Source: Micromonospora sp. NBC_01813
Lineage (GTDB): Bacteria > Actinomycetota > Actinomycetes > Mycobacteriales > Micromonosporaceae
DNA length: 64,000 nt
Direction of reading: 5' to 3'
Assembly: GCF_035917335.1 (NCBI RefSeq)
Contig: NZ_CP109067.1
Span: forward strand, 746,501 to 810,500
Part shown: positions 1-64,000 of the stretch, in pieces
How positions within the stretch are numbered: position 1 is the stretch's first letter
How the letters are laid out: each line of letters opens with the position of its first letter
The notes under the pieces: model-generated
What the model saw: the letters and a program-made list of their open reading frames with translations, nothing else
The model's database searches: none
What the model was told of the DNA's origin: nothing
Made by a program: the position numbers and the translations under genes

Positions 1-218
1 CCCCACCAGATGTCGACCCGCGACCAGTCGATCGCGGCGCTGGCCGGCAACTCTCCGACCGCGCGCAGCACCGCCGCCGCGACCCGGCCGCCGGTCAGCA
101 CCACCGATGCTTCGCCCCGGTCGGCCTGGGCGTCGATCAGCCGTACGACGAGCCGGGACGCCACCGCGCTGGCCAGCACGGTGGCGTCCGGATGCACCAC
201 GAGACCGGAGCCGCTCAC
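1..218 (-). CDS. pgl: 6-phosphogluconolactonase (partial, N-terminal part)
   Basis: Hydrolyses 6-phosphogluconolactone in the oxidative pentose phosphate pathway. Only about the first 72 codons lie in the window; the rest runs off the left edge. The visible part reads VVHPDATVLA near the start, then a VLTGG motif and SRVDIWWG, the usual N-terminal signatures of the family (sugar-phosphate isomerase-like fold). The GTG start at 218 overlaps the opcA stop as GTGA, so it is translationally coupled to opcA as last visible gene of the tkt-tal-pgi-zwf-opcA-pgl operon. Confidence 0.9.
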   Translation of the reverse strand, partial: MSGSGLVVHPDATVLASAVASRLVVRLIDAQADRGEASVVLTGGRVAAAVLRAVGELPASAAIDWSRVDIWW

Positions 219-1222
219 GAACCGCTCCGGGCCGGCTCGGCGTCCGGTGCGGTCGTACCGGGGATCGCCGGGTCCTTCCAGATGTGCACCCGCTTGGCCG
301 GCCGGGCCGACAACTCCGGCAGCCCGGCGAGGGTGCCGAGCGCGTCGGAGTAGACCTGGTCGGCGTCGAGCCGGCGCAACTCCTCGGCGAGTTCCTCGCC
401 GAGCGGCCGGCGGACCAGCGGCATCTGCCGTTCCGGCTGCCCGGTCCGGGTGAACAGCGCGGTGCTGTCCTCCCGGACGATGCTGAGCCCGTCGCCGTTG
501 GCGCAGCGCAGCTCCACCGAGCGCATCCGTGGCGACGCCGTGGTCTCCTCCCAGCGTGGCGTGATGCCGAGCCGGGCGGCCAGCCAGCTGATCATCAGCG
601 CGGCGGTCGGGTCGGCCCGGGGCGCGGTCACCGTGGCGCCGGTGATCTGCGCATCGGTGGTGTCGAACGCCCCGGCCACCAGGGTGCGCCACGGGGTGAT
701 CCGGGTCCAGGCCAGGTCGGTGTCGCCGGAGGCGTAGTCGACGGCCCGTTGCAGCAGCGCCTGCACCGGGTTCGGGGCCTGCGCCGAGTCGGTGATCCGC
801 CGGTCGGCGACCACCCCGAGGTAGTCGTTGGCGATCTGCTCCGGCGGCTCGCCGTGCCACCAGGTGACCACCGGCACGTCCGGCACCAGCAGCGGCATCA
901 CCACCGACTCGGCGTGCAGCGCGAGCCGGCCGGAGGTCCGCATCACCACGGCCTCGCAGGGGCCGAGCCGGCCGCCGACGACCACTTCGGCGTCGAGCCG
1001 GCTACGTTTGCGGTCGATGTCGGCGCGGACCACGACGAGCAGCCGGCACGGGTGGGCGGCGGCGGCGATGGTGGCTGCCGCCTCCGCCTCGCGTACCCGC
1101 TTCTCGTCGACCACGACGATCAGCGTCAGCGCCATCCCGCTGGCCACCCCGCCGGCGCTGCGCCGCTCGGCGGCCAACGCCTTGACCACCTCGTTGCCGG
1201 TGGTGTCCCACAGGCTGATCAT
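215..1222 (-). CDS. opcA: OpcA, glucose-6-phosphate dehydrogenase assembly protein
   Basis: Actinobacterial and cyanobacterial activator/assembly factor for glucose-6-phosphate dehydrogenase; cytoplasmic, 335 aa, normal for actinobacteria. The ATG at 1222 (reads MISLWDTTG) overlaps the zwf stop in an ATGA, preceded by GGAGGA, which fixes the start although the same frame stays open far upstream. Typical OpcA stretches are visible, including a VPVVTWWHGEPP motif mid-protein and ITPWRTLVA after it. Position directly behind zwf and before pgl is the standard order. Recognised by sequence pattern and context; no catalytic activity is expected. Confidence 0.93.
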   Translation of the reverse strand: MISLWDTTGNEVVKALAAERRSAGGVASGMALTLIVVVDEKRVREAEAAATIAAAAHPCRLLVVVRADIDRKRSRLDAEVVVGGRLGPCEAVVMRTSGRLALHAESVVMPLLVPDVPVVTWWHGEPPEQIANDYLGVVADRRITDSAQAPNPVQALLQRAVDYASGDTDLAWTRITPWRTLVAGAFDTTDAQITGATVTAPRADPTAALMISWLAARLGITPRWEETTASPRMRSVELRCANGDGLSIVREDSTALFTRTGQPERQMPLVRRPLGEELAEELRRLDADQVYSDALGTLAGLPELSARPAKRVHIWKDPAIPGTTAPDAEPARSGS

Positions 1223-2733
1223 GCTCTCCTCCAGGATCGGCCCTCGCGGGCCAGCATCTCGTCGGCGGCCCGGGGCCCCCACTCGCCGGCCCGGTACTGC
1301 TCCGGCTTGGTGCCCTGCCAGGCCTGTTCGAGGGGGTCGATGACCCGCCAGCTCTGCTCCACCTCGTTGGCGTCCGGGAAGAGCGTGCGGTCGCCGATCA
1401 GCACGTCGAGCACCAACCGCTCGTACGCCTCCGGGCTTGCCTCGGTGAACGCCTCGCCGTACTGGAAGTCCATCGCGATGTCGCGGACCTCCATCGTGGT
1501 GCCCGGCACCTTGGCGCCGAACTTGAGCACCACGCCTTCGTCCGGCTGGACCCGGATGACCAGCTGGTTGCTGCTGAGCATCTCCACGTCGGTGCGGTTG
1601 AACGGCAGATGTGGTGCCGTCTTGAACATCACCGCGACCTCGGTCACCCGGCGGGGCAACCGCTTTCCCGCGCGCAAATAAAACGGCACCCCCGCCCACC
1701 TGCGGTTCTGGATCCCCAGCCGGATCGCCACGTACGTCTCGGTGGTCGAGTCGGCCGGCACGTTCGGCTCCTCCAGGTAGCCGCCGGCCCGCTGGCCGGC
1801 CACCCAGCCGCGTAGGTACTGCCCCCGGACAGTGCCGGCGGCCACGTCGGCGGGCAGACTGATCGCCCGCAGCACCTTCAGTTTCTCCGCCCGGATCTCC
1901 TCGGCGTCGAAACTGGTCGGCTCCTCCATGGTGACCAGGGCGAGCAGCTGCAGCAGGTGGTTCTGCACCACGTCCCGGGCGGCACCGGTGGCGTCGTAGA
2001 ACCCGGCCCGGCTGCCGATCCCGACGTCCTCGGCCATGGTGATCTGCACCGAGTCGACGTACTTGGAGTTCCACAACGGCTCGAACAGGTTGTTGGCGAA
2101 CCGCAACGCCATGATGTTCTGGACGGTCTCCTTGCCCAGATAGTGGTCGATGCGGAACACGTCGTCGCGGGTGAAGACGTCATCGACCAGGTCGTTGAGC
2201 GCCTTCGCCGACGGCAGGTCGTAGCCGAACGGCTTCTCCACCACCACCCGGCGCCAACCCCCGCACCGCTCGTTGTCGGCCATGCCGGTGCGCGCCAACT
2301 GCTTGAGCACCTGCGGGAACGCCGACGGCGGGATGGAGAAGTAGAACGCCGCGTTGCCGTGGATGCCGTGCGACTCGCGCAGCCCGTCCAGGCAGGCCGA
2401 CAACTTGTCGAACGCCGCGTCGTCGTCGAACGAGCCGCCGACGAACTTGATGTTGCCAGCCAGCCGGGCCCAGACCTCCTCGCGCCACGGGGTACGCGCG
2501 TACTCCTTGGCGGAGTCGTGCGCCAGCGACTCGAAGTCGCCGTCGGTCCAGTCCCGCCGGGCGAAGCCGAGCACCACGAAACCGGGTGGCAGCAGCCCCC
2601 GGTTGGCCAGGTCGTAGATGCCGGGTAGCAGTTTCTTTCGGGCCAGATCACCGGTGACACCGAAAATCACCAGAGCACAGGGCTCCGGGATGCGCGGCAG
2701 CCGCCGGTCCTGCGGGTCGCGCAGGGGGTTCAC
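1219..2733 (-). CDS. zwf: Glucose-6-phosphate dehydrogenase
   Basis: Oxidises glucose 6-phosphate to 6-phosphogluconolactone with NADP(+), the entry to the oxidative pentose phosphate pathway. It is 504 aa, full length. The N-terminal dinucleotide-binding motif GVTGDLARKKL lies at residues ~25-35 and the substrate-binding/active-site motif RIDHYLGKE at ~200, followed by FANNLFEPLW. It starts 37 bp after pgi and overlaps opcA by 4 bp, so it belongs to the same transcript. Mycobacterial and Streptomyces genomes carry the same cluster (established knowledge). Confidence 0.97.
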   Translation of the reverse strand: MNPLRDPQDRRLPRIPEPCALVIFGVTGDLARKKLLPGIYDLANRGLLPPGFVVLGFARRDWTDGDFESLAHDSAKEYARTPWREEVWARLAGNIKFVGGSFDDDAAFDKLSACLDGLRESHGIHGNAAFYFSIPPSAFPQVLKQLARTGMADNERCGGWRRVVVEKPFGYDLPSAKALNDLVDDVFTRDDVFRIDHYLGKETVQNIMALRFANNLFEPLWNSKYVDSVQITMAEDVGIGSRAGFYDATGAARDVVQNHLLQLLALVTMEEPTSFDAEEIRAEKLKVLRAISLPADVAAGTVRGQYLRGWVAGQRAGGYLEEPNVPADSTTETYVAIRLGIQNRRWAGVPFYLRAGKRLPRRVTEVAVMFKTAPHLPFNRTDVEMLSSNQLVIRVQPDEGVVLKFGAKVPGTTMEVRDIAMDFQYGEAFTEASPEAYERLVLDVLIGDRTLFPDANEVEQSWRVIDPLEQAWQGTKPEQYRAGEWGPRAADEMLAREGRSWRRA

Positions 2734-2769
2734 GTCGCCTCCTCAGTCCGTTTCTCTCCGGACCAATTG

Positions 2770-4419
2770 TCAGCTGGGCAGGTTTCGGATCGTGTCCAGG
2801 AGTTGGGCGACACCGGCGGTCCGATCGGTCAGGTGCAGCCGCAGCAGCGGCCGACCCCGCCCGGCGAGGGCCTCGCGGTCACCGGCGGCCTGCGCCGCCT
2901 GCAGCTCACCGAAGCTGTACGGACGTCCCGGCACCGGCAGATCCTCGGCGACGGCACCGGTGATCTGCAGGAAGGCGCCGACCTGCGGGCCGCCCTTGTG
3001 GTACTGGCCGGTGGAGTGCAGGAACCTTGGTCCCCAACCGAAGGTCACCGGCCGTCCGGCGGCCGCCGCCAGCAACGGGCGTACCCCGGCCGCGTCGGCG
3101 TCACCGAACCGGTCCAGGTAGGCCATCACCGCCAGGTAGCCGTCGGTGCCGACCCCGTCGATCAACCAGCGCAACGCGCCGGGCAGCTCGCCCGGCAGAT
3201 CAGCCGGTCCGTACACCTCGATCGCCCCGTCGACGTACGCCGGCGCCTCCGACGGCGGCCCGGCCGACAGGATCCGGTTGGTGTTCTCCTTGGACTCGGT
3301 GACGTTCGGCTGGTTGAACGGGTCGATGCCGAGCACCCGGCCGGCGATCGCGGTGGCGTACTCCCAGACCAGGAACTGCGCGCCGAGCGGGCCGTTGACC
3401 GCCAGATCGGGCCGCACCCCACCACCGGGCACGCCGCCCGGCTGGCCGGCGCCGCCGTAGGTCACGGTGAGCACGTCGGAACCGGACGCGCCGGGGGAGT
3501 CCGGTGCCTCCACGACCACCGGCAGGATGCCGATGCGGTCCTTACCGGTGGACTCGGCGACCAACTGCTCGATCCAGTCGCCGAGCCCTTCGATGCCGCT
3601 GCCGTCGGAGACCAGCGCCACCTTGTCGCGTCCGGCGGTGGCCGCCGCGCCGAGGGCGGCACCGAGCGCCAGCCCCGGGTTGTCCCGGTCCCCACCCAGC
3701 GCGGCCGACAACGCCTCGGCCTGGTCGAGCAGCTCGACCACGTCGACACCGGCGAGCGCCGACGGGACCAGCCCGAACGCGGTCAGCGCCGAGTACCGCC
3801 CGCCGACCTCCGGGTCGGCGAGCACCACGAAGGCACCCATCTCCTCGGCGGTGGTGGCCAGCGGCGAGCCGGGGTCGGTGACGATCACGAACCGGCGTCC
3901 GGCCTCCGCCTCGCTCAGCCCGGCGTCGAGGAAGGCCTGCCAGTACGCCCGGCGGTGGCTGTCGGTCTCCACCGTGCCGCCGGACTTACTGGCGACCACC
4001 ACGACGGTGCGGTCCAGCCGGTCGCCCAGCGCCGCCCGCACCTGGTGCGGGTCGGTGGTGTCCAGCACGGTGACCGGCTTGCCGAGGGTACGGGAGATGA
4101 CCTCGGGGGCCAGCGACGAGCCACCCATGCCGGCCAGCACCACGTGGTCCAGGTCGCCCAGCTCGGCCTGCAGCTCGGCGAGCTGGGGCAGCAGGTCCCG
4201 GCTGCGCGTGAAGACGTCCAGCCAGCCCAGCCGGATCTTCGCCTCGGCCTCGGCGTCCGGACCCCACAGGGTGGGGTCCTTCCCGGCCAGTGCCCCGGGC
4301 ACCCCGTCGGCGACCAGCGCGGCCCGGGTGGACGACGCGGCCGAGGCGTCGACCGCCTCGGCGCCGTAGACGCTCAGCCCGGCGGCGGCCTCCACACCGC
4401 CGTCGAAGAAGTCGCTCAT
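2770..4419 (-). CDS. pgi: Glucose-6-phosphate isomerase
   Basis: Interconverts glucose 6-phosphate and fructose 6-phosphate, linking glycolysis to the pentose phosphate genes around it. It is 549 aa. The SIS-domain features are visible: [11 protein letters not shown] near residue 98, [10 protein letters not shown] near 145, and a signature-like [13 protein letters not shown] near 200. This is the shorter, divergent PGI type that in actinobacteria and cyanobacteria sits behind transaldolase and is sometimes fused to it. Here it is separate, but its ATG overlaps the tal stop by 4 bp (ATGA), so the two are translationally coupled. Confidence 0.93.
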
Positions 4420-5594
4420 GCGTTACCTCCGGCCTGCTTCGCGGCGGCGGCGTTGTCCTTGGCCGCCTCGTTCGGCTCGTCGGCGCCGGCGGCGGCCGCG
4501 TCCAGCGACGACCGGACCCCGTCGAGCAGCTCCTGCCAGCTCGCCTCGAACTTCTGCACGCCCTCGGACTCGAGGGTCTTGACCACGTCGTCGAGGTCGA
4601 TGCCCACCTCGACGAGGTCGGCGAGCACCTGCCGGGCGGCCGGGTAGGCGCCGGTGACCGTGTCGCCGCGGGTCTCGCCATGGTCGGCGTACGCGTGCAC
4701 CACCGACTCCGGCATCGTGTTGACGGTGCCGGGGGCGATCAGCTCCTCGACGTAGAGAACGTCCCGGTAGGCCGGGTTCTTCGTGGAGGTGGAGGCCCAC
4801 AGCGGGCGCTGCGGGTGGGCGCCGGCGTCGGCCAGGGCCTGCCAGCGGGCCGAGGAGAAGATCTCGGCGTACCGCTCGTACGCCAGCTGGGCGTTGGCCA
4901 CGGCGGCCTTGCCCTTGAGCGCCTTTGCCTGCTCGCTGCCGATCTTGTCGAGCCGCTTGTCGACCTCGGAGTCCACCCGCGAGATGAAGAACGACGCGAC
5001 CGACCCGATGCTGGTCAGGTCGTGCCCGTTGGCCTTGGCCTGCTCCAGCCCGTCGAGGAACGCCTCCATCACCGCGACGTAGCGGTCCAGCGAGAAGATC
5101 AGCGTGACGTTGACGCTGATCCCCTCGGCCAGGGTGGCGGTGATCGCCGGCAGACCGGCCTCGGTCGCCGGGATCTTGATGTACAGGTTGGGGCGGTCGA
5201 CCAGCCACCACAGGGCCTTGGCCTCGGCGACGGTCTCCGCGGTGCGGTACGCCAGCCGGGGGTCGACCTCGATCGACACCCGGCCGTCGATGCCGGCGCT
5301 GGTCTCGTACGCCGGGCGCATCACGTCGCAGCCCCACCGCACGTCGTACGTGGTGAGCATGCGGACCGCCTCGTCGACGCTGACGCCCCGGGCGGCGAGG
5401 TCACGCAGCTGCCAGTTGTACTCGTCGGCGTCGGCCAGCGCGGCGGCGAAGATGGTCGGGTTGGTGGTGACGCCGGCGACGTGCTTCTCCCGGCGCAGCT
5501 GGTCCAGGTTGCCGGTGCTGAGCCGTTGCCGGGACAGGTCGTCGAGCCAGACCGCCACGCCTGCGGCGGTGAGTTCACCCAATCGGTCCGTCAT
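4416..5594 (-). CDS. tal: Transaldolase
   Basis: Transfers a dihydroxyacetone unit between sugar phosphates in the non-oxidative pentose phosphate pathway. It is 392 aa, the long actinobacterial type. Seen: [13 protein letters not shown] near residue 40, the Schiff-base lysine in [11 protein letters not shown] near 135, and [10 protein letters not shown] near 160. The C-terminal tail is Ala-rich low complexity. It follows tkt after 11 bp and overlaps pgi by 4 bp. The ATG at 5594 is preceded by GAGGCTCC, a reasonable ribosome-binding site. Confidence 0.95.
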
Positions 5595-5605
5595 CTGGAG
5601 CCTCC

Positions 5606-7741
5606 TCAGTTTCCGGTGGTGGTGCCGGTGATGGCGCCGACCCGGGTCAGCGACGCGTGTGCGGCCGCGACCACGGCGTCGGCGGTGAAGCCGAACTGCT
5701 CGAACAGCACCTGGTACGGAGCACTGGCCCCGTAGTGTTCAATGCTGACCGATTCGCCACAGTCGCCGACCAGCCCGCGCCAGGACATGCCGATCCCGGC
5801 CTCGACGCTGACCCGCGCCTTGACCCCGCGTGGCAGCACCGATTCGCGGTACGCCTCGTCCTGCTCGGCGAACCACTCCTGGCAGGGCATCGACACGACG
5901 CGGGTGGGGGTCCCCTCCGCTTCGAGCCGCTCGCGGGCGGTGAGCAGCAGCTGCACCTCCGAGCCGCTGCCCATCAGGATCACCGCCGGCTGGGCGTTGC
6001 CGGCCTCGGCGAGGACGTAGCCGCCCTTGCGGACCCCTTCGGCGGACGCGTACGTGTCGCGGTCGATGGTCGGCACCGCCTGGCGGGTCAGCGCGAGCGC
6101 GGTCGGCCGGTCGGTGTGCTCCAGGGCGACCCGCCACGCCCAGGCGGTCTCGTTGGCGTCGGCCGGGCGCACGACGTCCAGCCCGGGGATGGCGCGCAGC
6201 GCGGACAGATGCTCGATCGGCTGGTGGGTGGGGCCGTCCTCGCCGAGACCGATCGAGTCGTGCGTCCAGACGTAGACGACCGGCAACTTCATCAAGGCGG
6301 CCAGCCGCACGGCCGGGCGCATGTAGTCGCTGAACACCAGGAAGGTGCCGCCGTACGGGCGGGTGCCGCCGTGCAGCGCGATGCCGTTGAGGATCGCCCC
6401 CATGGCGTGCTCGCGGATGCCGAAGTGCAGGGTGCGGCCGAACTCGTGCCCGGGGAACGACTTGGTGGCGTACTCGGCCGGGACGAACGACGGCTCGCCC
6501 TTCATCGTGGTGTTGTTGCTCTCGGCCAGGTCGGCCGAGCCGCCCCACAGTTCCGGCAGTTCGGCGGCGAGCGCGCTGAGGACGTTGCCGGAGGCGGCCC
6601 GGGTGGCGACCCCCTTCGGGTCCGCCGGCCAGCTCGGCAACGCGTCGGTCCAGCCGTCCGGCAGGGTACGGGTGGCGAGCCGGTCGTGCAGGGCCTTGCG
6701 CTCGGGGTTGGCCTGCGCCCAGGCGTCGTACTTCTCGGTCCACGCCGTGTGTGCCTGCCGGCCCCGGTCGAGCACCTCCCGGATGTGGGTGAGCACCTTG
6801 TCGTCGACGGCGAAGTGCTGGCCGGGGTCGAAGCCGAGGATCTCCTTGGTGGCGGCGACCTCGTCGGCACCGAGCGCCGAACCGTGGATCTTGCCGGTGT
6901 TCTGCTTCTTCGGCGCCGGCCAGCCGATGATGGTGCGCAGCGCGATGAACGACGGGCGGTCGGTCTCGGCCCGGGCGGCGGTCAGCGCGGCGTACAGCGC
7001 CTCGACGTCCTCGTGGTACTCGCCGTCACCGGCGGCGCCGGCCCGCCAGTCGACGGTCTGCACGTGCCAGCCGTACGCGGCGTACCGGGCGGCGACGTCC
7101 TCGCTGAGCGCGATCCGGGTGTCGTCCTCGATGGAGATCTGGTTGTCGTCGTAGACGACGGTCAGGTTGCCGAGCTTCTGGTGGCCGGCGAGGGCGCTCG
7201 CCTCGTGGGTGATGCCCTCTTCGATGTCACCGTCGGAGGCGATCACCCACACGTTGTGATCGAAGATCGACTCACCGGCGGGGGCGTCCGGGTCGAGCAG
7301 GCCGCGTTCACGGCGGGCGGCCATCGCCATACCGACGCCGTTGGCCAGGCCCTGGCCGAGCGGGCCGGTGGTGGTCTCGACGCCACGGGTGTGGCCGTGC
7401 TCCGGGTGTCCGGGGGTCAGCGAGCCCCACTGCCGCAACGACTTGAGGTCTTCCAGGGCCAGCCCGTAACCGGAGAAGTAGAGCTGGACGTACAGCGTCA
7501 GGCTGGAGTGACCGGCGGAGAGCACGAAGCGGTCCCGGCCGGCCCAGTCCGGGTCGCTCGGGTCGTGCCGCATCACCCGGTTGAACAGCAGGTACGCCGC
7601 AGGGGCGAGGCTCATCGCGGTGCCGGGGTGGCCGTTGCCGGATTTCTCCACGGCGTCGGCGGCCAGCACACGTGCGGTGTCGACCGCGCGGCGGTCGAGG
7701 TCGGACCAGTTCAGGGGGGCATCGGTTGGTGTCGCAGCCAC
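5606..7741 (-). CDS. tkt: Transketolase
   Basis: Thiamine-diphosphate enzyme moving two-carbon ketol units in the pentose phosphate pathway; 711 aa, full length. The thiamine-diphosphate/Mg motif is [14 protein letters not shown] followed by the YDDN of the metal site (~residues 165-200). The pyrimidine domain holds [13 protein letters not shown] and [16 protein letters not shown] (~460-500), the classic transketolase signature. It is the first gene of the six-gene minus-strand operon and diverges from ctaB across a 317-bp gap, which should hold the operon promoter. Confidence 0.96.
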
Positions 7742-8058
7742 GGTGGGTGTTCTCCTCGTCCAAGCGGGCAGGTAGCGGAACCCTCGTCACGACCCTATCG
7801 AGCAGGGTTGAACATCCGCCCGCCGATCTCGACAACCGGATGGTCACCGAGGGTCGTCGGTCGCCGTCGTCACCGGCGACCGACTGCCGGGGGATACGTA
7901 TCGTGCCCGGTAGAACGGCTGCCCGATGTGATGACCGGCACCGGTCAAGGGGCGGCCGGGCAGGCAAAATACCTGCGCGTACGCTGTCGGGGGTGCGCCG
8001 GCCGGTTGGTCGCCGCCAGTTGGAACGCCACCCCCGCCGACGCCGGAAGGTGCAATCC
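7742..8058. promoter_or_regulatory. tkt/ctaB divergent intergenic region
   Basis: This 317-bp gap between divergent tkt and ctaB should carry both promoters. On the plus strand a TACGCT hexamer (7980-7985) fits a -10 box and would start RNA near 7992, about 65 nt before the chosen ctaB start. An in-frame GTG at 7993 is an alternative leaderless start that would add 22 Arg-rich residues. No strong inverted repeat or RNA structure was recognised. Confidence 0.35.
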
Positions 8059-9045
8059 GTGAGCATGGTCACCGAGCGCCCCAGCTACGACCGGGCGCGG
8101 GTCACGTCCGCCACCGCCGAGCCGGACGCCGCGTCCGGGCAGCCGGTGGCCGGAACGGCCGAGGTGACCGCACCCGACCTGCTGGCGGTGGTCCGGGCGT
8201 ACGTGTCGCTGACCAAGCCGCGGATCGTCGAGTTGCTGCTGATCACGACCGTGCCGACGATGATGATCGCCGCCGGTGGTCTGCCGCCGCTCGGGCTGGT
8301 CGCGGTGGTGCTGGTCGGCGGATCCCTGGCCGCTGGCGCGGCGAACGCGCTGAACTGCTACATCGACCGTGACATCGACCAGTTGATGCGTCGGACGAAG
8401 CGTCGTCCGTTGCCGGCGCACGTGGTGACGCCCCGGCACGCGCTGGTCTTCGGCCTGGTGCTCGCCGTGGTCTCGGTGACGTTGATGGCGGTCTTCACCA
8501 ACTGGCTCGCGGCGGGTCTGACGTTGGCGGCCATCGTCTACTACGACCTGGTGTACACGTTGTGGCTCAAGCGCACGACCCCGCAGAACACCTTCTGGGG
8601 TGGCGCGTGTGGGGCTGCGCCGGTGCTGATCGGCTGGGCGGCGGTCACCGGGGGGCTGTCACCGGTGGCCTGGGGCCTGTTCGCGGTGGTGTTCTTCTGG
8701 CAGTTGCCGCACTTCTACGCCCTGGCCATCAAGTACAAGCAGGACTACGCGCGGGCCGGCATCCCGATGTTGCCGGTGGTCGCCTCGGCCCGCCGGGTCA
8801 ACATCGAGATCGTTCTGTTCACCTGGTTGACGGTGGCGTCGTCGGTGGTGGTCTGGCCGCTAGGCATGTCGTTGATCTACGCGGTGCCCGCGGTGGTCGT
8901 CGGTGCGGTCTTCCTGCTGGAGGCGCATCGTCTGCAGCGGCGCTCTGCCCGTGGCGACGCGGTGCGGCCGATGCGGCTGTTCCACTGGTCCAACACCTAC
9001 CTCACGGTCGTGTTCGTCGCCGTGGCGCTGGACGCGCTGGTCTGA
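8059..9045 (+). CDS. ctaB: Protoheme IX farnesyltransferase (heme o synthase)
   Basis: Membrane prenyltransferase that adds the farnesyl chain to heme b, making heme o for terminal oxidase assembly. It is 328 aa from GTG 8059, with GGAAGG 8 nt upstream; an ATG two codons later and a GTG at 7993 are alternatives. It shows the UbiA-family pattern [15 protein letters not shown] with the Asp-rich motif at ~100-115, a second Asp region [11 protein letters not shown] at ~225, and about nine hydrophobic segments. ctaA, the next enzyme of heme a synthesis, lies 2.4 kb downstream on the other strand. Confidence 0.95.
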
Positions 9046-9251
9046 GCCGGACCGACCCGGGGAAAACTCCGGTCGGACCCGCGGTGAACTCCGGATGGCT
9101 GTTTGCCGCTTTTAGTGGTGATTGCCGCAGCAACTTTGTCCAATTTTGATGGGTCACATCACCATCGGGGGTCGTTGGGCGATCTTAAACCTGCGGGTAA
9201 TTGGAGTCACAAAAAGCCGACATCCGATCGGCGAAAGGTCTTCGCTCTGCT

Positions 9252-9257
9252 TACGCT
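9252..9257 (+). promoter_or_regulatory. -10 box of a leaderless promoter
   Basis: TACGCT followed by 6 nt and then the ATG at 9264. This fits the actinobacterial TANNNT box with the transcript starting on the start codon itself; no Shine-Dalgarno sequence precedes the ATG. No clear -35 box was found. Confidence 0.4.
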
Positions 9258-9263
9258 TCGGCC

Positions 9264-9596
9264 ATGGCAGATGGTTCCGATACGACGCTGGCGACCGAAT
9301 CCGTTCCCACGGAGGCACCCTCCGGGCTGGTCGCTGGCATCCGGTCCTTCGCCGCTGACCACGGCGGCGCGAAGGCGGTCATCGAGTACGTCGGCAAGCG
9401 TGGCGCACGGATCGTCCTGTTGGGTGAGGACGGGGAGTGGGGCGACCAGTTCGCCGACGGCACCGATGTGGCGCGTAGCGCCTGCGACAAGGCGGGAGTC
9501 GAGGTGGAGAACGAATGGGAGCGGGAGTTGATGGATCAGATGCGGCCCAGCAACGACCTGTGGCGGTCGATGTCGCGACGTAGCCTCTCCCGCTGA
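9264..9596 (+). CDS. Small conserved hypothetical protein
   Basis: 110 aa, not recognised. It is acidic in the middle and basic at the C-terminus (SRRSLSR), with no signal peptide or membrane segment. A central stretch GGAKAVIEYVGKRGARIVLL followed by GEDGEWGDQFADG looks like a compact alpha/beta fold. The ATG at 9264 was chosen because a TACGCT -10 hexamer lies 6 nt upstream, suggesting a leaderless transcript; an in-frame ATG at 9201 would add 21 unconvincing residues. It stands alone between ctaB and a convergent permease gene, with its own promoter and a shared terminator. Confidence 0.7.
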   Translation: MADGSDTTLATESVPTEAPSGLVAGIRSFAADHGGAKAVIEYVGKRGARIVLLGEDGEWGDQFADGTDVARSACDKAGVEVENEWERELMDQMRPSNDLWRSMSRRSLSR

Positions 9597-9694
9597 CCCG
9601 TCGCGTGGCCGGCAGCGGCCTCGCACCCCGTACAACGAACGACGACCAGTTGCGTGACTGGAGCACCCAGGTCCGGGACTGGAGAAACCGAGCT

Positions 9695-9727
9695 GCGCGA
9701 CCCGGGCGATCATCGCCCGGGTCGCGC
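9695..9727. terminator. Bidirectional hairpin terminator
   Basis: A perfect 16-bp inverted repeat (arms 9695-9710 and 9712-9727, GCGCGACCCGGGCGAT and its complement) lies between the convergent ends of the gene at 9264-9596 and the permease at 9749-11257. There is no T-run, as is common in high-GC actinobacteria. It can act in both directions. Confidence 0.7.
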
Positions 9728-9748
9728 TCGTCTGCCCGGCGGCCGGCT

Positions 9749-11257
9749 TCAGACCCGGGTGGGTTGCCGGGTCGCCGGTGGTGCCGGTGGCGCCACCGCG
9801 GTGGCGCTGTCCGCGCCCCAGCCGATCGTCTGGAAGGCCTGCGGCCGGTTGGTCCGCAGCCACAGTGCCCAACCGACCCCGGCCAGCGCCGCCAGTACGT
9901 ATCCGGCCGGGAACCACCAGTGCAGTTCCGAGTTGTCCGGCAGACCCAGCAGGTCCCCGAAGCTGGTCACCGTACCGACCAGGATCAGGCACAGCGCCCA
10001 GGCGGCCGTGCCGGGGGCAACCCAGCGACGCCAGGCGGACTCCCCGTGCGGCAGTTGGATGAAGTAGCCGATCACCGCCAGCGAGGTGGCGGTCATCAGG
10101 ATCAGCACGCCGAGCCCGCCGGTGACGGTCAGCCAGAAGAACAGGTGGGTGATCGGATCGAGGCCGGCCAACGGGTAGGCCACGATCACCGTCAGGGCCA
10201 GGGCGCTCTGGGTGAGCGAGCCCAGTTTGGGCGCGCCGGTACGCCGGTTCGTCCGGCCGAGCGCGGCCGGCAGCACCCGCTCGCGGCCGAGCGCGAACAG
10301 GTAGCGCGCCACCGTGTTGTGGAACGCGAGCAGCGCGGCGAAGAGGCTGGTCAGGAAGAGTAGCCGGCCGGCGTCGACGAAGGTCTGCCCGATGTGCGGA
10401 CCGACCAGCACGAACATCAGCTCGGTGCCGTGTCGCTGGGCCTGGGCCACCACCGAGTCGGGGCCGGCGGCGACCGACATGGCCCAGGCGGAGCCCGCGT
10501 AGCAGGCGCCGGTGATCGCCACCGCCAGGTACGTCGCGCGGGCCACCGTACGCCGGGGGTCGCGGGTCTCCTCGGCGAAGACCGTGCCCGCCTCGATCCC
10601 GACGAACCCGGCGATCCCGCCGACCAGCATCGCGGTGACGCCGGGAGTGAGCAGTTGCCGTGGGTCCAGTGTCTCGGTGGCGACCGTGCCGCCGGCCGGA
10701 TGGGTGACCATCACCAGGCCGTACCCGACGATGACGGCGAGCTCGGCCAGCAGCAGCCCGGCGAGCACCCGACCGTTGAGATCGACCCGGGCCAGCCCGA
10801 GCGCGGCCACCAGCGCCCAGCCGGCCAGGGCGCAGATCCACCACGGCACGGTGGCGCCGGCCACGGCGAGCACCTCGGCCGCGACGACGCCGAACGCGCC
10901 GTACAGGCCGATCTGCATCGCGTTGTAGGCGACCAGTGCGACGAACGCCGCCGCGATGCCCGGAATCCGGCCGAGGCCGTGCGCGACGTAGCTGTACATC
11001 GCACCGGCGTTGACGACGTGCCGGCTCATCGCCACGTAGCCGACCGCGAAGATCGCCATGACGACGGCGATCAGCAGGTACGCCATCGGCACGGCGGTGG
11101 TGCCGGTGACCGCGAAGCCGGTGCTGGCGCCACCGGCGACCACGGTGAGTGGCGCGGCGGCGGCGAGAACGAAGAAGAGCACCTGCGGTACGCCGAGGCG
11201 GGAACGGGCCAGGGTCGCCGCGACGGCGCCCGATCGGCTGGAACGGAAGTTGGACAC
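9749..11257 (-). CDS. APC-family amino acid/polyamine permease
   Basis: Integral membrane transporter with about 12 hydrophobic segments, 502 aa from GTG 11257, which has GGAG 8 nt upstream. The frame is open to 11473, but that extension is compositionally unlike protein. Family features: GVPQVLFFVLAAAAPLTVV in TM1, and in the middle GFVGIEAGTVFAEETRDPRRTV, matching the EE-x-R-x-P-x-R loop of APC permeases. Substrate cannot be read from sequence; amino acids are most likely. It sits between ctaB and ctaA with no obvious functional link. A strong hairpin follows the stop. Confidence 0.85.
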   Translation of the reverse strand: MSNFRSSRSGAVAATLARSRLGVPQVLFFVLAAAAPLTVVAGGASTGFAVTGTTAVPMAYLLIAVVMAIFAVGYVAMSRHVVNAGAMYSYVAHGLGRIPGIAAAFVALVAYNAMQIGLYGAFGVVAAEVLAVAGATVPWWICALAGWALVAALGLARVDLNGRVLAGLLLAELAVIVGYGLVMVTHPAGGTVATETLDPRQLLTPGVTAMLVGGIAGFVGIEAGTVFAEETRDPRRTVARATYLAVAITGACYAGSAWAMSVAAGPDSVVAQAQRHGTELMFVLVGPHIGQTFVDAGRLLFLTSLFAALLAFHNTVARYLFALGRERVLPAALGRTNRRTGAPKLGSLTQSALALTVIVAYPLAGLDPITHLFFWLTVTGGLGVLILMTATSLAVIGYFIQLPHGESAWRRWVAPGTAAWALCLILVGTVTSFGDLLGLPDNSELHWWFPAGYVLAALAGVGWALWLRTNRPQAFQTIGWGADSATAVAPPAPPATRQPTRV

Positions 11258-11485
11258 GCGGAAACTCCGGAAGTGGCTCAGTGTCGGGGAGGGCGAGTGC
11301 TCAGGCCGCGGAGGGTCGTCCAGCGGGCCGGGGGCGCGGCAGCCATGGCACGGGGGGACCGTGGCTGCCGCACCCGGATCGTCGTGCCAGCGGTTGTGCC
11401 CCGGCACAGCCGTAGCCTCACCGGTACTGTCCGTGATGGCGAGAGGTCGGTGGTATTCAGCCGTCTTCAACATGTCTGACGGTGA

Positions 11486-12463
11486 CTAGACGGCTGCGGT
11501 GAGCGCCTGAGTTTTCTCGCCCTCGTTGCCGCTCCGCTCCACGGCCGCCGCCGGGGTCGGGGCGGGGCCGTGGCCCCGGGTGGACCACAGTGCGGCGAGC
11601 GTGGCCAGCCAGACCAGGCAGGCTCCGAGCATGTGTGCGCTGACCAGCGCCACCGGCAGGTCGGTGAGGTACTGGACCACCCCGATCAGGCCCTGGGCCA
11701 GCTCCACCGCGATCAGCACCGCCGCCGCCCGTACCGCCTGTCGTGGGGCACCGACCGCGCGCAGGGCGAACCACCAGGCAACCGAGAGCCCGATCAGCAG
11801 CGCCACCGAATCGGCGTGCAGCTGGGACATGGTCTGCGGGTCCAGGCCGGTGCGGCCGGCGTCCGGGTCGCCGGCGTGCGGGCCGCTGCCGGTGACCACG
11901 GTGCCGAGCACCAGCACCGCGAAACTGACCGCGACGATCACGAAGGCGAGCTGCCGCAGCGCCCCGGGCACGGTGTCGTGGCTGGTGGGACCGCCGGTGC
12001 GGGTGCGTCGCCACAGCGCGTACGCGACCGCGAGGGCCACCATCGACAGCATGAAGTGCAGCGCGACCACCCAGGGGTCGAGCTGCACCCGGACGCTGAT
12101 TCCGCCGATGATTCCCTGCAGGATCACCAGTCCCAGGACGCCCAACGCCAGGCCGCGCAGGTCCGGCCGCCGTGGCTGGGCGCGCAGCACCGCCAACAGG
12201 GTGGCCAGGGCGATCAGGCCGACCAGGATGCCGAGTACCCGGTTGCCGAATTCGATCACCCCGAGGATGCCCATCTCCGGCGTGGTGACGTAGGAGTCCT
12301 CGGTGCAGCGGGGCCAGGTGGGGCAGCCGAGACCGGAGCCGGTGAGCCGGACGCCGCCGCCGGTCACCACGATCGCGACGTTGGCGACCAGTGAGGCGAG
12401 GGTGAGTCGCCGCAGCAGCGCGGGGGTGGCGGACAGCCGGCCGGAACTGGTCACGGCGGCCAT
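11486..12463 (-). CDS. ctaA: Heme a synthase (CtaA/COX15 family)
   Basis: Converts heme o to heme a in the membrane for aa3-type cytochrome oxidase. It is 325 aa from the ATG at 12463, with about eight hydrophobic segments in two four-helix halves. The signature VTGGGVRLTGSGLGCPTWP followed by RC is at ~35-55, and a second half-repeat contains LGTVVTGSGPHAGD at ~185. The frame stays open upstream, but the homologous protein starts here. It diverges from sufR over 160 bp, so the gap must carry promoters for both. Confidence 0.93.
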   Translation of the reverse strand: MAAVTSSGRLSATPALLRRLTLASLVANVAIVVTGGGVRLTGSGLGCPTWPRCTEDSYVTTPEMGILGVIEFGNRVLGILVGLIALATLLAVLRAQPRRPDLRGLALGVLGLVILQGIIGGISVRVQLDPWVVALHFMLSMVALAVAYALWRRTRTGGPTSHDTVPGALRQLAFVIVAVSFAVLVLGTVVTGSGPHAGDPDAGRTGLDPQTMSQLHADSVALLIGLSVAWWFALRAVGAPRQAVRAAAVLIAVELAQGLIGVVQYLTDLPVALVSAHMLGACLVWLATLAALWSTRGHGPAPTPAAAVERSGNEGEKTQALTAAV

Positions 12464-12606
12464 CGTACGAGACGGCGCGGTGTCGAAGCTGTCGCGGTGC
12501 CACGCGGGTGTGCGGTGTGTCTCACCGGGACCGCATCGGCCGAACGGTCGAATCCGGGGTCGGTGCGGTGGATCACTCGGGGTGCGTTTGCGGCCGCCCG
12601 CTGAAT

Positions 12607-12623
12607 TACGTAACGTTGGCGTA
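12607..12623 (+). promoter_or_regulatory. sufR promoter and possible SufR operator
   Basis: The 17-bp stretch TACGTAACGTTGGCGTA ends directly at the sufR GTG. It contains a TAACGT hexamer (12611-12616) placed 7 nt before the GTG, fitting a leaderless -10 box. Its ends are inverted (TACG/CGTA) around an AACGTT centre. A self-regulating SufR could bind here and block initiation. The symmetry is weak, so the operator role is inference. Confidence 0.35.
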
Positions 12624-13415
12624 GTGAAAAACAGGGCAGGCCTTCCGCTGAGCGGGTCGGCGACCGGTGCGGTCGCTGCCGGCTCCGACGGGCGTACCCG
12701 TGACCGGCTGGTCGCCCTGTTGCTGGAGCGGGGCGCGGCGACCGCCGCGCAGCTCGGTGTCGAACTCGGGCTCAGTCCGGCCGCCATCCGTCGGCACCTG
12801 GACGCGATGTCCGCCGACGGCGATGTGCTCGCCCGGGACGCGCCGCCCCGGGACAACCGCCGGCGGGGCCGGCCCGCCAAGGTCTTCCGGCTCACCGACA
12901 CCGCCCGTTCCCGGCACGGCCGCTACCGCTACGACGGCATGGCCGCCGCCGCGTTGCGCTGGATCGCCGGCAACGGCGGCGAGGCCGCCGTGGAGGCGTT
13001 CGCCGCCGCGCAGGTCGAAGGGCTGGAGGCCCGGTGCCGCGCGGCGATCGAGGGTGCCGGCGACGACCCGATCGCGCGCGCCGAGGCTCTCGCCTCGGCG
13101 CTCAGCGCCGAGGGCTACGCTGCCAACGCGTCCACGATCGCGTCCGGGGGGCAGTTGTGTCAGCACCACTGTCCCGTGGCGCATGTGGCAGCCGAGTTTC
13201 CGCAGCTGTGCGAGGCTGAGACTGCGGTGATCTCGCGCCTGATCGGCACCCACGTACAGCGTCTCGCCACCATCGCGCACGGCGACGGGGTGTGCACCAC
13301 GCACATCCCGGACCCGCGGCGGGTGGAGCCAGCCCCGTCCGGTGCCGCCGCGACCAGCAGCGCAGCAGACCTTCCAACCGACCACGTCACCAGCACTGTG
13401 AGGACAGATAGATGA
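12624..13415 (+). CDS. sufR: SufR-type iron-sulfur transcriptional regulator
   Basis: DNA-binding repressor of the downstream suf operon, 263 aa from GTG 12624. N-terminal winged helix-turn-helix at ~25-80 ([20 protein letters not shown]). The C-terminal half carries the expected cluster-ligand cysteines: [20 protein letters not shown] at ~180-200, close to the CPV-x-A-x-x-(Y/F)P-x-x-C motif known in SufR. In SufR proteins loss of the Fe-S cluster relieves repression (established for cyanobacteria and mycobacteria). Its stop overlaps the sufB ATG by 4 bp. The frame is open far upstream, but the -10 box and homology place the start here. Confidence 0.92.
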
Positions 13416-14842
13416 CCGAGCAGACCGTCGCGCCCATCTCCCAGGAGGAGCACCTCGCGGCCCTTGGCCGGTACGAGTACGGCTGGGCCGACCGCGACGT
13501 GGCCGGCGCCGCCGCCCAGCGGGGAGTCAACGAGGCGGTGGTGCGGGACATCTCCGCCAAGAAGAACGAGCCCCAGTGGATGCTCGACCTGCGGCTCAAG
13601 GGCCTGCGGCTGTTCGGCCGCAAGCCGATGCCCGCGTGGGGCGCCGACCTGACCGGGATCGACTTCGACAACATCAAGTACTTCGTGCGCTCCACCGAGA
13701 AGCAGGCGACCAGCTGGGAAGACCTGCCGGAGGAGATCAAGAACACCTACGACCGGCTGGGTATCCCGGAGGCCGAGAAGCAGCGGCTGGTCGCCGGGGT
13801 CGCCGCCCAGTACGAGTCCGAGGTGGTCTACCACAAGATCCGCGAGGACCTGGAAGAGCAGGGTGTGCTGTTCCTCGACACCGACACCGCGCTGCGGGAG
13901 CACGAGGACGTCTTCAAGGAGTACTTCGGCACCGTCATTCCGGTCGGTGACAACAAGTTCGCGGCGCTGAACACCTCGGTCTGGTCGGGCGGTTCGTTCA
14001 TCTACGTGCCCAAGGGCGTGAACGTGGAGATCCCGCTGCAGGCCTACTTCCGGATCAACACCGAGAACATGGGCCAGTTCGAGCGGACGCTGATCATCGT
14101 CGACGAGGGTGCCTACGTGCACTACGTCGAGGGCTGCACCGCGCCGATCTACTCCTCCGACTCGCTGCACTCCGCGGTGGTCGAGATCGTGGTGAAGAAG
14201 AACGCCCGATGCCGCTACACCACCATCCAGAACTGGTCGAACAACGTCTACAACCTGGTCACCAAGCGGGCCGTCTGCCACGCCGGCGCCACCATGGAGT
14301 GGGTCGACGGCAACATCGGCTCCAAGGTCACCATGAAGTACCCGGCCGTGTTCATGACCGGTGAGCACGCCAAGGGCGAGGTGCTCTCGGTGGCGATGGC
14401 CGGCGAGGGCCAGCACCAGGACGCCGGCGCGAAGATGGTGCACGCGGCACCGCACACCTCCTCGACGATCGTCTCCAAGTCGATCGCCCGGGGCGGCGGC
14501 CGCACCTCCTACCGCGGCCTGGTCCAGGTGCTGGAGGGCTCGCACCACAGCCGCTCCACGGTCAAGTGCGACGCGCTGCTGGTGGACGCGATCTCCCGGT
14601 CGGACACCTACCCGTACGTCGACATCCGTGAGGACGACGTGTCGATGGGCCACGAGGCGACCGTCTCCAAGGTCAGCGAGGACCAGCTCTTCTACCTGAT
14701 GAGCCGCGGTCTCAGCGAGGACGAGGCGATGGCCATGATCGTGCGTGGCTTCATCGAGCCGATCGCCAAGGAACTCCCGATGGAGTACGCCCTGGAACTG
14801 AACCGCCTCATCGAGCTGCAGATGGAGGGCGCGGTCGGCTGA
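13412..14842 (+). CDS. sufB: Fe-S cluster scaffold subunit SufB
   Basis: Part of the SufBCD scaffold on which Fe-S clusters are built; cytoplasmic. It is 476 aa without an intein (the mycobacterial SufB often carries one). Seen: [15 protein letters not shown] at ~190, [19 protein letters not shown] at ~210, an EGCTAPIYS motif with the conserved cysteine at ~245, and [20 protein letters not shown] near the C-terminus. Coupled to sufR by an ATGA overlap and 57 bp upstream of sufD. Confidence 0.97.
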
Positions 14843-14899
14843 CCGCCGGACGCCGCACCCACCGCCGGAACCATATCGGCCCGCCGAGAACAGGAAGAG

Positions 14900-16108
14900 A
14901 TGACTATTCAGGCCTCCGCGCCGCCGAAGACCAAGTCGCAGGCGTTGCGCTCCTACGATGTCGCCGACTTCCCGGCCCTGACCGGGCTGGAGGAAGAGTG
15001 GCGCTTCACCCCACTCAAGCGGCTGCGCGGGCTCGCCACCGGTGCCCCGGTGGCGACCGCGTCGGTCAGCTACCAGCACCCCGACCTGCCGGCCGGGGTG
15101 ACCGCGCGGCGCATCGACCGCAGTGATCCGCGGGTCGGCAGTGTGCTGACCCCGTTCGACCGGATCAGCGCGCTGGCCTACGGTCAGGCGTCCGACGTCC
15201 TGCTGGTCGAGGTCGCCCCGGAGGCCACCCCGGCCGACGCCGCGGTGATCCGGGTGGTCGGTGGTGGCGCCGACGGGGTCGCGTACGGCCACACCCTGGT
15301 CGAGGTCGGCCGGTTCGCCGAGGCGACGCTGGTGTTCGAGCAGGTCGGTTCGACGACCCTCGCCGACAACGTCGAGGTGATCGTCGCCGACGGTGCCTCG
15401 CTGACCCTGGTGACGGTGGCGGACTGGGCCGTCGACGCGGTGCAGGCCGAGCACCTGAAGTTCCGGCTCGGCCGCGACGCCCGGGTGACACACGTCCAGG
15501 TGACCCTCGGCGGTGACCTGGTCCGGCAGTTCACCAGCGTCGACTACGCCGGCCGGGGCGGCGACGCCGAGCTGTACGGCCTGTACTTCGCCGACACCGG
15601 CCAGCACCTGGAGCACCGGCAACTGGTGGACCACACCGTGCCGGACTGCCGCAGCAACGTCGGCTACCGGGGCGCGCTGCAGGGCGACGGGGCGCACACC
15701 GTCTGGGTCGGCGACGTGCTGATCCGGGCCGAGGCCACCGGCACCGACACGTACGAGATCAACCGCAACCTGGTGCTGACCGACGGCGCCCGCGCCGACT
15801 CGGTGCCCAACCTGGAGATCGAGACCGGTGAGGTCGCCGGCGCCGGGCACGCCAGCACCACCGGCCGGTTCGACGACGAGCAGCTGTTCTACCTGATGGC
15901 CCGGGGAATCCCGGAGGCCGAGGCGCGCAAGCTGGTGGTCCGGGGCTTCTTCGCCGAGATGATCAACAAGATTCCGGTGGTGGCCCTGCGGGAGCGGCTC
16001 GGCGACGCGATCGAGCAGCGGCTGCGCCGCACCGAGGAGCAGACCGCCGTCGCGGTGTCGCCCACCGTCCCCGGCCAGGCTGGCTCGGTCACGCGGGAGG
16101 CCCGCTGA
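14900..16108 (+). CDS. sufD: Fe-S cluster assembly protein SufD
   Basis: Partner of SufB in the SufBC2D scaffold complex, 402 aa. It shares the C-terminal SufBD core with SufB: VGYRGALQGDGAHTVW-type segment at ~255, then FDDEQLFYLMARGIPEAEAR followed by KLVVRGFF near 335-360. N-terminal residues 1-60 are the variable helical region typical of SufD (FPALTGLEEEWRFTPLKRL). The ATG at 14900 follows AGGAAGAG. The Rieske gene starts 2 bp after its stop. Confidence 0.95.
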   Translation: MTIQASAPPKTKSQALRSYDVADFPALTGLEEEWRFTPLKRLRGLATGAPVATASVSYQHPDLPAGVTARRIDRSDPRVGSVLTPFDRISALAYGQASDVLLVEVAPEATPADAAVIRVVGGGADGVAYGHTLVEVGRFAEATLVFEQVGSTTLADNVEVIVADGASLTLVTVADWAVDAVQAEHLKFRLGRDARVTHVQVTLGGDLVRQFTSVDYAGRGGDAELYGLYFADTGQHLEHRQLVDHTVPDCRSNVGYRGALQGDGAHTVWVGDVLIRAEATGTDTYEINRNLVLTDGARADSVPNLEIETGEVAGAGHASTTGRFDDEQLFYLMARGIPEAEARKLVVRGFFAEMINKIPVVALRERLGDAIEQRLRRTEEQTAVAVSPTVPGQAGSVTREAR

Positions 16109-16110
16109 CC

Positions 16111-16449
16111 ATGTCCGACCTGATCCGGGTCTGCGCCACCGCCGAGATCCCGAAAGGGGCGGTGGTCAGCGCCGACATCGACGGTGTGCAGGTTGCCGTG
16201 GTACACACCGACGAGGGCTCGTTCCACGCGGTGCGCGACGAGTGCTCGCACGCCGCGGTCGCCCTCTCCGAGGGTGAGGTCGACGGCTGCACCCTGGAGT
16301 GCTGGCTGCACGGCTCCCGGTTCGACCTGCGGACCGGGGCGCCGACCGGGCTGCCCGCCACCGAGCCAGTCCCTGTCTTTCCCGTCGAGATCCGCGACGG
16401 CGACATCTACGTCAGTCTGACGCCGAGTAATGGAGTAGTGGCACCATGA
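16111..16449 (+). CDS. Rieske 2Fe-2S ferredoxin-like protein of the suf operon
   Basis: 112-aa Rieske-type protein. The cluster motif is complete: C-x-H in ECSHAAVALSEGEVDG and C-x2-H in LECWLHGSRFD (residues ~45-75), giving two Cys and two His ligands, as in biphenyl-dioxygenase-type ferredoxins. Insertion of such a gene between sufD and sufC is common in actinobacterial suf operons; an electron-donor or cluster-handling role is likely but unproven. It starts 2 bp after sufD and overlaps sufC by 4 bp. Confidence 0.92.
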   Translation: MSDLIRVCATAEIPKGAVVSADIDGVQVAVVHTDEGSFHAVRDECSHAAVALSEGEVDGCTLECWLHGSRFDLRTGAPTGLPATEPVPVFPVEIRDGDIYVSLTPSNGVVAP

Positions 16450-17219
16450 GCGTTCTGGATATCCGCGACCTGCAGGTGTCGGTCAAGCTGCCGGAAGGCG
16501 AGCTCAAGCCGATCCTGGCCGGGGTGACACTGACCGTCCGGTCGGGTCAGACGCACGCCATCATGGGCCCGAACGGCTCCGGCAAGTCGACCCTGGCGTA
16601 CTCGATCGCCGGTCACCCCAAGTACGAGATCACCGGCGGCCAGGTGCTGCTCGACGGCGAAGACGTGCTGGCCATGTCGGTCGACGAGCGGGCCCGCGCC
16701 GGGGTGTTCCTCGCCATGCAGTACCCGGTCGAGGTGCCCGGCGTGTCAGTGGCGAACTTCCTGCGTACCGCCAAGACGGCGGTCGACGGCACCGCGCCGA
16801 AGCTGCGTACCTGGGCCGGTGAGCTGCGCGGCGCCATGGAGCGCCTGCAGATGGACCCGGCGTTCGCCCAGCGCAACGTCAACGAGGGCTTCTCCGGCGG
16901 TGAGAAGAAGCGGCACGAGATCGTGCAGCTGGAGTTGCTCAAGCCGAAGGTCGCCATCCTCGACGAGACCGACTCCGGTCTCGACATCGATGCCCTGCGG
17001 GTGGTCAGCGAGGGCGTCAACCGGGTCCGTGCCACCGGGGAGACCGGCCTGCTGCTGATCACCCACTACACCCGGATCCTGCGGTACATCAAGCCGGACT
17101 TCGTGCACGTCTTCGTCGGTGGGCGCATCGTCGAGGAAGGCGGCCCGGAGCTGGCCGACAAGCTGGAAGCCGAGGGCTACGAGCGGTACGCGGCGGGTGC
17201 GGGCGCGGCCTCGGCCTGA
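16446..17219 (+). CDS. sufC: Fe-S assembly ATPase SufC
   Basis: ABC-type ATPase that drives the SufBCD scaffold; cytoplasmic, 257 aa, normal length. Walker A GPNGSGKST at ~38-46, ABC signature FSGGEKKRHE at ~148, and Walker B VAILDETDSGLDIDAL at ~168, where the SufC-typical SGLD replaces the usual sequence. The His switch is in LLITHYTRIL at ~200. ATGA overlap with the Rieske gene upstream. Confidence 0.97.
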   Translation: MSVLDIRDLQVSVKLPEGELKPILAGVTLTVRSGQTHAIMGPNGSGKSTLAYSIAGHPKYEITGGQVLLDGEDVLAMSVDERARAGVFLAMQYPVEVPGVSVANFLRTAKTAVDGTAPKLRTWAGELRGAMERLQMDPAFAQRNVNEGFSGGEKKRHEIVQLELLKPKVAILDETDSGLDIDALRVVSEGVNRVRATGETGLLLITHYTRILRYIKPDFVHVFVGGRIVEEGGPELADKLEAEGYERYAAGAGAASA

Positions 17220-17261
17220 GCGCCACCATCACCCTGCGTTCAGAAGGGCGGCGTCAAGCCG

Positions 17262-18572
17262 ATGAGCACCATCGCCATCCCCCGGGACACGTCGGCCCAG
17301 GGCGGTCCACCCGCCCTGGACGTCGACGCCGTCCGGGCGGACTTCCCGATTCTCGGCCGGGAGATCAACGGGCATCCGCTGGTCTACCTGGACAGCGCCA
17401 ACACCTCGCACAAGCCGCGCCAGGTGCTCGACGCGTTGACCGATTACTACCAGCTGCACAACGCCAACGTCGCCCGCTCGGTGCACACTCTGGGCACCGA
17501 GTCCACCGAGGCGTACGAGGGGGCCCGGGCCAAGCTGGCCGCGTTCGTCAACGCGGCCAGCCCCGACGAGGTGGTGTTCACCAAGAACTCCACCGAGGCG
17601 ATCAACCTCGTCGCGTACGCCTTCTCCAACGCCTCGCTCGGCGCCGGCCTCGGGGCCGACCCCCGGTTGCGGCTCGGCCCCGGCGACGAAGTGGTGATCT
17701 CCGAGATGGAGCACCACTCCAACATCGTGCCGTGGCAGCTGCTCTGTGAGCGCACCGGTGCGACGTTGCGCTGGTTCGGGCTGACCGCCGACGGCCGGCT
17801 CGACGAGTCGGATCTGGACGGGCTGATCACCGAGCGGACCAAGCTGGTCTCGCTGGTGCACATGTCGAACATCCTCGGCACGGTCAACGATCTGACCGCG
17901 ATCACCCGGCGGGTCCGGGCGGTCGGCGCGCTGCTGCTGCTCGACTGCTCGCAGTCGGTGCCGCACCGACCGGTCGACGTGGCCGCGCTGGACGCCGACT
18001 TCATCGCCTTCACCGGGCACAAGATGTGCGGCCCGACCGGGATCGGTGTGCTCTGGGGGCGGGCTGAGCTGCTGGCCGCCATGCCGCCGGTGCTCGGCGG
18101 CGGCTCGATGATCGAGACCGTGACGATGACCGGCTCGACCTTTGCCGCGCCGCCGGCCCGGTTCGAGGCCGGCACGCCGCCGATCGCCCAGGCGGTCGGC
18201 CTCGGTGCCGCCGTGGACTACCTCACCGGGCTGGGCATGCCGGCGGTCGCCGCGCACGAGCAGCGGATCACCGGGTACGCGCTGGAAGCCCTCGCGACCG
18301 TGCCCGGCCTGCGGATCGTCGGCCCGCCGGGGCCGACCGGTCGGGGCGGGACGGTGTCGTTCGTGCTCGACGGCATCCACCCGCACGACGTCGGGCAGGT
18401 CCTCGACGCCCAGGGGGTGCAGGTCCGGGTGGGGCACCACTGTGCCCGGCCGGTCTGCGTCCGCTACGGCGTCCCGTCCACCACCCGCGCCTCGTTCTAC
18501 CTCTACACCACGACCGGCGAGGTGGACGCGCTGGTGCGCGGTCTCGACCAGGTACGGAAGGTCTTCGGCTGA
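17262..18572 (+). CDS. sufS: Cysteine desulfurase SufS
   Basis: Pyridoxal-phosphate enzyme that releases sulfur from cysteine as an enzyme persulfide for Fe-S assembly. It is 436 aa. The PLP lysine is in FTGHKMCGPTGIGVLWG at ~250, and the active-site cysteine loop is VRVGHHCARPV at ~390, the type II (SufS) arrangement. It also has the EMEHHSNIVPWQ motif at ~150. The stop overlaps the sufU ATG by one base (TGATG), so enzyme and sulfur acceptor are made together. Confidence 0.96.
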   Translation: MSTIAIPRDTSAQGGPPALDVDAVRADFPILGREINGHPLVYLDSANTSHKPRQVLDALTDYYQLHNANVARSVHTLGTESTEAYEGARAKLAAFVNAASPDEVVFTKNSTEAINLVAYAFSNASLGAGLGADPRLRLGPGDEVVISEMEHHSNIVPWQLLCERTGATLRWFGLTADGRLDESDLDGLITERTKLVSLVHMSNILGTVNDLTAITRRVRAVGALLLLDCSQSVPHRPVDVAALDADFIAFTGHKMCGPTGIGVLWGRAELLAAMPPVLGGGSMIETVTMTGSTFAAPPARFEAGTPPIAQAVGLGAAVDYLTGLGMPAVAAHEQRITGYALEALATVPGLRIVGPPGPTGRGGTVSFVLDGIHPHDVGQVLDAQGVQVRVGHHCARPVCVRYGVPSTTRASFYLYTTTGEVDALVRGLDQVRKVFG

Positions 18573-19030
18573 TGGAGCTCGACCAGCTGTACCAGGAGAT
18601 CATCCTGGATCACTACAAGCACCCGCAGGGCCGTGGCCTGCGGGAGCCGTACGCCGCCGAGGCACACCACGTCAACCCGACCTGTGGTGACGAGATCACC
18701 GTCCGGGTGTCGCTGGACGACGAGGCCCGGATCGGTGTGTCCCACGACGGCCAGGGCTGCTCGATCAGTCAGGCGTCGGCGAGCGTGCTGTACGAGTTGG
18801 TCGACGGCCGTTCGGCGGACGAGGCGTTCACGGTGCACGGCGCCTTCGTCGAGTTGGTTTCCGGTCGTGGTCGGGTCGAGCCGGATGAGGACGTGCTGGG
18901 TGACGGGGTGGCGTTCGCCGGTGTGGCGCGCTACCCGGCCCGGGTCAAGTGTGCGTTGCTGCCGTGGATGGCGTTCAAGGACGCCGCGGCGCGCGCCGGT
19001 GTGGGCGCGAGCCCGGAGGTGAAGCAGTGA
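18572..19030 (+). CDS. sufU: Zinc-dependent sulfurtransferase SufU
   Basis: Accepts sulfur from SufS and passes it to the scaffold. It is 152 aa, IscU-like fold with the zinc-site cysteines HVNPTCGDEI (~35-45), GQGCSISQAS (~63-72) and VKCALLPW (~128-135); the insertion between the second and third motifs marks the SufU rather than the IscU type. One-base overlap with sufS and GTGA overlap with sufT. Confidence 0.96.
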   Translation: MELDQLYQEIILDHYKHPQGRGLREPYAAEAHHVNPTCGDEITVRVSLDDEARIGVSHDGQGCSISQASASVLYELVDGRSADEAFTVHGAFVELVSGRGRVEPDEDVLGDGVAFAGVARYPARVKCALLPWMAFKDAAARAGVGASPEVKQ

Positions 19031-19419
19031 GTGCCGAAGAGACGATGACCGAGGCGACGCCGCAGGCCGAACCCGCCGCTGGCGGGGGAGCCGGCAAGCC
19101 GGCCCTGGCCGACATCGAAGAGGCGATGAGGGACGTCGTCGACCCGGAGCTCGGGATCAACGTGGTCGACCTCGGCCTGGTGTACGGCGTACACGTCGAC
19201 GACGACAACGTCGCCACCCTGGACATGACGTTGACCAGCGCGGCCTGCCCGTTGACCGACGTGATCGAGGAGCAGGCCCGCACGGCGCTGACCACCGGCC
19301 CCGGTGGGGGTCTGGTCTCCGACATGCGGATCAACTGGGTGTGGCTGCCACCGTGGGGGCCGGACAAGATCACCGACGAGGGTCGGGACCAGTTGCGGGC
19401 GCTGGGCTTCAACGTCTGA
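19027..19419 (+). CDS. sufT: SufT/MIP18-family (DUF59) Fe-S maturation protein
   Basis: Last gene of the suf operon, a factor that helps mature Fe-S proteins. It is 130 aa from GTG 19027, preceded by GGAGG and overlapping the sufU stop as GTGA. The DUF59 core is clear: DVVDPELGINVVDLGLVYGV at ~45-65, MTLTSAACPLTD with the conserved cysteine at ~80-90, and NWVWLPPWGPDKIT near the end. The first ~30 residues are an Ala/Pro/Gly-rich extension. A strong terminator follows 31 bp after the stop. Confidence 0.93.
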   Translation: MSAEETMTEATPQAEPAAGGGAGKPALADIEEAMRDVVDPELGINVVDLGLVYGVHVDDDNVATLDMTLTSAACPLTDVIEEQARTALTTGPGGGLVSDMRINWVWLPPWGPDKITDEGRDQLRALGFNV

Positions 19420-19450
19420 CAGGTCAAGCAACGTCTGACACGTCCTTGCA

Positions 19451-19497
19451 CGACGAAGGGGTGACCGCCGGCACCGGGGGTCACCCCTTCGTCGTTT
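19451..19497 (+). terminator. Rho-independent terminator of the suf operon
   Basis: A perfect 16-bp stem (CGACGAAGGGGTGACC at 19451-19466 with its complement at 19479-19494) around a 12-nt loop, followed by TTT. It lies 31 bp after the sufT stop with no other gene between. Confidence 0.88.
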
Positions 19498-19614
19498 CGA
19501 GGTCCTCCGATATTAAGTTACTGGATGGTAGTCAGGGTTCCGTCCGAAGCGGATGATGCAGTCTGACCCGACCACCGTCGGGCGATCCAGTTATCTCGGA
19601 CGGAAAGGGCAGTC

Positions 19615-20964
19615 ATGCGGAAACCCGCGTCTGCGACGGGCACCTGGTTGCCCGTCGGACTCGTCGCCACCCTTGCGATCACCGTCGGACTCGTCGCCGG
19701 TCCCGGTGCCCGGCCGGCGGCCGCGTCGGCGACCAGCGGCACGGTGTCGGTGCTGACCTACAACGTGGCCGGCCTGCCGGCCTGGCTGTCCAGCGGCAAC
19801 CCGGCGGTCAACACCCGGCCGATCGGGCAACGCGTCGGTGGCTACGACGTGGTCCACGTCCAGGAGGACTTCAACTACCACGCCGACCTGTACGCGGCCA
19901 ACTCCCATCCACACCGGACGCCGACCAGCGGCGGCGTCCCCTTTGGCGACGGGCTGAACACGCTGTCGTACCACCCGTACTCCGACCTGACCCGGGTGCG
20001 CTGGAACACCTGCAACGGCACCGACTGCCTGACGCCCAAGGGCTTCACCCGGACCCGGATCCGGTTGGCCGACGGCGTCCACGTCGACTTCTACAATGCC
20101 CATCCGAACGCCGGCAGCACCGATGCCGACCTGGCTGCCCGGCGGGCCAACATCTCCCAGCTCACCGCGTACGTGCTGGCGAACTCGGCGGGCAACGCGG
20201 TGGTGGTGGCCGGTGACACGAACACCCGGTGGACCCGGGCCGGGGACAACATCCGCGACCTCGCCAGCGCCGCCGGTCTCACCGACGCGTGGGTCCAGGG
20301 GCAACGTGACGGCGTTCCGCCGGCCGCCGGCAGCCCCGCGCTGGTCTGCGACCCGGCCCAGGTCACCGACGCCTGCGAGGTGGTCGACAAGATCCTCTAC
20401 CGGGGCAACCGCCTCATCGACCTCGATCTGCTCCGGTACGCCAACGACAACGCGGACTTCCTCGACGCCGCCGGTGCGCCGCTGTCCGACCACTACCCGA
20501 TCACCGCGACCCTGCGCTGGAGTCTCGCCGACGACCTGCGGATGAGCGACGACTGGGGCGGCCCGCACGGCACCCCGTTCACCGACGTCGACCAGGTCCG
20601 CCCCGGGGCGCAGGTCAGCCGGCTCACCGTACGGGGCGGCGCCCGGCTCGACCAGGTCTCGCTGGCGGTGGCTGACGGGCCGGTGCTCAGCCACGGCGGC
20701 ACCGGCGGCAGCCCGGCCAGCCTCGACCTGACCGCTGGCGAACGCCTCACCCAGGTCACCCTGACCCGAGGGCAACGCGACGGGCGGACCCGGGTGTTCT
20801 CCGCCCGGTTCGTCACCAGCCGCGGTCGGGTGCTGGCCGCCGGCACCCCGACCGCGGACGCGGTGACGTTCACGGCGCCGGCCGGGTGGCAGATCGGCGG
20901 CTTCCACGGCCGCGGTGGCGCCGAACTGGACCGGCTGGGAGTGATCTACACGCCGGCACCCTGA
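19615..20964 (+). CDS. Secreted endonuclease/exonuclease/phosphatase-family hydrolase with jacalin-like tail
   Basis: 449 aa with a Sec signal peptide (residues 1-~38, ending in RPAAASA). The EEP metal-dependent phosphoesterase fold is complete: LTYNVAGLP (~47-55), catalytic Glu in VHVQEDFNYH (~78-87), FYNAHPNAG (~158-166), AGDTNTRW (~195-202) and the C-terminal SDHYPIT (~290-296). The family includes DNases, sphingomyelinases and inositol phosphatases; the substrate cannot be chosen here. Residues ~315-449 (DDWGGPHG... FHGRGG) form a jacalin-like beta-prism lectin domain, suggesting carbohydrate binding. The ATG follows GGAAAGGG. Single gene, convergent with the next. Confidence 0.82.
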   Translation: MRKPASATGTWLPVGLVATLAITVGLVAGPGARPAAASATSGTVSVLTYNVAGLPAWLSSGNPAVNTRPIGQRVGGYDVVHVQEDFNYHADLYAANSHPHRTPTSGGVPFGDGLNTLSYHPYSDLTRVRWNTCNGTDCLTPKGFTRTRIRLADGVHVDFYNAHPNAGSTDADLAARRANISQLTAYVLANSAGNAVVVAGDTNTRWTRAGDNIRDLASAAGLTDAWVQGQRDGVPPAAGSPALVCDPAQVTDACEVVDKILYRGNRLIDLDLLRYANDNADFLDAAGAPLSDHYPITATLRWSLADDLRMSDDWGGPHGTPFTDVDQVRPGAQVSRLTVRGGARLDQVSLAVADGPVLSHGGTGGSPASLDLTAGERLTQVTLTRGQRDGRTRVFSARFVTSRGRVLAAGTPTADAVTFTAPAGWQIGGFHGRGGAELDRLGVIYTPAP

Positions 20965-20968
20965 CCAG

Positions 20969-21730
20969 TCACTGGACGAGGCTGACGAGGGCCCGCTTCA
21001 GGTAGCCGTCATGCCGGTTGTCGACCCAGCCGACCGCGCTGATCGGCCGGCCCTGCCGGCGGGCCTCGTCGCAGTAGTCCAGCACGTCGTTCGCGGGCTG
21101 ATAGTCGGTCACCGCGAGCGCCGCGTTCGCCCGCAGCCGGTACGCGGCGTCCTCCGCGTCGCGGACCGCCACCCGTCCGTCGTCGTCGCGCCGGGCGGCC
21201 ACGGTGATCTGCCAGCCGAACAGTTGGACCAGCACGATTCCGGGCGGAGCGTCGGCCGGGATGCTCACGTCGGCGTTGGCCCGGGCGAGCGCCTCGGCCA
21301 CCTCCCGTTGGTAGGTGCCGGCCCAGGCCGCCTGGGCCTGCTGCGGGCGCATCACCGACAGCAGCTCCGTCTGTATCTCGGCGGGCAGCGAGGTGAGCAG
21401 CGCGGCGAGGGTGGGTTGCGGCAACCGGTCGGCCACCGCCCGAACCTGATCGAGCGGCAGACTGCTGAGCATGCTCACCGCCTCGGCCGTGGGCAGGGCC
21501 CGGACCAGGTCGGCGAGCTGCTCGGTGCTCAGCAAGCCCATCAGCCGAGCCCGTAGATCGTTGCCGGCGGCGGGCAGCAGCCGGATCAGGTCGGCGGTCG
21601 TCAGCTCGGCGACCACCACCGGTATGCGGTCGGCAGGCATCGCGGCCAGCAGTCCCACGGCCTGCCGCGGCTGGGTGCTGCGGACCATGGCGATCAGCTG
21701 GGTTATGGGCATCATCCCACCGGGCAGCAT
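20969..21730 (-). CDS. Hypothetical protein with MgtE-N/FliG-like helical repeats
   Basis: 253 aa, not assigned. Residues ~1-130 are made of short helical units, each near 25 residues, ending in patterns such as LLSTEQLADLVRALP and SLPLDQVRAVADRLP, resembling MgtE N-domain or FliG-type armadillo repeats. Residues ~150-253 form a separate alpha/beta part (LFGWQITVAARRDDDGR, AALAVTDYQPANDVLDYC). No signal or membrane segment. The ATG at 21730 has GGAG upstream; ATGs at 21715 and 21712 are alternatives. It ends 4 bp from the convergent secreted hydrolase gene. Confidence 0.65.
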   Translation of the reverse strand: MLPGGMMPITQLIAMVRSTQPRQAVGLLAAMPADRIPVVVAELTTADLIRLLPAAGNDLRARLMGLLSTEQLADLVRALPTAEAVSMLSSLPLDQVRAVADRLPQPTLAALLTSLPAEIQTELLSVMRPQQAQAAWAGTYQREVAEALARANADVSIPADAPPGIVLVQLFGWQITVAARRDDDGRVAVRDAEDAAYRLRANAALAVTDYQPANDVLDYCDEARRQGRPISAVGWVDNRHDGYLKRALVSLVQ

Positions 21731-21881
21731 GAGTTCATTCTCCAGGAGTCAAGTGATCGTTACGCGCGCCTGATGTGCCTAACATCCCAGGTCGTGATGG
21801 TGCATCAACCCGTTGGTGGAGTTGTACGGCGTTCGGTTAGGTTTGTCGAACATGCCGCAGGCAAGCTGAGCGCCGCTCGGT

Positions 21882-21887
21882 TACCCT
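21882..21887 (+). promoter_or_regulatory. -10 box of a leaderless promoter
   Basis: TACCCT followed by 7 nt and the ATG at 21895, without any Shine-Dalgarno sequence. This matches the TANNNT-N6/7-start pattern seen at several other genes in the window. Confidence 0.35.
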
Positions 21888-21894
21888 CGCGGCC

Positions 21895-22335
21895 ATGACC
21901 CCCCGTCTGTCGCCCCTGTCCGGCCAACCCGCGCGGCACCTGGCCGTGGCCAGCGGGGTGCTAGCCCTGTCCGGGTGCACCATGGCGGTGGTGGCCTGGT
22001 TGTTCCTGGGTTTCGTGCAGCCGCCGGAGGCCGCCGCCAGCACCGCGGTCGCCACCTTCGCCAGTCGGTTGGCTGACGGTACCCCGGATTCGGCGTACGA
22101 CCTGCTTTGCGCCGCCACCCGAACGGAGCTGAACCGGTCGGACTTCGCCGACTGGGCGCGGCGGCAGGGCACCTCGGACCACTGGGTCGGTGCGGCGGTC
22201 GTCGACGCCGACCGAGCTTCGGTCACGGTCGGCGCGCGGCTGACCGGGGCGGACGGAACCGCGCAGGCGGTGTCGTTCGAGGTGATCGCCGAACAGGGCG
22301 CCTGGCGGGTCTGTACCGGACCGTGGCCGCGCTGA
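21895..22335 (+). CDS. Hypothetical membrane-anchored protein
   Basis: 146 aa. One hydrophobic segment (~19-42, VLALSGCTMAVVAWLFLGFV) anchors it. The outside part (~45-146) resembles the small cystatin/NTF2-like domains of actinobacterial exported proteins, with FASRLADGTPDSAYDLLCAATR then a C-terminal AWRVCTGPWPR; two cysteines (~73 and ~140) could form a disulfide. Function unknown. It starts leaderless from a TACCCT box. It lies 51 bp upstream of the leader ORF of the ABC-F gene, whose promoter appears to be separate. Confidence 0.6.
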   Translation: MTPRLSPLSGQPARHLAVASGVLALSGCTMAVVAWLFLGFVQPPEAAASTAVATFASRLADGTPDSAYDLLCAATRTELNRSDFADWARRQGTSDHWVGAAVVDADRASVTVGARLTGADGTAQAVSFEVIAEQGAWRVCTGPWPR

Positions 22336-22372
22336 GGCCGGTAACCGACTGGGTGCTGGTCGCCGACGACGG

Positions 22373-22378
22373 TAGTAT
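22373..22378 (+). promoter_or_regulatory. -10 box for the ABC-F leader transcript
   Basis: TAGTAT, a good match to TATAAT. A GTG lies 7 nt downstream at 22386 and would be the first codon of a leaderless short ORF. No canonical -35 box precedes it, which is common for activator-dependent promoters. Confidence 0.45.
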
Positions 22379-22385
22379 GGGCGAC

Positions 22386-22406
22386 GTGCTGCTCTGCGAA
22401 GGCTGA
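22386..22406 (+). CDS. Candidate leader peptide (uORF) of the ABC-F gene
   Basis: A six-codon ORF, GTG CTG CTC TGC GAA GGC then TGA (fM-L-L-C-E-G). The same frame can start at ATG 22377 (nine codons), but that ATG overlaps the -10 box. The last ten bases (22397-22406, CGAAGGCTGA) are perfectly complementary to 22488-22497, just before the ABC-F ribosome-binding site, and a GC-rich hairpin lies between. This is the layout of a translation-dependent attenuator. Not shown to be translated; inference from layout. Confidence 0.4.
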   Translation: MLLCEG

Positions 22407-22414
22407 AACGCCCC

Positions 22415-22441
22415 GCGCCGGCGGAAGACCTCCGTCGGCGC
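22415..22441 (+). terminator. Candidate attenuator hairpin in the ABC-F leader
   Basis: An 11-bp stem (GCGCCGGCGGA at 22415-22425 with 22431-22441, one G-U pair) and a 5-nt loop, starting 8 nt after the uORF stop and 77 nt before the ABC-F ATG. There is no T-run, but GC stems alone often terminate in actinobacteria. It sits inside the longer-range pair 22397-22406/22488-22497. Confidence 0.45.
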
Positions 22442-22517
22442 TCCGTTGTGTCCGCGCATCGTCGTGTCCGCGAGCCACGTCCGCGAGTCAGCCTTCGACA
22501 TCAGGAGCGAGCTACCA

Positions 22518-24125
<1,608 letters not shown>

Positions 24126-24201
24126 ACGTGCCCGGGGTTCACTGACGCGGGTTGCCGATGTTGTATCGGTGAACGTCATTATCAGTTAACGTGAATTGCA
24201 T

Positions 24202-24231
24202 GAACATGGGCGGGCCGGTGGAACATGGGCG
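24202..24231 (+). repeat. Short direct repeat in the ABC-F/HTH gap
   Basis: GAACATGGGCG occurs at 24202-24212 and 24221-24231, 19 bp apart. It lies in the 273-bp gap (24126-24398), which is unusually AT-rich at 24160-24205 and otherwise holds no recognised gene. It could be a regulator site for the HTH gene. Confidence 0.35.
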
Positions 24232-24398
24232 AACAGCTGGACGCTCCGGTGGGATTTCTCCGGCAGGGCCGTATCGGGTAACTGACACCGGTGTGCGTGT
24301 CGGTTGGCGAACAGTTGATATCTAGCGCATGATCGTTGGAGGCGGTCTAATAGGTGGGACCGCATCGAACCACCCAGTCTGGGACGTGAGGAATCAAC

Positions 24399-24626
24399 AT
24401 GGCAGCCACCGGCACAGCCGCCACCACCGAGAAGGGTCGCCGGATCGTCGGAGCCGAGCGTCAGACCCTGGCCAAAGACCTCGTCAAGCGCTACTCCTCC
24501 GGGGAGAGCATCCGCGCCCTGGCGGCCTCCACCGGCCGTTCCTACGGCTTCGTCCACCGGGTGCTCACCGAGTCGGGCGTGCAGTTGCGTCAGCGTGGCG
24601 GCGCTCGGCGCCGCAAGAAGGGATGA
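24399..24626 (+). CDS. Small helix-turn-helix protein (Rv1473A-like)
   Basis: 75 aa, strongly basic. A helix-turn-helix fills most of it: RQTLAKDLVKRYSSGESIRA then LAASTGRSYGFVHRVLTESG (~20-60), with a basic tail RRRKKG. Short HTH proteins of this kind occur beside the ABC-F gene in mycobacteria and many other actinobacteria and are annotated as possible regulators. The ATG has GAGGA 7 nt upstream. The following enoyl-CoA hydratase gene starts 50 bp downstream and may share the transcript. Confidence 0.82.
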   Translation: MAATGTAATTEKGRRIVGAERQTLAKDLVKRYSSGESIRALAASTGRSYGFVHRVLTESGVQLRQRGGARRRKKG

Positions 24627-24675
24627 CCATCCCGCCTTCTCCCATCGTGCTTCGTCAGCGCGGTCAGGGCCCCCG

Positions 24676-25500
24676 TTGACCGTGGCTGGCGGCGTACGAC
24701 TCGACTACGACGGGCCGGTCGCGACGGTGACGTTGGACCGGCCCGACGTGCTCAACGCCCAGACCCCACAGATGTGGCACGCGCTGCGCGACATCGGCCG
24801 GACGTTGCGCGGCCACGTGCGCGTCGTCGTGGTGCGCGGGGCCGGTCGCGCGTTCTCCGCCGGTCTCGACCGCAGGTTCGTCCAGTCGCTGCTCGATCCG
24901 GCGTCGGACCCGGTGCCGCCGCCGAACGCCGAACCCGGCACCGGGTCCGACGGCGAACCACCTCCGCCGCGCCTCGTCGATCTCCCGCCGGACGAGTGCG
25001 CTGCCCTGATCGCCCAGTTCCAGGAGGCCTTCACCTGGCTGGCGCGTCCGGATCTGATCAGTGTCGCGGCGGTGCACGGCCCAGCGGTGGGCGCGGGCTT
25101 CCAACTCGCGCTCGCCTGCGACGTACGCGTCCTGGCTGACGACGCCCGGCTGCGGATGGCCGAGGTCACCCTGGGTCTGGTGCCCGACCTCGGCGGCACC
25201 CGGCGCCTGGTGGAACTGGTCGGATACAGCCGCGCCCTGGAGATCTGCACCACCGGCCGCTGGATCGACGCGGCCGAATCCGAACGGATCGGGCTGGCCA
25301 ACCTGGTGGTGCCCGCAGCCGAGCTGGGTCCCGCCGTCACCGATCTGGCCGCCGCGGTGCTGGCCGGACCGCGCGACGCGGTGATCGAGATCAAAGCCCT
25401 GCTCGCCGGGGCCATCGACCGCAGCCCGGCCGCGCAACTACGTGCCGAACGGGAGGCCCAGACCCGCCGAATCCGTGACTTGGCGGGCCTCGGCGAGTGA
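24676..25500 (+). CDS. Enoyl-CoA hydratase/isomerase family protein
   Basis: Crotonase-fold protein, 274 aa from TTG 24676 (AGGG 6 nt upstream); GTG 24682 is the alternative. Seen: VTLDRPDVLNAQTPQMWHAL (~17-36), GAGRAFSAGLD with the oxyanion-hole motif (~57-67), HGPAVGAGFQLALACDVRV (~125-143), and EVTLGLVPDLGGTRRLVELV, where the usual catalytic Glu positions fall (~155-175). A Pro-rich insertion (~75-100, [20 protein letters not shown]) is unusual. It probably acts on an acyl-CoA, perhaps in beta-oxidation; exact substrate unknown. Same neighbourhood as mycobacterial echA12. Confidence 0.85.
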   Translation: MTVAGGVRLDYDGPVATVTLDRPDVLNAQTPQMWHALRDIGRTLRGHVRVVVVRGAGRAFSAGLDRRFVQSLLDPASDPVPPPNAEPGTGSDGEPPPPRLVDLPPDECAALIAQFQEAFTWLARPDLISVAAVHGPAVGAGFQLALACDVRVLADDARLRMAEVTLGLVPDLGGTRRLVELVGYSRALEICTTGRWIDAAESERIGLANLVVPAAELGPAVTDLAAAVLAGPRDAVIEIKALLAGAIDRSPAAQLRAEREAQTRRIRDLAGLGE

Positions 25501-25647
25501 GGCCGCCTGGCTCGGCCCCGCCCGGTCGCGATCCCGGTCGGTAAGTGACAAACGGGAAGATGTCAGTTACCTCAATTGTTGTCGTACGTGTCCGGGAGAC
25601 TGTTCCCCGCGACAGGAGACAGCGCGACACGAGACAAGAGGTGGCGG

Positions 25648-27642
25648 GTGCCGGGTCCGATGGCTGGCGGTGGCGGGATGGGCGGCATGGGCGCCAGCTG
25701 GAGCATGCTCCGCTCGATGCGCGACGACGACAAGATGCGCGCCCACCGGGTCAACCGCGGCACGACGCGGCGGATCGTGGCCTTCGCCGGACCCTACCGT
25801 CGCGACATCGTCGTCTTCCTGATCACCGTCGTCCTCGCGGCCGGGATCGGCGTCGCCACTCCGGTCCTCGCCGGCGACGTGATCAACGCGATCACCGGCG
25901 GTGGCACCGACGCCGGTGCGACCGTGGTGCGACTGGCGTTGTTCATCGCCGGCCTGGCCGTCGTCGACGCCCTGCTGTCCCTCGCCCAACGCTGGTACGC
26001 CGCCCGCATCGGTGAGGGCATCATTCTCGACCTGCGGACCCGGGTCTACGACCACGTGCAGCGCATGCCGCTGCAGTTCTTCACCCGCACCCAGACCGGG
26101 GCGCTGGTCAGCCGACTCAACAACGACGTCCTCGGTGCCCAGCGGGCGTTCACCTCCACCCTGTCGGGCGTGGTCAGCAACGTCATCCAGCTGGTGCTCA
26201 CCGCCGCGGTGATGTTCACCCTCTCCTGGCAGATCACCGCGCTGTCCCTGGCGCTGCTGCCGATCTTCATCGTGCCGGCCCGCCGGGTCGGTCGCCGACT
26301 CGCGGAGATCACCCGCGAGTCCTACGACCTCGACGCCAAGATGAACGCCACGATGACCGAGCGGTTCGGTGTCTCGGGTGCCCTGCTGGTCAAGCTCTTC
26401 GGCCAGCCGGAGGAGGAGTCCCGTCGGTTCACCGAGCGGGCCGACCGGGTCCGGGAGATCGGCATCCAGTCGGCGATGTATTCACGGACCTTCTTCGTCG
26501 CGATGCTGCTCGTCGCCTCGCTGGCCCAGGCACTGACCTACGGCCTCGGCGGCTGGCTGGCGGTCACCGGCGCGGTCAGTGCCGGCACCGTGGTCACCCT
26601 CGCGCTGCTGCTGACCCGCCTGTACGGTCCGCTGACCGCACTGTCCAACGTGCGGGTCGACGTGATGAGCGCGTTGGTCTCCTTCGACCGGGTGTTCGAG
26701 GTGCTCGACCTCAAGCCGTCGATCGCGCAACGGCCGGACGCCGTACCCGTGCCGCCCGGCACCGGCCGGTTGGAGTTCCGGGATGTCCGCTTCCGCTATC
26801 CCAGCGCGGCCGAGATCTCGCTGGCTTCGCTGGAGGACGTCGCCACCCTGGACCGGACCGTCTCCGAGCCGGTGCTGCGCGGGGTGTCGTTCACCGCCGA
26901 GCCGGGGCAGTTGGTGGCCCTGGTCGGCCCGTCCGGCGCGGGCAAGAGCACGACCGCCATGTTGGTCTCCCGGGTGTACGACGTCACCGACGGCGAGATC
27001 CTGATCGGCGGTGTGGACGTGCGCGACGCGACGCTCGACTCGCTGCGCGACACCATCGGGGTGGTCACCCAGGATTCGCACCTGTTCCACGAGACGATCG
27101 CGGAGAACCTGCGCTACGCCAAGCCCGGCGCGACCGACGACGAACTGTGGGCGGCGCTGCGTGGCGCGGAGGTCGCCGAGCTGGTCCGGGCGTTGCCGGC
27201 CGGGCTGGACACCGTGGTAGGGGAGCGGGGGTACCGATTCTCCGGCGGTGAGAAGCAGCGCATCGCGATCGCCCGGCTGCTACTCAAGGCCCCGTCGATC
27301 GTCATCCTGGACGAAGCCACCGCCCACCTGGACTCGGAGTCCGAAGCGGCGGTGCAGCGCGCGTTGTCGGTCGCGCTGACCGGGCGTACGGCGTTGGTGA
27401 TCGCACACCGGCTGTCGACGGTCCGCGACGCGGATCAGATCCTGGTGCTCGACGGCGGCCGGATCGTGGAACGCGGCCGGCACACCGACCTGATCGGTGC
27501 CGGCGGACTCTACGCCGAGCTGTACCGCACCCAGTTCGCGGTCGCCGATTCGCCGATCCGGTTCCCGGACGACACCGGCCCGGATCCGGTCGCGGTCGGC
27601 GGCACCCGGCAGTTCCCGATCGATCCAGAGCCGGGCGTCTGA
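25648..27642 (+). CDS. ABC exporter (fused membrane and ATPase domains)
   Basis: 664 aa from GTG 25648, which has AAGAGG 7 nt upstream; ATG 25660 is an alternative. A Gly/Met-rich N-terminus (MAGGGGMGGMG) precedes the type I exporter membrane domain (~45-330, six segments). The ATPase domain (~365-610) has Walker A GPSGAGKST, signature FSGGEKQRIA, Walker B VILDEATAHLD and the switch AHRLST. A ~15-residue insertion (SLASLEDVATLDRT) interrupts the start of the ATPase domain. It probably works as a homodimer or with a partner encoded elsewhere; the substrate (drug, lipid or peptide) is not readable. Confidence 0.88.
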   Translation: MPGPMAGGGGMGGMGASWSMLRSMRDDDKMRAHRVNRGTTRRIVAFAGPYRRDIVVFLITVVLAAGIGVATPVLAGDVINAITGGGTDAGATVVRLALFIAGLAVVDALLSLAQRWYAARIGEGIILDLRTRVYDHVQRMPLQFFTRTQTGALVSRLNNDVLGAQRAFTSTLSGVVSNVIQLVLTAAVMFTLSWQITALSLALLPIFIVPARRVGRRLAEITRESYDLDAKMNATMTERFGVSGALLVKLFGQPEEESRRFTERADRVREIGIQSAMYSRTFFVAMLLVASLAQALTYGLGGWLAVTGAVSAGTVVTLALLLTRLYGPLTALSNVRVDVMSALVSFDRVFEVLDLKPSIAQRPDAVPVPPGTGRLEFRDVRFRYPSAAEISLASLEDVATLDRTVSEPVLRGVSFTAEPGQLVALVGPSGAGKSTTAMLVSRVYDVTDGEILIGGVDVRDATLDSLRDTIGVVTQDSHLFHETIAENLRYAKPGATDDELWAALRGAEVAELVRALPAGLDTVVGERGYRFSGGEKQRIAIARLLLKAPSIVILDEATAHLDSESEAAVQRALSVALTGRTALVIAHRLSTVRDADQILVLDGGRIVERGRHTDLIGAGGLYAELYRTQFAVADSPIRFPDDTGPDPVAVGGTRQFPIDPEPGV

Positions 27643-27643
27643 C

Positions 27644-27649
27644 TACGCT
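27644..27649 (+). promoter_or_regulatory. -10 box of a leaderless promoter
   Basis: TACGCT immediately after the ABC exporter stop, 6 nt before the ATG at 27656. Fits the TANNNT-N6-start pattern and would let the zinc-ribbon gene be expressed alone. Confidence 0.35.
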
Positions 27650-27655
27650 GTCCCG

Positions 27656-28024
27656 ATGGACCAGGAGGCCCTCGCGGCGGCACTGCGTGACTTCGTCGAC
27701 CGGATCGCACTGTTCGACCCGGCTCCGCCGATCCCCGCCCCGCCGACCGACACCCAGCCGCCGATCGGTCAGCCGGCAACCGGGCGGCCGGCGGCGCCGA
27801 TCGAGATCCGCGTCGGCGGCGCCGATCCCGTGCAGTTGACCGCAACGGCGGCCGAGGCGTTGGGCGTCGCGCTGCGGTCCTACCACGATCCGCGTGACCG
27901 GGGCCGCTGCGACCAGTGCGGTGGCCGGCGCCTCGACGAAGCACTGCAGTGCCTCGACTGCGGCCAGCCGGGCGGGCTCTTCGGCCAACTGGTCCGAGAG
28001 CGGATGACCCGCTATCAGGAATGA
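27656..28024 (+). CDS. Small zinc-ribbon protein
   Basis: 122 aa, function unknown. N-terminal helix (residues 1-20), a Pro-rich linker (~25-45, PPIPAPPTDTQPPIGQP), a short beta region, and a C-terminal zinc ribbon with C-x2-C (CDQCGGRRLDEA) and C-x2-C (LQCLDCGQPG) at ~80-105. The start 13 bp after the exporter stop suggests shared expression, but a TACGCT box gives it a possible leaderless promoter. Its last codons overlap the tail of a mug-like pseudogene on the other strand. Confidence 0.7.
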   Translation: MDQEALAAALRDFVDRIALFDPAPPIPAPPTDTQPPIGQPATGRPAAPIEIRVGGADPVQLTATAAEALGVALRSYHDPRDRGRCDQCGGRRLDEALQCLDCGQPGGLFGQLVRERMTRYQE

Positions 28025-28292
28025 CTGGCGAGCCGCAAGGTGCCGAACTCGGCTGCCAGACCGCCGAGCTGATAGTGCGCGTTCAGACCGCTCGGGTTCG
28101 GCAGCACCCACACCCGGGCACCGGCGATCTTCTCGTCCTGCCGGCCGATCGCCGCCCGTGGGCGGCCGAACCCGGTCCGGTACGCGGTCACCCCGACCAC
28201 CGCCACCCAACCCGGCCGTGCTCAACTCGGCCGCGCGGGCGGCGGCCCGGGCCACCAGATTGGTCAGCCCGAGCCCGAGACCGGGCAGCAGC
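28015..28292 (-). pseudogene. Remnant of a mismatch-specific (Mug/TDG-type) uracil-DNA glycosylase
   Basis: The C-terminal part is intact in frame (VAVVGVTAYRTGFGRP, then WVLPNPSGLNAHYQLGGL), which are characteristic Mug motifs. Just upstream, in another frame, LGLGLTNLVARAAARAAELS matches the preceding conserved segment. About 25 residues that normally separate the two blocks are missing and the frames do not join. The N-terminal half, with the catalytic GINPG-type motif, is absent; the SDR gene ends where it should be. So the gene is truncated, internally deleted and frameshifted. Confidence 0.72.
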
Positions 28293-28317
28293 CGCCCCGC
28301 CCCGCCAGCCGCGATCG

Positions 28318-29079
28318 TCACGGATACGGCAGCGCGCCGCCGTCGACCGGGATGGTCAGTCCGGTCAGGTAGCTCGCGGCCGGGGAGAGTACGAACGCCG
28401 CGACGCGGCCGAACTCGGCCGGCTCACCGAGCCGGCCGAGCGGAATCGCCGCCTCCGCGTCGGCACGCGCCCGCTGCGGGTCGGCCGCCGTGGCGAACAA
28501 CTCGACGTTACGGTCGGTCATGATCCGACCCGGCAGCAGACTGACCAGCCGGACGCCCTGCCGGGCGTAGCCATCGGCGAACTCCTTGACGACGGCTGCC
28601 AGACCCGGCCGGAATCCGTTGGAGACGCCGAGGCCGGGCAGCGGCATCCGGGCCGAGGTGGACAGCACCACCGCGACCGCGCTGCCAGCCGGGGCCGCGT
28701 CGGCGAAGGTGCGCACCGCGCGTACCGTGCCGAGGAAGACCGTTTCGAACGCGTCGCGCCACTGCTGGTCGTCGACCGCTGTCGCGGCGGCCGGTCGCGG
28801 TCCGCCTACCGACACCAGGGCGCCGTCGAAGCGGCCGAACCGGTCGGTCGCCGCAGCGACGAGCCGCTCGGCCGTGTCCGGCGCGGCGAGATCGGCGGGC
28901 ACCGCGACCGCGTGGTCCGGGCCGCCGAGCCGCTCGACGGCTGCCGCGAGCCCGGCGGCGTCGCGGGCGGCGAGCACCACCCGGGCACCGTCGGCCACCA
29001 GACAGGCCGCGGTGGCGAAGCCGAGCCCCCGCGACGCGCCGGTCAACACGTACACCTGGTCGGTGAGGCCGAGATCCAT
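28318..29079 (-). CDS. SDR-family oxidoreductase (last gene of the DUF692 operon)
   Basis: Short-chain dehydrogenase/reductase, 253 aa from ATG 29079. NAD(P)-binding TGASRGLGFA (~13-22); a Ser in the catalytic region VVLSTSARMPLPG (~135-147) but the usual Y-x3-K reads GFRPGLAAVVKEFA, with Phe in the Tyr position and Lys kept; C-terminal PVDGG. The NNAG motif is also replaced (VSVGGPRP). So it is an atypical, perhaps catalytically altered SDR. It begins 29 bp after the stop of the 169-aa gene and may be co-transcribed with the membrane protein and DUF692 genes. Substrate unknown. Confidence 0.8.
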   Translation of the reverse strand: MDLGLTDQVYVLTGASRGLGFATAACLVADGARVVLAARDAAGLAAAVERLGGPDHAVAVPADLAAPDTAERLVAAATDRFGRFDGALVSVGGPRPAAATAVDDQQWRDAFETVFLGTVRAVRTFADAAPAGSAVAVVLSTSARMPLPGLGVSNGFRPGLAAVVKEFADGYARQGVRLVSLLPGRIMTDRNVELFATAADPQRARADAEAAIPLGRLGEPAEFGRVAAFVLSPAASYLTGLTIPVDGGALPYP

Positions 29080-29108
29080 GCTGGCGATCCTGCTACACCG
29101 CTCGCCGA

Positions 29109-29618
29109 TCAGGTCTGCCGGGTGCCGATCAGCCGTACCCGGCCGGCGATCTGGACGATCAGACCCGCCGGGGTACGTCGCAGCGCCGGCCACCAGCGTC
29201 GGCGTGGACCGGACCGGCCGTCGTAGCGCCAGCGTGCCTCCCGTTCGGCCAACTCCCGCGCGGCGAGGGCCGGCAGTTCGGATGCTTCGCTCCACTCGCG
29301 GACGAAGTCCCAGCCGTCGCGCAGGCCACCCGTCGACGGTCGGCCGGCCGCCCAATCGACGAAGTCGTCCGGCCATCGGCCCGCCAACGAGTGGGCCAGC
29401 ATCGGCCAGTGTCTTGCCGTCTCGCCCGCGCGTTTGCGTAGCAGCGCGGTGCGTGCCGCCGACAGCCGCCGGTGGTCGAATCCGACGGGATCCGGGGCGT
29501 CGGTCACCAGCGCCGTGATCAGCGCGTGCTGGGCGGCCGCCAACCGGGCACGTTCGGGCTGCTGGTCGCCGTCGGACCGCGACGGTCGGCCGGCCGCACC
29601 GGGACCCGACGCCGTCAC
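29109..29618 (-). CDS. Hypothetical protein coupled to DUF692 (possible MNIO partner)
   Basis: 169 aa, no confident family. It starts with GTG 29618 overlapping the DUF692 stop (GTGA), so it is translationally coupled. Mostly helical and charged: ERARLAAAQHALITALV (~22-38), then LSAARTALLRKRAGETARHW and WPMLAHSLAGRWPDDFVDWA (~52-90), ending in a basic segment. Known MNIO enzymes usually need a small partner protein (MbnC, TglI, BufC) that is encoded next to them and has a helical N-terminal domain. Size, coupling and the helical pattern fit such a partner; this is inference, and it may instead be unrelated. Confidence 0.6.
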   Translation of the reverse strand: MTASGPGAAGRPSRSDGDQQPERARLAAAQHALITALVTDAPDPVGFDHRRLSAARTALLRKRAGETARHWPMLAHSLAGRWPDDFVDWAAGRPSTGGLRDGWDFVREWSEASELPALAARELAEREARWRYDGRSGPRRRWWPALRRTPAGLIVQIAGRVRLIGTRQT

Positions 29619-30442
29619 GTGATCGGTGCCATGCCGGTCGCCAGCGCGATCGCGTCCAGCTCCGCGTGGAGCACCGCAGCCGGTGGGTACCGGCCGTCGC
29701 GTTCCAGCAGCACCGCCGGTGGTCGCCGCCGCGAGCACAGCTGGGTGAGTAGTTCCAGCACCGGCGGCGTGACGGCGTCGGTGTGGGTGTCGTGATAGAG
29801 CCCGTCGTGTTCGGCCCCGCCCGCGACGTGCACGTAGGCGACCCGCTCCAGGGGCATCCGGTCCAGCACCACGGCCGGATCGTCGCCCCGGTTACGGGCG
29901 TTGGCGTACACGTTGGCGACGTCGAGCAGCAGCAGCGCGTCGCAGCGTTCGAGGATCTCGGTGACGAAGTCGGCTTCGTCGAACTCGTCGTCCGGCCAGT
30001 CGAACAACGCCGCGATCGGCTCCAGCGCGATCGGCACCGGCAGCTGCGTCTGGGCGCGGACCACGTTGGCCACCACCGCGTCGACCGCGGCCCGGCTGCG
30101 CGGCACCGGCAGCAGATGCCCGGCCTCGACCCCGCCGGCGCGGACGAACGCGATGTGCTCGCTCACCAGCGGCGCGTCGAGCAGCCGCGCGGTCGCGGCC
30201 AGCCGGGTCACCCGAGCGTCGTCGACCGGCTCAGCGCCGCCGAGGGAGAGCCGCACCCCGTGCGGGACGACGGTCACCCCACGCGCGCGCAGCGCGTGCA
30301 GTTGCGGGTCGAGCGGGCGGTCCGGATCGACCGACTCGGCGATCACCTCGGTGAAACGCAGCCCGGGCAGCCCAGCGACGAGCCCGGCGATCTCCGGTCG
30401 CCAGCCGAGGCCGACCCCGTACCCGTCGGTCAACCGCCGCAC
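29615..30442 (-). CDS. DUF692 multinuclear non-heme iron oxidative enzyme (MNIO)
   Basis: 275 aa TIM-barrel protein of the DUF692 family (MbnB, TglH, ChrH, BufB), iron enzymes that oxidatively modify cysteines in peptides. The expected metal-ligand series is visible in order: His in VPHGVRLSL (~58-66), His in SEHIAFV (~94), Glu in ALEPIA (~140), Asp and Asn in LLLDVANVYANARN (~170-183), His in YVHVAGG (~202), then HDTHTDAV (~214-221), and a late Glu in LLERDG (~247). The GTG start at 30442 lies inside the upstream membrane-protein gene (13-bp overlap). That gene encodes a Gly-rich tail with two cysteines, a plausible substrate. Family call firm; substrate is inference. Confidence 0.85.
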   Translation of the reverse strand: MRRLTDGYGVGLGWRPEIAGLVAGLPGLRFTEVIAESVDPDRPLDPQLHALRARGVTVVPHGVRLSLGGAEPVDDARVTRLAATARLLDAPLVSEHIAFVRAGGVEAGHLLPVPRSRAAVDAVVANVVRAQTQLPVPIALEPIAALFDWPDDEFDEADFVTEILERCDALLLLDVANVYANARNRGDDPAVVLDRMPLERVAYVHVAGGAEHDGLYHDTHTDAVTPPVLELLTQLCSRRRPPAVLLERDGRYPPAAVLHAELDAIALATGMAPIT

Positions 30443-31317
30443 CCGCCACCCCCGCAGCCACCGCCACCACCGTCACCGCCACCGCCACTGCCGCCACTGT
30501 CGCCCGCTGCCCCGCCGCCGCTACCGTTCGCGGCGACGCGCTGGATCGAGGCGGCCTCGGCGAAGTCCGGGTCCATGGTCCACAGTGCGGCCGAACCGAA
30601 CAGCGCCACTCCCATCACCGCGCCGGTCATGCCGTACGTGGCGTACGCGGGTCGGCTGCTGGGCGACAGGTGCCGATGGCTGCGTCGCAGCTCGCCCAGC
30701 GCCCGTCGGCCGGAGCGGGTCACCCGGGGCACGGCGATGGTGAGCAGCAACCCGACGGGGACCGTCAAGGCCAGCAACAGCACCAGGTAGCCGACCGGCC
30801 GACCGTTGGCCAGACCCGCGATCAGCCGCAGTACGCCGACCCCCGCGAGCCCCAGCAGCGCGGCACCCAGCCAGCGCGCGGTGACCCGCCGCGCCCGGGA
30901 TGCGGCCAGCCCGGCGTGCTCGAGATGGTCCTGTAGCCGGTCGAGGCTCTGCCGGATCCGGGGATCGGCGGCCAGATCACGGACCCGGCGCTGCTGGTAC
31001 GCGGCGTAGTGGACAGCTGCGGTGAGCTCGTCGGCGCCGGCCGGCAGCGGGCCTGACGCGCGTAGCGCCCGGCCGCCGCCGACGTCGATCACGCCAGCGC
31101 CGCGTAGCCCGCCGAGCGCCGCGTTGATCGCCAGCGGCGCGCCGCCGGTGAGGTGGGCGACCTGGGTGCCGGTGAGGTCGCCCGGTCGAGGGTCACGGTT
31201 GCCGGCGAACATCGTCAGGCGGTAGCCGATGCTGATGATCAGCAGCCCCAGTGCCGCGATCCCGTAGAGAGCCAGAAAGGTGGGGCCGGGGATGCCCCAG
31301 GTGTCGCCGGATGTCAT
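30430..31317 (-). CDS. TIGR04222-like membrane protein with Gly/Cys C-terminal tail
   Basis: 295 aa. Hydrophobic segments at ~13-36, ~148-168, ~175-196 and ~226-246 give four predicted membrane helices. The soluble loop (~40-145, GDLTGTQVAHLTGGAPLAIN ... YQQRRVRDLAADPRIRQSL) matches the TIGR04222 type that precedes low-complexity tails. The tail (~260-295) is almost only Gly and ends GGGGGCGGGGCGG. I see no other cysteine in the protein, so Cys288 and Cys293 are the only two. ATG 31317 has GGAGG upstream. First gene of the operon, overlapping DUF692 by 13 bp. Likely the substrate of that enzyme; function unknown. Confidence 0.8.
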   Translation of the reverse strand: MTSGDTWGIPGPTFLALYGIAALGLLIISIGYRLTMFAGNRDPRPGDLTGTQVAHLTGGAPLAINAALGGLRGAGVIDVGGGRALRASGPLPAGADELTAAVHYAAYQQRRVRDLAADPRIRQSLDRLQDHLEHAGLAASRARRVTARWLGAALLGLAGVGVLRLIAGLANGRPVGYLVLLLALTVPVGLLLTIAVPRVTRSGRRALGELRRSHRHLSPSSRPAYATYGMTGAVMGVALFGSAALWTMDPDFAEAASIQRVAANGSGGGAAGDSGGSGGGGDGGGGGCGGGGCGG

Positions 31318-31368
31318 CGCGCCTCCAGATGGCGGTGCTGCTGCGGTGCGGCCCTATTGTGGGGCAGC

Positions 31369-31441
31369 CACGCCAGCGGGCCGGCATGGGTGCCGGGTCA
31401 CGTCAGCGGGCTCACCGGGTGCCCGGGTCACGTCAGCGGGC
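31369..31441 (+). repeat. Direct repeats upstream of the DUF692 operon
   Basis: CCGGGTCACGTCAGCGGGC is present at 31393-31411 and again at 31423-31441, exactly 30 bp apart. A weaker copy of its second half (CACGCCAGCGGGC) lies at 31369-31381. The repeats are 52-124 bp upstream of the membrane-protein start and just behind the 3' end of the TetR gene, in position for an activator on one face of the DNA. Confidence 0.6.
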
Positions 31442-31458
31442 CACCACAGCGCCGCGCG

Positions 31459-32037
31459 TCAGGCTGGCGGGCGGCGTACCGCCTCTTCGACCAGGTCGAG
31501 AACGGCGCCGAGGTCCCCGGCGGGCCGGCCCATCGCCAGGTGCAGCACCAGACCGTCGTAGGCCAACTCCAGGAACCGGGCGAGGACGTCGATCGGTACG
31601 TCGTCGCGGAGCACCCCGGCGTCGCGTTGCCGGCGCAGTCTGCCCCGGGTGGCCTCGGCGATCGCGGCGGAGCGGGCCGCCCAACGGCGGGCGAAGTCGG
31701 GGTCGGTGCGCAGCCGACGGGAGACTTCGAGTTGGCTGCCGAGCCAGCCGGCGGTGTCCGGCGCGGCGGCCCGGGTGAGTAGATCGCGCATGACCTGGAC
31801 CAGGCCGTTGCGGGCGACGGTCTCGACCATGGCGGCGGCGTCGTCCTCGGCCACGGCCAGGAACAACGAGTCCTTGTCCCGGAAATGGTGGAAGATCGCG
31901 CCACGGGACAGCCCGGTGGCCTCCTCCAACCGCCGCACGGTGGCGCCCTCGTATCCGTGCCGGGCGAAGCAGACCCGCGCCGCGGCGAGGATCTCCTGGC
32001 GGCGGGCGTCGAGCTGGACCTGACTGACCCGGGGCAT
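31459..32037 (-). CDS. TetR-family regulator, AcnR-like (probable aconitase regulator)
   Basis: 192 aa. N-terminal HTH at ~13-60: ILAAARVCFARHGYEGATVR then LEEATGLSRGAIFHHFRDKD, the standard TetR pattern. The ligand domain is all-helical. In mycobacteria and corynebacteria a TetR regulator is encoded next to aconitase, and the corynebacterial AcnR represses acn. Here only two small genes lie between it and acn. A perfect palindrome sits 37 bp before its start, and a 12-mer from this site recurs upstream of acn, supporting autoregulation plus acn control (inference). Confidence 0.82.
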   Translation of the reverse strand: MPRVSQVQLDARRQEILAAARVCFARHGYEGATVRRLEEATGLSRGAIFHHFRDKDSLFLAVAEDDAAAMVETVARNGLVQVMRDLLTRAAAPDTAGWLGSQLEVSRRLRTDPDFARRWAARSAAIAEATRGRLRRQRDAGVLRDDVPIDVLARFLELAYDGLVLHLAMGRPAGDLGAVLDLVEEAVRRPPA

Positions 32038-32068
32038 GATGTGATCGTGTCAGGTGCCCCGATCCCAT

Positions 32069-32085
32069 GCAATCCGTACGTACGG
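32069..32085. promoter_or_regulatory. Palindromic operator upstream of the TetR gene
   Basis: CCGTACGTACGG (32074-32085) is a perfect 12-bp palindrome between the divergent TetR and HAD genes. The overlapping 12-mer GCAATCCGTACG (32069-32080) occurs again, in the other orientation, at 35973-35984 upstream of acn. It lies just downstream of a possible minus-strand -10 box (TAGACT, complement of 32092-32097), a good place for a repressor. Confidence 0.55.
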
Positions 32086-32141
32086 CTTGTTAAGTCTATG
32101 GTTTAACATCGCGGGACTGTTCCCCGGTGTGCGCCGTCGCG

Positions 32142-32147
32142 TATGGT
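32142..32147 (+). promoter_or_regulatory. -10 box of a leaderless promoter (HAD gene)
   Basis: TATGGT followed by 6 nt and the GTG at 32154. No ribosome-binding site precedes the GTG. Fits a leaderless transcript. Confidence 0.45.
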
Positions 32148-32153
32148 GCGGCC

Positions 32154-32798
32154 GTGCCACTCCTGCTCCTGGATCTGGACAACACCCTCCTCGACCGAGC
32201 GGGGGCGTTTCGTGTGTGGGGTCAGGCGTTCCTCGACTCGATCGGCGCCCCGTACGACGATATCGACTGGCTTGTTTCCATCGATGCCGATGGGCTGACC
32301 GACCGGTGGGATCTGGCCGACGCGATCCGGGACCGCTACCAGCTGCGGACGTCGTCGATCGACCTGGTGGAGGCACTGCACGACGGGGTGGTGGAACACA
32401 CCCGGCTCGACCCGCTCGTCGCCTGTTCGCTGCAGATCGCCCGGGACGTCGGTTGGGTGCCGGTGGTGGTCAGCAACGGCGCGGTCCGTCAGCAGGAGGC
32501 GAAGATCCGGCGTACCGGACTGGACCGGTACATCGCGGACTGGGTGATCTCCGAGGCCGCCGGGGTCAGCAAACCGAACCCACGGATCTTCGCTCTGGCC
32601 GCGGAGTCCGTCCGGATGCGGCTACGGGGTGCCTGGATGATCGGCGACAGCCCGGAGGCCGACATCGGTGGCGCGGCCGCGACCGGGTTGCCGAGCGTCT
32701 GGCTGCACCGGGGCCGACAGTGGCTCGATCAGCGGTTCGCGCCGACCCGGCAGGCCTCGGGCGTGATCCCGGCTGTCGCCGCCGTGCTCGCCGGCTGA
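32154..32798 (+). CDS. HAD-superfamily hydrolase
   Basis: 214 aa from GTG 32154, a phosphatase-type haloacid dehalogenase fold. Motif I DLDNTLLD at residues ~6-13, motif II VVVSNGA (~105), motif III lysine in SKPNPRIF (~140), motif IV IGDSPEADIGGA (~163). The helical cap between ~20 and ~85 is the C1 type seen in small-molecule phosphatases. Substrate unknown. The frame extends 9 codons upstream, but motif I belongs at the N-terminus and a leaderless -10 box sets the start. Divergent from the TetR gene. Confidence 0.85.
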   Translation: MPLLLLDLDNTLLDRAGAFRVWGQAFLDSIGAPYDDIDWLVSIDADGLTDRWDLADAIRDRYQLRTSSIDLVEALHDGVVEHTRLDPLVACSLQIARDVGWVPVVVSNGAVRQQEAKIRRTGLDRYIADWVISEAAGVSKPNPRIFALAAESVRMRLRGAWMIGDSPEADIGGAAATGLPSVWLHRGRQWLDQRFAPTRQASGVIPAVAAVLAG

Positions 32799-32810
32799 CC
32801 GGCGGCCCGG

Positions 32811-33056
32811 TCACTGCAGGTAGCTCTCCACCTCACCGGTGGGGCGCGGTGCCACCGCGTCGGCGTCGCCGCCGGTCTCCCGGGCGGCCCGACGCCGACG
32901 CAGCAGATCCCAGCACTGGTCGAGGGCCTCCTCGACGGCCCCCAGCCGGGCGTGCTCCTCGTCGGCGGAGAGCTGACCCGCGGTGAACCGGGTGCGCAGC
33001 TCGTGCTCCTCGTCGACCAGCTCCCCGATCCGGGTCAGCAGCGTCCTGTCGTCCAT
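32811..33056 (-). CDS. DUF2630 family protein
   Basis: 81 aa, matches the small actinobacterial DUF2630 family, of unknown function. Charged and helical: LLTRIGELVDEEHELRTRFT (~5-24) and LGAVEEALDQCWDLLRRRRA (~38-57). It starts with M-D-D at 33056, the usual start in the family. It stands downstream of acn, separated by a strong hairpin, so it probably has its own promoter within 33057-33074 or relies on readthrough. Confidence 0.8.
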   Translation of the reverse strand: MDDRTLLTRIGELVDEEHELRTRFTAGQLSADEEHARLGAVEEALDQCWDLLRRRRAARETGGDADAVAPRPTGEVESYLQ

Positions 33057-33074
33057 CCCACGAGCTTGACACAA

Positions 33075-33119
33075 CACGGCGGTGGGTGGTGACCGGACCG
33101 GTCACCACCCACCGCCGTG
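33075..33119 (-). terminator. Terminator of acn
   Basis: A perfect 22-bp inverted repeat (arms 33075-33096 and 33098-33119) begins 12 bp after the acn stop. It is one of the strongest hairpins in the window, with no T-run. Confidence 0.75.
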
Positions 33120-33131
33120 ACGCACGTCAGG

Positions 33132-35927
<2,796 letters not shown>

Positions 35928-35972
35928 GTCGGACTCCTTACCGCTGTGTCCCTGATCGTCCTGGCAGTCTTT

Positions 35973-36047
35973 CGTACGGATTGCCGTCAGGTTCGGGTGA
36001 GGTGACACTTACCCGCGCTGCGGCCCGCAACCAAACCGTACGTCCGT
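35973..36047. promoter_or_regulatory. acn upstream region with TetR/AcnR-like sites
   Basis: In the 355-bp gap between acn and the divergent gene at 36283. CGTACGGATTGC at 35973-35984 is identical to the 12-mer at the TetR operator. CCGTACGTCCGT at 36036-36047 matches its palindrome in 10 of 12 bases. The two sites flank a possible acn promoter (TTGGTT, 17-bp spacer, TAAGTG on the minus strand). The rest of the gap has a plausible promoter for the plus-strand gene (TTGCGC 36222-36227, TACTCT 36244-36249) and no gene. Confidence 0.5.
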
Positions 36048-36282
36048 CTTGCTATTGCTGCAACCCCGGTGCCACGGTCTGGGACCCTGCGATGTCCGGT
36101 TGGTGCGAGCGCGGTGGTCTGGCCCCCGTCGGCAATTCCACTATCTGTTGCGACTCGGTTGCGATGGGGTATGTATCTGTACCGTTACCCCACTGGGCCA
36201 ACAAATCAGTATCTAGCCCTTTTGCGCTCCGGGTTGGAATCGCTACTCTTCCGCGGGATGCTGTCGCGCTAAGGGGGCCAAC

Positions 36283-37014
36283 GTGGACGGCAGGCACGCC
36301 GCTCGGGCCGCGTGGACCCCATCGCATGTAGTCGCCATGGCACCCTGGGTGGTCGTCCTGAGTGGACTTGGTGTGATGGTGGTCATCTTTCTGGTGGCCG
36401 CCGGCTGTGTGCCCGTTCAGACCAGGGTCATCGGCGAGCTGCCGCCGCCGCCGAGCACCCTCGCGCCGGAGCCTGAGCCACGCCTCCCGGCCTCGCCGCC
36501 CTCGGTGAATACCGGCGGGCAACTGGTCGCCGCCGCGCCGCCGCCCTCGGGTGAGGCGATCCTCGCCCCCGCTCCGCCGTCGCCGACGCCGAGCCCGACT
36601 CCGACTCCGGTGCCGGCCACACCGGCGATGCCGCCGCCGACCACCGGACCGGCGCTGTCGACCGTCGTGCCGCCCCCGTCGGCCGATCCCCACCTGACCG
36701 GGCGGTACCGCGTGCTCGACAAGTTCGGGGACGGATTCATCGCCGAGGTGCTGGTGGTGAACAGTTCAGGGCAAGGCCGTGATTGGACTGTCACGCTGCG
36801 CTTCCCGGGCAATGTCGGCCGGCTGTACGCGGCATGGGTCGAGGGCGCACCGCAGGCAACGATGTCCCGTTCCGGGCAGGACTACATCTTCACCAGCGGG
36901 GTTCCGGTGGCCGGCCACTCCTCCGTGCCGCTGCGGTTCCACTTCGAGCGCCGTGGTCACGGCGCCGACCCGGATCGGTGCGCCGTCAACGGCGTGGCCT
37001 GTCAGGTTCGCTGA
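36283..37014 (+). CDS. Membrane-anchored protein with CBM2-like domain
   Basis: 243 aa from GTG 36283. One membrane segment (~24-45, VVVLSGLGVMVVIFLVAAGC); the cysteine at its end is not in a clear lipobox. A long Pro-rich wall-spanning linker (~52-140, PSPTPSPTPTPVPATP). The C-terminal part (~145-243) has the cellulose-binding CBM2-like pattern: YRVLDKFGDGFIAEVLVVN then SGQGRDWTVTLRFPG, and two late cysteines (DRCAVNGVAC). Such domains occur in actinobacteria as surface proteins of unknown ligand; key surface Trp residues are fewer than in true cellulose binders. Confidence 0.75.
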   Translation: MDGRHAARAAWTPSHVVAMAPWVVVLSGLGVMVVIFLVAAGCVPVQTRVIGELPPPPSTLAPEPEPRLPASPPSVNTGGQLVAAAPPPSGEAILAPAPPSPTPSPTPTPVPATPAMPPPTTGPALSTVVPPPSADPHLTGRYRVLDKFGDGFIAEVLVVNSSGQGRDWTVTLRFPGNVGRLYAAWVEGAPQATMSRSGQDYIFTSGVPVAGHSSVPLRFHFERRGHGADPDRCAVNGVACQVR

Positions 37015-37089
37015 CCGCTTCGCCGCTATCTGGTCACCTCGACCGGGATCTGCCTTCTCCGGCAAGGGCTGATGCCTCGCGGGCCTGCG

Positions 37090-37119
37090 CTGCAAGATAT
37101 TGCAGAATCTTGCAGCAAG
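37090..37119. promoter_or_regulatory. MalR-like operator repeats before amylopullulanase
   Basis: Two inverted elements lie side by side: CTGCAAGATATTGCAG (37090-37105) and CTTGCAGCAAG (37109-37119). TTGCAG/CTTGCAG-type repeats are the known binding pattern of MalR-family repressors upstream of Streptomyces amylase genes. They sit 38-67 bp upstream of the amylopullulanase start, right for repression in the absence of maltodextrins. Confidence 0.7.
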
Positions 37120-37156
37120 GGCTAGCGTGCGGACATCATCCACAGGAAGGCCGTCG

Positions 37157-40100
37157 ATGGAAGCCGCACCCTCCCGTCCGCGTACCCCACGCCTGGTCGT
37201 GCCCGTCCTGATCGCCGCGCTCGCCGCCACCCTGGTCGCCACCCTGGTCGGCGTGCCGGCGGCAACCGCCGCGCCGGCCACCGCGTCCGCCGCCGCATCG
37301 CTACAGTGGACAGACGAGCCCTCGGTGGCGACGCTCGCGGCGGCCCGTGCCAGCCGGGCGCGCAACGAGCAGTTCTACTTCCTGTTGCCCGACCGATTCG
37401 CCAACGGCAATTCCCGTAACGATCGGGGCGGGCTGCGCGGTGACCGGCTCTCCACCGGCTACGACCCCACCGACAAGGGCTTCTACCAGGGTGGCGATCT
37501 CCAAGGCGTGATCGACAACCTGGACTACATCCATGGTCTCGGCACCACCGCCATCTGGCTCGCCCCGGTCTTCACCAACCAGCCGGTGCAAGGCACCGGA
37601 GACGACGTCTCCGCCGGATACCACGGCTACTGGATCACGGACTTCACCCGGGTCGATCCGCACTTCGGCACCACCGCCGACCTCAAGAAGCTGGTCGAAC
37701 TCGCCCACCGGCGCGACATCAAGATCTACCTTGATGTCATCGTCAACCACACCGCCGACGTCATCTCCTACGCCGAGGACAGCTACGACTACGTCGACAA
37801 GGCGACCGCCCCGTACCTGGACGCCGACGGTCGACCCTTCGACGACCGCAACCACGCCGACGGCACCAGCGCCTTCCCCGCCGTCGACCTCGACTCGTTC
37901 CCGTACACCCCGGTCGTCACCGACCCGGCCGACGCGCAGGTCAAGGTACCGGCGTGGCTCAACGACCCGACCATGTACCACAACCGGGGCGACAGCACCT
38001 TCGTCGGCGAGAACAGCGAGTACGGCGACTTCTTCGGCCTCGACGACCTCTGGACCGAACGCCCCGAGGTGGTCCAGGGCATGACGAAGATCTTCGCCGA
38101 CTGGATTCGGGACACCGGCGTCGACGGCTACCGCCTCGACACCGTCAAACACGTCAACCTCGACTTCTGGCCGCAGTTCAGCCAGGGCATCGACGACGCC
38201 GCCGCCCGCGCCGGAAAGCCCGACTTCGCCATGTTCGGCGAGGTCTACTCGGCCGACCCCGAGGTCGCCTCGACCTACGTACGCCAGGGCGGACTGCCGG
38301 CCACCCTCGACTTCGGCTTCCAGGAGGCGGCCCGGTCCTACGTCGCGACCGGTGGCTCCGCGACCGCCCTGGCCGACCTGTACGCCGACGACCCGCTCTA
38401 CACCGCCCGCGACACCGACGCCGGCCGGCTGCCCACCTTCCTCGGCAACCACGACATGGGCCGGATCGGCACCTTCATCGCCGACGGCGGCACCGACCCC
38501 GCCAGCCATCTGCGCCGCGACCTGCTCGCCCACGAGCTGATGTTCCTCACCCGCGGCCAGCCGGTGATCTACTCCGGTGACGAGCAGGGCTTCACCGGCG
38601 CCGGCGGCGACAAGGATGCCCGGCAGACCATGTTCGCCTCCCAGGTCGCCGACTACCTCGACGACGACCTGCTCGGCACCGACCGTACCCACGCCGACGA
38701 CCAGTTCGACCGCGACCACCCGCTCTACCGGGGCATCGCCGCGCTCGGCAAGCTGCGCGCCGCCCACCCGGCGCTGCGCGACGGCATCCAGGTCACCCGG
38801 CACGCCGCCGACGGACCCGGGGTGTTCGCCTTCTCCCGCGTCGACCCGGCCGACCGCGTCGAGTACGTCGTCGCCGTCAACAACGCCACCACCGCCACGC
38901 AGGTCACCGTCGACACCTGGTCACCGGGCACCACCTTCACCGGCGTCCACGGTCAGCACCGGCCGGTCCGGTCCGACGCCGACGGACGGATCACCGTCAC
39001 CGTGCCAGCGCTGTCCGCGATCGTGCACCGGGCCGGTGCCCCGATCCCGATGCCGGCCGGCAAGCCGTCGATCTCGATCAGCGCCCCGACCGACGGCACC
39101 GCCGTCGCCACCCGGGCCGAGATCACCGCCAACGTGACCGGCGACCCGCTCGCCGAGGTCACCGTCGCCGCCCGGATCGGCGCCGGCCCGTGGACCCTGC
39201 TCGGCCGGGCCAGCCACGCCCCGTACCAGGTGCACCACGACCTCACCGGGTTGGCAGCCGGCACCCGAATCGAGTACAAGGCGGTGGTGCGTGACAGCAG
39301 ACACCGGACCGCCACCGCGAAATCCACCGCGCTGGTCGGCACCCCACCGCAGGGCGACGCCCGGGACTGGCTCGTCGTGCACTACCAGCGACCGGCCGGC
39401 GACTACGCCGACTGGGGCCTCTACACCTGGGGCGACATCGACCCCGACTGGCAGACCACCTGGCCGGCCGGGCAGCCCTTCGCCGGCGAGGACAGCTACG
39501 GCCGGTTCGCCTGGGTGAAACTCGCCCCCGGCGCGACGTCGGTCGGCTTCGTCGTCGTCGACGCCGACGGCACCAAGGACGTCGACGTCGACCGGACCGT
39601 CGACGTGAGCGCCACCGGTGAGGTCTGGGTCAAACAGGGCGACCCGGCCCTCTATCCGACCCGCCGCGCCGCCACCGGGGAAGCCGACCCGCCGACCGAT
39701 GACGGGGTCGCGTTGCTGCACTACCGCCGGGCCGACGGCGACTACACCGGCTGGGGCCTGCACGTCTGGGACGGCGCCGCCACCCCCACCGACTGGGCCG
39801 ACCCGCTGCCGCCGGCCACCCGCGACGACTTCGGCGTCACCTTCCGGGTGCCGCTGGCCGACGACGCCACCGGGCTCAGCTACATCGTCCACCGGGGCGA
39901 TGAGAAAGACCTCCCCACCGACCAGCGACTCGACTTCGCCACGGCCGGCCGGGAAGTGTGGCTGCTGGCGGGCGACCCGCGACGCCTGCTGCCGCCGGTC
40001 GCCACCGTCGGCAGAGACCTGGACCTGACGAAGCAGCGGGCGCACTGGATCGACCGGTCCACCATCGCCTGGAACACCGGGCCGACCGACGGCAAACGCC

Positions 40101-42649
40101 ACGACCTGATCTGGGCAGCCGACGGCGGGCTGACGGTCGACGGCGACGAACTCGCCGGTGACTACCAGTCGATCCCGCTGACCGCGCGGCCCAACGGGCT
40201 CACCGACACCCAACGGGCCGCCTTCCCGCACCTGTGGGCCTACCGCACCTTCGGCATCGACCAGCGGGACCAGGGCAAGGTCGCCGCCGCGCTGCGCGGC
40301 CAACTCGCGGTCACCGAACGCGACCACGAGGGCAACCTGTTGGCCGTCACCGGGGTGCAGATCCCCGGCGTCCTCGACGACCGGTACGCCGCCGCCACGA
40401 AAGCCCCGCTCGGCGTCACCTTCACCGGCGACCGGCCGACCCTGTCGGTGTGGGCACCTACCGCCCGTACCGTCGCACTGCAGTTGTTCGACAGTCCGAC
40501 CGCGCAGCCTCGAACCGTCGCGATGCGCCGCGACGACCGCACCGGCGTCTGGTCGGTACGCGGCGAACCGGACTGGCGCGGCCGCTACTACCGCTACCAG
40601 GTCGACGCCTGGCAGCCGGCCACCCAGCGGATGGTCACCGCCTCGGTCACCGACCCGTACGCGGTGGCGCTGGCCGCCGACTCCACGCACAGCCAGATCA
40701 TCGACCTGACCGACGCGGCACTCGCCCCGCCCGGCTGGGCGCGGCTGCGCAAACCGGCTGCGGTGCCGGCCGGCCGCACGCACATCCAGGAAGTGTCGGT
40801 ACGCGACTTCTCCATCGCCGACGCCAGCGTCCCCGCCGACCGGCGCGGCACCTACCTGGCCTTCACCGATCCGCGTACCACCGGGATGGCGCATCTGACG
40901 TCGTTGGCCGACGCCGGCGTCACCCACCTGCACCTGCTGCCGACGTTCGACTTCGCCACCATCCCCGAACGCCGCGCCGACCAGGCCAGCCCGGGCTGCG
41001 ACCTGGCCGCGCTACCGGCAGACTCGTCCCGCCAGCAGGAGTGCGTCGCCGCCGTCGCCGACATCGACGGCTACAACTGGGGTTACGACCCGCTGCACTA
41101 CACCGTGCCCGAAGGCGGCTACGCCACCGACCCCGACGGTGCCGCGCGCACCGCCGAATTCCGCCAGATGGTCGCCGGGATCAACGACGCCGGGCTGCGC
41201 GTCGTGCTCGACGTCGTCTACAACCACACCTCGGCGGCCGGGGTCGACCGGCACTCGGTGCTCGACCAGGTCGTGCCCGGCTACTACCACCGGCTGCTCG
41301 ACGACGGCTCGATCGCCACCTCCACCTGCTGCGCCAACACCGCCCCGGAACACGCCATGATGGACAAGCTGGTCGTCGACTCGATCGTCACCTGGGCCAA
41401 GGCGTACAAGGTGGATGGTTTCCGGTTCGACCTGATGGGCCACCACCCGAAGGCCAACATCCTGGCGGTACGCGCAGCGCTGGACAAGCTGACCGTGGCC
41501 CGCGACGGGGTCGACGGGCGATCGATCCTGATCTACGGCGAAGGGTGGGACTTCGGGGAGGTGGCCGGCGACGCTCGGTTCACCCAGGCCACCCAGCTCA
41601 ACCTGGCCGGCACCGGGATCGGCACGTTCACCGACCGGCTGCGCGACGCGGTACGCGGCGGCGGGCCGTTCGACGAAAATCCCCGGGTGCAGGGCTTCGC
41701 CACCGGCCTGTTCACCGACCCCAACGGCGACCCGGTCAACGGCGGCAGCGCCGAGCAGCAGGCCCGGCTGCGCCAGCAGCAGGACGTCATCAAGGTCGGG
41801 CTGACCGGCAACCTGGCCGACTACGAGTTCACCGCTACCTCCGGCGACCGGGTGAGCGGCGCCGAGATCGACTACAACGGTTCGCCGGCCGGCTACACGG
41901 CGGCACCGGGGGAGGCGGTCAGCTACGTCGACGCCCACGACAACGAGATCCTGTACGACGCGTTGGCGTACAAGCTGCCGGCCGGCACCACCGCGGCCGA
42001 CCGGTCCCGCGCCCAGGTGCTCGCGCTGTCCACGGTGATCTTCGCCCAGGGCACCGGGTTCGTCACCGCCGGCAGTGAACGGCTGCGCTCCAAATCGCTG
42101 GACCGCAACTCGTACAACTCGGGGGACTGGTTCAACCAGATCCGTTGGGACTGCGCCGACGGCAACGGCTTCGGCATCGGACTGCCGCCGGCGGCGGACA
42201 ACGTCGACAAGTGGCCGTACGCCGGTCCGCTGCTGGCCGACCCGGCACTGGTGCCGGACTGCGCGACGATCGACCTGACCGCCGCCCGGTACGCGGAGCT
42301 GCTGCGAATTCGTGCCTCGTCACCGGTGTTCGCCCTGTCCACCGCCCGCGAGGTGCAGCAGCGGGTCAGTTTCCCGTTGGCCGGGCCGGCAGAGACGCCG
42401 GGTGTGATCACCATGCGGCTGCGTTCGGCCGGGCTGGACGAGCGGTGGCGGTCGGTGACGGTGATCTTCAACGCGACGCCGCAGCCGGCCCAGCAGCGAC
42501 TGCCGGAGTTGCGTCGTGCCGGCGTGGAGCTGCATCCGGTGCTGCGGAACTCGGCCGACCCGGTCAGCCGTCAGGCCAGCTTCGACTCCTCGACCGGCAC
42601 GTTCACCGTGCCGCCGCGTACCGTCGCCGTCTTCGTCCAGCCCCGCTGA
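37157..42649 (+). CDS. Secreted amylopullulanase (two GH13 domains)
   Basis: 1830 aa, extracellular starch- and pullulan-degrading enzyme. ATG 37157 has AGGAAGG 7 nt upstream. Signal peptide 1-~37. First GH13 domain (~60-620): [26 protein letters not shown] and FLGNHDMGR give the alpha-amylase catalytic Asp, Glu and Asp. Then an Ig-like region (~640-730), two pullulanase-associated repeats ([42 protein letters not shown], ~735-960), a pullulanase N2/CBM48 part, and a second GH13 domain (~1210-1750): [26 protein letters not shown]. Expected to cut alpha-1,4 and alpha-1,6 bonds. Probably MalR-controlled. Confidence 0.93.
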
Positions 42650-42680
42650 CCCACGCCGCCGCCCCGCCACCCTTTCTCCG

Positions 42681-42738
42681 CGATCTTGCAGTTATCGATG
42701 GACAATTCCGACAAAGCCTCTCGATAACTGCAAGATCG
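42681..42738. terminator. Long perfect inverted repeat (terminator / REP-like element)
   Basis: An 18-bp perfect stem (CGATCTTGCAGTTATCGA at 42681-42698, complement at 42721-42738) with a 22-nt loop, between the convergent amylopullulanase and aminopeptidase genes. It is less GC-rich than its surroundings and unlike the other hairpins in the window. It may be a dispersed intergenic repeat that serves as a bidirectional terminator. Confidence 0.7.
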
Positions 42739-42740
42739 CC

Positions 42741-42773
42741 GGGGCCGGGGCCGGGGCCGGGGCCGGGGCGGGG
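42741..42773 (+). repeat. GGGGCC hexanucleotide repeat, potential G-quadruplex
   Basis: Four tandem GGGGCC units followed by GGGGC, GGGGT and GGGG blocks. At least six runs of four G on the plus strand, directly beside the hairpin and 10 bp from the end of the aminopeptidase gene. Confidence 0.8.
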
Positions 42774-42782
42774 TGGGGTGGG

Positions 42783-44285
42783 TCAGGGGAGGCGGGGGCC
42801 GGCGTCGCGTTGGGCCGCCAACCAGGACTCCACCTCGTCGGCCCGACGCGGCAGCCCGGCCGACAGGTTCACCGCCCCGGCTGCGGTGACCAGCACGTCG
42901 TCCTCGATCCGGATACCGATGCCGCGTAGCTCCTCGGGCACCAGCTCGTCCTCCGGCTGGAAGTACAGGCCCGGTTCGACGGTCAACACGTACCCTTCGT
43001 CGAGCTCGCCGTCGCGGTAGCGCTCCTTACGGGCCCGGGAGCAGTCGTGCACGTCGATGCCGAGCATGTGACCGAAGCCGTGCAGGGTCCACCGCCGGTA
43101 GACGGTCGACTCCTTGTCCATCGCCTCGTCCACGCTCACCGGCAGCACGCCCAACTCGGCCAGGCCCTCGGCCAGCACCCGCATGCACGTCTGGTGCACG
43201 TCGCTGAACTTCACCCCCGGCTTGATGAGGTCCATGCCGGCCTGCTGGGAGGCGTACACGATGTCGTAGACCTGCCGCTGCAGCGCGGTGAACCGGCCCG
43301 ACACCGGCACCGTGCGGGTCACGTCGGCGGTGTAGAGGTGCTCGCCCTCCACGCCCATGTCCATCAGCAGCAGGTCACCCGGACGGGTGACCCCGTTGTT
43401 GCGTACCCAGTGCAGGATCGTCGCGTGCGCGCCCGAGCCGACGATCGATCCGTAACCGACGTCGTTGCCGTCGTGCCGCGCCCGCAGCGCGAACACCCCC
43501 TCCAGCAGCCGCTCGGAGACCGGTCGGTCGGCCGGCAGCACCCGGGCGACGTCCTCGAAGCCGCGCACCGTGGCGTCGATCGCGGCCTGCAGTTGGGCGA
43601 TCTCCCACTGGTCCTTGACCAGCTTGTGTTCCGAGATCGCCGTCGCCAACTCGCGGTCGCGGGCACCGGCGTCGTCACCGCTGTCGTACGACAGCACCGC
43701 CGCGTCCACCCGCGTGTCGAAGCCGCGCAGCACCCGGGTTCGTCCCGGCGCGCAGCCGGCCAACGCCTGCGGCAGGTCGCTCAGCGGTGCCGTCTCCAGT
43801 CCCAGCTCGGTCGACTTCTCCGCCAGGGTGCGTCGTCGGCCCACCCACAGCTCGCCGTCGCGGCTGCGAAAGAACTCGTCGGTCTCCCGCGACGACCGCT
43901 GCCGGGTGAAGAGCACCGCGTCATGCCCGTCGCCGCTGGGGCGCAGCACCAGCACACTGTCCGGGTCGTGGTCGCCGGTGAGGTACGCGAAGTCGCTGCC
44001 CGGCCGGAACGGGTAGTCGGTGTCGTTGGCCCGGGTCTTCTCGCCGCCGGTGGGGACGACCAGGGTCTCACCGGGGAACGCCGCCGACAGCGCTGAGCGG
44101 CGGCGGGCGTAGTTCGGCACCTCGGGGCGCGGCCCGAGGGGCAACGTGTCGTCGCGCCAGCCGGTACGCATGAACTCCAGCAGCTTCTCCGGAAAGTCCG
44201 GATCGTGCGACTCGGTGCGCGGCTGTTCGGTCACCGCCTCGGCGGCCATTTCGGTCGGCGTAGCCTCGGTCTGGTCTTGTGTCAC
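42783..44285 (-). CDS. pepP: Xaa-Pro aminopeptidase
   Basis: Dinuclear-metal M24B peptidase that removes N-terminal residues before proline; cytoplasmic, 500 aa from GTG 44285 with GGAGG 6 nt upstream. Creatinase-like N-domain (~60-230), then the pita-bread domain with all five metal ligands: Asp residues in LLMDMGVEGEHLYTADVTRT (~320-340), His in HGFGHMLGIDVHD (~420), Glu in LTVEPGLYF (~455) and Glu in GIRIEDDVLV (~475). It diverges from asnB with only 67 bp between. Confidence 0.92.
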   Translation of the reverse strand: MTQDQTEATPTEMAAEAVTEQPRTESHDPDFPEKLLEFMRTGWRDDTLPLGPRPEVPNYARRRSALSAAFPGETLVVPTGGEKTRANDTDYPFRPGSDFAYLTGDHDPDSVLVLRPSGDGHDAVLFTRQRSSRETDEFFRSRDGELWVGRRRTLAEKSTELGLETAPLSDLPQALAGCAPGRTRVLRGFDTRVDAAVLSYDSGDDAGARDRELATAISEHKLVKDQWEIAQLQAAIDATVRGFEDVARVLPADRPVSERLLEGVFALRARHDGNDVGYGSIVGSGAHATILHWVRNNGVTRPGDLLLMDMGVEGEHLYTADVTRTVPVSGRFTALQRQVYDIVYASQQAGMDLIKPGVKFSDVHQTCMRVLAEGLAELGVLPVSVDEAMDKESTVYRRWTLHGFGHMLGIDVHDCSRARKERYRDGELDEGYVLTVEPGLYFQPEDELVPEELRGIGIRIEDDVLVTAAGAVNLSAGLPRRADEVESWLAAQRDAGPRLP

Positions 44286-44352
44286 TGCGTCCTCCCCATG
44301 GTTGGGCGTACTCGACGGTACCGCGTGACCGCCGCGTGGAAAGATGTCTGCC

Positions 44353-46350
44353 ATGTGCGGACTCCTGGCCTTTTTCAGCGCTCGCGGTGACGCTGGCGCG
44401 CACCGCGACGCGATCGCCCACGCGTTGGAATGCCTGCACCACCGCGGCCCGGACGAGACAGGTGTGGAGGTGATCGGCGACCCGACGGGGCGGTGGGCGG
44501 ACGCGGTCTTCGCACACAAAAGGCTGGCGATCATCGACGTGGCGTCCAGCCAGGAGCCGCTGGCCTACGCCGATGGCCGCTATCTGCTGACCTTCAACGG
44601 CGAGATCTACAACTACATCGAGCTGCGTGAGCAGCTGGCCCGCGAGTTCGGCGCCCAGTTCGCCACCGCAGGCGACGGTGAGGTGATCGTCGCCGGTTTC
44701 CACTACTGGGGCGAGAAGGTGCTGCACAAGCTGCGCGGCATGTTCGCCTTCGTGATCTGGGACCGGGAGCAGCGTCGTGCCTTCGGCGCCCGGGACTACT
44801 TCGGCATCAAGCCGCTGCACTACCTGCAGACCCCGGACGGCATCTACCTGGCGTCGGAGAAGAAGGCGCTGCTGCCGTTCTCGGCTGCGGCCAACGCCGG
44901 CGACGCCGGGGTGGACACCGCGAACCTGTCGCACTACCTGACCCTGCAGTACGTTCCCGAGCCGCGCACCCTGCACCAGGGGATCAGCCGGATCGGCTCC
45001 GGGGAGTCGTTGACCTGGTCGGCCCCGGCGCTGGAGCCGACGGGGGCGCCGCCCGGTCCGGCCGGTGGGGTGCAGATCCGCCGCTGGTACCAGCCGATCT
45101 TCCGGCCCGCGCCGGTGTCGGATCCGCAGCGGCTCTACGACGAGATCCGCGAGACGCTGCGGGAGAGCGTCCGCATGCACATGCGGGCCGACGTGCCGGT
45201 CGGCGCGTTCCTGTCCAGCGGCATCGACTCGACCGCGGTGGTGGCCCTGGCCCGCGAGTTCAACCCGAACATCCTGACCTTCACCGTCGGCTACGACGTG
45301 CCGGGCTACTCGGAGATCGACGTGGCCCAGGACTCGGCGCAGCACCTCGGCGTGACCATCATGCCGACGAAGATCGGTCCACAGGACATGATGGAGGCGT
45401 TGCCGCGTATCGTCTGGCACCTGGACGATCCGGTCGCCGACCCGGCGCTGGTGCCGCTCTACTTCGTCGCGAAGAAGGCCGCCGAGCACGTCACCGTGGT
45501 GCTGTCCGGTGAGGGCGCCGACGAGTTCTTCGGCGGCTACACCATCTACCGCGAGCCGCTGTCGCTCGGCGCGGTGCACGGCCTGCCCGACCCGATGCAG
45601 AAGGGCCTGCGGGCGGTCTCCAAGGTGATCCCGCAGGGCGTTAAGGGCAAGAGCTTCCTGGAGCGTGGCACCACCCCGATCGAGGAGCGTTACTACGGCA
45701 ACGCCCGGATGTTCACCGAGGAGGAGAAGCGGCACCTGATGCGCCGCTACGACCCGTCGGTGCGCTACACCGACGTGACCGCCCCGGTCTACGCCGAGTG
45801 CGCCGAACTCGACGACGTCACGAAGATGCAGTACGTCGACCTGTACACCTGGCTGCGCGGCGACATCCTGGTCAAGGCGGACCGGATCTCGATGTCCCAC
45901 TCGCTGGAGGTCCGGGTGCCTTTCCTGGACAAGGAGGTCTTCGACGTCGCGGCGAAGATCCCGGTGGAGCTGCGGCTGCCACCACGGTCGGACGCCACCA
46001 AGTACGCGATGCGTCAGGCGCTGGCGGACGTGGTGCCGCCGGCCATCGTCAACCGGCGCAAGCTGGGCTTCCCGACCCCGACCCGGGTGTGGCTGCGTGG
46101 CGAGATGTACGAGTGGGTACGGCACATCTTCGCCACCTCCGGTGCCGGTGACCTGCTCGATCTGTCGTACGCGATGCGGCTGCTCGACGAGCACAAGCGG
46201 GAGGAGGCGGACCACTCCCGCAAGGTGTGGACGGTGCTGATCTTCTGCATCTGGCACGCGATCTTCGTGGAGCGTTCGCTCGATCCGGGCATCCAGCGCA
46301 ACCAGTCGGCGCTGCTGACCAAGCCGGTGGTCGGCTCGATGGTCGCCTGA
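44353..46350 (+). CDS. asnB: Asparagine synthase (glutamine-hydrolysing)
   Basis: 665 aa. Makes asparagine from aspartate, glutamine and ATP. The start is set at ATG 44353 because the glutaminase nucleophile must be Cys2 (MCGLLAFFS); the in-frame ATG three codons upstream would bury it. Glutaminase domain (~1-220): KRLAIIDV, FNGEIYNYIELR, GDGEVIVAGF. Synthetase domain (~250-600): PP-loop FLSSGIDSTAVV (~285) and VVLSGEGADEFFGGY (~385). Long actinobacterial form. A strong terminator follows. Confidence 0.94.
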   Translation: MCGLLAFFSARGDAGAHRDAIAHALECLHHRGPDETGVEVIGDPTGRWADAVFAHKRLAIIDVASSQEPLAYADGRYLLTFNGEIYNYIELREQLAREFGAQFATAGDGEVIVAGFHYWGEKVLHKLRGMFAFVIWDREQRRAFGARDYFGIKPLHYLQTPDGIYLASEKKALLPFSAAANAGDAGVDTANLSHYLTLQYVPEPRTLHQGISRIGSGESLTWSAPALEPTGAPPGPAGGVQIRRWYQPIFRPAPVSDPQRLYDEIRETLRESVRMHMRADVPVGAFLSSGIDSTAVVALAREFNPNILTFTVGYDVPGYSEIDVAQDSAQHLGVTIMPTKIGPQDMMEALPRIVWHLDDPVADPALVPLYFVAKKAAEHVTVVLSGEGADEFFGGYTIYREPLSLGAVHGLPDPMQKGLRAVSKVIPQGVKGKSFLERGTTPIEERYYGNARMFTEEEKRHLMRRYDPSVRYTDVTAPVYAECAELDDVTKMQYVDLYTWLRGDILVKADRISMSHSLEVRVPFLDKEVFDVAAKIPVELRLPPRSDATKYAMRQALADVVPPAIVNRRKLGFPTPTRVWLRGEMYEWVRHIFATSGAGDLLDLSYAMRLLDEHKREEADHSRKVWTVLIFCIWHAIFVERSLDPGIQRNQSALLTKPVVGSMVA

Positions 46351-46375
46351 GAGGTTCAGTTCGGCCGAACACGTG

Positions 46376-46411
46376 CCGGGGCCCGGCAGCGCTCGCGCTG
46401 CCGGGCCCCGG
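46376..46411. terminator. Bidirectional hairpin terminator
   Basis: A perfect 17-bp stem (arms 46376-46392 and 46395-46411) between the convergent asnB and LPMO genes, followed by TGTTT on the plus strand. Confidence 0.85.
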
Positions 46412-46444
46412 GTGTTTCGTGGTGGCTGGTTTGACCGAGATGGG

Positions 46445-47566
46445 TCAGGAAGCCGAGCAGCTCACCGATGGTGTGCCGGAGCTTCCGTTGGCGGTGAAGC
46501 CGAACGTCGTCGAGGCGTTCGGGCCGAGGTTGCCGTTCCACGCCACGTTGCGGACCGTGATGCTGGACCCGCTCGTGGTGTGGGTGCCGCTCCAGACACT
46601 GTTGATCGTGACACCGCTGCCGAGGTTCCAGTTCGTGCTCCAGCCGCCGATGCTGGCGGTGCTGGTGTTTCTGACCGTCACCTCACCCTGGAAGCCGCCG
46701 CTCCACGAGCTGACCGTCCGGTACGTCGCCGAGCAGCCGCCGGACGGTGCCGGGGTCGTCGGGTTCGGGCCCGGAGTGGTCGGGTTGGGGCCGGGGGTGG
46801 TGGGGTTCGGGCCGGGGGTGGTCGGCGCCGGGGTCGGCGTCGGGTTCGGGTTGGCCGGGTTGCCCCGGATACCGGTCACCTGGCCGTTGCCGCCGTCGAA
46901 GACCACGTCGGAACAGCCGTAGAAGTTCTCCTGGCTGTCTGACCGCACCCAGTGCGAGTAGATGATGTGCTGGCCGGTCTTGTTGCTCGGCAGCCGTCCG
47001 CTGAAGTAGTAGTGCCCGTCGTTGGAGCCGACCGAGCCGCGCTGCGGCGGGTTGGTGACCGTCAGGAACGGGGTGGCCTCGAGGTCACTCCAGGCCAGCG
47101 GCCGGTTCGGGCTCCAGCTGTCCTTGGTCACCCAGAAGTAGAACGTGCCCGGGTGGTGCGCCCAGTTCGAGTACTTGAACTCCATGCTGGCGCCGGCGGT
47201 CAGGTGGGTCAGCGGCCAGTCGTTGCGGGCCAGGTTGTAGCCGGAGAAGCCGGAGCTGCCGCCGCTGCACAGCTGCCCGTCCGGGATGAACCCGCTGGTC
47301 CGGCCGGCACCGTCGGACCGCAGCACACTGAACCAGTTGTACAGCGAGTTGGCACCGCTCTGGTTGACGGCGGCGGAACAGGCCTGGTTGGTCGGGATGA
47401 TCTGACCGGTCTGGTCGAGGCCGTCCACCCAGCACAGGTAGGTGCGGCTGCCCGGCATCATCGCGGCGCCGTGCGCCGACGCCGCGTTAGGGGTCACCAC
47501 TGTGAGTAGACCAGCGGCGAGCGCGGAGGCGGCGGCTATGACCGCCACTCTGCGAAGAGTTTTCAC
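46445..47566 (-). CDS. Secreted lytic polysaccharide monooxygenase (AA10) with CBM2
   Basis: Copper enzyme that oxidatively cleaves crystalline cellulose or chitin. It is 373 aa from GTG 47566, with AGGAG upstream. The signal peptide ends at ...NAASA, leaving His as the first mature residue (HGAAMMPGSRTYLCW), which is essential for the copper histidine brace; the second His is in YSNWAHHPGTFYFW. AA10 domain ~37-230. Linker of three TTPGPNP repeats (~240-270). C-terminal cellulose-binding CBM2 (~275-373, SSWSGGFQGEVTVRN, WNGNLGPNAST). CBM2 and the domain type favour cellulose as substrate. Confidence 0.93.
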   Translation of the reverse strand: MKTLRRVAVIAAASALAAGLLTVVTPNAASAHGAAMMPGSRTYLCWVDGLDQTGQIIPTNQACSAAVNQSGANSLYNWFSVLRSDGAGRTSGFIPDGQLCSGGSSGFSGYNLARNDWPLTHLTAGASMEFKYSNWAHHPGTFYFWVTKDSWSPNRPLAWSDLEATPFLTVTNPPQRGSVGSNDGHYYFSGRLPSNKTGQHIIYSHWVRSDSQENFYGCSDVVFDGGNGQVTGIRGNPANPNPTPTPAPTTPGPNPTTPGPNPTTPGPNPTTPAPSGGCSATYRTVSSWSGGFQGEVTVRNTSTASIGGWSTNWNLGSGVTINSVWSGTHTTSGSSITVRNVAWNGNLGPNASTTFGFTANGSSGTPSVSCSAS

Positions 47567-47912
47567 CGAGAACTCCTTCTTGACCAGCCCACGGGGACAG
47601 GGATACACGTCCACGCGGACAAGGTGATGGGCCGACATTGCGAAACGCCCGAACATGAGGAGGAACGGCTGCCAGTCGCCGTGCCGTGGTCACGGCCGGA
47701 CGACGTGCCGTCCGATGGACGTGTGCGCGCTCGCGTAGCTCCCGGCGAGTCCGAATGACGGTGCGTCAGCCCCCGCACTGCCTCGGTAATCGATATCCCA
47801 TCATACATCGACCGGAAACACAATAGTCATCTCTCAATGTCCGCCCATCCTGCGGGCGACCCTGGGTGAGCTGGGAGAATGTCAGACGGCAACCGGCAAC
47901 AGGAGGAAACTC
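47567..47912. promoter_or_regulatory. LPMO/sugar-kinase divergent region
   Basis: This 346-bp gap is AT-rich at 47785-47835. A good minus-strand -10 box (TATGAT, complement of 47800-47805) with a TGACTA -35 (complement of 47824-47829, 18-bp spacer) would give the LPMO gene a ~230-nt leader. On the plus strand, AGGAGG lies 7 nt before the kinase ATG. No CebR-type palindrome was found. No gene seen. Confidence 0.4.
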
Positions 47913-48842
47913 ATGCGGTACGCGGTGGTGCTCGGCGAGGCACTGATCGATCTGCTCGACGGCGAGTGCGACGGCGCCCCGGTCTACCGTCAGGTCATCG
48001 GCGGCGCGCCGCTGAACGTGGCGGTCGGCGTCGCCCGGCTCGGCGGATCGGTCGAGTTCGCCGGGTCGCTCGGCGACGACGCGCTCGCCGAACGGATCCG
48101 GGCCTTCCTGCGTACCGCCGGGGTCGGTGACCGCGCCCTGACCACGGTGGCCGCGCCGACCACCCTGGCGGTGGCCACCTTCACCGGCGCGGAGCCCGAC
48201 TTCCGCTTCTACGGCGAACCACCCTCGTACGGGCAGTTCGACGCCGCCGGACTCGACGACGGACTGATCAGCGACGCGGCGGTGCTGTACTGCGGCTCCA
48301 TCGCCCTGCTGTGCGAGCCGACGCTCGCCGCCGCCCGGCAGGCCTGGGCGGGCACCACCGGGCTACGGGTGTTCGACCCCAACGTACGGCCGAGGCTGCT
48401 GCCCGACCGTGCCGCGCTGACCGCGTACCGCGATGTGGTGGCGGGCTTCGCCGCGACCGCCGACCTGGTCAAGCTGAGCGCGGCCGACGCGGAGGTGCTC
48501 TACGACGGTGCCGATCCCGGGGTCGCCGCTGCCCTGCTGCACGATCTCGGCGCCGGCGCGGTGGTGGTCACCCGGGGGGCGGCTGGCGCGTTGGTCAGCG
48601 CCGGTGGTGAGGCGTTGCTGATCGACGCTCCGAAGGTGGCGGCCGTCGACGCGACGGGGGCCGGGGATTCGGTGATGGGTGCCCTGATCGCCGAGCTGCT
48701 CGACACCGGGCTGCCGACCGACGCGGTCGGCTGGGCGCAGCAGGTCGGTTTCGCGTTGCGGGTGGCCGGGCTGGTCTGCGAGTCCCCGGGCGGGGCGGTG
48801 TCCATGCCGACCCGGGCCGCCGTCGCCGAACGCTTCGCCTGA
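47913..48842 (+). CDS. PfkB-family carbohydrate kinase (probable fructokinase)
   Basis: 309 aa ribokinase-fold sugar kinase. N-terminal VLGEALIDLL (~6-15), the sugar-binding GGAPLNVAVGVARLGGSV (~29-46), and the C-terminal signature VDATGAGDSVMGALIAELL (~243-261) with the catalytic Asp and anion hole. Substrate is most likely fructose or a related ketose by general pattern, but other sugars are possible. ATG 47913 follows AGGAGG. Single gene. Confidence 0.85.
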   Translation: MRYAVVLGEALIDLLDGECDGAPVYRQVIGGAPLNVAVGVARLGGSVEFAGSLGDDALAERIRAFLRTAGVGDRALTTVAAPTTLAVATFTGAEPDFRFYGEPPSYGQFDAAGLDDGLISDAAVLYCGSIALLCEPTLAAARQAWAGTTGLRVFDPNVRPRLLPDRAALTAYRDVVAGFAATADLVKLSAADAEVLYDGADPGVAAALLHDLGAGAVVVTRGAAGALVSAGGEALLIDAPKVAAVDATGAGDSVMGALIAELLDTGLPTDAVGWAQQVGFALRVAGLVCESPGGAVSMPTRAAVAERFA

Positions 48843-49102
48843 CCGTCCGGGCATGCCTGACTGCCACGGGACGTGGGCTACTGACAGTCGCACAGCCAGT
48901 GCGACGTGCGCGGTATGCGGCTTGGACGGCCCGTCTGCTTGATGCAGACTGCGAAGGTGACAATCCCTCATGAGTGCGCATGGTGATGGACTTGATGCCT
49001 CGAAATAGCTTGACATTGAGAAGATTCACCATCTGGAGATCCGTCCTGCGTCTATGCGTCACCCCTCCGGCTCGCCATCGTTTACGTATGGTCGGTAGCC
49101 TC

Positions 49103-49639
49103 ATGATGGGAGACGATTTGGGACCGAATTATCGCTTTCCGTGGCATCCTGAGACCGAGATCCGGAAGGTCCTGGAGGAACTTCACTGCCGCGGATTCAC
49201 GGGTCGCTTGGGTCGACCGGACGGTTGGATATTCTGCGGTTGCGGCAATCACTCGAAGAGTTTGAAGTGGAGTCCAAAAAATGCCATGAGGTATGCGGAT
49301 CGCCTCATGGACTGGGCAAACTCGCTCAAATGTAGAAAGCGTCCAGCCGGAGCGCGACGGAAGCAGGATTGGAGGCTAGAATCGTATAAGGAGCTGAGTA
49401 ACGAATGGAGGCGAGAATCGTCTTACGAGCCGTGCCCCGAGGATGGGGCGCCGGATTGCGACCAATCGCGGCCGAGCTGCACGCTGATGCGGAGCGCCTC
49501 TTGGAGGAAATCCTCGCGGTTGAGGATTCGGCCAAGGTCGCAGATGTTTCGGCCTCCAGTGACGCGGTCGAGGGTGTCATCGAGGTCGAGGCCTTCATTG
49601 AGGCCGAGAAGGAGGGCGCTGCAGTCGACTGGCTCGTAA
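49103..49639 (+). CDS. HicA-like small protein in a low-GC patch (end uncertain)
   Basis: The region 48960-49750 is clearly less GC-rich than its neighbours. The believable part is about residues 1-75: PETEIRKVLEELHCRGFTG, then WIFCGCGNHSKSLKWSP, then YADRLMDWANSLK, which resembles the short HicA/dsRBD-like RNA-binding fold of toxin proteins. Starts at 49103, 49106 or 49088 are all possible. The frame runs on to 49639, but the last ~75 codons overlap a better-looking gene and read as random Arg/Ser-rich sequence, so the native stop may have been lost. Function is inference. Confidence 0.4.
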   Translation: MMGDDLGPNYRFPWHPETEIRKVLEELHCRGFTGRLGRPDGWIFCGCGNHSKSLKWSPKNAMRYADRLMDWANSLKCRKRPAGARRKQDWRLESYKELSNEWRRESSYEPCPEDGAPDCDQSRPSCTLMRSASWRKSSRLRIRPRSQMFRPPVTRSRVSSRSRPSLRPRRRALQSTGS

Positions 49640-49992
49640 GCGCCTTCGCCGCCGCAGCGGATGCCATCGAGCGTCGACGGCCAGCTGGTCAGCGTCCGGT
49701 CGGGTACTGCAAAAAGCTCCTCTATATCGAATACTCCAATGATGAGTTGCCACGCGGTGACGTTGGCGATCGTGAGCTACCGCAGGGTGCCGTTGACGTG
49801 CCTGATTCATCACAGGGAAACGTCATCGGTGCACCCGGTGGCGGCAGTTTGGACGTTAGCTGGCCAGGCGGTGATTCTGTTTCGAGCCAGCTGCCGTCGC
49901 ATGGGCGTAAGCGGTTCCTTGGGGCCGTTGACGGTCGCGTGGTAGCCGCGCTGCTGTGTCGAGTGATTCCCGGTCTGGGGTGGCACCAGTAA
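49405..49992 (+). CDS. Acidic antitoxin-like protein (C-terminus dubious)
   Basis: ATG 49405 has a strong AAGGAG 10 nt upstream. Residues 1-~95 look like real protein with host-like third-position GC: RIVLRAVPRGWG, then acidic helical VSASSDAVEGVIEVEAFIEA and WLVSAFAAAADAIERR. This pattern resembles small acidic partners encoded beside HicA-like proteins in actinobacteria. From ~100 on (GYCKKLLYIEYSNDELPRGD onward) the composition changes, suggesting a frameshift or readthrough into unrelated sequence before a stop at 49992. It overlaps the upstream frame by 235 bp. A partner role is inference. Confidence 0.4.
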   Translation: MEARIVLRAVPRGWGAGLRPIAAELHADAERLLEEILAVEDSAKVADVSASSDAVEGVIEVEAFIEAEKEGAAVDWLVSAFAAAADAIERRRPAGQRPVGYCKKLLYIEYSNDELPRGDVGDRELPQGAVDVPDSSQGNVIGAPGGGSLDVSWPGGDSVSSQLPSHGRKRFLGAVDGRVVAALLCRVIPGLGWHQ

Positions 49993-50049
49993 TCGGTGCG
50001 GCCACCGGATCGGTGACGCCGTACCACTGACGAGTTGAGGCGGAGCCGG

Positions 50050-50088
50050 ACGAGCCCCGGTCACCGAGTCGGTGACCGGGGCTCGTTT
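50050..50088. terminator. Rho-independent terminator
   Basis: A perfect 15-bp stem (CGAGCCCCGGTCACC at 50051-50065, complement at 50071-50085), extended by one A-T pair, 5-nt loop and TTT. It lies between the low-GC pair and the convergent metallo-hydrolase gene. Confidence 0.88.
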
Positions 50089-50119
50089 GAGTTGCCCCCC
50101 GCTGACGACTGTCAATGGC

Positions 50120-50953
50120 TCAGACGCGGTTGGCCAGCTCGGCGTAGCCCCTGGCCACCGCCACGGCCGCGCCCGGCAGGCCGTACGGGGCACGCGCCGC
50201 CGCCCGCTCGACCGGCGCGCCGTCGGCGTGGCCATCCCTGATCAGCCACTCCAGCGCCACCAGGTCGGTGTGCTGGGCACGGACGAAGTCCACGCCGACG
50301 CACGCCCCGTGCCCGGGCACCACGACACTCGACGGCCCGAGCCGGCGCAACAGAGCAGCCAGCGTGTCCGGCCACTCCAGCGGGTAGGCGTCGTCGAACG
50401 ACGGGGGAGCACCCTCCTCGACCAGATCCCCGGCGACCAGCACGTCGGCGTCCGGCACGTGCACGACCAGATCGCCGGCGGTGTGGCCGCGCCCGGGATG
50501 CCACACCTGCACGATCCGGCCACCCAGGTCGAGCGGCGCGGTCCGGGCCACCGTGCGGTCCGGTGGATGGATCTGCGCGTCGCGCAGCCGCGCGGCCAAC
50601 TGCGGGTCGTGGTCGACCATTTCCCGGTACGCCTCGTCGCGGATCACCTCGACCGGCCGGTGCAGCAACCGGGCGGCCTCCGGGTGTGCCCAGACGTCGG
50701 CGGGCGGGTCACCGGCGACGATCCGGTTGCCGAAGCAGTGGTCGAAGTGGTGGTGGGTGTTCACCACCGACCACGGCAGACCGGTGATCCGCCGAGCCGC
50801 CTCGACCAGCGCGGTCGCCTCGGCCGGCGTACTGCCGGTGTCGACGACGACGGCACGGTCCGCACCGACGATCAAGGTCGAGTTGACGTCCAGCCGTTGC
50901 CGGCGCAGCACGTACACCCGGTCGGCGACCTCGGCGAAGTCGCCGCTGGCCAT
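50120..50953 (-). CDS. MBL-fold metallo-hydrolase
   Basis: 277 aa metallo-beta-lactamase-fold hydrolase. The zinc motif is complete: NTHHHFDHCFGN (~66-77), His in GRGHTAGDLVVH (~158), Asp in VLVAGDLVEEGAP (~173) and His in VVPGHGACV (~213). Near-N-terminal VVVDTGSTP holds the structural Asp. Substrate unknown; thioester or lactone hydrolysis is common in the family. The ATG at 50953 overlaps the thioesterase stop (TGATG); GTG 50956 is an alternative. Second gene of a two-gene unit. Confidence 0.85.
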   Translation of the reverse strand: MASGDFAEVADRVYVLRRQRLDVNSTLIVGADRAVVVDTGSTPAEATALVEAARRITGLPWSVVNTHHHFDHCFGNRIVAGDPPADVWAHPEAARLLHRPVEVIRDEAYREMVDHDPQLAARLRDAQIHPPDRTVARTAPLDLGGRIVQVWHPGRGHTAGDLVVHVPDADVLVAGDLVEEGAPPSFDDAYPLEWPDTLAALLRRLGPSSVVVPGHGACVGVDFVRAQHTDLVALEWLIRDGHADGAPVERAAARAPYGLPGAAVAVARGYAELANRV

Positions 50954-51402
50954 CACAGGGCCCGGTTGCCGGTCGGCGCGTCACCGGCGCGCGGCGCCGG
51001 CGGGCGGTCGAAGGCCCGCTCGACGAACCGGTGCCGGTCCACCAGGAGCCGCTCGATCCGGCCCTGCGCGACGGTCAGGTCTCCCTCCGACACCACCACG
51101 TCGAAGGTCAACCGCCGGCCGTCGACCTCGGCGAGCGTGGCCACCGCCGCGACCGTACGGCCTACCGGGGTCGCCGCCCGATGGTTCAACTCGATGCGGG
51201 TGCCGACCGTCGTCATTCCGGTCGGCAGCACGGTGGCGGTCGCCGCGACCGACGCGGCCTCGGCCAACGCGAGCACCCTCGGGGTGGCGAGGACGGGTAC
51301 GTCGCCCGAGCCGACCGCCTGGGCGGTGTCGGCGTCGGTCACGGTCAGCTCCACCCGGGCAGTGGCACCCAGCGTGAAGGCGTTCTCCGGCGGCTGTCCC
51401 AT
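50953..51402 (-). CDS. Hotdog-fold thioesterase (FlK-like)
   Basis: 149 aa, thioesterase of the fluoroacetyl-CoA thioesterase-like group. Seen: LATPRVLALAEAASVAA (~38-54) where the catalytic Glu sits in the central helix, MTTVGTRIELNHRAATPVG (~63-81) with the conserved His, and EVDGRRLTFDVVVSEGD (~91-107). Acts on an acyl-CoA; substrate unknown. It begins 6 bp after the LacI gene stop, so LacI, thioesterase and metallo-hydrolase may be one transcript. Confidence 0.82.
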   Translation of the reverse strand: MGQPPENAFTLGATARVELTVTDADTAQAVGSGDVPVLATPRVLALAEAASVAATATVLPTGMTTVGTRIELNHRAATPVGRTVAAVATLAEVDGRRLTFDVVVSEGDLTVAQGRIERLLVDRHRFVERAFDRPPAPRAGDAPTGNRAL

Positions 51403-51408
51403 GAGCAG

Positions 51409-52524
51409 TCAGCCTAGGTCCTCGGCTGCGGCCCGACCACGAAAGCCGGCAGGCGCGTCCGGCGGTTTCCTGCGGCTGGCCGGCGCATCCGGCATGTTGC
51501 CTGGGCCGGTCGGCGCCGAGCCCGCGGTGCTCTGCCGGACGATCATCGTGAACGGCGGCTGCACGTCGTAGGGGCGGCGGACCGGCCGTCCCTCGATGCG
51601 GTCGACGAGCCGGTGCACCGCGAGTCGCGCGATCGCCTCCTTGTCGGGAGAGACGGTGGTCAGGCTGGGGTTGGCGTACCTGCCGTCCTCGATGTCGTCG
51701 ATGCCGATCACGGCGAGGTCCTGCGGGACGCGGCGGCCGGCCTCGGCGGCGGCGTGCATCGCGCCGATCGCGATCAGGTCGTTGTAGGCGAATACCGCGT
51801 CCGGCGGCTCGGCGAGGGCGAGCAGCTCCCGCATGGCGGCCAGGCCGTCGGCGCGACCGAACCGGTCGGTGACCGCGATCAACTCGGGTCGGGCGGTCAG
51901 CCCGGCTTGCGTCAGGGCCTCCCGGTAGCCGCGCAGCCGCAACTGCGCCGACTGCCGGTCGTCGTTGCCGCGTACGCCGATGAAGGCGATCCGGCGGCGG
52001 CCGAGGGCGACCAGGTGGGCCACCGCCGCCCGGCTGGCCGCGACGTTGTCGATCGCGATGTGATCATGGGGTACGTCGTAGACGCCCTCGCCGATGAGCA
52101 CCAGTGGCAGGGTGCCGGCGCGGGCGAGGACCTCGGCGCGGCCGATCCGCACCGGGCTGAGGATCAGCCCGTCGACCACGTGCCGGCGGGAGCCGCCGAG
52201 CAGGGCCAGCTCCGTGTCCGGGTCGGCGTCGGTGCTCTCCATCACCAGGGTGTAGCCGAGCGCGGCGGCCTCGCGGATCGCGATCTCGGCCAGTTCGGCG
52301 AAGTACGGGTTGGTCAGCTCGGGGATCGCCAGCGCGATCAGCCCGGTGCGGCCCCGCCGCAGGTGTCGGGCGCTGAGGTTCGGGGTGTAGCCGAGCTCGT
52401 CGATGGCCTGTTGCACCCGGCGGCGGGTCTGCTCGGCGACCGGACGGTATCCGTTGACCACATTGGAGACGGTGGCGAGCGAGACGCCGGCGCGTTCGGC
52501 GATGCTCCGCAGACTGACGCCCAT
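51409..52524 (-). CDS. LacI-family transcriptional regulator
   Basis: 371 aa from ATG 52524. N-terminal LacI HTH and hinge: SLRSIAERAGVSLATVSNVV then NGYRPVAEQTRRRVQQAIDE (~4-43), and NLSARHLRRGRTGLIAL (~49-65). The periplasmic-binding-protein-like sensor domain (~60-330) includes DAVFAYNDLIAIGAMHAA and IGIDDIEDGRYANPSLTT. The last ~35 residues are a Pro/Ala-rich tail (SRRKPPDAPAGF). It probably represses the divergent GH2 gene through the palindrome 57 bp upstream of its start. Inducer unknown. Confidence 0.9.
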   Translation of the reverse strand: MGVSLRSIAERAGVSLATVSNVVNGYRPVAEQTRRRVQQAIDELGYTPNLSARHLRRGRTGLIALAIPELTNPYFAELAEIAIREAAALGYTLVMESTDADPDTELALLGGSRRHVVDGLILSPVRIGRAEVLARAGTLPLVLIGEGVYDVPHDHIAIDNVAASRAAVAHLVALGRRRIAFIGVRGNDDRQSAQLRLRGYREALTQAGLTARPELIAVTDRFGRADGLAAMRELLALAEPPDAVFAYNDLIAIGAMHAAAEAGRRVPQDLAVIGIDDIEDGRYANPSLTTVSPDKEAIARLAVHRLVDRIEGRPVRRPYDVQPPFTMIVRQSTAGSAPTGPGNMPDAPASRRKPPDAPAGFRGRAAAEDLG

Positions 52525-52580
52525 CCGCCGATCCTGGCACACATCGACGGTCAAGGATTGACGGCTGATCGACTCGACGT

Positions 52581-52594
52581 CTATAACGTTATAG
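52581..52594. promoter_or_regulatory. LacI-type operator
   Basis: CTATAACGTTATAG, a perfect 14-bp palindrome with the central CG typical of LacI-family operators. It lies between the LacI gene and the GH2 gene, 70 bp upstream of the GH2 start, and is strikingly AT-rich for this genome. Confidence 0.8.
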
Positions 52595-52663
52595 AGGCGG
52601 TGACATGCCTCGATTGAACCCGGATTCGATCCCGTCCCCGGACCGTCCACCGATGGAGACGAC

Positions 52664-55060
52664 ATGCGATCGCCCACCCCCACCGGCCGCACCCACCGGA
52701 CCACCCGCACCCACCGGACCACCCGCTCTCGCTGGATCGCCGCCGTGGCCGCGCTGGCCACCGTCGCCACCGCCGTGGTCGTGGCGCCGCCAGCCGCCAC
52801 GGCGGTGCCCGCCCGACCCGCACCGCTGACCACCCCGTGGACCGCCCAGGCGCTCGCCGGCACCCCGCTACCCGAGTACCCGAGACCACAGATGACCCGC
52901 CCCGACTGGCGCAACCTCAACGGCGAATGGCAACTGCGGCAGTCGACCACCGACGACGCCCCACAGTTCGGCGTCAACCTGCCCGAACGGGTCAACGTCC
53001 CGTTCCCGGTCGAGTCCGCGCTGTCCGGCGTCGGCCGGGCGGCCGACGACGACCGGCATCACCTCACCTACCGGCGCACCTTCACCGTCCCGGCGCACTG
53101 GACGGGGCAGCGGGTCCAACTGCACTTCGGCGCGGTCGACTGGCAGAGCACTGTCTGGGTCAACGGCGTCCGGGTCGGCGGCCACACCGGCGGCTACGAC
53201 GCCTTCACCTTCGACATCACCCCGCAACTGCGTCGCGGCGCGAACGAACTGATCGTCAAGGTCTGGGACCCGACCGACAGCGGCGAGCACGGCAGCCTGC
53301 CGCCGATCGGCAAACAGACCAAGAACCCGGGCGGCATCTTCTATACCCCGGCCTCGGGGATCTGGCAGACCGTCTGGCTGGAACCCACCCCGGCCACCTC
53401 GATCAGCGGCGTCGACCTGCGCCCCGACCTGGCCAGCAACACCATCCGGGTACGGGTGGCCACCCGCGGCAACGCGGCCGGCCACACCGTCCGCGTCGAA
53501 GCCCTCGCCGGTGCCACCGTCGTCGGCACCGCCACCGGCGGCTTCACCGAGTTCGCCGTACCGGTGCCGAACGCCCGCCGCTGGTCGCCGGACGACCCGT
53601 ACCTCTACGACCTGCGGATCAGCCTGCGCGACCGCACCGGCCGGACCGTCGACCGGACCACCCACTACTTCGGCATGCGGGAGATCGGCGTACGGATGCT
53701 CGACGGGGTGCCGCGACCGACCCTCAACGGTGAGTTCGTGTTCCAGATCGGCACCCTCGACCAGGGCTACTGGCCAGACGGCGTCTACACCGCACCCACC
53801 GACGAGGCCCTCGCCTTCGACCTGCGCAAACACAAGGACCTCGGGTTCAACATGGTGCGCAAACACATCAAGGTCGAACCGCAGCGCTGGTTCTACCACG
53901 CCGACCGCCTCGGCCTGCTGGTGTGGCAGGACATCCCGTCGATGACCGCCCAGGACATCGACGCCACCGACGCGCAACAGGCACAGTTCGAAGCGGAGGC
54001 GCACCAGATCGTCGCCGAGCACCGCAACTCGCCATCGGTTGTCGCCTACGTCGTCTACAACGAAGGCTGGGGCGAGCGGGCCCTCGCCGACACGATCCGG
54101 GTCGGCCAGGCCGTGCAGGATCTCGACCCGACCCGGCTGGTCAACACCCACAGCGGCTACAACTGCTGCCAGTCGCTGGGCAACCCCGGCAACGGCGACA
54201 TGGACGACTGGCACGTCTACGTCGGACCCGGCGCACCAGCGCCGACCGGCGACCGGATCTCCGTGCTCGGCGAGTTCGGCGGCCCCGGCCTGCGGGTGCC
54301 GGGCCACGAATACAGCCCGAACGGCAACTTCCAGGCGTACGAGTGGCAACCGACCCCGACCGCGTTGACCGACCGCTACGTGGGCCTGATCCAGGGCACC
54401 ACCAACCTGCTGGTCGGCCGGGGCCTCAGCGCCGCCGTCTACACCGAGATCACCGACGTCGAGGGCGAGCTGAACGGCTTCCTCACCTACGACCGGCAGG
54501 TGGCCAAGATGGACGAGGCCCGGGTACGGGCAGCCAACCTGGCACTGATCGCCACGTCCCAGGCGTTGCCGTCGCGCACACCGGTCGTCCTGCCGGTGGA
54601 CACCCGTCAGTCGCTGCGGGTCACCACACCCGGCTTCACCGACCGCTACCTGCGGCACCGGGAAAGCCTGGCCTACACCGACGTGGTCACCGCCGACAGC
54701 CCGCAACTACTCAAGGCCGACGCGACGTACGTCGTACGGCCGGGCCTGGCCGACGCAAGCTGCTACTCCTTCGAGTCGGCGAACTTCCCCGGCCAGTACC
54801 TGCGGCACGCCGAATCCCGGGTCCGCAACTCGCCCGACGACGGCAGTGCACTGCTGCGTGCCGACGCCACCTGGTGCGCCCGCATCGGCCTGACCGGTGC
54901 CGGTGTGTCGTTGGAGTCGTTCAACTTCCCGGGCTCGTTCCTGCGTCACTACGCCGCCGAGATCTGGCTCAGCGACGGCGCGGGTGGCCCCGGCTGGAAC
55001 TCGCCGACCAGCTGGGCCGCCGACGCGACCTGGGAGATCAGTCCCGCCTGGGCCCCGTAG
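52664..55060 (+). CDS. Secreted glycoside hydrolase family 2 enzyme with AbfB-like C-terminal domain
   Basis: 798 aa, exported. Twin basic N-terminus and hydrophobic core (~24-48, WIAAVAALATVATAVVVAPP) form a signal peptide. GH2 sugar-binding domain (~70-220, RPDWRNLNGEWQLRQ; HFGAVDWQSTVWVNGVRVGG), immunoglobulin-like domain (~225-345), and catalytic barrel (~350-640) with acid/base Glu in VVYNEGWGER (~463) and the likely nucleophile Glu in ISVLGEFGGPG (~535). Residues ~655-798 form an AbfB-type beta-trefoil (FTDRYLRHRESLAY, FPGQYLRHAESRVR, FPGSFLRHYAAEI: three repeats), which binds arabinose side chains. So a plant hemicellulose target is likely. Controlled by the adjacent LacI gene. Confidence 0.88.
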   Translation: MRSPTPTGRTHRTTRTHRTTRSRWIAAVAALATVATAVVVAPPAATAVPARPAPLTTPWTAQALAGTPLPEYPRPQMTRPDWRNLNGEWQLRQSTTDDAPQFGVNLPERVNVPFPVESALSGVGRAADDDRHHLTYRRTFTVPAHWTGQRVQLHFGAVDWQSTVWVNGVRVGGHTGGYDAFTFDITPQLRRGANELIVKVWDPTDSGEHGSLPPIGKQTKNPGGIFYTPASGIWQTVWLEPTPATSISGVDLRPDLASNTIRVRVATRGNAAGHTVRVEALAGATVVGTATGGFTEFAVPVPNARRWSPDDPYLYDLRISLRDRTGRTVDRTTHYFGMREIGVRMLDGVPRPTLNGEFVFQIGTLDQGYWPDGVYTAPTDEALAFDLRKHKDLGFNMVRKHIKVEPQRWFYHADRLGLLVWQDIPSMTAQDIDATDAQQAQFEAEAHQIVAEHRNSPSVVAYVVYNEGWGERALADTIRVGQAVQDLDPTRLVNTHSGYNCCQSLGNPGNGDMDDWHVYVGPGAPAPTGDRISVLGEFGGPGLRVPGHEYSPNGNFQAYEWQPTPTALTDRYVGLIQGTTNLLVGRGLSAAVYTEITDVEGELNGFLTYDRQVAKMDEARVRAANLALIATSQALPSRTPVVLPVDTRQSLRVTTPGFTDRYLRHRESLAYTDVVTADSPQLLKADATYVVRPGLADASCYSFESANFPGQYLRHAESRVRNSPDDGSALLRADATWCARIGLTGAGVSLESFNFPGSFLRHYAAEIWLSDGAGGPGWNSPTSWAADATWEISPAWAP

Positions 55061-55088
55061 CCGCGATCGCATCCGACGTGATCGGGAG

Positions 55089-55122
55089 TCGGTGGTGCGG
55101 GCGGTGCGGCCCGCACCACCGA
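55089..55122. terminator. Bidirectional hairpin terminator
   Basis: A perfect 13-bp stem (TCGGTGGTGCGGG at 55089-55101, complement at 55110-55122) with an 8-nt loop between the convergent GH2 gene and the gene ending at 55164. Confidence 0.78.
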
Positions 55123-55163
55123 CCGTTGCGCAGGCAACCTCTTGTGCCCAGTTGCTTCGCTGG

Positions 55164-56174
55164 TCAGCCGGCGTAGTGGTCGGCCACCGCGGCGAACGCG
55201 GCTTTGGGTTCCCATGGCAGGCCAGCGCTGGCGCTGCGGCCGTCGATGACCTTGACGATGCCGAGGCTGGCGAGATCGAGGTCGTCGCGGGGATCACCGT
55301 CGGGGCGGTGCGGCAGGCTGTAGAGCGCGAAGAGGTGTACGAAAGTGCTGTCGACCCCGGCATCGTCGAAGAGTTCGAGCAGTTCGCTGAGGTACGCCGC
55401 CTGGCCCGCCTCGTCGCGTTGGTACCGCCCGTTGAGCCGCAGCGGCTCCCCGGTGGCCTCGTCGTACTCGATGATCTCCATGCTGCGTGGTGCGACGTCG
55501 CCAGCGCCGTGCCACGTTGCGGTGCCGAAACCGGTGACGGCGACGGGCTTCGGCTGGGCGACGAGATCGCGTACGCCTGCGCCGAACTGGTCGGCGACCT
55601 CGGCGGACCGGATCAGTTCGAGGGTCACGAAGTCGAACAGGTCCCAGTCGACGCCCTCGAACGGGATCGCGGCGTAGGTGACCTTCCCGTGGAAGCGTTC
55701 GCGGATCGCCGCTACGGCGGGGTGTAGGAAGCGTCCGAGACGGGAGCGTGCCTCGGCCATCCGGTGACTCGGGTCCGCCATCAGATGGTTGAGTCGTTGC
55801 TCGATGCGGTCGCCGTCGATGAACCCGCGGTTCATGACGCTCAATTCGACCCCGGCGACGAAAACCACCTCGGCTCCGGTGGCGCGCAGCCGCTCGGCCC
55901 GCTCGGCGCAGTCGAGCAACAGCGCGAGGACCTCATCGGTCGACAGGTCCAGCGGGTACGGCGAGAACCAGACCTCCAGTCCGAGGTCGGCGGCGGCGCG
56001 GGCGGCGAACTCCAGACGCTGTGGGTCGCCGCCGACGACGTGGACGGCGTTGCAGTGCAGATCGTCGCGGATGACGGTCAGCTCCCGCTGGACCAGCTCT
56101 GGGTCGAAGTGTTCGAGCGAGTTCCGGCCGTCACGGACGAAACCGGTGTCGTAGGCGATGCCTCTGGCTCGCAT
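55164..56174 (-). CDS. Hypothetical TIM-barrel-like protein controlled by divergent TetR
   Basis: 336 aa, not assigned. Alternating beta/alpha pattern fits a glycosidase-like TIM barrel: MRARGIAYDTGF (~1-12), CNAVHVVGG (~41-49), LEVWFSPYPLDLS (~65-77), VVFVAGVELSVMNRG (~103-117), VTYAAIPFEGVDWDLFDFVT (~165-184), PVAVTGFGTATWHGAGD (~208-224). Conserved-looking acids (E110, E173) could be catalytic. No signal peptide, so cytoplasmic. It diverges from a TetR gene over a 130-bp gap packed with palindromes and is probably its main target. Confidence 0.6.
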   Translation of the reverse strand: MRARGIAYDTGFVRDGRNSLEHFDPELVQRELTVIRDDLHCNAVHVVGGDPQRLEFAARAAADLGLEVWFSPYPLDLSTDEVLALLLDCAERAERLRATGAEVVFVAGVELSVMNRGFIDGDRIEQRLNHLMADPSHRMAEARSRLGRFLHPAVAAIRERFHGKVTYAAIPFEGVDWDLFDFVTLELIRSAEVADQFGAGVRDLVAQPKPVAVTGFGTATWHGAGDVAPRSMEIIEYDEATGEPLRLNGRYQRDEAGQAAYLSELLELFDDAGVDSTFVHLFALYSLPHRPDGDPRDDLDLASLGIVKVIDGRSASAGLPWEPKAAFAAVADHYAG

Positions 56175-56240
56175 GTTCCTCGTCGGTCCTTCCCAGTCAC
56201 CTGTTGTCGTGTTGCGTCCTGGGTGACACTAGCAGAAAGA

Positions 56241-56284
56241 TGCGTGCACGCAAATTTGCGCTTACGTAATTACGCGTGCGCGCA
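56241..56284. promoter_or_regulatory. Cluster of overlapping palindromes (TetR operators)
   Basis: In 44 bp: TGCGTGCACGCA (56241-56252), CGCAAATTTGCG (56249-56260), CGTAATTACG (56265-56274) and TGCGCGCA (56277-56284), each a perfect palindrome; the first two overlap. GCACGC at 56246-56251 also pairs with GCGTGC at 56274-56279. They cover the promoter area of both divergent genes. Confidence 0.75.
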
Positions 56285-56306
56285 GATGCCATGCGATAGT
56301 GAGGAC

Positions 56307-56954
56307 GTGACAGCAAGCCGGCCGCCGCTGCGCGAGCGGAAGAAGCAGGCCACCCGGGAGGCGATCCGGGTGGCGGCGCTGCGACTGGCGCTGGAGCGCG
56401 GGCCGGACAACGTGCGCGTCGACGACATCGCCGAGGCTGCTGGGGTGTCACCGAGGACGTACAACAACTACTTCTCAAGCCGGGAGCAGGCGATCGTCGC
56501 GGCGGTCACAGCTGAGCGCGCGTCGCAACTCGCGGCAGCCATCACCGACCGCCCCACCGACGTCGGCCTGGCCGACGCTGTCATCGACGCCGTCGTCAGT
56601 CAGTACGCCGACCCTGGTGACCACGCCCAGGGCGCCCTGCTGATGATCACGACCAGCCCGGCTCTGCGCGCCTGCTACGTCGACGCCGTCACTGCGATCG
56701 AAGAACCGCTCGCCCAGGCCATCATCAGACGCTGCCCGAATGCGGACGCGATGACCGGCCAGGTGCTGGCCGCCAGCGCCAGCGCAGCCGCCAAAGTCGC
56801 GGTTCGGCAGTGGCTGCGGTCCAGCACCGTGCCGCCGTCGATGCCCGGATTCGTGGTGCCGTCCGGGTCGCTGCCGGACCTGGTCCGGGCCGCGTTGACG
56901 CCGCTCGGACCGGCCTTCGACGCCGCCGTGGCCACGGCGGCGACGCCGCAATGA
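56307..56954 (+). CDS. TetR-family transcriptional regulator
   Basis: 215 aa from GTG 56307; a GATAGT box lies 6 nt upstream, fitting a leaderless start. ATG 56286 would add seven residues. HTH at ~10-58: REAIRVAALRLALERGPDNV, then DDIAEAAGVSPRTYNNYFSS. Helical C-terminal ligand domain. It probably represses itself and the divergent 336-aa gene through the palindromes. Its stop touches the end of the convergent SDR gene (adjacent bases). Confidence 0.87.
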   Translation: MTASRPPLRERKKQATREAIRVAALRLALERGPDNVRVDDIAEAAGVSPRTYNNYFSSREQAIVAAVTAERASQLAAAITDRPTDVGLADAVIDAVVSQYADPGDHAQGALLMITTSPALRACYVDAVTAIEEPLAQAIIRRCPNADAMTGQVLAASASAAAKVAVRQWLRSSTVPPSMPGFVVPSGSLPDLVRAALTPLGPAFDAAVATAATPQ

Positions 56955-57614
56955 TCAGGGCTCGAGTCGGGTGGCTTCGGGGTCGGGCCCGTTGACCGCC
57001 CGTCCGCCGTCGACGGCGAGGACGACGCCGTTGACGAATCCGGCGGCGGGAGACAACAGGAAGGCGACAGCGTCGGCCACCTCCTTCGCGGTACCGACCC
57101 GGCCGAGTGGATGCAGTACGGCCATCTCGGCGTCCACCTCGGGGTGCCGGGCACGGTACCGCTCGAACCGGTCGGTGGCGATCGAGCCGAGCGCGACAGC
57201 GTTGGTACGGATGCCGGCCGGCCCGTGGTCCACCGCCAGCGCCCGGGTCAGACCCTCGATGGCAGCCTTCGCGGTCGCGTAGGGCAGCGCTCCGCGTACC
57301 GGGCGCTGCGCCTGGTGGGACGAGACGTTGACGATGGCCCCGCTGCGCCCGTGTGTCAGGAAGTGGTTGACCGCGACGTGGCAGCCGGCGACCGCCAGAG
57401 CCAGGTTGGTGGAGATCAGGTCCAGGATCCGGGCCGCCGACGCGTCACCCATACCCGCGTCACCGGTGATCAGCGTGACCCGTTCGTGCTGCCAGCCGAG
57501 TTCGTCGGTGACATCCACGACGACGACCTGACCCTCGTCGGCGAGGCGTTGCGTGATCGCGCGGCCGATGCCCCGGGTGCCTCCAGTGACCATATACGAC
57601 GGCCGGGTTGCCAT
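56955..57614 (-). CDS. SDR-family oxidoreductase, internally shortened
   Basis: 219 aa, about 30 residues shorter than usual. Cofactor motif VTGGTRGIGRA (~9-19) and the catalytic part VNVSSHQAQRPVRGALPYATAKAA (Ser, Tyr-x3-Lys, split here at ~94-117) are intact, as is VLAVDGG. The segment with the NNAG motif that stabilises the central sheet is missing: GDAGMGDASAARILDLISTN joins two blocks that are normally ~30 residues apart. The frame is kept, so it is an in-frame deletion. It may be inactive or altered. It diverges from the MFS gene. Confidence 0.75.
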   Translation of the reverse strand: MATRPSYMVTGGTRGIGRAITQRLADEGQVVVVDVTDELGWQHERVTLITGDAGMGDASAARILDLISTNLALAVAGCHVAVNHFLTHGRSGAIVNVSSHQAQRPVRGALPYATAKAAIEGLTRALAVDHGPAGIRTNAVALGSIATDRFERYRARHPEVDAEMAVLHPLGRVGTAKEVADAVAFLLSPAAGFVNGVVLAVDGGRAVNGPDPEATRLEP

Positions 57615-57669
57615 GTTCGGACGCCTCCTCCGTATCCTCGGTCCTCGTGGACAACAAGGGCCAGATTCG

Positions 57670-58920
57670 ATGATGGTCCGTCCTGGTCTCCTCCACGAGC
57701 CGGATTTCCGGCGGTTCTTCGGTGCGACCGTCGCCGGCCAACTCGCCGATCGGTTCGTCTACCTCGCGTTGCCGCTGGTGGCGATCCTCTGGCTGGACGC
57801 GGACGAATTCGAGGTCGGTGTGCTGACCGCGATGACCACGGCCGGGTCGCTGCTGATCGGGCTGCCGGCGGGCGCGTGGATCGACCGGTGGCGCAAGCGC
57901 CCGGTGATGGTCAACACCGATCTGCTGCGGTCCGCGCTGCTGCTGACGGTACCGCTGGCCTGGTGGACCGATGCGCTGTCGATCTGGCTGCTGTACGCGA
58001 TCGCCCTCGGCCACGGACTGCTGACCGTGCTGTTCGAGGTCGGCTACACCAGCTACATCCCGGCGCTGGTCGGGCGGGACCACCTGGTCGATGCGAACAG
58101 CAAGATCGCTGCGGTGCGTTCCGCCGTCAGCATCAGCGGCCCCGGCCTGGCCGGCCCGCTGGTCGGCTGGCTCGGTGCACCGCTCACGCTGATCGTGAGC
58201 GCCGCCGGGATGTTGTTGTCCGCGTTCGGCGTACAGCGGATCCGCGCGGTCGAGACGGTGAGCCCCGCAGCGAGCCGACGACACCTGATCCGGGAGGTTT
58301 CCGAAGGGCTGCGGTTCGTCCTCGGCCATCGGCTGCTGCGGCCGATGCTGATCACCGACGGTGTCTTCAGTCTCTCCCTCGTCGTGTACCAGACGATGCT
58401 GCTGATCTTCCTGGCCCGGCAGCTGGACCTGAGTACGTTCGGCATCGGCCTGGTGCTGTCGGTGATGGCCTGCGGTGGGTTCGCCGGCGCGTTGCTGGCC
58501 GGCCGGCTGATCGCCAGGATCGGCCCGGGCCCGGCGATCTGGCTGGCACCACTGTGCACCGCACCGGCCGCCGCGCTGCTACCGGCAACGAGTGCCGGCT
58601 GGCCGACCTGGCTTGCCGTGACCGGGCTGGCTCTGCTGTCCTTCGGCGGCGTGGTCCGGCTGATCGCGCAGGCCGGCCTGCAACAGCGGGTAACCCCGGA
58701 CCGGCTACTCGGGCGGATGAGCGCCACGGTCCGCTTCGTCCAGTGGGGCAGCATGCCGGTCGCGGCGCTGCTCGGCGGTACGCTCGGCAGCCTGTTCGGG
58801 GCATCCGCCGTGCTGTGGATCGGCACGGCCGGCATGACCGCCGCCTTCCTGCCCGCGCTGCTGTCTCCGCTGCGGGCGACGTACCGGTTCCCGGCGAGCG
58901 AGACCACCGAGGTCCGGTAA
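57670..58920 (+). CDS. MFS transporter (drug-exporter-like)
   Basis: 416 aa with about 12 hydrophobic segments. ATG 57670 has AAGGG 9 nt upstream; ATG 57673 and 57613 are alternatives. Near the N-terminus FRRFFGATVAGQLADRFVYL, and the loop 2-3 motif GAWIDRWRKRPVM (~72-84) match the MFS motif A of the enterobactin-exporter/MefA-like group (DHA3). Substrate unknown; macrolide or siderophore export are examples in the family. Convergent with the DUF397 gene across a hairpin. Confidence 0.85.
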   Translation: MMVRPGLLHEPDFRRFFGATVAGQLADRFVYLALPLVAILWLDADEFEVGVLTAMTTAGSLLIGLPAGAWIDRWRKRPVMVNTDLLRSALLLTVPLAWWTDALSIWLLYAIALGHGLLTVLFEVGYTSYIPALVGRDHLVDANSKIAAVRSAVSISGPGLAGPLVGWLGAPLTLIVSAAGMLLSAFGVQRIRAVETVSPAASRRHLIREVSEGLRFVLGHRLLRPMLITDGVFSLSLVVYQTMLLIFLARQLDLSTFGIGLVLSVMACGGFAGALLAGRLIARIGPGPAIWLAPLCTAPAAALLPATSAGWPTWLAVTGLALLSFGGVVRLIAQAGLQQRVTPDRLLGRMSATVRFVQWGSMPVAALLGGTLGSLFGASAVLWIGTAGMTAAFLPALLSPLRATYRFPASETTEVR

Positions 58921-58931
58921 GTCGGCCACCG

Positions 58932-58965
58932 CCTCGGGCGCTATCCGTGCAGCTAGCGCCCGAGG
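58932..58965. terminator. Bidirectional hairpin terminator
   Basis: A perfect 12-bp stem (CCTCGGGCGCTA at 58932-58943, complement at 58954-58965) with a 10-nt loop between the convergent MFS and DUF397 genes. Confidence 0.78.
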
Positions 58966-59008
58966 GGGCGGGTCCGACCCACGGCCGTCTCGGTTGCTGT
59001 GCGGCGGA

Positions 59009-59197
59009 TCAGGGCCTTAGGTCGGCGGCCGTCGACACGAAGGACTGCCACGCGGCCGGCCCGAAGGCCAGGGTTCCACCGTCGCGGTCCTTGGTGTCCC
59101 GGACGAGGACGTGCCCGATGATGTTGTCGGCCACCTCGACGCAGGCCCCTGTGTCGGACTTGGTGCTCTTGCGCCAACGAGGCTTGGTCAGGTCCAT
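59009..59197 (-). CDS. DUF397 protein
   Basis: 62 aa, full-length DUF397: WRKSTKSDTGACVEVADN (~8-25), VLVRDTKDRDGGTLAFGPAA then WQSFV (~30-54). The family is confined to actinobacteria and is usually encoded beside XRE regulators with DUF5753, with which it forms toxin/antitoxin-like or developmental regulatory pairs. The ATG at 59197 lies inside the upstream XRE gene (10-bp overlap), so the two are coupled. Confidence 0.92.
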   Translation of the reverse strand: MDLTKPRWRKSTKSDTGACVEVADNIIGHVLVRDTKDRDGGTLAFGPAAWQSFVSTAADLRP

Positions 59198-59973
59198 GTC
59201 TCTCCCGCCTTCGTGATCAGTTCGAGCGACTGCGCGCACGGTAGAGCGTACTGCCGGATCGACTCCCAGTCGCTCTCCAGGCTCGCGGTGCGGTCGGGCG
59301 ACTCCACCACCCGGCCCTCCTGGTGGCCTTCGAGGAAGCCGACCGTGCGACCGTCAACCGAGGCCAGGACAATCGGGCCGTACATCCCGACATACGCCGG
59401 GGTGGCCAGCGGCACCACGTGGATCTGTACATTCGGCAGATCGCCTACATCCGCCAGCGCCTTGAGTTGCTCGCGCATTACTTCCGGCCCGCTGACAGTG
59501 CGGTGGATCGCCATTTCGTCGAGTATCACGACCAGGCGGCACGGGCTGGTGGGCCGGGTGATGATCTCTTGCCGGTCGAGTCTTGCCGCGAGCGTCTGTT
59601 CGACGTCCTCCGGCGGGACGTTCATCGCCGGTAGGAGAGCGCGTGCGTACGCCTCGGTCTGCAGCAGTCCGGGGATCAGCGTCGGATGGTAGACCCGCAG
59701 CAGGGTCGCCCGGCCTTCGTACTCGACGAACGGCCGGTACCACACGGGTGTCCAGTCGCCACGGACGAATTCCCGATAGAACCTGACCAGGGCGGTGCCA
59801 AACGCCTTGTCCACGGACTTCAGGTAGTCCGGGAGGGCGGGCCGCTCGCCGCGCTCGATGGAGCCCACGTGCTTCGCGGAGAAGTGAACGCGCTCGCCCC
59901 ATGAATCCTGGGTCAGCCCAAGCGACTCACGCAGCCGGCGGAGTTCCGATATCAGATAGTCGCTTCCAGACAT
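59188..59973 (-). CDS. XRE-family regulator with DUF5753 (Scr1-like)
   Basis: 261 aa. N-terminal HTH (~10-65): LRRLRESLGLTQDSWGERVH, then FSAKHVGSIERGERPALPDY. C-terminal DUF5753 domain (~85-255): TLIPGLLQTEAYARALL, ARLDRQEIITRP, VQIHVVPLATPAYVGMYGPI and SLESDWESIRQYALP are the usual blocks. Partner of the DUF397 protein. Such pairs are present in many copies in Streptomyces and relatives and influence development or secondary metabolism. Confidence 0.92.
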   Translation of the reverse strand: MSGSDYLISELRRLRESLGLTQDSWGERVHFSAKHVGSIERGERPALPDYLKSVDKAFGTALVRFYREFVRGDWTPVWYRPFVEYEGRATLLRVYHPTLIPGLLQTEAYARALLPAMNVPPEDVEQTLAARLDRQEIITRPTSPCRLVVILDEMAIHRTVSGPEVMREQLKALADVGDLPNVQIHVVPLATPAYVGMYGPIVLASVDGRTVGFLEGHQEGRVVESPDRTASLESDWESIRQYALPCAQSLELITKAGETWT

Positions 59974-60162
59974 AGACCTTCACGTCCCCCAGATTGCTCG
60001 GAATTGTTGATCTCTGCTGGCGTCGCTACCACGCTGGTGTCGTACGCCAAAAGACATCTTCCATTGAGCGACGACGTTAGTACAGGGTGGAACTGGTCAG
60101 AGGGCCGCCTATTCGAAATCAGCCGACGCGATCCCGTTGGCAACGTGACCCTGCCCGCCGGT

Positions 60163-60168
60163 TACCGT
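60163..60168 (+). promoter_or_regulatory. -10 box of a leaderless promoter (sirtuin gene)
   Basis: TACCGT followed by 6 nt and the ATG at 60175. The only GGAG is 1 nt before the ATG, too close to be a ribosome-binding site, so a leaderless transcript is likely. Confidence 0.45.
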
Positions 60169-60174
60169 CGGAGC

Positions 60175-60951
60175 ATGTCCGATGCATCATCCAGCACGGT
60201 GTCTGTCGACGAGGTGGCCCGGTGGCTGGCCGCCGCCCGGGAGGTCCTGGCCCTGACCGGAGCCGGGATCTCCACCGACTCCGGGATTCCCGACTTCCGG
60301 GGGCCGAACGGCGTCTGGACCCGGGACCCGGAGGCGGCCAAGCTGTTCACCCTCGACGCGTACGTCGCCGACCCGGCGATCCGCCGTCGGTCCTGGCTCG
60401 GCCGCCGCGATCATCCGGCCTGGTCGGCGCAGCCGAACGCCGGCCACGCGAGCCTGGTGGAGCTGGAACGGTCCGGCCGGCTCGCCGCGATCGTCACCCA
60501 GAACATCGACGGTCTGCACCAACGCGCCGGCAACAGCCCGGACAAGGTGATCGAGATCCACGGCACGATGTCCGAGGTCGAGTGCCTGAGCTGCGACGAC
60601 CGTACCGGCATGGACGAGGCACTGGCCCGGGTGGCGGCCGGCGAGGACGACCCGGACTGCCGCCGGTGCGGCGGCATCCTGAAGGCGGCGACGATCTCGT
60701 TCGGCCAATCGCTGCACGGCCCCACCCTGCGGCGGGCGGTGCGCACCGCCGAACGCTGCGACCTGTTGATCGCCGTCGGGACGTCGCTGACCGTGCAACC
60801 AGCCGCCGGGCTGGTGGAGATCGCGGCCGAAGCCGGCGCCCGGGTGGTGATCGTCAACGCGGCGGCGACGCCGTACGACCCGATCGCCGACGCGGTGCTG
60901 CGCGAACCCATCGGTACGGTGCTGCCCGCGCTGCTCCGCGCGTCGAGCTGA
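60175..60951 (+). CDS. NAD-dependent protein deacylase (sirtuin)
   Basis: 258 aa, Sir2 family. NAD-binding GAGISTDSGIPDFRGPNGVW (~29-48), TQNIDGLHQRAG (~108-119), catalytic His in VIEIHGTM (~128). The zinc site has two C-x2-C pairs, VECLSCDD (~135) and DCRRCGG (~163), complete. ISFGQSL replaces the usual VxFGE-x-L. Likely removes acyl groups from protein lysines. ATG 60175 chosen from the leaderless -10 box and family start. Confidence 0.9.
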   Translation: MSDASSSTVSVDEVARWLAAAREVLALTGAGISTDSGIPDFRGPNGVWTRDPEAAKLFTLDAYVADPAIRRRSWLGRRDHPAWSAQPNAGHASLVELERSGRLAAIVTQNIDGLHQRAGNSPDKVIEIHGTMSEVECLSCDDRTGMDEALARVAAGEDDPDCRRCGGILKAATISFGQSLHGPTLRRAVRTAERCDLLIAVGTSLTVQPAAGLVEIAAEAGARVVIVNAAATPYDPIADAVLREPIGTVLPALLRASS

Positions 60952-61012
60952 CCGGCGACCGGCGACCGGCGACCGGCCGCAGTCCAGGGGCAGCCGCGCT
61001 AGGGGAACGCGA

Positions 61013-61068
61013 CGAGTGGAGGCTAACTGACCTTATAGGAGTCTCGGGTTCAAGGGGTCGTCGCAACA
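61013..61068 (+). repeat. Left terminal inverted repeat of the IS30 element
   Basis: Outer 24 bp perfectly complementary to the right end. It should include the outward edge and the transposase promoter. Confidence 0.85.
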
Positions 61069-61092
61069 CCTGAGTTGATCAAGGGAGTTGCG

Positions 61093-62253
61093 ATGTCTAG
61101 ATCACTGCCCCGGGTCCAGCGGGTCGCGTTCTGGGACGCGGTCCGGGCGGGTATGTCGAACGAGGAGGCGGGACGACACGCCGGGATCACTCATCCCACT
61201 GAGCTGCGGTGGTTCGCCGAGGCTGGTGGGGTGAAGAGCAACGGACCTGAGGCGGCGTCGGGCCGCTACCTGTCGTTCGACGAGCGGGAGGAGATCGCCC
61301 TGGCCTTGGCGCGGGGCGAGTCGCAGCGGTCGATCGCGGCCCGGTTGGGCCGGTCGCCGTCGACGATCTGTCGGGAGGTCACCCGCAACAAGGCTTGGCG
61401 GGGCCCCTATCGGGCCGGACCTGCCGAGAAGATGACCAGGCAACGGGCGAAGCGGCCGAAGGTCGCGAAGCTGGCCGCCGATGAGCGGCTGCACATGGTG
61501 GTGCAGCACTGGTTGACGTTGCGGTGGTCACCGGAGCAGATCAGTCTGCGGCTGGTCGAGGCGTTCCCCGACGATGAGGGCATGCGGATCTCACCGGAGA
61601 CGATCTACCAGTCGTTGTACGTGCAGGGCCGGGGCGCGTTGCGGCGGGAGTTGGCGGCGTGTCTGCGCACGGGGCGGGCGTTGCGCAGGCCGCGTCGGCG
61701 TGAGCGTGAGCGGCGGGGCCGGCTGCGGGACATGGTCAACATCCGGGACCGGCCGGCGGAGGTCGCCGACCGGGCGGTGCCCGGCCACTGGGAGGGCGAC
61801 CTGATCCTCGGCCGCAACGGGGCGTCGGCGATCGGCACGCTGGTGGAACGGTCGACCCGGTTCTGCATGCTGCTGCACCTGCCCGACGGACACCATCCGG
61901 TGCAGGTGCGGGACGCGTTGATCGACGCGATCGGGACCCTGCCGGAACAGTTACGCCGGTCGGTGACGTGGGACCAGGGCCGGGAGCTGGCCCGCCATGT
62001 CGAGGTGTCGATCGCTGCCGGGATCGACATCTACTTCTGCGATCCGCACGCGCCGTGGCAGCGGGGCAGCAACGAGAACACCAACGGGTTGCTGCGTCAG
62101 TACTTCCCGAAGGGCACCGACCTGTCCGTCCACAGTGCTGCACACCTTGCCGCTGTCGCCGCCGAGTTGAACGGACGCCCCCGCAAGACACTCGGCATCC
62201 GCACACCCGCCGAGGCCCTCGCCGAGCTACTATCAGCCCCGTCAGCAGCGTAA
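61093..62253 (+). CDS. IS30-family transposase
   Basis: 386 aa from ATG 61093 (AAGGGAG 5 nt upstream). N-terminal HTH region (~60-100): LSFDEREEIALALARGESQR then SIAARLGRSPSTICREVTRN, the IS30 HTH. DDE catalytic domain (~210-360): Asp in HWEGDLILGRN, Asp in VTWDQGREL, Glu in GSNENTNGLLRQYFPKGT, all present. Full length, no frameshift. Confidence 0.94.
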   Translation: MSRSLPRVQRVAFWDAVRAGMSNEEAGRHAGITHPTELRWFAEAGGVKSNGPEAASGRYLSFDEREEIALALARGESQRSIAARLGRSPSTICREVTRNKAWRGPYRAGPAEKMTRQRAKRPKVAKLAADERLHMVVQHWLTLRWSPEQISLRLVEAFPDDEGMRISPETIYQSLYVQGRGALRRELAACLRTGRALRRPRRRERERRGRLRDMVNIRDRPAEVADRAVPGHWEGDLILGRNGASAIGTLVERSTRFCMLLHLPDGHHPVQVRDALIDAIGTLPEQLRRSVTWDQGRELARHVEVSIAAGIDIYFCDPHAPWQRGSNENTNGLLRQYFPKGTDLSVHSAAHLAAVAAELNGRPRKTLGIRTPAEALAELLSAPSAA

Positions 62254-62261
62254 ACACCCAC

Positions 62262-62317
62262 TGTTGCGACGACCGGTTGAATCCGCCAGTGTCATAAGGT
62301 CAGTTAGCCTCCACTCG
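62262..62317 (-). repeat. Right terminal inverted repeat of the IS30 element
   Basis: Pairs with 61013-61068. Its outer end carries the last codons and the stop of the neighbouring PH-domain gene. Confidence 0.85.
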
Positions 62318-63877
62318 CGGGCCGTCGGTGGTCGGCGCGGTGGTGGCGGCACCGGCCGAGCGGGCGGTGCGGGCGCGGTCGCTGAGCTCGGCCGCGAGCC
62401 ACCACGCTTCGGCCAGATCCCGGTCCTTGGCGTAGGCGCTCGGCCCACCGGCGGTGTCGGCGTAGACCGTGGCCAGGCCGAGTAGCCGCTGCAGCGGCCC
62501 CTGCAGCACCCGTACGCTCTGCATCCGCGCGTACGGCACGACCAGCAATTGGCGGGTCAGCAGGCCGCTGCGGACACTGAAAACCTCGTCGGCGAGCCCG
62601 GCGCCGAGTTTCGGCAGCACCAGCGGGTTGAGCCAGCGGGCGCGGCGCGGCGGCGGGGTCATCGGCAGTGCGTCGATGGCGATGCCGGGCAGCACGTCGT
62701 CGAGGATGCGGTTCGCGGTGGGCAGGTCGCCGACCGGCAGCAACTGGTCGGACTGGGAGCCGTTCTGTGTCTCCGCGGCGGAGTAGCCGGCGACGTGCAG
62801 CCGCATCCGCAGCCACTTCTTGCCCCGCCACAGCAGCGGCCAGGTCACCCCGACCGCCTGTACCCGGTGCAGCGGCACGGTCTGCGACCGGGTTTCGGTC
62901 AGTCCGTGCCGCACCCGGAGGCCGACCTCGTCGTGGGCCAACCGGAAGTTCCAGTCGCTGAGTACCCGCCGGATCGGCTGCAGCAGCACTCCGGCGGTGG
63001 CGGTGAGGGTGCTGGCGACCGCGATGAACGACCAGGAGATGTCCATCGCGAACTGGGTGATCACGAAGGCGAGGGCGAACGGCAGGAACATCGTCTGCGG
63101 GGTCAGCAACTGACTGATCAGCAGATCCCGGTTGACCACGGTGTGCAGCAGCTTGCCGGGCGGGGGAGCCGACGGGTCGGGCAGGCTGGCCGGCGTACCG
63201 TCGGGGGAGGGCTGTGGTGCGCCGGAGCCGGCGGTGCCGGCGCGGTCGGCCAGCGCGAGCAGCCGGGCCCGCAACGCGGCGGCGTCGGCGACGGTGAGGT
63301 ACGCCAGAGGCGCCTCGGTCTGGCTGCCGCCGACCACCTCCAGCCGCAGCTCGGCCAGACCGGTCAGTTGGGCGAGCAGCGGCCGGACCACCTCGACGGC
63401 CTGCAGCCGCTCCAGCGGGATGGCGCGGGTCCGCCGCCACAGCAGCCCTTCGTGGATGCGCAACTCCCGGCCGACCACGTGGTAGCCGGTGTTGTACCAG
63501 CTCACCACCGCTATCACCAGGTAGCCGAGCATGCAGAGCAGCACCAGCAAGGCGAAGCGGCCGAAGCCCACCCGGCCGAGCGTCTGCCAGGACAGCCCGG
63601 CGATAATCACCACGAGGGCCCGGCTGCCCTTGAGCATCGGGCTCAGCGGGTGCAGCCGCTGCCGTGGTTCCTCGGGTGGCACCGGCGGCGGGTAGGGCTG
63701 CCCGGGCATCGGATACGGCGCCGCGTGGTAGGGGTTGGGCGTCGCGTCGTAAGGCTGCGGGAACGCGTGCGGCTGCGGCTGTGCGTGCGGCGGGGGATAG
63801 GCCTGCGGCGGGTAGTACGGCTGTGGTGCCGGGTGCGGAGGAGGAACCTGCGGCGGCTGTTGCGGCGGCTGGGTCAC
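62300..63877 (-). CDS. PH-domain (bPH2, YdbT-like) membrane protein with 3' end inside an IS
   Basis: 525 aa from GTG 63877, which overlaps the upstream gene's stop (GTGA). N-terminal Pro/Gln/Tyr-rich disordered region (~1-70), membrane segments (~85-125 and ~255-300), and bacterial PH (DUF304) domains: YNTGYHVVGRELRIHEGLLW (~128-147), FRLAHDEVGLRVRHGLTETR (~320-340), EVFSVRSGLLTRQLLVVPYA (~440-460). YdbS/YdbT pairs are known in many bacteria; function is envelope-related and unclear. The last five codons (RVEAN) and TGA lie in the IS right inverted repeat, so the native C-terminus has probably been replaced. Confidence 0.83.
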   Translation of the reverse strand: MTQPPQQPPQVPPPHPAPQPYYPPQAYPPPHAQPQPHAFPQPYDATPNPYHAAPYPMPGQPYPPPVPPEEPRQRLHPLSPMLKGSRALVVIIAGLSWQTLGRVGFGRFALLVLLCMLGYLVIAVVSWYNTGYHVVGRELRIHEGLLWRRTRAIPLERLQAVEVVRPLLAQLTGLAELRLEVVGGSQTEAPLAYLTVADAAALRARLLALADRAGTAGSGAPQPSPDGTPASLPDPSAPPPGKLLHTVVNRDLLISQLLTPQTMFLPFALAFVITQFAMDISWSFIAVASTLTATAGVLLQPIRRVLSDWNFRLAHDEVGLRVRHGLTETRSQTVPLHRVQAVGVTWPLLWRGKKWLRMRLHVAGYSAAETQNGSQSDQLLPVGDLPTANRILDDVLPGIAIDALPMTPPPRRARWLNPLVLPKLGAGLADEVFSVRSGLLTRQLLVVPYARMQSVRVLQGPLQRLLGLATVYADTAGGPSAYAKDRDLAEAWWLAAELSDRARTARSAGAATTAPTTDGPRVEAN

Positions 63878-64000
63878 AGCCCCTCCGCCCGGACCTCGCC
63901 GAGGGCGGTGAGCCGGTCCCGTAGCCGCGACGCCTCCGCCGGCCGCAGGCCCGGAACCCGGGCGTCGCTGGCCGCGGCGGCGGTGTGCAACTGCACCGTG
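63874..64000 (-). CDS. PH-domain (YdbS-like) membrane protein, C-terminal fragment
   Basis: Only the last ~41 residues lie in the window (VQLHTAAAASDARVPGLRPA then EASRLRDRLTALG), the typical end of a single-PH DUF304/YdbS protein. It is coupled to the downstream YdbT-like gene by a GTGA overlap. The N-terminus is beyond the right edge. Confidence 0.8.
   Translation of the reverse strand, partial: TVQLHTAAAASDARVPGLRPAEASRLRDRLTALGEVRAEGL

Follow-up and report, generated by a model that had tools for sequence, protein, structure and literature searches.

Glycine-rich cysteine tails of actinobacterial TIGR04222 membrane proteins track an MNIO enzyme and are its likely target

An overlapping gene set in Micromonospora

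The window analysed here is a 64,000-nucleotide stretch of contig NZ_CP109067.1 from the soil actinobacterium Micromonospora sp. NBC_01813. Within it lie four minus-strand genes that are tightly spaced or overlapping, and all four open reading frames were confirmed where the first-pass annotation had drawn them. The first (30430..31317, minus strand) encodes a 295-aa TIGR04222 membrane protein (154.9 bits against the NCBIfam TIGR04222 cut-off of 43) whose C-terminal end reads GGGGGCGGGGCGG. The Gly-rich C-terminal tail, residues 263-295 (30433..30531, minus strand), holds Cys288 and Cys293 and is the proposed substrate of the enzyme encoded next. That enzyme, a 275-aa MNIO (DUF692) protein (29615..30442, minus strand; 261.6 bits against the PF05114 gathering cut-off of 25), starts 13 nt within the TIGR04222 gene. 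The last tail Cys codon overlaps this start, so the overlap itself may limit change at that single residue. The sequence GTGA spans the MNIO stop and the start of the third gene (29109..29618, minus strand); this gene encodes a 169-aa likely MNIO partner, PME-type 2 like, of a family found beside MNIO genes. The fourth gene (28318..29079, minus strand) encodes an SDR oxidoreductase (adh_short_C2, 130.6 bits, Pfam). Its identity as an SDR stood, but its membership of a core operon did not, as an SDR gene follows on the same strand in only 18 of 41 Micromonosporaceae loci; we therefore dropped it as a core enzyme and regard it as a neighbour.

The 7.63-Mb, single-contig genome yielded one TIGR04222 match and one MNIO match, both at this locus. 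Because these sole matches sit together here, and because many genomes conserve the gene set, the arrangement is not a matter of chance. An upstream alignment of 17 loci contained only a promoter-like CACAATG element, and no metal-regulator site was recognised in it by eye.

The metal-ligand series that had been read in the DUF692 enzyme was borne out by alignment, with H61, H96, E141, D174, N177, N184, H205, D218, H220, E247 and D249 invariant in all 68 aligned MNIOs; the window MNIO was also aligned to 8hci and 3bww. We take this invariant His/Asp/Glu/Asn series to be the iron ligands.

Pfam recognised nothing in the 169-aa protein at E 0.1, and the protein's NCBIfam match fell far below cut-off. 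It is encoded after the MNIO and carries no DUF2063 signature in the window, which places it with the PME-type 2 partners; among 66 members of its family, DUF2063 was weakly detectable in six (best E 0.0035). A search of PDB sequences with the partner profile returned a single, NTF2-like match at E 0.14. The AlphaFold2 model (pLDDT 92.8, pTM 0.78) had MbnC as its best fold match, a weak one (E 0.19, probability 0.66; 59 matches over 350,542 PDB chains), and neither 3dee (NGO1945) nor TglI was among the best 50 of those 59. The family was present at 114 of 123 MNIO loci and at 99 of the 101 loci where an MNIO gene stands beside a TIGR04222 gene, in 32 of these within the same ORF as the MNIO. 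One of the two misses is at a contig edge (L037), and at the other (L136) a short relative was seen by eye; seven MNIO loci lacked both partner and TIGR04222. Taking fold and fusions together, an MNIO partner is the best reading of this protein, short of proof. Antoine et al. 2025 report PME-type 2 partners in at least 10% of TIGR04222-MNIO clusters and describe many clusters as having no partner gene (PMC12452194). In the set examined here, the partner reported absent from many of these clusters is almost invariably found.

Tail cysteines and the presence of the enzyme

We compared TIGR04222 proteins across 200 fetched stretches and the window. Of 200 TIGR04222 matches, 195 were scored; four incomplete matches and one under 60 bits were left out, and three further sequences under 120 aa were omitted from the tree. 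The two families occur largely together: among 61 Micromonosporaceae genomes, 40 had an MNIO, 41 had a TIGR04222 match over cut-off and 40 had both, and among 396 genomes of the phylum the corresponding counts were 30, 26 and 25. Presence of the enzyme was also checked in 80 of 94 new TIGR04222-positive genomes of the class (five below cut-off and nine of a genus designated g9 were set aside), and was found in 50 and not in 30. Genomes of the latter kind serve as natural controls for the tail.

Where a TIGR04222 protein with a Gly/Ser-rich tail is encoded beside an MNIO, at least two Cys in Gly/Ser context were present in 96 of 100 tails. Elsewhere in MNIO-containing genomes, 18 of 30 such tails had at least two and 12 had fewer, and in genomes with no MNIO found the count was one in 14, the sole exception (L109) having part of an MNIO gene where its contig ends. 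None of the 51 TIGR04222 proteins lacking a Gly/Ser-rich tail carried such Cys. The density of Cys in the last 40 residues fell accordingly, from 10.0 per 100 in MNIO-adjacent proteins to 5.5 elsewhere in MNIO genomes and 1.4 where no MNIO was found, whereas Gly content was similar (50% in MNIO-adjacent versus 51% in MNIO-less tails). Among 418 tail Cys, the next residue was Gly in 357 and Ser in 54 (411 together). In one genome (G608) whose only MNIO found lacks a partner, the two TIGR04222 proteins have no such tail Cys.

A plain Fisher test of tail Cys against MNIO gave p = 7e-13 on rows that are related by descent; a tree-aware independent-pairs test was not significant, having two to six supported pairs only, too few for power. 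The co-occurrence of Cys-tailed TIGR04222 proteins, DUF692 and the 169-aa family, which the first-pass annotation had put forward as one of its checks, was found, and on sequence evidence a tie between tail Cys and MNIO presence is supported.

Further tail carriers and the probable side of the membrane

At five loci of the first two sampled sets that have no TIGR04222 neighbour (L192, L194, L195, L196 and L201), a small ORF, or two in L195, lies between MNIO and partner; its product has a single membrane helix, a stretch rich in Arg, and a tail with Cys. In L192, L194 and L196 the start codon of this ORF overlaps the MNIO stop as ATGA; locus L191, from the same genus as four of these loci, has no such ORF. 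When the L194 enzyme was used to scan named genomes, 47 loci were recovered (L203-L249), partly repeating genomes already sampled. The partner was present in 46 of them, and 36 of these had a TIGR04222 carrier with at least two such Cys. The remainder included single-helix carriers of 60-119 aa in Frankia and Pseudofrankia (L203-L208, some from genomes sampled before) and soluble-looking proteins of about 440 aa encoded directly before a fused MNIO-partner in Parafrankia colletiae (L213) and Frankia sp. EI5c (L243). In Embleya (L211), a 147-aa single-helix carrier follows the partner and stands beside a TIGR04222 gene. In all we counted ten single-helix and two soluble-looking carriers outside TIGR04222. 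Seven carriers were scanned against the family databases (L192, L195, L207 and L243 were left out): NCBIfam gave none at E 1, and Pfam gave none save a weak, sub-cut-off match in L208. The single-helix carriers may overlap the very small proteins encoded after MNIO that have been published as 'adjamnio-V'; no paper in the literature searched mentions both MNIO and Frankia. As a similar tail occurs on tiny single-helix or soluble proteins at loci without TIGR04222, it looks portable.

These carriers also bear on the side of the membrane at which the tail lies. The TIGR04222 protein of the window had been described as a four-helix membrane protein, and while its membrane nature is clear, the fourth helix is doubtful. 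Hydropathy and an AlphaFold2 model (pLDDT 88.4) support three membrane-length helices, at 11-36, 141-170 and 176-194, with the likely membrane spans at about 13-33, 147-169 and 173-196, and tail residues 266-275 and 277-293 are modelled at pLDDT below 50. A fold search with this model gave a best E of 1.5. Across TIGR04222 proteins helices 1-3 are clear, but hydropathy in segment 224-254 peaks at a median of 1.22. We had also considered that the genus-g9 proteins lack the fourth helix altogether, an idea dropped when the NCBIfam model aligned as far as position 227 of 229 in L066, which shows the segment to be present there, but charged.

In the window protein, the charges that flank the helices are consistent with three crossings and an internal tail, and by eye no Lys or Arg precedes the first helix. 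In each of the ten single-helix carriers, Lys/Arg residues number 0-1 ahead of the helix and 4-7 behind it; neither of the two large carriers shows a clear membrane helix, their hydropathy peaking at 1.39 and 1.26. From these predictions the tail is probably cytosolic, and the surface tail suggested in the first-pass annotation is disfavoured by the charge patterns, the poor fourth helix and the single-helix and soluble carriers alike.

The Cys tail is a likely target of the MNIO, given that tail Cys track the enzyme and that a similar tail is found on other carriers beside it. We favour, with moderate confidence, a reading in which the first three genes work together to modify a protein tail, the MNIO and its partner oxidising tail Cys of the TIGR04222 protein on the cytosolic side. 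By analogy with HvfC and HvfB, the 169-aa partner would bind the carrier and help to activate the MNIO iron site; HvfB needs HvfC, and an artificial HvfB-HvfC fusion is active (PMC13419390), for which reason the natural MNIO-partner fusions would be ready reagents. The MNIO would then oxidise Cys followed by Gly or Ser, here Cys288 and Cys293, while three membrane helices hold the tail in the cytosol, where the enzyme is, with the N-terminus outside. EGKCG peptides acquire 5-thiooxazole, losing 4 Da for each Cys, and are copper-binding (PMC13097082); by analogy, the oxidised tail may carry a 5-thiooxazole with affinity for copper or another soft metal, and the outcome might be a membrane-tethered intracellular metal buffer or relay. 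A broader version, which we judge evenly poised between right and wrong, is that the tail is a portable, cytosol-facing substrate module that a single type of MNIO-partner pair modifies on no fewer than three unrelated carriers (the three-helix TIGR04222 protein, the tiny single-helix proteins and a soluble protein), the result being an intracellular, membrane-tethered device for binding metal and not a secreted peptide.

The cytosolic reading contradicts the published topology. Antoine et al. place the TIGR04222 tail in the periplasm, and their proposal that the MNIO modifies the tail before it crosses the membrane, yielding an exposed metal-binding tail, draws strength from the export of bufferins after modification (PMC12452194) and from segment 225-247 of the window protein, which is moderately hydrophobic with a peak of 1.44. 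Among MNIO-adjacent proteins with Cys tails, segment 224-254 is not as poor (1.39, with core charge in 47 of 91). Against a fourth crossing, its core is charged in 112 of 167 relatives, with two or more charges in 71, AlphaFold2 breaks residues ~225-255 of the window protein into short helices, the single-helix carriers look N-out and C-in, and two carriers have no clear membrane helix at all. We consider an exposed tail unlikely, if still a serious competitor to modification of a tail that stays in the cytosol.

Exceptional loci and related systems

The absence of a conserved Cys tail beside DUF692, which the first-pass annotation had named as evidence against its proposal, does occur, in 13 of the 101 loci with an adjacent TIGR04222 gene. 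At these loci no adjacent TIGR04222 copy reaches two such Cys. One of them, L157, has a Cys-less tail, and the other 12 belong to genus g9, probably Streptomyces, all with a fused MNIO-partner. No tailed carrier was seen nearby in ten of the 13, those of the first set, and the enzymes of these ten retain the ligand-like residues; a deeper search found no second TIGR04222 match in genomes G123, G295, G335, G339 and G315. Four further loci, L091-L093 and L210 (Actinomadura viridilutea), have MNIO and partner, and neither a tailed carrier nor a TIGR04222 protein was found there. At carrier-less loci the enzyme must either act on something else or have its carrier elsewhere. Small Cys-rich ORFs were tried as substitute substrates at 13 genus-g9 loci and none was convincing: those conserved were a 59-aa protein about 3 kb away, presumably zinc-ribbon-like, and apparent out-of-frame shadows.

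Such loci are what would be expected if the MNIO and its partner modified another protein throughout, the Cys tail being an unmodified metal-binding or redox tail of the same pathway; the retention of MNIO beside a TIGR04222 protein without a Cys tail (12 genus-g9 loci and L157) and the loci with no carrier seen speak for it. We think this improbable, because tail Cys number at least two in nearly all tails beside an MNIO and in a single one where no MNIO was found, and because proteins with similar tails replace TIGR04222 directly beside the enzyme. That the tail Cys arose incidentally, through low-complexity drift, common descent or the overlap with the MNIO start, and not by selection for modification, fits that overlap and the non-significant tree-aware test but is very improbable, since equally Gly-rich tails in MNIO-less genomes hold almost no Cys, 18 TIGR04222 proteins with Cys tails are encoded at a distance from any MNIO, and the tails of other carriers are similar.

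Modification of the tail by the adjacent MNIO is not a new idea. Antoine et al. 2025 describe TIGR04222 proteins as mostly from Actinomycetota, frequently adjoining MNIO genes, with C-proximal Cys in Ser-/Gly-rich regions that are possible MNIO substrates (PMC12452194); the central idea of the first-pass annotation was therefore already in print. Their clusters share with ours the membrane protein, the MNIO, PME-type 2 partners and the emphasis on C-terminal Cys, and include a 300-residue TIGR04222 protein and a 158-residue partner from Micromonospora (PMC12452194). That published main interpretation is strengthened by the present analysis. Relative to the portions of PMC12452194 drawn on here, what differs is a near-universal and often fused partner, the other carriers of the tail, the use of MNIO-less genomes as controls, and a cytosolic in place of a periplasmic tail.

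Copper-binding peptides destined for export are the products of the largest MNIO families known (PMC12452194). If the tail is both cytosolic and portable, related chemistry would be used inside the cell on protein tails, and TIGR04222 would be merely one of several anchors. As in the bufferins and captophorins (Buf, Fon, Hvf), an MNIO and a partner would act on Cys, often Cys-Gly, and the substrate gene adjoins the enzyme; unlike in bufferins, the substrate here would be an integral membrane protein, the partner has no DUF2063, and the window MNIO scores 178.3 bits against the BufB model, below its cut-off of 310. Methanobactin MbnBC likewise contains an enzyme of the MNIO family, and MbnC is the best, though weak, PDB fold match named above, but MbnBC acts on a released small peptide where an anchored protein tail is proposed here, and the window MNIO reaches 26.9 bits against the MbnB model, whose cut-off is 325.

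Upstream region of the TIGR04222 gene

Upstream of the TIGR04222 and MNIO genes, the minus strand of the window encodes a TetR regulator (31459-32037) and an aconitase-like protein (33132-36008), which we take to be an acn-acnR pair. Within the set taken from the window's bacterial family, a close TetR relative accompanies MNIO at 32 loci. Alignment of the sequences upstream of TIGR04222 revealed a promoter-like element, CACAATG, that is kept in most of the 17 aligned loci and reads CACAATA in the window (about 31318-31380, minus strand). Because the element lies very close to the start codon in some of these loci, its position suggests that TIGR04222 transcripts are near-leaderless.

Possible family relationships and loop fold of TIGR04222

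The window's TIGR04222 protein weakly matches DUF2207_C (E 0.012), and because of this match the two families may be distantly related. Weak TIGR04222 matches were also found within long ORFs across the phylum Actinomycetota, and these ORFs possibly encode DUF2207-type proteins. A PDB fold search with the AlphaFold2 model of the window protein returned no match. In this model, residues 50-87, within the loop joining helices 1 and 2, have the order helix-helix-two-strand, an arrangement reminiscent of one half of the winged helix seen in RRE domains.

Variation in gene neighbourhood

Near the pair formed by MNIO and its 169-aa putative partner lie presumed pheT- and argC-like genes in Frankia-type genomes (loci L191-L196 and L157), and presumably an mshC-like gene at locus L136. 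At locus L097 of genome G449, TetR followed by MNIO, partner and SDR are all retained, and no TIGR04222 gene was found before MNIO; the same genome carries a further MNIO locus, L055, with a Cys-tailed TIGR04222. In the window, the SDR is directly followed by pieces in split reading frames (28021-28320, minus strand) that resemble a Mug/TDG-type uracil-DNA glycosylase. An ORF with a similar motif follows the SDR at L097, and the stretch at 28021-28320 looks like a decayed gene.
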